Positions 1-29,303 of a stretch of 29,303 nt of DNA are shown one piece after another. A program made the translations under genes and the position numbers. The stretch comes from a virus. The stretch's first letter is position 1, and the number at the start of each line of letters is the position of its first letter. The stretch is taken from IMG/VR virus record IMGVR_UViG_3300027734_000243, positions 1-29,303 of that record. The stretch is one strand, 5' to 3'. The notes under the pieces were generated by a model, which made no database searches, was not told the DNA's origin, and saw nothing but the letters and a program-made list of their open reading frames with translations.

Positions 1-43
1 CAGGAATGGCACTTACAAACTTATGCTTGACTGTAATAGCCAT
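1..43 (-). CDS. 5' end of a structural-type phage protein (partial)
   Basis: An ATG lies on the minus strand 1 nt after the portal stop (TAA-C-ATG). A GGAG lies 9 nt before the ATG, within the last codons of the portal gene. The 14 visible codons read MAITVKHKFVSAIP and the frame runs off the left edge. I recall similar N-termini on small phage virion or fibre-like proteins, but 14 residues cannot prove a family. Its position directly after the portal makes it a member of the packaging and head transcript. Function unknown. Confidence 0.6.
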   Translation of the reverse strand, partial: MAITVKHKFVSAIP

Positions 44-44
44 G

Positions 45-2336
45 TTATTGAACTCCGATTATCTTACCGTCTTGTCCCCGTACCACTTGTTTAGGTCTAT
101 TGTGGTTTTCGTTAATGGTATTTACCAGTTCAGATAAAGCTAATGTCATCTGTTGGTTGCTCTGACCAATAGCGTCTGCAATAGGTTTTAATGGGTGTTC
201 CATTGATGCCGCCATATCCTGCTCAGTAAAGTAAGCCTGTTCACCAGTAGATTCATCAGCACCAATACGGGCTACCTCAATCTTAGCCCCGTTGTTAATG
301 TGGGCAAGTAAGACCTGAGTATTGCGTTCAGTATTCATTCTCATCTGAGCAACCTTCATTTCCATCTCACGATCCATCATATTACGCTGTTCTTCTAGTT
401 GGAATTTAAGCTGGTTCTCTTGGGCTTGATACTCTTGCTTGGCTTTCTCAAGTTCCATCTGCATCTGCATTTTTTGCTGTTCCATCTGCATCTGTGCTTG
501 CATTTCAGCTTGTTTAGCCTGAGATTGGGCTTGCATCTTAGCTTGTTCCATCTGCTGTTGCATCTGTAGCTTCTGCATTTCAAGGCTAGGTGGCTTAGGT
601 TGGCCTTCCATTGCTTTAGCTTGCTGACGGAACTTATCAGCTGTTTCGTCAATCAATCCTTCCATACCCTTACCAGCTTTAAACGCTGTTACACCAAATT
701 TGAGCATCTCCATAAGCAATGGAGTAAGTTCAGGTGCTTGTGTGGCGGCTGGTAGTGCAGTTTGCATAAAGCTACTTACAGCGGATAGGAACTCAACACG
801 GTCTTGCTTTTCTTGTTGTTCATCCTGATAAATCATTGAATCGCTAGTGACTTCGATACGGAAGTTCTTGGCTGGTTCGTTCTTCAGGAGTGCAAGGGCT
901 TGCGGTATAAGTGCTTGATCTTGTGGGGATAATTGCATTGCACCGCTGATCTTAACGATGGTGTCATCGGTAAAATGCTGGCAAATAATCTGTGCTTTGA
1001 TCTGCAATAGGGCTGTAGCAAAGTTCACTACATCGTGTTGCATAGTCTTTAAACGACCCGATGCGTTGTTCGACTTAATGATCTGAGCACCAAGAGTTTC
1101 GTTAGGGTCTGTCTGTCCACGCTGAATATCAGCAATACCCATGATCTCGTAGATTTGACCCTTGACTTGCTCCATAGCTTGATAAGCCATCTGCAAACCT
1201 TCAGCAATTGGCTTGATGTCTACTAGGTTAATAGCCCCAGCCATGCCACCTTTTTCGCTAAATGCACCGTAGTTTTTAACTGGTAGCAATGCGTTGTTCT
1301 CACCTTCAGAGAATAAACGGGCAAGGCTAGGCTCTGCCGCATCGTATACGCCCCGAACCTTGAGTGCTTGGATAAATCCATCAATACGGTCTGCCAGCGT
1401 GTCTAGCTGTCTTGCTTGGTCTTGGTAGAGAACAAAGTCAGGTACAGGGATTAGGCTGTCAGTTGTCAGGGTAGAAAACATTGGCTTGGGGCAAGGCCAA
1501 AAGTTTTCCAATTTTAACGGATCATCACGGGTATCAAGAATCTTACCCATTGACTTGTTTAGCCAAATAACTTGACCAGTTGTTTTATCCCAAATCTCAT
1601 AAACAACGGCTTCAGATGCACCTTCGCCCATCTTTTCGTTAAAAGTCTTGGATGTTTCAGGCTTAGTATCTAGCGGAATCTTGCCGCCAAGTTCTTCACC
1701 AAAGCGTTCAACAAGGGCAGGTCTACCCATGTAAACCTTACGCCATACTGCTGTTACTTCTTCCCAAGTACGGGCAACAGTTAAGCCAAAGTCACGCCAA
1801 TGAACATAATCTACAGGAGCACATTCGTATTCGATACGCTCTTGGTTTTCACGGTGGATGCCACCTTCTGTTTCAGCTTCATCAATATCTTCGGTAACTT
1901 GTAAGCCATCATCAGGCATATCTTCAACTTCACCGCCCATTTCACCGACAATATGTGGCTCGTAACGAACCCAAGCTGTACCACGACCACCTAGTAAGCG
2001 GTCTTGAACAGTCTGCTTCATAGCACTAGCGTAGTCACCGTAATGCTCAATCTCGTATTCCAATGCCCGTTCTAGCATCATAGAAGCTACACGACCAATA
2101 GGGTCGTTATCGCGGAATCTACGGCTTACATCAGGTCTTGGTAACCTTGCAAATACAGCAGGAGTTATGGTCTGTACATTAGACCAAAGAATATTAAACC
2201 TTGAATTAGGATTGTTGCGACTGCGTTGGTCATCACGATACCGTTTAACAATCTTGTCGGCTCTACCTTCCCATTCCTTGAATGTACGCTCGTACTGGGC
2301 AATGCAGTTATACCAATCTTGGTATGTGTGATCCAT
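45..2336 (-). CDS. Portal protein
   Basis: 763 aa, the dodecameric ring at the capsid vertex through which DNA is packaged and ejected. It lies directly downstream of the large terminase, the usual order. The N-terminal half carries portal-like segments (NPNSRFNILWSNVQT near residue 45, then a tryptophan-rich region and GQTDPNETLGAQ in the middle). Residues about 580-690 are extremely rich in Met and Gln, with a heptad-like KMQMQMELEKAKQ pattern predicting a long alpha-helical barrel as in P22-type portals. The length also fits the large podovirus class. The start has a good ribosome binding site (AAGGA six nt before the ATG). Identity rests on order, length and composition, not a search. Confidence 0.88.
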   Translation of the reverse strand: MDHTYQDWYNCIAQYERTFKEWEGRADKIVKRYRDDQRSRNNPNSRFNILWSNVQTITPAVFARLPRPDVSRRFRDNDPIGRVASMMLERALEYEIEHYGDYASAMKQTVQDRLLGGRGTAWVRYEPHIVGEMGGEVEDMPDDGLQVTEDIDEAETEGGIHRENQERIEYECAPVDYVHWRDFGLTVARTWEEVTAVWRKVYMGRPALVERFGEELGGKIPLDTKPETSKTFNEKMGEGASEAVVYEIWDKTTGQVIWLNKSMGKILDTRDDPLKLENFWPCPKPMFSTLTTDSLIPVPDFVLYQDQARQLDTLADRIDGFIQALKVRGVYDAAEPSLARLFSEGENNALLPVKNYGAFSEKGGMAGAINLVDIKPIAEGLQMAYQAMEQVKGQIYEIMGIADIQRGQTDPNETLGAQIIKSNNASGRLKTMQHDVVNFATALLQIKAQIICQHFTDDTIVKISGAMQLSPQDQALIPQALALLKNEPAKNFRIEVTSDSMIYQDEQQEKQDRVEFLSAVSSFMQTALPAATQAPELTPLLMEMLKFGVTAFKAGKGMEGLIDETADKFRQQAKAMEGQPKPPSLEMQKLQMQQQMEQAKMQAQSQAKQAEMQAQMQMEQQKMQMQMELEKAKQEYQAQENQLKFQLEEQRNMMDREMEMKVAQMRMNTERNTQVLLAHINNGAKIEVARIGADESTGEQAYFTEQDMAASMEHPLKPIADAIGQSNQQMTLALSELVNTINENHNRPKQVVRGQDGKIIGVQ

Positions 2337-2345
2337 TTTGAATCC

Positions 2346-2648
2346 TTAAGTAAAGTTGCCTACAGCCAATACAGTTGCACCAGCACCAGTAGTAATCTTC
2401 CAAGCACCGTTTACTGATACAGCGTTGATTTCAATGGTATATACGCCAATTGGAGTGCTTGCGGCACAGATGGTGTAAGAAGTTGCATTGTCTAATAAAG
2501 CTACAGTTCCAGTTAAGGCTGTGCCCACAGTAACAATTAAACGCATTAAAGTATCACCTGCCGCCCCTGTTGTGCCTAATACTTGAGCAGTTTGTGATGC
2601 GGCTACGGTTTCGTAGAATGTTCCAAATGGTTGATTAACGCCTGACAT
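2346..2648 (-). CDS. Small beta-rich phage protein between terminase and portal
   Basis: 100 aa, begins MSGVNQPFGTFYETVAASQT. It is rich in Thr, Val, Ala and Gly with alternating hydrophobic residues, so probably an all-beta domain. It ends in GAWKITTGAGATVLAVGNF, a pattern I recall from unnamed proteins beside podovirus head genes. It sits 2 nt from the large terminase stop and 9 nt before the portal gene, so it is co-transcribed with them. It could be a small head decoration or fibre protein, which is inference only. Confidence 0.75.
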   Translation of the reverse strand: MSGVNQPFGTFYETVAASQTAQVLGTTGAAGDTLMRLIVTVGTALTGTVALLDNATSYTICAASTPIGVYTIEINAVSVNGAWKITTGAGATVLAVGNFT

Positions 2649-2650
2649 GA

Positions 2651-3991
2651 TTAAATCCTTTTAACAGTTGATTTGGGGGTTTCTTTCCACATTTCGTTCA
2701 AAGTTACATCCGTTTGCCCGACATGAAGTCCTTTAACTCTTGAATCTTTAAGGATAGGACTGTCCTCATCTTTCCATACAATTGAAAGATAGCGGAACGC
2801 ATCTGAAGAATGACTGGTGAAATCGTGTTTTGGGCGATCCCTAAAACATTTTTTATCATCATCCCATTCCCTTTGATATTGTCGTAAACATTCGATACCT
2901 TCTTCGCATCTATTATCAAACCAACAGCGAGTTAATGCAAGTCGTGTTGCTTGTATTCCGTCTTGTAATGACAGATTTGGAACAATTTTTAGATGTTTTA
3001 TGTCAATTTTTGCAGAAATTTGTTCGATTATGCTCTTACCACCGCTTGCTAGTGTTTTTGCTCTAGCGTCATGTGGCAGGTAATGAAAGCCATATTTGTA
3101 CCCAAACTCATCTTCTTTTTGTGCCAACAATCCCGTGTAATAGGGTATAGCTTGACCGTTAGATGAATGGTGATCTAGCACCCGTATCTCACCGTATACT
3201 ACCTGAAACCACCAAATGCTTGTACTGTCATTGAAACCCAAATCCCAAGCGGTATGGCAGGGAAACATAGGGTCATAATCAACCGTGGTAATACGCTCTA
3301 AGTCCGTGATTCTACGCATCTCTTGACCATAGAACGCCCCAAGGATGGCGGCTTCAAATGAGCATAAAAACTCTTGCTCGTATTGGTTATCAGACATTGT
3401 TGCTTTGGCATCATCTAATTCTGATTGGGGCAAAAGCATGGTTTGGTCTGCCCGTAGCACTTTTACATACCAATTAGGCTTTTTTGTAGCTTCGTTGTAA
3501 ATATCATAAAAAGCGTTGTGGCCTTTAGGAGTACCAATAAAAGTAGCCCAACCGAGGCGGTCTGCAAGTAAGGGACGAATTATTTCACCCCATACGCTAG
3601 GTTTCATATCGGCCATTTCGTCCATTACTACGCCATCCAAAAAATTCCCACGAAGTGCGTCAGGGTTATCAGCCCCAAATAGCCTAATCCTAGCCCCGTT
3701 AATCAATTCAACCCATAGTTCGGATTGGTTGGCTTTAGATAAGACTGGCTCTGAAAAGCGTTCCAAATATCTCCAAGCTACTGACTTGGCTTGGGAATAA
3801 AAAGGGGCAATATAGGCGTATTGGGCGTGTTGTTTGTTTTCTAGTAATGCTTTGACTATTAGATCGTTAATACACGCTACGGTCTTGCCACAACGCCTGT
3901 GTGCCACAATTACTGCCCACCGCTCCTTACGGTCGTGAAAGTCCTCAAAAACGCTTCTAGGGCGGTATTTTAGCTTTATAGGGCTACTCAT
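2651..3991 (-). CDS. terL: Terminase large subunit
   Basis: 446 aa motor that translocates and cuts DNA during packaging. Visible ATPase motifs: Walker A AHRRCGKT (residues 30-37), Walker B VVMDE (121-125) and coupling motif GTPKG (153-157). The C-terminal RNase-H-like nuclease domain shows acidic residues in HTAWDLGFND (Asp250) and VLDHHS (Asp273), plus HSSDAFRYL near the end. Full length for the family. It overlaps the small terminase gene by 8 nt, indicating translational coupling, and is followed by the portal. Confidence 0.96.
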   Translation of the reverse strand: MSSPIKLKYRPRSVFEDFHDRKERWAVIVAHRRCGKTVACINDLIVKALLENKQHAQYAYIAPFYSQAKSVAWRYLERFSEPVLSKANQSELWVELINGARIRLFGADNPDALRGNFLDGVVMDEMADMKPSVWGEIIRPLLADRLGWATFIGTPKGHNAFYDIYNEATKKPNWYVKVLRADQTMLLPQSELDDAKATMSDNQYEQEFLCSFEAAILGAFYGQEMRRITDLERITTVDYDPMFPCHTAWDLGFNDSTSIWWFQVVYGEIRVLDHHSSNGQAIPYYTGLLAQKEDEFGYKYGFHYLPHDARAKTLASGGKSIIEQISAKIDIKHLKIVPNLSLQDGIQATRLALTRCWFDNRCEEGIECLRQYQREWDDDKKCFRDRPKHDFTSHSSDAFRYLSIVWKDEDSPILKDSRVKGLHVGQTDVTLNEMWKETPKSTVKRI

Positions 3992-4313
3992 CTGCCCAAG
4001 CTATCCTTAAATCCCCACCATTAGTGCCTGTAACCTCGTTGACTTGGGTTTCTTTCCATCTAGCCCGCGTTTTAAGCCAAAAGATAGCGGCCGCAGTATT
4101 ACCCTTTTTAGCTTGACTAAACAATGTGCCAGCAATTGCGGCATTAGCATCAATACGACCTTCGTCTAATTCATCCTTGTAATACTTAACTAAGGTGTCG
4201 GCACTTATTTTTAGCCTTGTAGCTATGTCCTCATGAGGGCAACCCAACGCAGACAAGCGTTTAACCTGCTCTTTTGTGGCTTCTGTCGGTATATGTTGTT
4301 TTCCTTGGGCCAT
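3984..4313 (-). CDS. terS: Terminase small subunit
   Basis: 109 aa, recognises the packaging site and loads the large subunit. The frame is open further upstream to 4370, but the ATG at 4313 is preferred. It follows the methyltransferase stop by one base, and GGAG lies 7 nt upstream; the longer version would overlap the methyltransferase by more than 50 nt. Residues about 10-45 (EATKEQVKRLSALGCPHEDI, then KISADTL) form a helix-turn-helix typical of small terminases. An alpha-helical oligomerisation region (AGTLFSQAKKGNTAAAIFWL) and RARWKE follow. Confidence 0.9.
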   Translation of the reverse strand: MAQGKQHIPTEATKEQVKRLSALGCPHEDIATRLKISADTLVKYYKDELDEGRIDANAAIAGTLFSQAKKGNTAAAIFWLKTRARWKETQVNEVTGTNGGDLRIAWADE

Positions 4314-4314
4314 T

Positions 4315-5445
4315 TTATAACTCCGAAAGTACGGCTTTTTTACCCGTAAAATCTTCCCAACGCTTAACAATCACATCGCAGTATTTAGGGTCAAGTTCCA
4401 TTAAATAGGCTTTTTTATCTGATTTTTCGCAACAAATTAAAGTTGTTCCGCTTCCACCAAATAAGTCTAATACTGAACCCTTTTGTGGAACTTTTAAATA
4501 TTCAATAGAAAAATCAATTATATCAACAGGTTTTTGTGTTGGATGAACGCTACCTTTTAAAGCATTTCTATTAACTGTTTTGCTTCTTAAAGGTTTATTT
4601 TCAGTAGTCCAAGCTAATTCACCATCGGACATTGTTAAACCATCTTGACCTTTACTCCAATATAACCACCCTCTAGTTGCAGGAAGTAAATCTGCAAAAT
4701 AATTGCCACCCCAAATTACAGTAGGAACATTTAATGCCACTATGTAATTAAATATACCCTCATCAGGTCTTTCAGAATCCCATCCTCTAAATTCGTGATG
4801 TTTCCTGTTATGTTTAGGGTTATTACTAATACTTTTCTTTTGTCCATCAATTCCTATTCCATAAGGTGGGTCTGTAACAATGCCATTAGGAATATTGCCT
4901 TGCAATAATTTATCTAAGCAATTTACATCACTAGAATCACCGCACATAAGTCTATGATTTCCAAGAATATATATATCGCCTATCTTGGTTTTTGGTTCTT
5001 CAGGTGCATCAGGCACAGCATCTTCATCAGTTAAGCCATCTGTACCCTCAATTACATTTAGCAGGGCGTCTAACTCTTTATCGTCAAAGCCAAGTAATGC
5101 AAGGTCAAAGCCTTCATCTTCTAAGTCTTTCATCTCAATCGATAGCATTGCTGTGTCCCACCCTGCATTCATAGCCAGCTTGTTGTCAGCAATGATATAA
5201 GCCTTTTTTTGGCTTTCAGTCATATCAGAGCAATCAATAGTGGGTACTTGATCTAAACCTAGCTTTTGGGCGGCCAATAATCTACCATGCCCTGCAATAA
5301 TGCCTACCCCGTCTACCAGTATAGGATTGCGAAAGCCAAACTCTTTAATGCTGGCGGCAATCTGCCCTACTTGTTCAGGGCTGTGTGTACGGCTGTTTTT
5401 AGCATAAGGAATCAATTTGTTTACAGCAACTTCTTGAATTTTCAT
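4315..5445 (-). CDS. ParB-domain / amino-methyltransferase fusion
   Basis: 376 aa DNA methyltransferase (N6-adenine or N4-cytosine). Residues 1-90 form a ParB/Srx-like N-terminal domain (KLIPYAKNSRTHSPEQ, then IIAGHGRLLAA at 49-59). The C-terminal two thirds is an AdoMet methyltransferase with catalytic motif IV DPPY (192-195), then HPTQKP (301-306) and AdoMet-binding motif DLFGGSGTT (327-335). Catalytic motif before AdoMet motif is the beta-class order. This fusion is common in phages and may protect the genome from restriction or mark the packaging substrate. It is the first gene of the packaging set and has its own candidate promoter. No partner restriction enzyme was seen. Confidence 0.93.
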   Translation of the reverse strand: MKIQEVAVNKLIPYAKNSRTHSPEQVGQIAASIKEFGFRNPILVDGVGIIAGHGRLLAAQKLGLDQVPTIDCSDMTESQKKAYIIADNKLAMNAGWDTAMLSIEMKDLEDEGFDLALLGFDDKELDALLNVIEGTDGLTDEDAVPDAPEEPKTKIGDIYILGNHRLMCGDSSDVNCLDKLLQGNIPNGIVTDPPYGIGIDGQKKSISNNPKHNRKHHEFRGWDSERPDEGIFNYIVALNVPTVIWGGNYFADLLPATRGWLYWSKGQDGLTMSDGELAWTTENKPLRSKTVNRNALKGSVHPTQKPVDIIDFSIEYLKVPQKGSVLDLFGGSGTTLICCEKSDKKAYLMELDPKYCDVIVKRWEDFTGKKAVLSEL

Positions 5446-5449
5446 ATTT

Positions 5450-5506
5450 AACCAAGTGGTTGATTAAGATAAGTTAATTCTACTACTATTTGACTTCTTT
5501 ATCCAA
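5450..5506 (-). promoter_or_regulatory. Candidate promoter and operator for the methyltransferase-terminase-portal block
   Basis: Reading the minus strand, TTGGAT (5506-5501) and TAGAAT (5482-5477) are separated by 18 nt, a plausible sigma-70-type promoter. Just downstream, TTAACTTATCTTAA (5477-5464) matches the phage 14-mer operator consensus at 12 of 14 positions. An imperfect palindrome, AACCA-AG-TGGTT (5450-5461), ends 5 nt before the ATG. The -35 match is weak, so this is a candidate only. Confidence 0.35.
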
Positions 5507-5635
5507 GTCTTTAACTTTATTGGCAATAGCGGCTCTACGCTCTAAACGCAATCTAAGGTTCTTTTCGTAAGTAGATTCTTTATGCGGTCTAAGTAAAGCG
5601 TTTTCTTTAGGGTACTTGTGGTTCATGTGTTCCAT
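5486..5635 (-). CDS. Small basic hypothetical protein
   Basis: 49 aa, begins MEHMNHKYPKENALLRPHKE and ends KVKDLDKEVK. It is highly charged and helical (NLRLRLERRAAIANKV). Its ATG overlaps the stop of the upstream gene (TAATG), the same arrangement as neighbouring pairs, which supports it as a real gene despite its size. Function unknown. Confidence 0.6.
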   Translation of the reverse strand: MEHMNHKYPKENALLRPHKESTYEKNLRLRLERRAAIANKVKDLDKEVK

Positions 5636-5823
5636 TACATATCCTTCATCTTTTGACGAATCATGTCTTTTCTGCTTTGTGGCTTGGCAGTCTTAGCTGA
5701 TTCTTTAAAATCTTGGGCGGTTGGGGCGTTTTTGCTACCAACCTTGTTCATGTGTTCTTTTGAACCGTGCTTGATCCGTTCCTGCTTTTGGTGAATATTA
5801 TAATAAAGTCCCTGTTTAGCCAC
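5635..5823 (-). CDS. Small basic phage protein, GTG start
   Basis: 62 aa. The frame is open up to 5946, but the upstream part lies inside the coding frame of the preceding gene and looks like out-of-frame sequence. The GTG at 5823 gives (M)AKQGLYYNIHQKQERI, followed by HGSKEHMNKVGSKNAPTAQ, which I recognise as a recurrent small phage protein beginning MAK-GLYxNIHxKRxRI. It overlaps the upstream gene by 8 nt. Very rich in Lys, Gln and His; function unknown, possibly a DNA-associated virion protein. Confidence 0.7.
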   Translation of the reverse strand: MAKQGLYYNIHQKQERIKHGSKEHMNKVGSKNAPTAQDFKESAKTAKPQSRKDMIRQKMKDM

Positions 5824-6085
5824 AATGCCACCTCGTTCTAGCCGCTTTTCCTCGTTCCCCGTTCCAGCTTTGTGATCTAGCACAGAAACTATCGTGCCTT
5901 GATCCGCTTGATTGTGGGGCTTGTAAATGACTGCCGTTCTTGGCATTGTATTCTGCCCTACCTTTAGCCGTCATTCCTGCACCTTGATCGGCAGGTAGAT
6001 AGTTCTTACCCTTACCTACTGTGGTCTTGGGAATGGGCTTATCGTGCTTTTCTACTGCGGCACGGATGTCATCTTTACGGCTCAT
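5816..6085 (-). CDS. Small phage protein with FCAR...W.C tail
   Basis: 89 aa. GKGKNYLPADQGAGMTAKG (residues about 24-42) is followed by a C-terminal SFCARSQSW...ARTRWHC element. This combination recurs in small phage proteins (I believe the DUF6321-type family, unverified). The conserved Cys pair and Trp suggest a compact fold. The start forms an ATGA overlap with the gene upstream. Function unknown. Conservation of this C-terminus is the reason the overlapping frame's longer version (to 5946) was rejected. Confidence 0.75.
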   Translation of the reverse strand: MSRKDDIRAAVEKHDKPIPKTTVGKGKNYLPADQGAGMTAKGRAEYNAKNGSHLQAPQSSGSRHDSFCARSQSWNGERGKAARTRWHCG

Positions 6086-6264
6086 TTTTCTTCGATGTAC
6101 TTACCGTAGGCTTCTTCTAGTTTGGCTTTGCGAGCACCTTTAGCGTATTCACGCTCAGTATTAAGGGCAATAGCAAGTGCTTGTTTTTTAGGCTTACCAG
6201 CTTTAACTTCGGCTTTAATATTCTTGCCGACTGATGCGGCTGTTCCTGATTTGTCCAACGGCAT
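6082..6264 (-). CDS. Small Lys/Ala-rich phage protein
   Basis: 60 aa, MPLDKSGTAASVGKNIKAEV then GKPKKQALAIAL, a pattern I recognise from widespread short phage proteins of unknown function (MPLxKSxSxxxxxxNIxxExxxGKPxKQAxAIAL). It is basic and helical. A good ribosome binding site (AAGGA seven nt before the ATG) precedes it, and its stop overlaps the next start (ATGA). Confidence 0.8.
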   Translation of the reverse strand: MPLDKSGTAASVGKNIKAEVKAGKPKKQALAIALNTEREYAKGARKAKLEEAYGKYIEEK

Positions 6265-6273
6265 GATTAATCC

Positions 6274-6654
6274 TTAATCAAATGATTTTCTGTACATTAA
6301 GCTAACGCCACCTTTACCCATTGGCTCACCCATAAATTGCGACTTGTTCGGGTAATAACCAGCAGAAATGCTTTGGTCAGGGCCACCATAGCTAACATCA
6401 ACCCCATTTATTACGGCAGGAATGTTATATCTATTGTTAGAAAAACGCTGTCCTGATACACCTACACCTAAACTATTGCCTGATTCATTAGGATCAAACT
6501 GGTAACCAGCACGACCTTGCATCATTGTTCCAGCTTTACCTACATCAACTCCCATACCGCTTAACTGTATATTGCGTAGCATTTGGGCAAGTTTATAACC
6601 CTCATCCGCTTCACCTTCGGGCAAATTAAACGATTTTGGGTTGCTGTAATCCAC
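6274..6654 (-). CDS. Beta-strand-rich hypothetical protein, GTG start
   Basis: 126 aa. The start is GTG with AAGG 8 nt upstream. After a helical N-terminal 35 residues, the protein alternates short amphipathic strands with glycine/asparagine turns (AGYQFDPNES, SLGVGVSGQRF, AVINGVDVSYG, SISAGYYP, GVSLMYRKSF), and ends in an aromatic residue plus Asp. This resembles part of an outer-membrane-like or autotransporter-like beta sheet but is too short for a barrel on its own. Function unknown. Confidence 0.7.
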   Translation of the reverse strand: MDYSNPKSFNLPEGEADEGYKLAQMLRNIQLSGMGVDVGKAGTMMQGRAGYQFDPNESGNSLGVGVSGQRFSNNRYNIPAVINGVDVSYGGPDQSISAGYYPNKSQFMGEPMGKGGVSLMYRKSFD

Positions 6655-6656
6655 GG

Positions 6657-7016
6657 TTATGCCTTAAATTTAAGCAAGTAAATGGTTGTGTCAATCTCTT
6701 GGGCGATATTGTCAATAAGCTGACAGATTTCTGTGTCTGTTGGCAGGTCTGCCCGTGCTTCTTTTACAAATCTTTGTAGGGACTGTAAGTAGGCTAAAGG
6801 TTCTTTCGGCTGGTGATAGGTAGCAGGGAATTCAGTAATCTGCCCGTAGCAACCAAAATAGGCTTCAGCTAACTGGTCGGTCAGTTCAATAATGTTCTCG
6901 TAAAAGTGTCCTAATGCCTTGTGTTTAGCGTAGGATTTGGTAGCCCAATGGAAAAAATGGGTATTAGTCCCCGAATGTAGCAATGTTGCTAGGAATAATG
7001 CCATTGATTTGTCCAT
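6657..7016 (-). CDS. Dps/ferritin-like small phage protein (DUF5856-like)
   Basis: 119 aa, all-helical. The N-terminus ALFLATLLHSGTNTHFFHWA followed by SYAKHKALGHFYENIIELTD has the helix composition and spaced His/Glu residues of Dps-like ferritin-fold proteins. I recall such proteins in phages as DUF5856. Known relatives are suggested to bind iron or DNA; neither is shown here. AGGAG lies upstream of the ATG. It sits between a nuclease and structural small genes. Confidence 0.75.
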   Translation of the reverse strand: MDKSMALFLATLLHSGTNTHFFHWATKSYAKHKALGHFYENIIELTDQLAEAYFGCYGQITEFPATYHQPKEPLAYLQSLQRFVKEARADLPTDTEICQLIDNIAQEIDTTIYLLKFKA

Positions 7017-7038
7017 AAAACGCTCCTTTTAATCTATT

Positions 7039-7323
7039 TTATAACACTTTTCTAGTAATACCTAGTGCTCTTATTGCGGCATCAACGCTATCTACACGGC
7101 TTACTGCACCGCCTTTCCACTTACCCATAAACTCTATTTGGTCGGGCGTGAACTTGGCTTTTGAATCTTTTTTGATTTCCATTAATAGCGTTTCATTTTG
7201 GTATCCCACTAATAAATCAGGGCAACCGTGTTTCATTTCGGCAAGTGACACCACAGTAGCACCAGCTTGTCTTAATGCGGCCACTATCTCTTTGTGGTTT
7301 GTATCAATTCGTGCGTATGTCAT
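7039..7323 (-). CDS. VRR-NUC-type PD-(D/E)XK nuclease
   Basis: 94 aa. The sequence follows the minimal VRR-NUC fold: an N-terminal helix (TNHKEIVAALRQAG), then GCPDLLVGYQNETLLMEIKK containing the PD of the catalytic motif and the E-x-K (MEIKK), then TPDQIEFMGKW and a VDSVDAAI helix. The family cleaves branched or flap DNA, which suits processing of replication or packaging intermediates. It starts 57 nt from the divergent metallophosphoesterase gene, so it is the first gene of the left minus block. Confidence 0.88.
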   Translation of the reverse strand: MTYARIDTNHKEIVAALRQAGATVVSLAEMKHGCPDLLVGYQNETLLMEIKKDSKAKFTPDQIEFMGKWKGGAVSRVDSVDAAIRALGITRKVL

Positions 7324-7380
7324 TGATTTTCAATTAAAATAGATTAGTATTAGCTAACTTTACCATTATAAAGGTGTGGT
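7324..7380. promoter_or_regulatory. Divergent intergenic control region
   Basis: 57 bp between two divergent genes. ATTAGCTAACTTTA (7349-7362) matches the reverse complement of the phage operator consensus at 11 of 14 positions. TATAAA (7367-7372) is a possible plus-strand -10 element, and TTGATT-16-TAGTAT (7323-7350) is an alternative. AAGG lies 7 nt before the ATG at 7381. Elements are weak individually; the location is what makes them likely. Confidence 0.35.
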
Positions 7381-8346
7381 ATGACCAAGCCAGCGTGTAG
7401 TGAGCAAGAGTTTATCGCATTATATAAAGAACATAGATCACCAACAACAGTAGCTAGAATATTAGGTATTGATCCTAGAAGTGTAATGTTAAGAAGAAAA
7501 AACATAGAAAAAAAACACGATATTGTGCTTGAATCTAATAATAATCGTGGCGTTCCAAGATTTACCATTCCTGAAAATAAAATACGCTGTGAATACGAAT
7601 TAAAAAATGGCGTGGTTATGGTGGGATCAGATTGTCATTACAACCCCAAATATATATCTACGGCTCATAAAGCCTTTGTACATTTTGTAAAACAGTTAAA
7701 GCCAAGCATGGTTATCCTTAATGGGGATTTGTTTGATTTTGCGGTAATTAGCCAGCACAACAGGATAGGTTATCAAGACCACCCAACAGTCCAACAGGAA
7801 TTAGAAGAAGTCCAAGCTAGGTTAGGTGACATTGAAGCTGTACGCCCAGCAGGATGTATATTGCACCGCACCATTGGTAATCACGATTTACGCTTTGACG
7901 GCAAATTGTCTAATGTTTTACCCCAGTATGAAGGTGTCAAGGGTATGTGCCTTGCGGATCACCTGTACGGCTGGTCATATAGCTGGTCTGTAATGATTAA
8001 CAACAACACAATGGTCAAGCACCGTTGGCATAATGGTATTCATGCGGTATATAACAATGTGCTAAAAGGCGGAATGTCAATGGTTACAGGCCATTTGCAC
8101 TCTCTGAAAATTACTCCGTGGACTAATTATACTGGCGACAAATACGGTGTCGATACTGGAATGATGGCGGCAGTTAAGGATGAGCAGTTCTTGTACCATG
8201 AAGATTCAAGCGTCAACTGGAGAGCAGGATTTGCAGTTCTTACCTATGTCAACGGTCATTTAATGCCACCTGAATTAGTGCAGGTTATTAATGAAGATGA
8301 AGGGCTTGTGTTCTTTAGGGGTGAACTATATGAGATTAAATCCTGA
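7381..8346 (+). CDS. Calcineurin-like metallophosphoesterase with N-terminal HTH
   Basis: 321 aa phosphoesterase. All signature metal-binding motifs are present: D-x-H (SDCHYN, Asp84 and His86), NGDLFDF (Gly115-Asp116), GNHD (166-169) and GHLH (237-240). The first 45 residues (EQEFIALYKEHRSPTTVARI, then LGIDPRSVMLRRK) look like a helix-turn-helix, so the enzyme may act on or be guided to nucleic acid. Family members include nucleases and nucleotide phosphatases; the substrate cannot be read from sequence. It overlaps the downstream SprT-like gene by 17 nt. Confidence 0.93.
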   Translation: MTKPACSEQEFIALYKEHRSPTTVARILGIDPRSVMLRRKNIEKKHDIVLESNNNRGVPRFTIPENKIRCEYELKNGVVMVGSDCHYNPKYISTAHKAFVHFVKQLKPSMVILNGDLFDFAVISQHNRIGYQDHPTVQQELEEVQARLGDIEAVRPAGCILHRTIGNHDLRFDGKLSNVLPQYEGVKGMCLADHLYGWSYSWSVMINNNTMVKHRWHNGIHAVYNNVLKGGMSMVTGHLHSLKITPWTNYTGDKYGVDTGMMAAVKDEQFLYHEDSSVNWRAGFAVLTYVNGHLMPPELVQVINEDEGLVFFRGELYEIKS

Positions 8347-8683
8347 AGTATTAAAAAACTTATATGCAAGCCTGTATTGCTGTTATCCGTTTACCAAATG
8401 GCCTATGCCATTGCCTGAAGAAATAGAATTTATTGTTACCCCCGACCCTGAAGTAATGGGTACTTATCTGTTAGATACGGGCGAGGAATACAGTCATACC
8501 ATTACCATATCATCGGGGCGTTGTAGCCACTTTTATACCGTTTTAACCACCCTTGCCCATGAGTGCGTACACATGAGTTTTCACAAACAAAAAGGGGATA
8601 AATGGATGCAACATGGAAAACCGTTTAGAACCCGTTGCAAGATGGTAGCCAGCGAATTAGGGTTTGATCCACTAGAGCTTTAA
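8330..8683 (+). CDS. SprT-like zinc metalloprotease
   Basis: 117 aa. The frame is open from 8291, but the ATG at 8330 with AGGGGTG upstream is preferred because the extra residues lie inside the metallophosphoesterase gene. The active-site HExxH is HECVH (77-81), preceded by a hydrophobic helix (VLTTLA) and followed by HGKPFR (His95, the likely third zinc ligand), as in SprT/Spartan-like proteases. Family members cleave proteins bound or crosslinked to DNA. The C-terminal zinc ribbon of longer SprT proteins is absent. Confidence 0.87.
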   Translation: MRLNPEVLKNLYASLYCCYPFTKWPMPLPEEIEFIVTPDPEVMGTYLLDTGEEYSHTITISSGRCSHFYTVLTTLAHECVHMSFHKQKGDKWMQHGKPFRTRCKMVASELGFDPLEL

Positions 8684-8803
8684 TGTTTGTGCGTATATAC
8701 AATGTATATACATTGATACATACATATATAGATTTATAAGAATCTTATACAGGTTTATGCTTTTTACATAATTTTATAAAAAATGTAGCGTATATTGCAC
8801 ATT
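8684..8803. other. AT-rich palindromic gap between convergent genes
   Basis: No gene. It contains GTATATAC twice (8693-8700, 8704-8711), a perfect 16-bp palindrome CAATGTATATACATTG (8700-8715) and the inverted repeat TATAAGA-A-TCTTATA (8735-8749). None is GC-rich or followed by a clean T-tract, so a standard intrinsic terminator is not evident. It may be a protein-binding site, an AT-rich origin element or a weak bidirectional transcript end. Confidence 0.5.
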
Positions 8804-8947
8804 TTATTTAGCCATGATGTACAAACCAACATTAGAAAAAGCGTAGCCTGTGTACACAACAGCCATAGGTAGGTTGCCTTTTACACCCTGTTCTATGCCA
8901 ATGTAAAAGTAAATTAAACCAGTAACGATGATTAGCCAGCTACTCAT
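8804..8947 (-). CDS. 47-aa two-segment membrane protein
   Basis: MSSWLIIVTGLIYFYIGIEQ, then a short polar turn (GVKGNLP), then a second hydrophobic segment (MAVVYTGYAFSNVGLYIM), ending in AK. The layout is a helical hairpin in the inner membrane, a pattern seen in many tiny phage early proteins. It overlaps the upstream HNH gene stop by 8 nt, so it is translationally coupled as the last gene of this early minus block. Function unknown. Confidence 0.75.
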   Translation of the reverse strand: MSSWLIIVTGLIYFYIGIEQGVKGNLPMAVVYTGYAFSNVGLYIMAK

Positions 8948-9215
8948 TTATAAGACTTTTCGTTTTCTCCAACAACTGTTCTTCCGTGATTCCGTATTCT
9001 TGCTCGAACCGTTTACGACCCATTCCGTGAATACTGGTATTTGATCCTCGATGGTGATAGGTGCAAAGCGGAATAATTGGACTGCGGCTTCGTACGCCAC
9101 CTCGTCTAATGTGATGTAGTTCCGCTGGCGTTCCTTCATTGCCTTGATGCCTACATAATGAGCATCCCAGTTCAGCGATTTTGCGATATTTTTCTTTCTC
9201 AAGCCTACTTGCCAT
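8940..9215 (-). CDS. HNH-type nuclease (Ref/RecA-dependent nuclease-like)
   Basis: 91 aa. Zinc and catalytic residues are visible: CSLCRHQG (CxxC, residues about 18-25), ELHHIRRGGVR (the HH of the HNH core), PLCTYHHRG (CxxHH) and IHGMGRKRFEQEYGITEEQL. The order matches small Ref-like nucleases as I remember them. It may help recombination or degrade host DNA. Its start lies inside the end of the preceding gene (11-nt overlap). Confidence 0.82.
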   Translation of the reverse strand: MASRLEKEKYRKIAELGCSLCRHQGNEGTPAELHHIRRGGVRSRSPIIPLCTYHHRGSNTSIHGMGRKRFEQEYGITEEQLLEKTKSLINE

Positions 9216-9378
9216 TGATGTGGTCTACGGTCATTTGCTCCAGCTTTTCGCCTGATTCTGCAATGTCAACGCTTAATTCCAGCATTTGTGTATAGTCCTT
9301 GCGGTTTAAGGCATCCTCATACATCTTGCAAAATAGTTTAAGGATTAAAAATTCTTCGGTTAATTTAAGGGTTGTCAT
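9205..9378 (-). CDS. 57-aa hypothetical early protein
   Basis: MTTLKLTEEFLILKLFCKMY, then DALNRKDYTQMLELSVDIAE and GEKLEQMTVDHING. Helical and acidic. Its ATG overlaps the upstream stop (ATGA) and its end overlaps the HNH gene, consistent with a real gene in this compressed block. Function unknown. Confidence 0.7.
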   Translation of the reverse strand: MTTLKLTEEFLILKLFCKMYEDALNRKDYTQMLELSVDIAESGEKLEQMTVDHINGK

Positions 9379-9704
9379 TTCAATATCCGATCTTGTGTAC
9401 GGTTAGATACTTCTAGGGTTTGCCATGTAGCGTGTCTAAGTCTAGCGGCTTCAAGTTCCCACTTTAGCTTTTCAGCGTTTTCTGTGGCCGTGCCAATAGA
9501 TTTGCATAAGTCTTGGTACTCTTGGCTGGCGTAGGCTTCACGCTCTTGTGCTCCGATAGTTTGCTCACCTGACTTCTTCATCATAATGGATTTAAGTGAA
9601 CTCTTAAAGGTTTCAAGCTGGGCTAATTCACCTTTAGCTTGTGCGTACTTACCTGCGTTTTCAAGAATAAAGTCTATACATTTATTGGGGTCTATGTCTC
9701 TCAT
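9375..9704 (-). CDS. Conserved early phage protein of unknown function
   Basis: 109 aa, helical. The central AQEREAYASQEY and the C-terminal AEKLKWELEAARLRHATWQT form a pattern I recognise from an unnamed family next to replication genes in many phages. No catalytic motif is evident; the regular charge spacing suggests a coiled-coil pair. Both ends are ATGA overlaps with its neighbours. Confidence 0.82.
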   Translation of the reverse strand: MRDIDPNKCIDFILENAGKYAQAKGELAQLETFKSSLKSIMMKKSGEQTIGAQEREAYASQEYQDLCKSIGTATENAEKLKWELEAARLRHATWQTLEVSNRTQDRILK

Positions 9705-9850
9705 TTTCCTAATCTTTTCTTTATCAGCATTTTTATGCGTTCTTCTTTTTCAGGGTATTGGGCCAATAATCTGACAACTTCAGGCCATCCCCTGCGTTTT
9801 GCAACTGCTATATACCACTCAACCAAATAATTATCAGAGTTGTTCTTCAA
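9701..9850 (-). CDS. 49-aa basic hypothetical protein, TTG start
   Basis: (M)KNNSDNYLVEWYIAVAKRRG followed by WPEVVRLLAQYPEKEERIKM and LIKKRLGK. A compact helical, basic sequence with good coding character filling the gap between two genes. The only start covering the frame is TTG at 9850, inside the end of the upstream gene, and no strong ribosome binding site is visible. Its stop forms an ATGA overlap with the next gene. Function unknown. Confidence 0.6.
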   Translation of the reverse strand: MKNNSDNYLVEWYIAVAKRRGWPEVVRLLAQYPEKEERIKMLIKKRLGK

Positions 9851-10217
9851 GTTGCTTTATCTTCTGACTAATCCGTGCTCGCCATTGTTGCCAACCCTCA
9901 CCAGCATAAGCAGGGCAACCGACCTCTTGGGCTTTAGCTTTTGTCAATTCTTCGCTGGAGTACCAAGGTAACTCAGGTTTCTTATTTTGTATTGGTTTAA
10001 TGTCAATCTCATCAGTCCACCGTTGAGCGTTCAAAAATGACGCAGGGTATGGAATGTAATCTTTTGCTGTTTCCTTGATCTTCCAGTATTTAAGGTAATT
10101 AGGCATGGCTTCAAGGCACTCTGCTTGCTCTGTATGGGTTAGCTTGTTCCAAGCCTTTTCAGCGTCTTTGCGAGCCATTTTACGGGGATACAAACCATAG
10201 AAAATAGCAAAACTCAT
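9834..10217 (-). CDS. Replication-protein-O-like C-terminal domain protein
   Basis: 127 aa. The start MSFAIFYGLYPRKMARKDAE, followed by AWNKLTHTE, YLKYWKIKE and YIPYPASFLNAQRWTDE, matches the domain at the C-terminus of many phage replication initiators (consensus FWxxYPRKxxKxxAxxAWxKL ... YIPHPxTWLNxxRWxDE). Here it stands alone, without the usual N-terminal winged-helix DNA-binding domain. It probably helps load the host helicase or primosome at the phage origin (inference). It starts with an ATGA overlap. Confidence 0.8.
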   Translation of the reverse strand: MSFAIFYGLYPRKMARKDAEKAWNKLTHTEQAECLEAMPNYLKYWKIKETAKDYIPYPASFLNAQRWTDEIDIKPIQNKKPELPWYSSEELTKAKAQEVGCPAYAGEGWQQWRARISQKIKQLEEQL

Positions 10218-10366
10218 TCTGTTCTTTCAATGATGTCGTGGACTTTAGAAGCTATCTTGTAAATATACTCAATGTCGTTTAAGGTCAACTGACCCATTAA
10301 CTGTAATATCTTCATTACAGCAATGTCGTTGTCTAAAGGCTGGGGTTTAACTAAAGTTTCGATCAT
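10214..10366 (-). CDS. 50-aa hypothetical early protein
   Basis: MIETLVKPQPLDNDIAVMKI, then LQLMGQLTLNDIEYIYKIAS. Helical with a leucine/isoleucine-rich centre. GGGG lies 3-4 nt before the ATG, and the gene ends in an ATGA overlap with the replication-like gene. Function unknown. Confidence 0.65.
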   Translation of the reverse strand: MIETLVKPQPLDNDIAVMKILQLMGQLTLNDIEYIYKIASKVHDIIERTE

Positions 10367-10484
10367 GTTCCCCAACCTGCTCTCTTAATGCCGCACATTC
10401 AGCTTCAAGCATCTTGTTTTTTGCTTCTAGGTCTGTCAGTCTTACGCTGATTTGGTGCAATATTTCCTGTAAATAGGGGCTCAT
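10347..10484 (-). CDS. 45-aa coiled-coil protein
   Basis: MSPYLQEILHQISVRLTDLE followed by AKNKMLEAECAALREQV has leucine/isoleucine at heptad positions, a short leucine-zipper-like coil. The ribosome binding site is strong (AAGGA six nt before the ATG). It overlaps the end of the gene upstream by 80 nt in another frame and the next gene by 20 nt. It may be a small dimeric regulator or adaptor; function unknown. Confidence 0.6.
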   Translation of the reverse strand: MSPYLQEILHQISVRLTDLEAKNKMLEAECAALREQVGEHDRNFS

Positions 10485-10719
10485 AATGATCCTTAATTAG
10501 TTGTTTATCTTTTTCAATAAAATCGTGGATGATGTCTTTTGCTCGTTGAATAAGTGCTTCATCACCTTCGGGTTTAACTTTGTAGACATCAATTGCTTGG
10601 GTAAGCAAACTGATAAGTCCGTGCTGGACAAGGCACTCAAGTCCTGCTTTGTCAAAATTAACTTGAGCATCGGCAGATCCATCTTCATGCTCTTTCGTAA
10701 TCTGTACTTGTATCTTCAT
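10405..10719 (-). CDS. Hypothetical early protein
   Basis: 104 aa from the ATG at 10719 (an in-frame TTG at 10728 is possible). IQVQITKEHEDGSADAQVNF followed by CLVQHGLISLLTQAIDVYKV suggests an alpha/beta fold. The C-terminal 25 residues are Lys/Arg/Gln-rich and overlap the coiled-coil gene. It overlaps the preceding gene by 35 nt. The pattern is familiar from small plasmid and phage proteins of unknown function. Confidence 0.65.
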   Translation of the reverse strand: MKIQVQITKEHEDGSADAQVNFDKAGLECLVQHGLISLLTQAIDVYKVKPEGDEALIQRAKDIIHDFIEKDKQLIKDHYEPLFTGNIAPNQRKTDRPRSKKQDA

Positions 10720-10924
10720 TATTTGCAAACTTTAAAATAGGTTTATCCAAAGCAAGTTTAGCTAGTTCAATGTATCGGTCTACTTCTAGCCTGTCCTCGC
10801 CACCAATAGCCGCCTTGCTGTGTCCAATCGGCTTTCCCATCGTGTCGTAATACACTTCACGAATCTCAAAGTAATCCTCGTATGAATTACTCATATTAAC
10901 TAAGCGTAAGTTCCAAGTCATCAT
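10685..10924 (-). CDS. Conserved small phage protein
   Basis: About 79 aa. Either of two adjacent ATGs may be used (10924 or 10921): the first overlaps the upstream stop (ATGA), the second is better placed from GGGTGA. MTWNLRLVNM, EDYFEIREVYYDTMGKPIGH and ALDKPIL form a pattern common in short phage proteins of unknown function (MTWNxRVV...YEIREVYYDxxGxPIG...KPVL). Confidence 0.75.
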   Translation of the reverse strand: MMTWNLRLVNMSNSYEDYFEIREVYYDTMGKPIGHSKAAIGGEDRLEVDRYIELAKLALDKPILKFANNEDTSTDYERA

Positions 10925-11019
10925 TTCACCCAATAAAAGATTAAAGCCATAACAAACATAACCATGCCCAATATGGCAAAGATTCCAACAGAGAAAATCA
11001 ACATCAAATTTTCTATCAT
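10921..11019 (-). CDS. 32-aa single-span membrane protein (probable leaderless mRNA)
   Basis: MIENLMLIFSVGIFAILGMV followed by MFVMALIFYWVK: almost entirely one transmembrane helix. No ribosome binding site precedes the ATG. Instead TATACT (11031-11026) ends 6 nt before it and an operator copy lies immediately upstream, so transcription probably starts at or near the ATG. It is the first gene of the early minus block. A tiny membrane protein in first position may be a host-takeover or exclusion factor, which is inference. Confidence 0.6.
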   Translation of the reverse strand: MIENLMLIFSVGIFAILGMVMFVMALIFYWVK

Positions 11020-11025
11020 GTTGAA

Positions 11026-11047
11026 AGTATATGTTAAGTAGGCTTAA
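11026..11047 (-). promoter_or_regulatory. Early leftward promoter with operator copy
   Basis: TTAAGTAGGCTTAA (11034-11047 on plus; arms TTAAG/CTTAA) is followed on the minus strand by CA and then TATACT, a five-of-six match to a sigma-70 -10 element. No convincing -35 is found at 16-18 nt; the operator occupies the spacer. Repressor binding would be expected to block this promoter. Confidence 0.5.
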
Positions 11048-11117
11048 TCTTATCTATTATTTTATAGGTGTTTTCCCTATGTGTTGTATTTTTGCCCATA
11101 GGTTGCCCAAAGGTGAT

Positions 11118-11275
11118 AAGCCTTCATCCATTCAAGAAGTTGTACTTGAACTAATGCTCCCAAAGGTAGTGTTCATTCGATTACAAGGTTGTCTGTCACC
11201 ATTGTCCTTGTATCTTGTGTAGTCGCCACTCAACGCTACGGGGCTTGCTGTCAGGTGTAAACCAGCCCATGTTCT
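11118..11275 (+). pseudogene. Possible decayed queE-like (radical SAM) fragment
   Basis: In scattered plus-strand frames the region reads SSIQ (11124-11135), VVFIRLQGC (11166-11192), a Cys-rich CHHCPCILC (11194-11220) and LLSG followed by a near GGEP-AH (about 11245-11270). 7-carboxy-7-deazaguanine synthase (QueE) has SIQGEG...P-VFIRLQGC, a radical-SAM Cys cluster and TGGEP in this order. Several indels and a large internal deletion are needed to connect them. This is a suggestive relic, not a gene, and could be coincidence. Confidence 0.25.
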
Positions 11276-11334
11276 ATTCCACGCCACCCATTTAAGTGCT
11301 TTATATCGTTTGGAGTACGAATGGGATTGACAAT

Positions 11335-11426
11335 AAAAAAGGGCTTTATAGGTAGCTTTAGCTTGAACGGCTTGGGAAAATTACCTCACGAAACTTTCCT
11401 AAACCCTAAAACCACCTATAAAACCC
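11335..11426 (-). ncRNA. Long RNA hairpin followed by U-tract (terminator or small RNA)
   Basis: Arms at 11406-11426 and 11341-11361 form an uninterrupted 21-bp helix in a minus-strand transcript, with three G-U wobbles. In a plus transcript these three would be A-C mismatches, so the structure is specific to the minus strand. The 44-nt loop can form a smaller GGAAA/UUUCC stem. GCCC followed by six U (11340-11335) comes directly after. It lies downstream of the repressor gene and could be its terminator or the 3' end of a regulatory RNA. The rest of 11048-11334 holds no convincing gene. Confidence 0.5.
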
Positions 11427-11468
11427 TATCCTATCGAGTGTTCAAGTCCTCAATATTTTAAGTATACA

Positions 11469-11699
11469 TCAATCTAATTCAGGCCATATCAACTTGTAAT
11501 TTTTTGGAAACAGGTTTTTACGGGTTACTAAACCATGCGATTCTTTCTCTAATGTCGCGGCAAGGATTACTAACTTATCGTAAGGTATGTCCCCGTTTTG
11601 CCACATAGATACGGCTGGAACGGATACATTGACCAACTTAGATACCCGTGTACAACCGCCTAAAAGACGGATCATTGCTGTTGATGTAATTTTATCCAT
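11469..11699 (-). CDS. YdaS/Cro-like repressor (probable leaderless mRNA)
   Basis: 76 aa. LGGCTRVSKLVNVSVPAVSM then WQNGDIP is a helix-turn-helix of the YdaS/Cro type, followed by ILAATLEKES and RKNLFPKNYKLIWPEL, a C-terminal pattern common in these small repressors. The gene diverges from the SSB-exonuclease operon across an operator-rich gap. No ribosome binding site is seen; TAAGAT ends 5 nt before the ATG with TTGCAA 16 nt further up, fitting a leaderless transcript. Likely controls both divergent directions. Confidence 0.85.
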   Translation of the reverse strand: MDKITSTAMIRLLGGCTRVSKLVNVSVPAVSMWQNGDIPYDKLVILAATLEKESHGLVTRKNLFPKNYKLIWPELD

Positions 11700-11809
11700 A
11701 AGCTATCTTAACATTTTTACAACAATTTGCAAATAAAGTATTGCTTTATGTTTTAAGTTGGCTTAATATCTAAGTACGGTATATGCCGTGTTAATTAAGG
11801 AGAACTCGT
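11700..11809. promoter_or_regulatory. Repressor / early operon divergent control region
   Basis: It contains ATTTGCAAAT (11725-11734, perfect palindrome), ATAAAG-N5-CTTTAT (11733-11749), the operator TTAAGTTGGCTTAA (11753-11766) and ACGG-N6-CCGT (11776-11789). Leftward: TTGCAA-16-TAAGAT. Rightward: a promoter probably overlaps the operator, with TATATG (11780-11785) as one possible -10. GGAG precedes the plus-strand ATG at 11810. The density of dyads is typical of a lysis-lysogeny or early switch. Confidence 0.6.
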
Positions 11810-12013
11810 ATGAGTGAGCAAGATCAAGACTTTCACAGCTTCCAAGAACATTTGGAACGCATCTTTAAAGACCTCGAGGATGGGGTATTTATCACAGCAG
11901 ATGAGATAGGTGACCTACGCTATGCGTGTGGCTTGCCATCACCAGTACAAAAAAACCCCGTATTACAAGCAGTCTTTGATGACTTTTCAACTATTTTTAG
12001 GAGCAAACAATGA
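11810..12013 (+). CDS. Small acidic hypothetical protein
   Basis: 67 aa, MSEQDQDFHSFQEHLERIFK followed by DLEDGVFITADEIGDLRYAC. Acidic and helical, no recognised motif. It has an excellent ribosome binding site (TAAGGAG 8 nt before the ATG) and an ATGA overlap with the SSB gene, so it is the first gene of the plus operon under repressor control. May be an SSB or nuclease partner, which is inference. Confidence 0.75.
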   Translation: MSEQDQDFHSFQEHLERIFKDLEDGVFITADEIGDLRYACGLPSPVQKNPVLQAVFDDFSTIFRSKQ

Positions 12014-12624
12014 TTATTAGCGATAACAGTAAAGAATTTAAAATAGCCCCAGCAGGGTTACACATGGCTCGTTTGTATTCGGTCATTGACTTAGGCCACC
12101 AAGCTACAGAATGGGCTGGCGAAACCAAAATCATGCACAAAGTTGTATTGACTTGGGAATTGCATGGTAATGACAATCAAGACCAGCCATTAAAGACAGA
12201 TGACGGTAAACCTTTGATTGTGTCTAAGCGTTATACAGTTAGCCTTGGGGATCAAGCTAGGTTGCGTCAAGACCTAGAAGCATGGTCTAACAAGAAGATG
12301 ACCGCAGAAGATCGCAAGAAGTTTGATTTGCGTAACTTACTAGACAAGTTTTGCATGGTCAACATTACCCACTCAGAAGATGGTAAGTACGCCAACATTA
12401 GCGGTATTAGCCCTGTACCGTCTGCCCTGCGTAACGCCCAGCCTAAAGGAATTAATCCTTGTTTGCATTTTTGGTTAGCTGAGTTTGACCAAGCTGTATA
12501 CGATGCTTTGCCTAAGTATTACAAAGAAAAGATTACCGAATCGTCAGAGTGGCGTGGGCAAAAACAGCGTGAAGCTGATGCCCCTAAGATTGAAGATGAT
12601 GTCCTAAATGATGTACCGTTCTGA
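12010..12624 (+). CDS. ssb: Phage single-stranded DNA-binding protein
   Basis: 204 aa. The body (FKIAPAGLHMARLYSVIDLG, TWELHGN, VSKRYTVSLGDQARLRQDLE, GKYANISGI) fits the OB-fold phage SSB type found beside PD-(D/E)XK exonucleases. The extreme C-terminus DDVLNDVPF is an acidic tail ending in PF, the classic SSB protein-interaction tip. TAGGAG precedes the ATG. It would coat single-stranded DNA during replication or recombination, feeding the exonuclease downstream. Confidence 0.85.
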   Translation: MIISDNSKEFKIAPAGLHMARLYSVIDLGHQATEWAGETKIMHKVVLTWELHGNDNQDQPLKTDDGKPLIVSKRYTVSLGDQARLRQDLEAWSNKKMTAEDRKKFDLRNLLDKFCMVNITHSEDGKYANISGISPVPSALRNAQPKGINPCLHFWLAEFDQAVYDALPKYYKEKITESSEWRGQKQREADAPKIEDDVLNDVPF

Positions 12625-12626
12625 TT

Positions 12627-13388
12627 ATGATAGTTAAAGAAAAGGTAGAACCAAATGGCCATTGGTACACTAAAGACGGCACTCCAGCCTATACAACCAT
12701 CGGCAAAACTGGCGAGCGGGCAACAACGCTTCGGGATGCACGAAAAGACGGACTTCTGCCAAGTGTTACGACAATTAACGGACAACTATCAAAGGCAGGC
12801 CTTGATACATGGAAGCAACAACAAGTCCTCTTAGCCGCCTTAACACTACCAAGAGAAACCAACGAACCTGAACAAGAGTGGCTAAAGCGTGTCATGCAAG
12901 ATAGCCGTGCTACTGGTAGGGAAGCCGCGGAACGGGGTACAGCTATTCACGCCATCATTGAGGGCTATTTTGAGCAGATGTATTTGCCTGAAAAGCCAGC
13001 TTACCTTGATGAGATTGACAAGGTGCTTAAAGATGCGTTTGGAAGCCAACCGTGGCTTGCAGAGAAGTCTTTTGGGCATCATCTAGGGTATGGTGGCAAA
13101 TGCGATTTGATGGCTAAACCAATCAACGGGCAGGGTACTGGGTTCATAGTTGACTTTAAAACAAAAGACACGGATTTGGATAAAGTTGATGTATATTTTG
13201 AACATGAAATGCAGTTAGCGGCCTACCGTGAAGGACTAGGCTTGCCTACTGCTCGCTGTGCCATCGTATTTGTCAACGGCACGACTAATCAAGTAAAATT
13301 AATTGAAATAGAAGAACCCCAGCTTCAAAAGAGTTGGGAGTGCTTCCAGCATTTGTTAAGGGTCTATCAGATCAAGAACAATCTTTAA
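12627..13388 (+). CDS. PD-(D/E)XK (RecB/Cas4-like) exonuclease
   Basis: 253 aa nuclease. ERGTAIHAIIEGYF carries the conserved motif-I His (His108). Then GYGGKCDLMA (Asp160) and FIVDFKTKD (Asp176, Lys178) give the metal-binding core, and QLAAY (196-200) is the QxxxY motif. This is the RecB-like fold of phage recombination exonucleases. It follows the SSB gene by 2 nt, giving an SSB-exonuclease recombination module. No annealing protein (Redbeta/Erf/RecT type) was recognised in the window. Confidence 0.9.
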   Translation: MIVKEKVEPNGHWYTKDGTPAYTTIGKTGERATTLRDARKDGLLPSVTTINGQLSKAGLDTWKQQQVLLAALTLPRETNEPEQEWLKRVMQDSRATGREAAERGTAIHAIIEGYFEQMYLPEKPAYLDEIDKVLKDAFGSQPWLAEKSFGHHLGYGGKCDLMAKPINGQGTGFIVDFKTKDTDLDKVDVYFEHEMQLAAYREGLGLPTARCAIVFVNGTTNQVKLIEIEEPQLQKSWECFQHLLRVYQIKNNL

Positions 13389-13686
13389 TTCCTTCACGGG
13401 AACGGGGGAAACGCAAGGAGTACCCCAACTTATTTAAGGTCTGTGCATTTTCAGCCAGTTAAAGGTTTGCAAACCGCCTATTTTTAGGGCGTTAAGCCGC
13501 CATAGTAGGATGCAGTAAGTTAGGGTTTTTGCGGCTTTCCACCTAACAGCTAGTAACTGCTAAATACTGCCCTGTTGTATTTTTGCATCTTAGGGTATAT
13601 CCCTATTAAATAATACTTGTATTGTTAAGTTAGCTTAACTAAACTGGTGTTACTCGATTGGCGAGTGAAATAGAAAAGGATACAAA
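13389..13686 (+). promoter_or_regulatory. Structured intergenic leader with internal promoter and operator
   Basis: 298 bp without a gene. It holds a perfect palindrome GGTTTGCAAACC (13464-13475), hairpin arms CGCC/GGCG (about 13474-13490), a long GTTAGG/CCTAAC stem flanked by GCAGT/ACTGC (about 13510-13562), and TAGGG-N5-CCCTA (13590-13604). Further on is TTGTAT-17-TAAACT (13617-13645) with operator TTAAGTTAGCTTAA (13625-13638) inside the spacer, then hairpin ACTCG-N5-CGAGT (13652-13666) and AAAGGA before the ATG. A repressible internal promoter for the next four genes is likely. Confidence 0.5.
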
Positions 13687-13914
13687 ATGTCAAACAATTA
13701 CTTATTTTCGATGTACTGCGGTGATACCTACCTAGATGTTTACGGGTATATAGATAAAGACGAACCTAGCGTTGGTCATGTAGGCGGCATAGAGATTGAA
13801 GATGTCTGCACCTGCGACACAAAAACAAGCGTATGGGAAATGATCCACGCACTTAATTTTGATAAATTTAACGAACAGGCTCAAATGGCTTGGTCAGAAC
13901 GGAACGACAAATGA
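13687..13914 (+). CDS. Small acidic hypothetical protein
   Basis: 75 aa, MSNNYLFSMYCGDTYLDVYG, then EDVCTCDTKTSVWEMIHALN. Acidic, with three central cysteines (one upstream, two in VCTCD). Ribosome binding site AAAGGA 7-8 nt upstream. Its stop overlaps the lipoprotein start (ATGA). No family recognised. Confidence 0.75.
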   Translation: MSNNYLFSMYCGDTYLDVYGYIDKDEPSVGHVGGIEIEDVCTCDTKTSVWEMIHALNFDKFNEQAQMAWSERNDK

Positions 13915-14162
13915 AATATTTACTACTTTTAGCCCCATTAGCCTTAGCCGCCTGTAGTTCTTTTGAACCACCCAATGTCAGCCTAGAAACTGATAAACAG
14001 GCTTATCACATGACCCGTGCTCAAGTAATACTGGGCATTACCGAATGTGAAGATGCTGGTACACGCCCCGTTGTAATTACGGCCAAGCGTAAGATTAACG
14101 GCATTATGAGTGATGTACCTGTAGAAGTTACCTGCAACCCCCGTTATCGTATTTTTCAATAG
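13911..14162 (+). CDS. Small lipoprotein
   Basis: 83 aa from the ATG at 13911 (the frame is open from 13890 but that adds residues ahead of the signal). MKYLLLLAPLALAACSSFEP is a lipoprotein signal with lipobox LAAC, so the mature protein starts at Cys15. The mature part (about 69 aa) has two more cysteines (ITECEDAG and VTCNPRY) that could form a disulfide in the periplasm. It is not next to the lysis genes, so an Rz1-type role is unlikely; a cell-surface exclusion role is possible but unproven. Confidence 0.8.
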   Translation: MKYLLLLAPLALAACSSFEPPNVSLETDKQAYHMTRAQVILGITECEDAGTRPVVITAKRKINGIMSDVPVEVTCNPRYRIFQ

Positions 14163-14171
14163 GAGATAGCC

Positions 14172-14264
14172 ATGAAAGAATTTATACAAGGCGGTTTAGT
14201 AGCTATTTTGATTTGCGTTATTATTTTTGGCACTAACTATTTAATGCACGGGTATGTGATTTGA
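14172..14264 (+). CDS. 30-aa single-span membrane protein
   Basis: MKEFIQGGLVAILICVIIFG followed by TNYLMHGYVI. One transmembrane helix, AGGAG before the ATG, and a stop overlapping the next TTG start (TTGA). It follows the lipoprotein by 9 nt, so the two envelope proteins form a pair. Confidence 0.65.
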   Translation: MKEFIQGGLVAILICVIIFGTNYLMHGYVI

Positions 14265-14728
14265 GGGTTGACCTGTCCAAGCATGAGTTATTCCTATGCG
14301 AGTATTTCGGTACTATGCGTAGGAAAAACGCCATGCAATTTAACCATGACAGGCAAGTTAGCAAGCAAGATCCGTATGAAATGGATATTGACGGGTTTAA
14401 GGGTGAGTATTTGGTGGCCAAGTATTTAAATTTAATGCCCGACTTTTCTATCAATCAAAAGAAGAACCCTGCTGATCTTAAAACCGCTGGTGGTAGGACT
14501 ATTGATGTTAAATCTACCCGTAATAATCAAGGTGATGTGTATGTCACCGAATACCACCGCAAAAGTCCTTGTGACTTTTACATCCTGATCGTTTTAGACG
14601 ATACTGGGGGCGATATTGTGGGCTGGGTAGATAAGGATGAGTTATTTCAATTTGCCACGCTTATGGGCGGTTCTCACCCTTCCTACAAGTATGACCGTAA
14701 ACGACTTAATCCTATAAATCAGTTTTAA
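14261..14728 (+). CDS. PD-(D/E)XK nuclease-like protein, TTG start
   Basis: 155 aa. FKGEYLVAKYLNLMPDFSIN supplies the conserved Glu, PADL the Asp, and TIDVKST the D-x-K of a PD-(D/E)XK core. The N-terminal helix (LSKHELFLCEYFGTMRRKNA) is shared with related phage proteins as I recall them, which supports the TTG at 14261 rather than a later ATG. It may act as a DNA-processing nuclease in replication or packaging. Its stop and that of the endolysin share TTAA (convergent genes overlapping by 4 nt). Confidence 0.8.
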   Translation: MRVDLSKHELFLCEYFGTMRRKNAMQFNHDRQVSKQDPYEMDIDGFKGEYLVAKYLNLMPDFSINQKKNPADLKTAGGRTIDVKSTRNNQGDVYVTEYHRKSPCDFYILIVLDDTGGDIVGWVDKDELFQFATLMGGSHPSYKYDRKRLNPINQF

Positions 14729-15144
14729 GCTATTTCCTTACCTTCTTTAAGGTCGGCTAGGGTTAACCCACCCGTGTATTGAAAGTGTGCCAGTTCTTTA
14801 AATGTACGCCAGCGACCTGCCCACTCTAATCCTGCTTGTTCACCTAGTTTACCGATTTGATCCCATACAGGGTGTAGACCATCCCAATTAGGTTTGCCGT
14901 TGACCATAGGTACGACATCAACAGCACAACGCCAGTTATGCCAAGAATCACCAGCTTTAGCATTGGTAACCACCTTTCCTGCTGTAGTCCTACCTTGTTC
15001 GTATAAAGCCTGTTGGGATTCATTGTCACGATAAGTTGATGTCACTAGCAAATCTATACCCTCATCCTTGCACAGATTTAAAAAGCGTTCTACACGCTCC
15101 TTTGCTGGGGGAATCAGGTCATCTAGGGATCGGCTATTTACCAT
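14725..15144 (-). CDS. M15-family endolysin (L-Ala-D-Glu peptidase type)
   Basis: 139 aa. STYRDNESQQALYEQGRTT, DSWHNWRCAVDVVP (His69 and Asp76, the SxHxxxxAxD zinc motif) and ELAHFQY (His120) are the zinc ligands of VanY/M15 peptidases. No signal peptide, so release depends on the holin. AAGGG lies 6 nt before the ATG. It is the last gene of the late minus block and overlaps the holin by 11 nt. Confidence 0.93.
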   Translation of the reverse strand: MVNSRSLDDLIPPAKERVERFLNLCKDEGIDLLVTSTYRDNESQQALYEQGRTTAGKVVTNAKAGDSWHNWRCAVDVVPMVNGKPNWDGLHPVWDQIGKLGEQAGLEWAGRWRTFKELAHFQYTGGLTLADLKEGKEIA

Positions 15145-15613
15145 TTTTAGCCCTTATTTCAGCTAGTTTTTCTAGCCCTCTTGATCCGAAATAGAAACCG
15201 AAAGCTAATTGGCCCCATTGACCTAAGAGCATTGTGTACTGTTCGTTTGTATCAATTCCAAAAGCACTCATCAAGGCAAATATGATGTAAGCAAAAAATA
15301 AGGCAATTAGGCTTATAGGTCGAATGTTTTTAGATAGCCATGAATCACTAGCCATGTCTGCTTGTTGGCGTTTAGTAAGTTCTTGGGCTTCGTTTATATC
15401 AGCTTGAATATCAGCCAATTTGCCTTCTTGGGCTAATTTAGCTAGGTCTAATTGTGCCTGTGCTTTGGCGGCTGGATCAGGTATTAGCTTGTCAACCAGT
15501 TTCATTCCCACGCCAATAATATCGTCTATGCCAAACACATTAAACTCCCCCAATAACTGTAGCAAAAAGTCAAATAAGCTACCATTTGTATCCCCAAGTA
15601 AAGTACCAAGCAA
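15134..15613 (-). CDS. Holin (3TM family), TTG start
   Basis: 159 aa. Residues about 45-90 are an Ala/Gln-rich helix (AKAQAQLDLAKLAQEGKLAD). Two clear membrane spans follow (ISLIALFFAYIIFALMSAFG at 100-119 and LAFGFYFGSRG near 136-146). This matches the holin-of-3TMs type found in gene transfer agents and phages. The start is TTG within the upstream gene's end (35-nt overlap) and lacks a clear ribosome binding site. It precedes the endolysin. Confidence 0.85.
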   Translation of the reverse strand: MLGTLLGDTNGSLFDFLLQLLGEFNVFGIDDIIGVGMKLVDKLIPDPAAKAQAQLDLAKLAQEGKLADIQADINEAQELTKRQQADMASDSWLSKNIRPISLIALFFAYIIFALMSAFGIDTNEQYTMLLGQWGQLAFGFYFGSRGLEKLAEIRAKNGK

Positions 15614-16025
15614 ATACTGCGGCTACTGCAAAACACCAAAACTGTAACCTTTTAACTGCTTTTAGGTCGTGCTGGTATTCCTCGTTATCTTTCTTGCGTA
15701 AGTTTTCTATATCCACTTTAATTTTTAAGACTGCTTCCCATTCTTTTGCACCGTGTTTCTTTACAAAATCAATCTTTAACTTTGCTTCTTCGTCACTAAT
15801 CTGTTTATTGTGTTGCCATTGCCGTAAAGCCTTGATTAATGCTTGTTCTTTCTTGAACTCTGCTTCTCGTCTTGCTCTGATTCTTTCGTTGGCTTGGTGC
15901 TGTGCAACATCCAATCCATCGTGCTGTATGTTTTCAATAGACTTAGATAAGCCTTTACTTGCAGTTCTGCTTGCTTCAAGACTGTCGGTAAGGCTTTTAA
16001 CGCCTTCTGATATTCCGTAGTCCAC
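15579..16025 (-). CDS. Coiled-coil protein with C-terminal membrane anchor
   Basis: 148 aa from a GTG at 16025, 1 nt after the upstream stop; a TTG at 16085 would overlap that gene by 59 nt and is less likely. It starts (M)DYGISEGVKSLTDSLEASR, followed by a long charged coil (residues 30-120), and ends in the single span LQFWCFAVAAVFAWYFTW. Located in the lysis cassette next to the holin. It may be a spanin-like or holin-accessory protein, but no lipobox partner is seen here. Confidence 0.75.
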   Translation of the reverse strand: MDYGISEGVKSLTDSLEASRTASKGLSKSIENIQHDGLDVAQHQANERIRARREAEFKKEQALIKALRQWQHNKQISDEEAKLKIDFVKKHGAKEWEAVLKIKVDIENLRKKDNEEYQHDLKAVKRLQFWCFAVAAVFAWYFTWGYKW

Positions 16026-16026
16026 A

Positions 16027-16236
16027 TCATTTGCTAGTAAAGTAGTGTGAAACAAATCCAATAAAGGTAGATAGGGCAGATACAACCATCATTCCTACCC
16101 AAAACCCACCCCGACCCTTGTTAGCCAAAGCAAGCAATTCTTCCATGCCTTCTTCTAGCTTATCGACTTTGGCGGTTAGGTTATCGACCTTTTCCCAAAG
16201 TTGGCCGTATTTAACTGGGTCAATTTCAAAAGACAT
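16027..16236 (-). CDS. XhlA-like small coiled-coil membrane protein
   Basis: 69 aa. WEKVDNLTAKVDKLEEGMEE is a coiled coil, followed by the membrane span GFWVGMMVVSALSTFIGFVS and a short HYFTSK tail. This is the shape of XhlA-type haemolysin/holin-associated proteins. It begins 1 nt after the previous stop and is followed by the coiled-coil anchor gene, so it belongs to the lysis cassette. Confidence 0.75.
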   Translation of the reverse strand: MSFEIDPVKYGQLWEKVDNLTAKVDKLEEGMEELLALANKGRGGFWVGMMVVSALSTFIGFVSHYFTSK

Positions 16237-16237
16237 A

Positions 16238-16471
16238 CTAGCCGACTAACGCTTTTACTTCATCTTCAGAAAGACCAAGTGCGGCTAGTTTAGCCAATGC
16301 AGAAGCCTTTGTATCAATGACTGCTTGAGCATCAGCTTGTGCTTGTGCAGTTACGGCTTGTAAGTCATAAGCTACTTCATTGCCTTGTGCATCGTAAGCT
16401 GTATCGCCACTTGTAGATTTTACTTGTGGATATAGTTTGTAAAGAACTTCAGTTTGTTGAATAGTTATCAT
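16238..16471 (-). CDS. Small tail-associated hypothetical protein
   Basis: 77 aa from the ATG at 16471, which overlaps the tail protein stop (ATGA); a longer frame to 16522 is disfavoured. MITIQQTEVLYKLYPQVKST, then DAQGNEVAYDL and AQADAQAVIDTKASALAKLA, ending LGLSEDEVKALVG. The pattern resembles small proteins following tail fibre genes, often thought to be fibre assembly factors. Confidence 0.75.
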   Translation of the reverse strand: MITIQQTEVLYKLYPQVKSTSGDTAYDAQGNEVAYDLQAVTAQAQADAQAVIDTKASALAKLAALGLSEDEVKALVG

Positions 16472-16938
16472 CCTGCAATCTCCAAAGCAGTTAATGTAGC
16501 TGGCTGACCACCAATACACCAAAATTGTGTTGCACCACTACCAACTTTGCAATAAATTGCGTATGTCGTGGCTGAAGTAGTTGCTGGACTATCAAGATAG
16601 CTAATTCCTTGGGTGTTTAACATTACTTGCGTTCCAGCTTCAACAATACCAAAACCATTAGCAGAAGTGCTTAAATTTGAACCATTTTTATATATAGTCC
16701 AATAAGAATCGTTATTGGCTGGTGATTGAATATTAATCATTCCAGTAATTAATATTTTGCTAGTAGAAAATTTAGGTGTAATTGATAAAGTTAATCCAGT
16801 TGCTACATAAGAAGTTGATGTTGTGCTTGTTTGAGTTGAAAAAGTAGCACCAACTACTTGCAAGACCACTCCAGCACTAGCTTGTGTAGTAGCGTTGTTA
16901 AATGTTAGACCATTAGTCCCATCAATAGTAAAAGCCAT
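16468..16938 (-). CDS. Tail fibre tip / receptor-binding-type protein
   Basis: 156 aa. MAFTIDGTNGLTFNNATTQA is a short fibre-type N-terminus. The rest (STSYVATGLTLSITPKFSTS, SYWTIYKNGSNL, YAIYCKVGSG) is beta-rich, like C-terminal tail fibre domains. It abuts the S74 fibre (sharing 1 base) and precedes the lysis genes. A receptor-binding role is inferred from position and composition. Confidence 0.75.
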   Translation of the reverse strand: MAFTIDGTNGLTFNNATTQASAGVVLQVVGATFSTQTSTTSTSYVATGLTLSITPKFSTSKILITGMINIQSPANNDSYWTIYKNGSNLSTSANGFGIVEAGTQVMLNTQGISYLDSPATTSATTYAIYCKVGSGATQFWCIGGQPATLTALEIAG

Positions 16939-17963
16939 TACGCTACTCCTTTAAGTGCTTGAATTTCTAATGCTTGTGCATCTACTTTAGCGTTTAGTTC
17001 TTGAATAGCTTTGACCAAAATTGGAATTAAAACAGTTGTCTTGATGGTTTTTGTTGTTGTTTCTAACATTTCTCCATCAGGAGTTTTGTCTTGTGATTCC
17101 TCAACCATGCTAGGAAACACCTCTTCAAACTCTTGTGCTACAAAACCAATTTGTTTTAAATCATTGCCAATTAAATTAAAATTACGAACCTTTAATTGGT
17201 TTACTTTATTTAATTTTGATGTGGCATCAACAATGTTTTCTTTTAATCTAGCATCAGAAATAGTGCCATACGAACCATTAGTGTTGGTTACATTGCCAGA
17301 ATCAGCAACAATAAATCTATATGCACCAGCAGCATCGTTATAGTAAATTATTGGTCTATAAGAACTATTAGTGGTATTTCTATTTGCTCTTACTTGAAGA
17401 ATGTCATTGGTTTGGTTTGCATTTGTTGTTGCAACTACTGCCGATGTTCCATTGTCTGAACGATAAACACCAAATCTTTCATTAGCACCAAGACCGCTTG
17501 TTGCTCCAACAAATACATCACCAGCAGAAGTAATACGCATCCGTTCTGCTGGATTTGTGCCGTTTGGTCTTGTAAAAAATGCTAATGCACTTCCATAATC
17601 TCCATCTGTTGTGTTTTCTTTAATTCCTTGAATAGAAGAACCTAAAGCATAACTTCCAGCAGTATTGTATTTATATGCAAATCCAATACCACCACCAGCA
17701 GAAGGGGCAGTAGAATTGTAGGCTCTATTGTCGGCAACCAACATTGTTGACGGATAAACGCCACTTCCAGTTGTAGGTGTTGCACCAGTAACATTTAATA
17801 TTTCAGAATTTACGGTTGCCGTACCACCAACTAAAACATTTTGACCAGTAGTTACTGTTACCGCAGTAGTGCCATTATTAGTTTTTAACTCTAATTGACC
17901 GCTAGTATCACCAGCCATTGCCAATCCACCACCGCTAGTTAGTGCAGTTATTGTTGAACTCAT
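16938..17963 (-). CDS. Tail fibre with C-terminal S74 self-cleaving chaperone
   Basis: 341 aa. The N-terminal 230 residues are Thr/Asn/Gly-rich fibre repeats. From residue 236, SDARLKENI begins an intramolecular chaperone of the Peptidase_S74 family, with IGFVAQEFEEVFPSMVEE following and a final coiled coil (IQELNAKVDAQALEIQAL). In this family the Ser of the SD-R-K motif and a Lys form the self-cleaving dyad that trims the chaperone after the trimer folds. Confidence 0.9.
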   Translation of the reverse strand: MSSTITALTSGGGLAMAGDTSGQLELKTNNGTTAVTVTTGQNVLVGGTATVNSEILNVTGATPTTGSGVYPSTMLVADNRAYNSTAPSAGGGIGFAYKYNTAGSYALGSSIQGIKENTTDGDYGSALAFFTRPNGTNPAERMRITSAGDVFVGATSGLGANERFGVYRSDNGTSAVVATTNANQTNDILQVRANRNTTNSSYRPIIYYNDAAGAYRFIVADSGNVTNTNGSYGTISDARLKENIVDATSKLNKVNQLKVRNFNLIGNDLKQIGFVAQEFEEVFPSMVEESQDKTPDGEMLETTTKTIKTTVLIPILVKAIQELNAKVDAQALEIQALKGVA

Positions 17964-18112
17964 GCTAATTCCTCATCTGTTGGTTTAGCTAGTGTAGGGT
18001 GTTCCCATTTAGCAATGTAATCGCCATCACCATCGTTTTGCAAAGTAATTGAGCCATAAGCAAAGTCAAAAGTTGCTAGTTCAGGATAAATTGAAATTAA
18101 TTTTTCGTACAT
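17960..18112 (-). CDS. 50-aa XkdW-like tail protein
   Basis: MYEKLISIYPELATFDFAYG, LQNDGDGDYIAKWEHP, KPTDEEL. The pattern 'QDDGDG..I..W..P...PT.EE' is that of small XkdW-like proteins next to tail fibres. TAATG overlap with the fibre upstream and ATGA overlap with the S74 fibre downstream. May be a fibre assembly factor. Confidence 0.75.
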   Translation of the reverse strand: MYEKLISIYPELATFDFAYGSITLQNDGDGDYIAKWEHPTLAKPTDEELA

Positions 18113-18639
18113 TATGAAGTCCTTACCAAATCGCCACCAAAACTAGAGCCAGTTGTTCCGCTAATTACTGCCAATGTTGTTCCAGCCATATAAACATAGG
18201 CATCAAAATAATCGGTTGTTCCGTTTGCTTGGACTAAATAAGTTGTTGAAACGCTATTGTTATTAAAGCTACCACCATCATATCCTCGTTCATATACCGC
18301 ACCATTTTTATATAAAACAACAATAAACCTAGTTAATGTTGCGAAAGTGGCTTGAATGTTTATTGTTAATTGATAGTAACCAGCAACAGTTGGGGTAAAA
18401 GTAGATGATGCAAAATTATTGTTGGTATCGAATGTTTCAGTATTAAAAAGCACTTTTGTATATACACCGCTAGTAAGCGATTGGTCTGCACTTAAAGTTG
18501 CCCTAAACGTTGGCATATTACCGCTAACCATTACTGTGCCAGTAGCGGCAGGTAATGTTGCAGTATTCGTTCCTGATACGGCTGGGGCAGATAGCGTTAT
18601 TGCACCGCTTGTATCGCCTGAAATTACGACTGAGGACAT
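18112..18639 (-). CDS. Tail fibre protein with C1q-like domain
   Basis: 175 aa. N-terminus MSSVVISGDTSGAITLSAPA is a fibre attachment-type repeat, close to that of the next fibre gene. PTFRATLSADQSLTSGVYTK, FTPTVAGYYQLTINIQA, VVLYKNGAVYERG and GTTDYFDAYVYMAG match the C1q/TNF-like trimeric jelly-roll used in phage fibres for receptor binding. Good ribosome binding site (AAAGGA). Confidence 0.82.
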   Translation of the reverse strand: MSSVVISGDTSGAITLSAPAVSGTNTATLPAATGTVMVSGNMPTFRATLSADQSLTSGVYTKVLFNTETFDTNNNFASSTFTPTVAGYYQLTINIQATFATLTRFIVVLYKNGAVYERGYDGGSFNNNSVSTTYLVQANGTTDYFDAYVYMAGTTLAVISGTTGSSFGGDLVRTS

Positions 18640-18666
18640 ATTCTTTTTCCTTTAATTTCGTCTATT

Positions 18667-19242
18667 TTACAAGATTACCCAGCGTTCAGCACTAGGAATT
18701 GTTACTGTAACGCCACTATTTATAGTTATTGGGCCTACGCTTTCAGCAGACCTATTAGTGCTTAATGTGTAATTTGTAGTCACAATTCTAGCGTTTTCAA
18801 CAAATACTTCATCAGGGCCACCACCTGTAGCACCACCGCCTAATTGACCCCATGCACCGCCTTGATAGCCCTCAAACTGTGCTGTAGTAGTGTTATAACG
18901 CATTTCACCATCTACGGGTACGGCAGGGCGTTGAGCCGTTGTACCTTTAGGAATGAGCATAAACTCATTGCCAGTAAAGGTAGGGTTTACAAATGCGGCA
19001 ACAAATTGAGTGTAATTAACGCCATCGCCAGTAGTTGACCCAGCCGCAAGATTCACAACCTTGTTGCTGTTCATGTCTAAGTTACCAGTAGCAGGGGTTT
19101 GACCGTCAGAAGCCAATGATCCTGTTAAGGCTGTAGCAATATCTGTAAGCGTGGTATTAGCCCAAGTAGAACTAATACTTGTACCAGTTACTACGGGGTT
19201 ACCTGCTGGTAGGGAATAGACCCCCGATCCGTTTCTTGACAT
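18667..19242 (-). CDS. Tail fibre stem protein
   Basis: 191 aa. MSRNGSGVYSLPAGNPVVTG followed by ISSTWANTTLTDIATALTGS is a highly recognisable N-terminus of phage tail fibre/stem proteins. GNEFMLIPKGTTAQRPAVPV, then GEMRYNTTTAQFEGYQGGAW is a typical fibre domain. It probably anchors the receptor-binding proteins downstream to the tail hub. AAAGGA before the ATG. Confidence 0.85.
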   Translation of the reverse strand: MSRNGSGVYSLPAGNPVVTGTSISSTWANTTLTDIATALTGSLASDGQTPATGNLDMNSNKVVNLAAGSTTGDGVNYTQFVAAFVNPTFTGNEFMLIPKGTTAQRPAVPVDGEMRYNTTTAQFEGYQGGAWGQLGGGATGGGPDEVFVENARIVTTNYTLSTNRSAESVGPITINSGVTVTIPSAERWVIL

Positions 19243-19252
19243 AAATTTTCCT

Positions 19253-21115
19253 TTACATACCCTGCATTGTTAACATTTTAGCTAACTGTTTAGCTTTTTC
19301 TATTTCAGCCATTTTATCTGTCATTGGGCGGCCTACTTGTGACATTTGATAAGGCTTTACGCTTTCCATTAACCTAGCGGCTTCAGCAGGATTTAACATG
19401 GTTTCGCCAAGTTTTGTCTTTAATTTTTGATTTGCTCCACCATAAATTGCATCGCCAGCACGTTCCAATATACCGCCAACAACACTAGCAGGGGCAAAAT
19501 TACGCAAAGCATTAGGCAAACCAACCTGATTCATCATGTTAGAAAATGCCAGCTTTTGAACGGTGTCCGAGCCTACATCCTTACCAGCGGTTTCAGCATA
19601 TTTAACACGCTTCATATCTTCGCCAATAGCTTCTAATCTAGCAAATTGACGATCTGACAATACGCCTTCTTTTTTCAATGACTTTAAGTTGTTAAAGAAT
19701 GTGTCGTATTTAACCGTGCCTTTGGATGCGGAAATAGATTTATCAGCAATATTTTGCAAACTTTGCAGTTGCTCGATTGGTTTAGATAGCCGTGCAAATG
19801 TTTCTCTAGCTACCTTGTATTCAGGACTTATTTGGTCATTTTCAAGGAAATTTACTAATCTGTTTTTTGCGGCTATTTTTGCTTTTAATTCAGCATCAAG
19901 GCTAGGATTTTTAGTATTTTGTAATCTGCCTTCTAAAGCGTTAATTTGGCTATCGAGGGCAAACTTAGTTTCATGCAAACCACGCAATGAATTTGCTGGG
20001 TTTCCAATATCCTTACCTTTGTCTAAAGCATTTTCACCAGCTTGAAGCATGGCAGACCTAATGGATGGCGATTTTGTTAAACCTTTAAATTCTGCTTGTA
20101 ATTCAGGTGTCAATGCTGAAAAATCAACACCTTTTTGTAGTGCTGGCTCATACAGTTCATCACCTAGCTGTTTACGCAAATCAAAGTATTTCTCTGATCT
20201 TGTCGGGCTGGCAATGTTGCTTAAAGCAGTTGCTTGGGCGTTAGCTTGTGCTAATTTTCTACCAGCAATGGTATTAGTCATTTCAGGCGTATTTACTGCC
20301 GTACGCTCTAATGCCGCTAAACTTGGAACACCAGCGGCTTGACCAACGGTTGGCATTGAACCTTCAATCAATGGTTTAGCGTTTTTTAAATTTTGGATAG
20401 CCAATTCGTCTTGACCGCCTGAAAATTCACGCAAAGCACGACCTAAAATTCTGTTGCGACCAGCTTCATATAATGGTTCAACCGCACCTTTAACAGCGTT
20501 ATAGCCTGTTTTTATTAACCCACCAGTTACAGGAAGTGCCGCACCAATTGCTCCTTGTATGCCAATATTTTCCATTTTGGCATTACCAAATTCTTCAGGT
20601 GTTAAACCTGTTTTTTCAGGAGTTGCAAAGCCTGATGCTACGCCACTACCAAACCCTGCCGCTACTCTTTGCATAAAGCTAGGAATCATCCCAGCACCAC
20701 CAAGAGTTGCTAAATAAGGTGCGGCTTGCCCTACCATTGATCCACCAGCACTAATTGCTCCGCCTACATCGCCTGAAGCCTTTTGCGTACCTGATTCGAT
20801 TTGATTGATAGCATCAACCATAGTGTCACCAGTTTGACCACCACCAAAGTATTTACCAAACGCTTGCATTACACCAGCAGGATTTTTAGCAACTCCAGTT
20901 GCAATATTTATAGGCAATGAAGCGGTTGCTGTTAACGCTCTACGGGCTGTATCTGTACCACCAGTAGTGCCTGATCCATAAGATGATGTATTTAACGGAA
21001 CACCACTCATAGGATCATATTGAATATCCTCTGCGGATTGCGTAAACATATTGCCCTGTTCAGGGGCGTTTGCAACAAATCTACCGGTTGAGGGGGTATT
21101 AGGTATGAATGGCAT
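19253..21115 (-). CDS. Putative ejection (internal virion) protein
   Basis: 620 aa. Contains several long Gly/Ala-rich hydrophobic segments (for example VGQAAPYLATLGGAGMIPSF and VAAGFGSGVASGF in the first third), then a helical coiled region (residues about 330-560) and a basic C-terminus (MLTMQGM end). Large proteins with membrane-like stretches between tail hub and fibres in podoviruses are ejected to form a trans-envelope DNA channel. No sequence family was recognised, so the role is by position and composition. Confidence 0.65.
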   Translation of the reverse strand: MPFIPNTPSTGRFVANAPEQGNMFTQSAEDIQYDPMSGVPLNTSSYGSGTTGGTDTARRALTATASLPINIATGVAKNPAGVMQAFGKYFGGGQTGDTMVDAINQIESGTQKASGDVGGAISAGGSMVGQAAPYLATLGGAGMIPSFMQRVAAGFGSGVASGFATPEKTGLTPEEFGNAKMENIGIQGAIGAALPVTGGLIKTGYNAVKGAVEPLYEAGRNRILGRALREFSGGQDELAIQNLKNAKPLIEGSMPTVGQAAGVPSLAALERTAVNTPEMTNTIAGRKLAQANAQATALSNIASPTRSEKYFDLRKQLGDELYEPALQKGVDFSALTPELQAEFKGLTKSPSIRSAMLQAGENALDKGKDIGNPANSLRGLHETKFALDSQINALEGRLQNTKNPSLDAELKAKIAAKNRLVNFLENDQISPEYKVARETFARLSKPIEQLQSLQNIADKSISASKGTVKYDTFFNNLKSLKKEGVLSDRQFARLEAIGEDMKRVKYAETAGKDVGSDTVQKLAFSNMMNQVGLPNALRNFAPASVVGGILERAGDAIYGGANQKLKTKLGETMLNPAEAARLMESVKPYQMSQVGRPMTDKMAEIEKAKQLAKMLTMQGM

Positions 21116-21116
21116 A

Positions 21117-22481
21117 TTAGTTCTTCCAAATTCCTTCTACACCGTTAATAATAATTGGCGTTCCGTCTTGCAATTTAGCATTTGCCGCATCAGCTTCAGA
21201 TGCAAACTTGATTGGTGCATTATTAGTTGCAGGCTTTGGCGTAACAACAGGATTTTCTAATTGCTTGCTAGTTTTGCCATAATAAGGAGCAACAGCACCA
21301 CGAACAGAAGTTGTACCTGCTTCTTTGTTTTGTATGTAACGGTTATATCCGTTCATCTTTCCAATGATGACATCAGCACTATCAAGCGGTGATGGTAAAA
21401 AACGCATAATTGTTTCTTTTTCACTTGCACTTTGAGCAGTACCAGCCCGTTCTTTAATAACAGCAGAGGCAGTGTTAAATACTTCAGACCTTGCTTCTAG
21501 TTGTGCAGGGGTAAATCTACGGTTTTGGGCTACATCACCTAAAGGTATTGCTCCTTTTGCCCCAATAGCAAGGCCAAACGCATCACGATTATTTTCAACG
21601 CCTTTAAGAACGCCATTAATAATTGATTTTTGTTGATTCAATTCTGTAAATTCTTTTCCTAAAGCTGAGGATGGAGAACCTTTTAATGGTTGACCGTTTG
21701 CATCTAGTACTGGTGTAGCCTGTGCAGTTTTAGGATTTACTATAAAGATTCCATCTTCACGCTCAAGAACTTGACCACCAGTAGGCATTTGTGACTTAGG
21801 AATTCTTTGCAGAACTTTATTTAAATCATCGGGATCACGGAACTCAATAGCAGTACCAGTATCAATTTGAATAGGTTTTTTAGTTCCTGCGGCTACTTGT
21901 TTAGTAGTGCCGTCAGGCATAGTTACAAATCGGGCTTGGTCTGCGGATAAAGTAAATGCTTCAGGATCGGCAAACATTTTGCTAAATGCCATGTTTTGCA
22001 ATCTTGCAGATGCTCTTGGGTCAAAAGACAGGTTTGCATTAGCGGCTCTTGGGTTTGGCAATACAGCGGAAACAGGGGTCACTTGCTTGTACTGTGGATT
22101 TAATTCCATGTTTGCACCGTACATATCAGGCGTAGTTTGGGTAGTAATTTGATTATTAGGGCCATAAATACCGCCCTCTACCGCAGGTCTACCCTCTTTT
22201 GTTTGTAAATAATCAGCCATTGCCGCTTGATCGCCTTCACGAATAGCTTTGGCCATATCAATTTGTTTTTGATCGGCTTCTTCAAGATTAGATTTGCCAA
22301 CATAAGTTTTAAATAAACTGGCAAGATTTTGCGTAAATGACGGGGCAACATAACGGTTACCAACCATCCTACCTTGCGGTGCTGGTTGTTGCATAAGCAT
22401 TTCAGCCATTTTTTGCTGGCGTAAAATTTGTTGCTGTTGCAACATTTGCTCAGGGGTAAGTGTTCCCATATCAATAGCCAT
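21117..22481 (-). CDS. Putative internal virion / DNA transfer protein
   Basis: 454 aa. Starts with a Gln/Met-rich helix (TPEQMLQQQQILRQQKMAEM), continues with a Pro/Asn-rich middle, then QQKSIINGVLKGVENNRDAF, and ends in a small domain (FASEADAANAKLQDGTPIIING). It lies 2 nt from the neighbouring large virion gene. Composition and place fit an ejection protein. Function inferred. Confidence 0.65.
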   Translation of the reverse strand: MAIDMGTLTPEQMLQQQQILRQQKMAEMLMQQPAPQGRMVGNRYVAPSFTQNLASLFKTYVGKSNLEEADQKQIDMAKAIREGDQAAMADYLQTKEGRPAVEGGIYGPNNQITTQTTPDMYGANMELNPQYKQVTPVSAVLPNPRAANANLSFDPRASARLQNMAFSKMFADPEAFTLSADQARFVTMPDGTTKQVAAGTKKPIQIDTGTAIEFRDPDDLNKVLQRIPKSQMPTGGQVLEREDGIFIVNPKTAQATPVLDANGQPLKGSPSSALGKEFTELNQQKSIINGVLKGVENNRDAFGLAIGAKGAIPLGDVAQNRRFTPAQLEARSEVFNTASAVIKERAGTAQSASEKETIMRFLPSPLDSADVIIGKMNGYNRYIQNKEAGTTSVRGAVAPYYGKTSKQLENPVVTPKPATNNAPIKFASEADAANAKLQDGTPIIINGVEGIWKN

Positions 22482-22483
22482 AA

Positions 22484-22762
22484 TTAATACTCACTTTGTG
22501 GTGCAGGTTCGCTGTAATCATACACATTGGCAGGCTTGGTAGGATCGTTAGGATCTTTTTTACGCAACATTGCCGCCATAGCCATTGCGTTTGAACCGCC
22601 TTGTTTTCCTATTTGACCTGCCTGCATTACTTGTTGATTTTGCTGTGCAAGTGCCGCTTGTTGGTTGGCTTGTTGCTGGCCAATGTTTTGGAAAACAGGC
22701 ATTAAACCTTGCTGATCTTGCCCTTGATATGGGCTAACAGAAATAAAATATGGATTAGGCAT
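22484..22762 (-). CDS. Gln-rich small virion protein
   Basis: 92 aa, MPNPYFISVSPYQGQDQQGL, then a glutamine tract (QQQANQQAALAQQNQQVMQA), then a Met/Ala-rich region. Overlaps the upstream gene by 8 nt. Low complexity, probably helical; may be a small ejection protein or scaffold for one. Confidence 0.7.
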   Translation of the reverse strand: MPNPYFISVSPYQGQDQQGLMPVFQNIGQQQANQQAALAQQNQQVMQAGQIGKQGGSNAMAMAAMLRKKDPNDPTKPANVYDYSEPAPQSEY

Positions 22763-23810
22763 TTAGTTTTCCGTAATCTACGGCTAAGTAGCCGTTATCT
22801 AGTTCAATAACAGCTTCAGGCATGATGGCTTGAACTTCTTGAGCCATTACGCCTGTATGTGTTCCATGGCCTGCTAGTGGGTGATCTTTAAATTCAGGTT
22901 TGTATTCAAACTGGTAAAACGGTAAACCATTAGGCAAAGTGCCGATTGCAACAATATTTTCTTTAGTGCGAATGTCTGATTTCATAATTCCAGCCGCACC
23001 TAAACCCATCAAGCCTTCATTGAAGTTAGCTTGCTGTGCCACTTTGGAGTTAAAGTCGCCCATTTGAGCGTTGTAGCCCATTTGAGCCGCACCTAAAATA
23101 TCAGCACCGCCTGTAGTAGCTTGGTTTGCAGAGTTTACAAATGTTGGATTTTGTACTTGTGAGCCACTACGCAATGCACTTAAAGTATTAAGCGGCATAT
23201 TGTAGTTAGTCATAGCTTGGTTGTAAGCCTGTTGATTTGCGGCTAAACCAGTACCAAATCCTTGAGTTGTAGCACCAAGTAATAAGTCGTTTTCTCTTTG
23301 GCTTTGGGTCATCATTGCCCGTTTGTAGGCTTCTGAACCTACGGGAATACCCTGATTGGCTAATTGGGTGCTTAATGCTTCACGACCTTGCTCAATCTGT
23401 GGCTTAAGGCGTTGCATATACGCATCTTGGTAATTCTGTCCAGCATTAATGCCTACTTGCGGAAGATTAGGGTTAAATTGCTGACCCATTGTGCTTTGAA
23501 CTTGACCAAGTGCAGAATTAATAGTTGAACCAAGACCTAAACTAGCGTTGTTTTGGTTGTTTAAAAGCTGTTGACCAACATCAGATAAAGAAGTTTTGGC
23601 AGTCCAAGTTGGATTACCGTATGGGTCTTGACCACTAACGGTGTAATCTAAATTACCGTAAGGAGTAACTTGGTTTACACGATTAGCGGCTGTAGCGGCT
23701 CTTGCCGCATCTAAGTTGCCTGCCGCAGTTTCCTGTGCGGCCGCCCTGTAATCGGGTGCGGCTGGTGCAGATGCCGCTGGCCCTAATCCTAAAAATCCAC
23801 CACCACCCAT
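22755..23810 (-). CDS. Virion protein with C-terminal S74 chaperone domain
   Basis: 351 aa. The N-terminus MGGGGFLGLGPAASAPAAPD and a helical Gln/Asn/Ala-rich body lead to a C-terminal S74 domain starting at residue 278 (SDIRTKENI, then LPFYQFEYKPEF, GVMAQEVQAIMPEAVI, YLAVDYGKL). This is a second S74-type protein, separate from the fibre at 16938-17963. The body does not look like a fibre, so the chaperone may help fold a tail-needle or ejection assembly. Confidence 0.82.
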   Translation of the reverse strand: MGGGGFLGLGPAASAPAAPDYRAAAQETAAGNLDAARAATAANRVNQVTPYGNLDYTVSGQDPYGNPTWTAKTSLSDVGQQLLNNQNNASLGLGSTINSALGQVQSTMGQQFNPNLPQVGINAGQNYQDAYMQRLKPQIEQGREALSTQLANQGIPVGSEAYKRAMMTQSQRENDLLLGATTQGFGTGLAANQQAYNQAMTNYNMPLNTLSALRSGSQVQNPTFVNSANQATTGGADILGAAQMGYNAQMGDFNSKVAQQANFNEGLMGLGAAGIMKSDIRTKENIVAIGTLPNGLPFYQFEYKPEFKDHPLAGHGTHTGVMAQEVQAIMPEAVIELDNGYLAVDYGKLNA

Positions 23811-23811
23811 G

Positions 23812-24255
23812 TCATTCTCCTCTTGCTGTTCTCAAAGGGCATTTGATGTCGAGAAAGCGACAATCTTCACGCCTCATAGCCATAATCACTAAGTCACCAT
23901 CCATGTGAGCATCAGGTATTTCAGCTATTACTTTAAAACCAAGGTGTCGGTTTAGTTTTAGAGCAGATTCATTATCTGCACAAACTTGCCCTAGTATAAC
24001 GCTAACTCCTAGTTTATTAAAGGGATAATCGAAAGCCGCCCACAATAAATCTCTACTCATCCAATTTACTTCATCTACTGCCCCAATGTGCATTTGACAC
24101 GCTTTGGGCATAAAACTAGCAAATCCTACTACTGCTACTAAATTTCCGTCAATTTCTTGACCTATACAGACTGTTTCTATCGGTAACGGATGGTTCATTA
24201 ACCTAACCAACCAATCCCCCATGTATTTTTGGTTGTCGGTAGTAACCCTACGCAA
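23812..24255 (-). CDS. GNAT-type N-acetyltransferase
   Basis: 147 aa. VAVVGFASFMPKACQMHIGA, then WAAFDYPFNKLGVSVILGQV and CADNESALKLNRHLGFKVIA show the GNAT core: acyl-CoA-binding strand and helix and the N-x-x-A-x-x-x-x-x-x-x-GF motif. Such enzymes recur among podovirus tail genes and may acetylate a virion or host protein; the target is unknown. It lies between the S74 protein and the tail hub gene. Confidence 0.9.
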   Translation of the reverse strand: MRRVTTDNQKYMGDWLVRLMNHPLPIETVCIGQEIDGNLVAVVGFASFMPKACQMHIGAVDEVNWMSRDLLWAAFDYPFNKLGVSVILGQVCADNESALKLNRHLGFKVIAEIPDAHMDGDLVIMAMRREDCRFLDIKCPLRTARGE

Positions 24256-26028
24256 TTATAGAACCCCACCTTTTTCCATTACATAATCGGTTGATGCCCA
24301 ATGAAATTCAATACCTTGCGATGCCACATTTAAGTTAACCGAACCAGCAAAACCCGTTCCAGTCACGCCCTGCCAAAACTTAGTGGTAGTTAAACCACCG
24401 CCCCAGTTAGCTTGATCCCACTTGGAACTGTCCCAAATACCTGTGTTAGTAATAGAAGGGTTGAAAGCTATCTGATTGGTTAATGGCTGGGTGTCAAAAT
24501 CCGTGCTAATACCGCACAGAACGGTCGGTAAGCCGTTATCTGTCTGTAGGATAGGGCGTACTAGAGTAAATCGTTTTAACTGCCCCCTGCTATCGAAATA
24601 ACTATAGGCTTGTTGTGCAGTTGCAACAATGTTAGTCCCTGCGTCAGAATTTTGAGTGTAAAAATTACCTACAAATCCACTAGAGCCAAAATAAATCTTG
24701 TTATTGGCGGATGCTTCCCAACAAAATGCGTTAATTCCAGTAAATCTAGCCCAAGACTTTGTAATCGTGTGCATGACATACTGTTCCTTACCGTTAGTGG
24801 TAGGAATGTTCAGAATCAACATATTTTCACTAGCAAAATAGTTGATCTGCCAGCCAAATTCATTGTAAAAACTGGTAGCCGCTTGACTTACAGCGTAATA
24901 AATTTTGTCGGTAAGGTTTACACGAGGGTCTAAACGGGAAGATTGCAATGCGGCAGACATTGGCACTAAGCCATCTTGAGTTAGCAACAATAAATCGCCA
25001 GCAAATTTGAAAAAACACCGTCTAGCAAAGGTTTGACCCATCTGCCATACACCGACTTCAGACCAAGCATTAGGGTCACTAGGGTTTGTACCCTTGTAAA
25101 CCATGACTTCACCCATACTTGTAACAAAGGCGGATAAGTCATCTACGCCATAACCAGCATCTAAAGTCCAAGTACCCATTGCTTGTAAATAACCACCTGA
25201 ACGGGCTACTGATCCCAATGGAAAGTCTAGTGCCGCACCACCAATAGATTCAACAGGCAGATACCAAAAGGTCATGCTGTCTTTTTGTACAAAAAACAAT
25301 CTGTTTTGGCACATATTGACATTGACAAAAACATTGCTGTTAACGCCTGTAATGCCTAGTACGGTATAACTGCCAACTACGGTAGCGTTAGCCGCAGGTG
25401 CGGTAGCCATTGTGTAAGTAAAGGTTGAAGCACCAGTTACGGTAATAGCATAAGTACCGTTGTAATTGGCTTCGGTAGCACCTGAAATAGATACACGGTT
25501 ATTAGTTACAAGTCCGTGCGGTGAAGCAGTAGTTACGGTAGCTGTAAGGTTACCTGTACCACCTCTTGTAATAGTGCTAATAGTTTGGGCGGTAGTTGTG
25601 GTAGCCATCTTGTACCAGCGTGTACCGTCATAAATGATGGCAGGATCGACCCCGTTTACCGCAATAATAAAGTTGCCACCATCGGTACTAATCATGCAAT
25701 GCTGAAACTTGCTGTTAGTCAGACCTGTAAATACAGAAGTAGCTGTAGAAGTCGATGCGTTATAGATAACACCGTTGGCAATAGCAAAAAGGGTGTTTGT
25801 ACCGTCATACCCTGCGTAATTCATTAGGGTTTCTACATTACCTGTAATGCCAATAGATGCCTTTGAATAACCTTTTCTAAGCGTAACATCGGTAGGCGTA
25901 GGAAAGAAATTAACCAACTGCACCGCATCTAACGGTTGCATTTCGGCTAACGAATCCCTAGCGTTCCAACCCCCAATAGGGGAAGCTAAAGAAGCAGTTG
26001 TGGCGGTGAACTTCTTAGCGACCGCCAT
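24256..26028 (-). CDS. P22-gp10-like tail hub / DNA stabilisation protein
   Basis: 590 aa. SPIGGWNARDSLAEMQPLDA then VQLVNFFPTPTDVTLRKGYS is the signature start of gp10-like tail accessory proteins. A middle insert (TITRGGTGNLTATVTTASPHGL) looks like an immunoglobulin-like/ubiquitin-activating repeat domain. The rest is propeller-like beta repeats with aromatic residues (WYLPVESIGG, YVMHTITKSWARFTG, FYTQNSD). The family plugs the portal vertex and joins adaptor to needle and fibres. Confidence 0.87.
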   Translation of the reverse strand: MAVAKKFTATTASLASPIGGWNARDSLAEMQPLDAVQLVNFFPTPTDVTLRKGYSKASIGITGNVETLMNYAGYDGTNTLFAIANGVIYNASTSTATSVFTGLTNSKFQHCMISTDGGNFIIAVNGVDPAIIYDGTRWYKMATTTTAQTISTITRGGTGNLTATVTTASPHGLVTNNRVSISGATEANYNGTYAITVTGASTFTYTMATAPAANATVVGSYTVLGITGVNSNVFVNVNMCQNRLFFVQKDSMTFWYLPVESIGGAALDFPLGSVARSGGYLQAMGTWTLDAGYGVDDLSAFVTSMGEVMVYKGTNPSDPNAWSEVGVWQMGQTFARRCFFKFAGDLLLLTQDGLVPMSAALQSSRLDPRVNLTDKIYYAVSQAATSFYNEFGWQINYFASENMLILNIPTTNGKEQYVMHTITKSWARFTGINAFCWEASANNKIYFGSSGFVGNFYTQNSDAGTNIVATAQQAYSYFDSRGQLKRFTLVRPILQTDNGLPTVLCGISTDFDTQPLTNQIAFNPSITNTGIWDSSKWDQANWGGGLTTTKFWQGVTGTGFAGSVNLNVASQGIEFHWASTDYVMEKGGVL

Positions 26029-26030
26029 TA

Positions 26031-26936
26031 TTAAGAACCGTAACCAGTATCAGGAATATTCGCCCAGCCAATAAGAACGGCACTTGGAGCAGGTGCAAAG
26101 GATAGGGTAGCAGAACCTTTATCGTTAGCTTTAGCAATGCTCAAATAACGGCTGTAATCTTGTTGCAGTGCAGTAGTATCAAACGATTTAATTTGGAAGT
26201 ATTTGAGTTTAGTCAACAATACGATAATTGAATCATCTAATACAGATGTATCGCTATCAGCAGTAAAGCTATTCTTTACAGCATCACTAGCACTTCTTAC
26301 CCAGCCCTTAGAACGGTACTCAAATCCTAAATATTCTTGGGTGTTGTATGGTGGCCAAATCTCAAACTTGTTGCCCAAGATTCTCCAACGAACTCGTGGG
26401 CCTGTTGAGATATATCCTGATTTGAGCCATTGCCATTGCTGTGCATCGACTGGGCCAAGCATTTGCCAATGCTTTGTCTTATCCCAATGCGTGTTATCGG
26501 TAATAGTTTCGTAATCAGGCGGTAATGGGTAAATAGTACGGCTAAATGTAACTGAACCACCAACAGATGTTGCTGAAGATAACTGGGTTGTTGTTAGGCT
26601 TGTGCCATTAATAACTTCGTCAACATAAGTATCTTGTGGAACGCTTGTGCCAACGATTGAATAATTGCTGTCCAGCCCTGTGGTACTTGGAATGTTATTT
26701 AATAGATAAGTACCATTCGTAGTATCACAGGTCGTGGTTATTGCGTTTGTGTAGAAACGATATTCCAGCTCCAATGCTTGCCAGTCATGCTCTTTAATTA
26801 AGTCATATCCAGCACGGTTCATCAACGCAAGAATCTGTTGCACATCTTGGTTAGTGTTCCCTGCTACATAAGTAGGCACGGCTAGGTTAAGTTCAGCGGT
26901 GACTTGCTGTACCAATTCAAGCATTGTTGATGACAT
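26031..26936 (-). CDS. Head-tail adaptor (P22-gp4 / T7-gp11-like)
   Basis: 301 aa from the ATG at 26936, with AGAGGAAG upstream; the frame is open to 26999 but that overlaps the previous gene. TMLELVQQVTAELNLAVPTY, ILALMNRAGYDLIKEHDW, then YPLPPDYETIT and FEIWPPYNTQEYLGFEYRSK fit tail tubular protein A-like adaptors that bind the portal ring. It precedes the gp10-like gene, the usual pairing. Confidence 0.85.
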   Translation of the reverse strand: MSSTMLELVQQVTAELNLAVPTYVAGNTNQDVQQILALMNRAGYDLIKEHDWQALELEYRFYTNAITTTCDTTNGTYLLNNIPSTTGLDSNYSIVGTSVPQDTYVDEVINGTSLTTTQLSSATSVGGSVTFSRTIYPLPPDYETITDNTHWDKTKHWQMLGPVDAQQWQWLKSGYISTGPRVRWRILGNKFEIWPPYNTQEYLGFEYRSKGWVRSASDAVKNSFTADSDTSVLDDSIIVLLTKLKYFQIKSFDTTALQQDYSRYLSIAKANDKGSATLSFAPAPSAVLIGWANIPDTGYGS

Positions 26937-26937
26937 A

Positions 26938-27588
26938 TTAGGCTTCCTCTGTGGCTTCCGCTTTGCGTTTACGGGGTTTCTTTTCACCAACAGCGGCAAG
27001 TATAGTTGCCATTTGTTCCTGCATAATGGCTAACTTCGCATCTGTTTCAGCCTTTATTTTAGCAGTTTCTTCATCTTTTTTGGCAAGTTCTTCTTTCAAA
27101 GCGTTAATTTCCGCTTCACGCTTGTCTGTTTCTGCCGCTGTTGTAGCTAGATTTAGAAATGCCTTTGCCTTATCGCGGAACGCATAGGGTGACATTCCTG
27201 CCGCCATACCCATACGCTGTAATTGTTGATCTGATGCGTTTGCTACCGCTTCTACCGTGTAAAACTTCATAGCACGGAGTTCTTCTGCTTGTGATTTAGA
27301 TACTAAAGGCCATTCTGTCAATGGTGTTCCCTCGTATCCTTGATCGTCAGCACCGAGTTTGTTTTGATAAGCCGCCCAATGTAGGGGAAACCGTGTTTTG
27401 TGGTTTTCTAAGGCATAAGTATCAATTTCGGTCAAAGTATCGCCAGCAACGCAAATATGTACAAAATCAAACTCTTTGTATATTGGTCTGCCAGCTTCTG
27501 CGGAAGCATCATCCTGCTTTACTGGTCGTTTGTAGAAACGAACTTGTAATCGAGAATCTGCATTTTGCTCATCGGAAGGTAAAGCCAT
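26938..27588 (-). CDS. Conserved podovirus head/tail-region protein
   Basis: 216 aa. VRFYKRPVKQDD, GRPIYKEFDFVHICVAGDTL, RFPLHWAAYQNKLG, TPLTEWPLVSKSQAEELRAM and ASDQQLQRMGMAAGMSPYAF form a conserved pattern I recognise from unnamed podovirus proteins in this position. The C-terminal 70 residues are a charged coiled coil with a KKPRKRK basic tail. GGAG before the ATG. It is the first gene after the terminator. A structural or assembly role is likely. Confidence 0.8.
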   Translation of the reverse strand: MALPSDEQNADSRLQVRFYKRPVKQDDASAEAGRPIYKEFDFVHICVAGDTLTEIDTYALENHKTRFPLHWAAYQNKLGADDQGYEGTPLTEWPLVSKSQAEELRAMKFYTVEAVANASDQQLQRMGMAAGMSPYAFRDKAKAFLNLATTAAETDKREAEINALKEELAKKDEETAKIKAETDAKLAIMQEQMATILAAVGEKKPRKRKAEATEEA

Positions 27589-27620
27589 GTTTAAATCTCC
27601 TAAGTAGTTAGGTAAAGTTA

Positions 27621-27654
27621 AAGAAAAAAGGGGCTATCCTTTTGAGATAACCCC
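27621..27654 (-). terminator. Rho-independent terminator after the capsid block
   Basis: On the minus strand GGGGTTATC and GATAGCCCC form a 9-bp stem (one G-U) with a short loop, followed by TTTTTTCTT. On the plus strand the hairpin is followed by TCGTTTTTA, so it could act both ways. It separates the capsid genes from the tail genes. Confidence 0.9.
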
Positions 27655-27687
27655 TCGTTTTTACTACATTTTAGCGTTTTAAGCTAA

Positions 27688-27981
27688 TCAAACAGAAGCC
27701 TTGCCAAACCAACCATAATCGCCTGATGCCATAGAAGCACCAGCAATATATGTACCTGCACCCAATGTTACTTGGAATGTAGATGCGTTAATTACGCAAG
27801 TTGCGGTTGAAGCCGCAATTGCAACAGCCGCTTGTGCAAACACATAACGCAAGCCGTCAGAGCCAAACACTTCAGCACCAGTAGGGCCAAATGTTGGAAC
27901 TCCAGTACCAGCAGAGTTAGGGTTTGTATTAGTGACATTTGATAAATCAATGCCAGCTAAAGGGGTAATGGTATATGCCAT
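27688..27981 (-). CDS. Small capsid-associated protein (decoration type)
   Basis: 97 aa. MAYTITPLAGIDLSNVTNTN, then GVPTFGPTGAEVFGSDGLRY, then VFAQAAVAIAASTATCVINA and GDYGWFG. The 'GSDG..YV.AQA..A....' and final 'GW.G' elements occur in small beta-rich proteins next to podovirus capsid genes. AAAAGGAAA precedes the ATG. It follows the true end of the capsid gene (28009) by 27 nt once splicing is considered. Confidence 0.8.
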   Translation of the reverse strand: MAYTITPLAGIDLSNVTNTNPNSAGTGVPTFGPTGAEVFGSDGLRYVFAQAAVAIAASTATCVINASTFQVTLGAGTYIAGASMASGDYGWFGKASV

Positions 27982-28008
27982 GATAAATTTCCTTTTCTAA
28001 TCAATGGA

Positions 28009-28079
28009 TTAAGTTGTCAAAATACCTTGCAGGAACGAATTCGAGCAAGTCAAATTTCCAGCCCAACCATACAACTTCA
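28009..28079 (-). CDS. Major capsid protein, exon 2 (C-terminal 23 residues)
   Basis: The 71 nt continue the capsid frame after splicing: ...CCT ACA T | TG AAG TTG TAT GGT TGG GCT... The encoded tail is LKLYGWAGNLTCSNSFLQG plus ILTT and a TAA at 28009-28011. The capsid family, as I remember it, ends in just such a GWAGN...SN..LQG... element after the NQDA motif. In the unspliced frame this sequence is not translated at all. The splice site could shift slightly (for example exon 1 ending CCT or ACATT with the 3' site at another G), but the frame after the intron is firm. Confidence 0.85.
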
Positions 28080-28310
28080 CAATCTTTCTGTTACTTCGGC
28101 TTTCGCCTACTGACCATTTTCATGGCGGAGCAACTTCTTCGAATCGCTCTCTAGGACTTCAAATTACAAGTTATATCCTAGTTCAGACTATCGCTTACTC
28201 TTTCGAGCCCATCTCACTTAGTCGTTCACGGTGGCTTTCGCCTTCCGCCCTGTCATCCCCTTCGGGATTTCCAAGTCAATCAGAGTTGGTTTATAGACAC
28301 CATTAATGCA
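28080..28310 (-). ncRNA. Group I intron in the major capsid gene
   Basis: 231 nt on the minus strand. P1: exon ACAU(U) pairs with GGUGU across a short loop, putting a U-G pair at the 5' splice site. P5: AUCCC-GAAG-GGGAU. P6: CGG-aa-GGC-GAAA-GCC-a-CCG. P7: CGACUA (28222-28217) with UAGUCUG, followed by AAC; between them lie the P3 3' strand (AAGUGAGAU) and P8 (CUC-GAAA-GAG). P9: CUAGGA/UCCUAG. P9 extensions: GAGCGA/UUGCUC, CCAU-GAAA-AUGG and GGC-GAAA-GCC. The intron ends in G (28080). No open reading frame of endonuclease size fits inside it. The stop at 28303 lies inside the intron. Confidence 0.87.
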
Positions 28311-29223
28311 ATGTAGGTTTAGCGTCTTGGTTTATTGACTGTCTTTCGCCACCGATAGGAACGAAATTCCGTTCTTTATGTGGGCGTAGGAAAATGTAAT
28401 TTGTGTTTAGCAAATACATATAAGTTGCAGTTTCTTGATCTCCATAACCACCACCCAAGATCACATCAGCAGACATACCGCCACCGTAGAACTTGAGGGA
28501 AGCAAAACCAGCCGCACCTTCTTCTACACCAGCGATACGCTGAATAGCTTGCAAGGATTGAACATAGTATGAGTAAAAAGTGTTACCAGCAACGATTGTG
28601 TCTACCTTATCAGTATTACGAACAGATTTGATAGCGGCATCAGTCATTTTAGCTTGGATGTTTGCATAACCAGTTACGCCAGTAGTGGCTTGGTTTCTCC
28701 AAAAAGTCCAGTTTGCACGGTTAATACCACCGTAAGTACCTGATGTTGGTGAAGTAGAAACAGCGGCCGCTAGACCAGTAATGTTCTTACCACCGTTACC
28801 TGTACCGTCACCATAAATGTCACCTGAAATACGGTTTAACAAACGAGCTTCAGAAACTTGCATACGACCGTCTAATAGGTCAATTATTTGTTCCTTGCTT
28901 GAGTTCTGCAACATTTCTAGACCACTCATTGTTACGCTATCAGCGTACTGAGTAATAGAGAATTGAGCCGCAGAAATAGGGCTATCAGGGGTGATGTTTA
29001 ATACTTCGTAACCGCTATATGAATTAGCGTTATTGGTATTTGGATCGTTGTACATGATTTCTTGCAAAATCACATTACCGCCTGAGAACGGTTGAACATT
29101 TCCTTTAGCGTTCAAACGCTGTAGGATCGCATTGTTTTGTGTTAAGTTATCAGCCAAAATTCCGCTACGGCTTTGTATGGTAGTAGCGATAATATCGGTG
29201 ATTGCTGAGTTAGCAAATGCCAT
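28311..29223 (-). CDS. Major capsid protein, exon 1
   Basis: Encodes residues 1-304 of a 327-aa spliced capsid protein. Without splicing the frame reads two codons past the splice point (TTG CAT) and stops at 28303, giving 306 aa. The sequence (MAFANSAITDIIATTIQSRS, GNVQPFSGGNVILQEIMYND, QFSITQYADSVTMSGLEMLQ, NTDKVDTIVAGNTFYSYYV, FLRPHKERNFVPIGGERQSI then NQDA) fits the HK97-fold capsid proteins of BPP-1-like podoviruses. AAAGGA lies upstream of the ATG. Confidence 0.9.
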
Positions 29224-29246
29224 GATATTTCCTTTATTAGATTAAG

Positions 29247-29303
29247 TTAAACCCGACCACCCTCAACATCGGCTAAAGAAGCCAACAGTAAAGATCGTCT
29301 ATC
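29247..29303 (-). CDS. 3' end of the gene upstream of the capsid gene (partial)
   Basis: The frame entering from the right edge encodes DRRSLLLASLADVEGGRV and stops at 29247-29249, 23 nt before the capsid ATG. Position suggests a scaffold or head assembly protein, but the visible 18 residues do not identify it. Confidence 0.45.
   Translation of the reverse strand, partial: DRRSLLLASLADVEGGRV

Follow-up and report, generated by a model that had tools for sequence, protein, structure and literature searches.

The locus and the RNA1 element

The window, that is, the whole stretch of DNA analysed here, is the 29,303-base IMG/VR virus record IMGVR_UViG_3300027734_000243. A long minus-strand helix starts in it 43 nt downstream of a co-oriented gene for a 76-aa Cro/CI-like regulator. 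The helix had been picked out in a preliminary description as an unbroken 21-bp pairing, and we recovered it as such: positions 11426-11406 pair with 11361-11341 through 18 Watson-Crick and 3 G-U pairs, and three A/C mismatches are expected at the same places in the plus strand. The 44-nt loop (11362-11405) contains internal pairing, and six U follow at 11340-11335. Folding of both strands agreed with the strand specificity proposed then, the minus strand reaching -50.6 kcal/mol where shuffled sequences average -22.8 (z -8.5, with 0 of 200 shuffles as good) and the plus strand being weaker, at -26.5 kcal/mol (z -3.2).

Judging from the sequence, the reported helix is the core of a larger predicted RNA gene of ~120 nt on the minus strand, which we named RNA1. 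Several of its features had not been noticed before, namely the hairpin P1, a pseudoknot between the P1 loop and the P2 bulge, a -10 box and a second structured RNA downstream. The parts, all on the minus strand, are as follows.

11469..11699, minus: gene for the 76-aa Cro/CI-like regulator, upstream of RNA1 (phrog_35, E 3e-7)
11461..11466, minus: -10 box TATACT of the putative RNA1 promoter, 2 nt past the repressor stop codon (sequence)
11335..11455, minus: predicted RNA1 transcript, ~120 nt (ends inferred)
11432..11455, minus: P1 hairpin, 7 bp, 11455-11449 with 11438-11432, loop 11448-11439 (fold)
11440..11446, minus: PK1 5' strand CTTGAAC, in the P1 loop, partner 11368-11362 (covariation)
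11341..11426, minus: P2, the reported 21-bp helix, arms 11426-11406 and 11361-11341 (fold, covariation)
11369..11405, minus: P3, the inner hairpin, arms 11405-11395 and 11380-11369 (fold, covariation)
11362..11368, minus: PK1 3' strand GTTCAAG, between P3 and the P2 3' arm (covariation)
11335..11340, minus: U6 tract, with P2 an intrinsic-terminator anatomy (sequence)
11111..11321, minus: second structured RNA, type X1, just downstream (covariation; no Rfam match)

Read 5' to 3', the order is P1, P2 5' arm, P3, PK1 3' strand, P2 3' arm and U tract, and PK1 is a 7-bp pseudoknot between the P1 loop and the stretch that lies immediately inside P2. A stable stem with the U tract right behind it makes up the layout of an intrinsic terminator, and this layout is the same in all sequence types of the element, A to E, described below. 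The 3' end of RNA1 would lie in the U tract, and its +1 would be the first base of P1 or a base or two off. We hold this anatomy with high confidence.

Other sequences of the window deserve mention. TTAAGTNNGCTTAA occurs in three copies (11034-11047, 11753-11766 and 13625-13638) beside putative early promoters; they probably serve the 76-aa regulator as operators. A TAGGG...CCTAT element followed by AAATAA lies in two operator regions, at ~11058-11085 (minus strand) and ~13595-13615 (plus strand), and is also present in relatives; it is perhaps the site of a second regulator. On the minus strand, 4315-5445 encodes a ParB-like nuclease fused to a DNA methyltransferase (phrog_498).

Relatives, sequence types and covariation

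Relatives were collected through three proteins, the repressor, the product of the right-hand gene (12010-12624) and that of the next leftward gene, from which the best 80 of 358, 256 and 101 relatives, respectively, were taken. The repressor matches comprised 220 sequences with 114 distinct downstream regions. A script extracted 77 elements of four sequence types (A, 26; B, 41; C, 2; D, 8), to which locus L074 adds a fifth, type E; the window element is of type A. The type A model R1 matched the RNA strand in 67 of 83 sources at E 3e-7 or better, and because its matches include type B elements (E about 1e-7 to 1e-12), types A and B are taken to be homologous. Among the other 16 sources, six carry type D (L016, L023, L026, L046, L059, L071) and L074 carries type E. 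The nearest repressors from named phages have less than 60% identity; neither R1 nor a further model, R2, found a match in two loci of such phages (L236, L237, also among the 16), and no match to the DNA was found in named phages. Scanning genome contigs returned two MAG contigs only.

In the type A alignment (23 distinct sequences), 94.2% of 1130 cells are paired, against 32-50% with the partners slid, and both sides change at 21 of 50 pairs. P1 is paired in 95.2% of cells and PK1 in 100%, with both-side changes at 5 of the 7 PK1 pairs; P2 also contains a conserved non-pair, columns 46/115, unpaired in 21 of 23 sequences. Type B (39 sequences) gave similar figures: 94.6% of 1912 cells paired, against 35-53% slid, both-side changes at 29 of 50 pairs, and PK1 paired in 99.3% of cells. 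Type B has an extra pseudoknot, PK2, in which the P1-P2 linker pairs with the P3 loop (80.4% of cells by MAFFT columns); it measures 7.6 bp with its own partner and 5.6 bp with swapped partners, the corresponding values for PK1 in the same swap test being 6.9 and 4.3 bp. A shuffle control on type B was unimpressive, as 82 of 500 shuffles reached the observed number of further pair types.

Of 85 distinct A/B elements, 79 have a PK1 of 6 bp or more and six a shorter one (L065, L277, L295, L345, L355, L239). The element of L065 (4241-4384) has mismatched PK1 strands, GTGATGT and ACTTCAC, and is perhaps an assembly chimera or a recombinant. A wider set of 76 elements holds 44 distinct PK1 strand pairs and P2 helices of 22-26 positions (median 25, at most 2 mismatches allowed); only the PK1 variety and the P2 length count as evidence there, because a PK1 of at least 6 bp was a condition of detection. 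The type A and type B alignments were assembled with no selection on PK1 length. As for the alignments themselves, one P2 pair is displaced by a column in R2, the window and L207 are out of register by one column in P3 in the MAFFT alignment, and the 5' end of L036 was trimmed prior to alignment.

The compensatory changes to be looked for in related phages were found: in 62 aligned relatives all RNA1 helices are kept by such changes, beyond chance, as in a structured noncoding RNA. We consider RNA1 a real RNA because its fold persists through free change of the sequence. The covariation of PK1 would fit pairing within one molecule or between two, and the near-constant length of P2 together with that covariation suggests a fixed three-dimensional shape.

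The P3 motif is present in at least 120 stretches of viral contigs. Among the matches listed, 94 distinct segments fall in new loci; 64 of them lie within 200 nt of a repressor, 16 lie further away, and 14 have no repressor within the locus DNA covered. Neighbours in the new loci include RusA, exonuclease, ParB and helicase genes. In 61 of 71 cases the closest ORFs on both flanks read in the same direction as RNA1; for the downstream ORF the count is 64 of 71. We judge RNA1 to be widespread among freshwater phages. A MITE or dispersed repeat was rejected, as the element has no second genome copy and the window's list of repeats does not include it; a minigene (ATG-NNN-stop in the P3 loop) was seen by eye in many type B elements and was absent in others, so it was dropped.

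A putative promoter ahead of RNA1

With TATACT at 11466-11461, transcription is expected to start at ~11455, the first base of P1. Upstream of the 96 distinct A/B elements there are 15 unrelated contexts. In 13 of these the script picked a TATAAT-like hexamer with its end 6-7 nt ahead of P1, and the other two (L327, L281) have TATACT at the same spacing when the sequence is inspected. The mean best -10 score was 5.27, compared with 3.57 in control windows; for 76 elements of all types, a -10 box scoring at least 4 was present within 22 nt of P1 in 68, and in 13 of 75 controls. No convincing -35 box was found upstream of RNA1, and the consensus promoter scan lists no promoter there. In relatives with an extra gene between the repressor and the RNA1 promoter (L005, L008, L012, L017, L027, L028), the whole promoter-RNA1 unit is displaced downstream of that gene. 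The inserted genes are presumably glycosyltransferase-like, DUF5672, PAPS-reductase-like and HNH genes.

The earlier interpretation thus stood in part. Its own promoter in 15 unrelated contexts and its strongly covarying helices and pseudoknots make RNA1 a strand-specific RNA that is more than an ordinary terminator, as had been proposed; the further suggestion of an immunity-type or antisense RNA did not stand, for reasons given with the alternatives below.

The second structured RNA downstream

The block that follows the U tract, here called X, was identified as RF02932 (Betaproteobacteria-1) in 11 of 34 loci scanned (6/17 and 5/17), with 90-104 bits against a cut-off of 49.4, and these matches begin downstream of the U tract. 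Altogether, 69 distinct blocks after RNA1 formed 14 clusters. By eye, 23 are Betaproteobacteria-1-like, 31 X1-like, eight X2 and six X4, so that 68 of 69 are of a structured-RNA type, one (L320) being outside these; X2 and X4/X6 are further X types, formed by blocks akin to X1 in other phages. The X1 block of the window (11111-11321, minus strand) showed both-side changes at 28 of 47 predicted pairs in 20 sequences, and it gave no Rfam match in the window. In the type E locus (L074), what follows RNA1 is, by eye, a coding frame and not X.

We then looked at the Betaproteobacteria-1 core pattern from the other side. Among the matches listed, 142 distinct core sites have 330 nt of upstream sequence; RNA1 precedes 76 of them (0 of 40 in shuffled controls), and in another 28 the place ahead of X is taken by a -10 box, at a distance of 5-9 nt. 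The script placed 38 in neither class, of which at least L282, L355, L375 and L415 contain RNA1 by eye. Because the two arrangements alternate before X, the promoter would drive either X or RNA1-X. Behind RNA1, 2 of 76 X blocks have a -10 box immediately in front of them, against a background of 54 of 710, so X would be reached there by read-through or by a promoter that is not recognisable. In X-only loci such as L397, L398 and L409, the same repressor family appears to lie upstream, from sequence.

By its sequence, locus L372 has in the RNA1 slot an ordinary short intrinsic terminator, which lies between the promoter and the Betaproteobacteria-1 RNA at ~3500-3620 of the contig strand; the core site, at 2603-2620 of the locus, is downstream of it. 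We regard this arrangement as a minimal version that occurs naturally. Three loci (L423, L439, L455) carry between promoter and X an insert with no clear U tract, possibly a non-terminating relative of RNA1. Two others have differing RNA1-like folds by eye, with kissing P1 and P3 loops in L389 and an 11-bp PK2-like match in L393. The contigs of three core sites (L382, L394, L404) have IMG numbers that resemble those of isolate genomes and may offer a route to cultured hosts.

Proposed function and alternatives

The order promoter, RNA1, U tract and X is read from the sequence, and no recognisable promoter lies between RNA1 and X. We infer termination, read-through and any action in trans. The proposal that RNA1 is a promoter-proximal terminator or attenuator, released as a short stable RNA while some polymerase passes through to X, has in our judgement an even chance of being correct. 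On this view, RNA1 is an independently transcribed noncoding RNA with pseudoknots, placed at the +1 of a two-RNA unit. RNA polymerase would start at P1 and RNA1 would fold during its synthesis; P2 would zip up such that most transcripts terminate, giving an abundant short RNA with protected ends. The remaining polymerases, by constitutive or regulated read-through, would make X, so that RNA1 would set the level of X, and the short product itself may act too. P2, at 22-26 bp, is probably locked into a single geometry by the pseudoknots, which may also modulate termination or shield the RNA. An attenuator alone is insufficient to account for this architecture, since terminators need neither two pseudoknots nor hypervariable paired loops. 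Counted against attenuation are also type E, which has no X, and the three inserts that have no clear U tract; X could, besides, carry a promoter of an unrecognised kind.

The main rival to attenuation, which we regard as possible but doubtful, is that RNA1 acts in trans by its shape, as a nuclease-resistant double pseudoknot binding some protein or machine of the host or of the phage (as decoy, inhibitor or anti-defence RNA), with X as the second RNA of the module and the terminator simply ending the RNA1 gene. An architecture that is constant over types A to E with an almost free primary sequence (44 PK1 pairs in 76 elements), the many different genes that RNA1 adjoins, and a promoter, 5' hairpin and terminator typical of a stand-alone stable RNA would all be expected of such a molecule. 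However, the scarcity of X with its own promoter after RNA1 (2/76) ties RNA1 to X, no invariant unpaired bases, usual in protein-binding RNAs, were seen spanning all types, and no binding partner is known. An antisense or immunity RNA of the P4 CI / c4 kind, whose variable loops would pair with the phage's own early transcript and set immunity specificity, would be in keeping with the adjacent Cro/CI-like gene, the hypervariable loops and an 11-nt complement of the window RNA at ~11070-11080, in the block downstream of X. We consider it improbable. The variable loops are matched within the same RNA, fully paired and with compensatory change, and the own locus offers them no longer complements than other loci do: in 38 loci of 5.5 kb or more, searched over the first 8 kb of each, the P1 loop gave 7.55 nt (own) against 7.51 (other) and the P3 loop 7.84 against 8.17 (38 elements each), and the linker 8.79 against 8.47 (19 elements). 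Moreover, RNA1 occurs in the 14 of 94 segments with no repressor in the DNA covered, and no Rfam family of such phage antisense RNAs reached its gathering score in the window and the relatives scanned.

That the element merely terminates the upstream gene, as a large intrinsic terminator that insulates this gene from the next operon, would suit a strong stem and U tract directly after the repressor gene, and L372 has a short plain terminator in the same slot; but a promoter lies between gene end and hairpin in 15 unrelated contexts, the pseudoknots are conserved, and the promoter-RNA1 unit shifts as a whole downstream of inserted genes, all of which make it very unlikely. We give marginally less credence still to the idea that a long RNA1-X precursor is cut in two, at an RNase III/E processing element or by a ribozyme-like domain. 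A long near-perfect duplex beside a promoterless second structured RNA would be in line with it, but no invariant bases resembling a catalytic core are seen across types, no Rfam ribozyme was matched, and the conserved P2 non-pair of type A (columns 46/115) is not needed for an RNase III site.

Novelty and comparison with known systems

No Rfam family was found for RNA1 in the window and the relatives scanned. The local stretch gave two sub-threshold matches only (for example, mir-581 with 20 bits against a cut-off of 100), and in a lax search nine relatives gave nothing at E 0.1 and one 451-base stretch only sub-threshold microRNA matches. A search of the open-access literature found no description of RNA1, and RF02932 was likewise named nowhere in it. 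We therefore place RNA1 among the structured phage RNAs that are coupled to a terminator; its scaffold is a double pseudoknot, and it is apparently undescribed and unnamed. Tentatively, RNA1 may found a new class, defined by a double-pseudoknot scaffold of fixed dimensions (P2 of 22-26 bp, PK1 mostly of 7-8 bp) that is almost free in sequence, forming a two-RNA module with Betaproteobacteria-1-type RNAs and acting by shape on a host or phage machine as well as gating transcription of X. The covariation is unusually clean, and standard hairpin annotation would label this RNA, with both its pseudoknots, a terminator. The orphan Betaproteobacteria-1 family gains a promoter and a genomic partner, X1 adds a further structured RNA with no family match that adjoins RNA1, and the natural pairs of promoter-RNA1-X and promoter-X loci make the role of RNA1 directly testable.

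Several known systems resemble RNA1 in part. At lambda pR'-tR', a phage promoter gives a short terminated RNA, the lambda 6S RNA, that heads a transcription unit, with read-through that needs the Q protein; unlike RNA1, lambda 6S RNA has no double pseudoknot. Self-cleaving pseudoknotted ribozymes gave no Rfam match, and no invariant core was seen in RNA1 across types. The antitoxin RNAs of ToxIN-type systems share with it functional pseudoknots and a terminator that follows, but they consist of short repeats with a cognate nuclease gene, whereas RNA1 is a single copy with X nearly always next. In RNA antitoxins in general the cognate toxin gene lies directly downstream, a place taken behind RNA1 by the structured-RNA block in all but one of the 69 cases judged by eye, and PADLOC found no match among seven neighbouring proteins. 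Betaproteobacteria-1 (RF02932) is linked to RNA1 in that it follows it directly in the 11 of 34 loci, in a common transcription unit; it differs in being the downstream X, and neither RNA1 nor the X1 of the window matches RF02932. A published parallel in layout is RCd22-AbiF of the phi027 prophage of C. difficile, for which it is reported that most transcripts end at the terminator of the ncRNA and few read through (PMC12373285). The same paper describes a promoter, a short structured ncRNA, a Rho-independent terminator and read-through with no promoter in between (PMC12373285), which is the arrangement proposed here for RNA1 and X. The difference is that RCd22, according to that paper, has abiF motifs (RF03085) and neutralises a downstream toxin gene (PMC12373285), whereas RNA1 precedes another RNA; what we would claim by this analogy is a likeness of layout and not membership.
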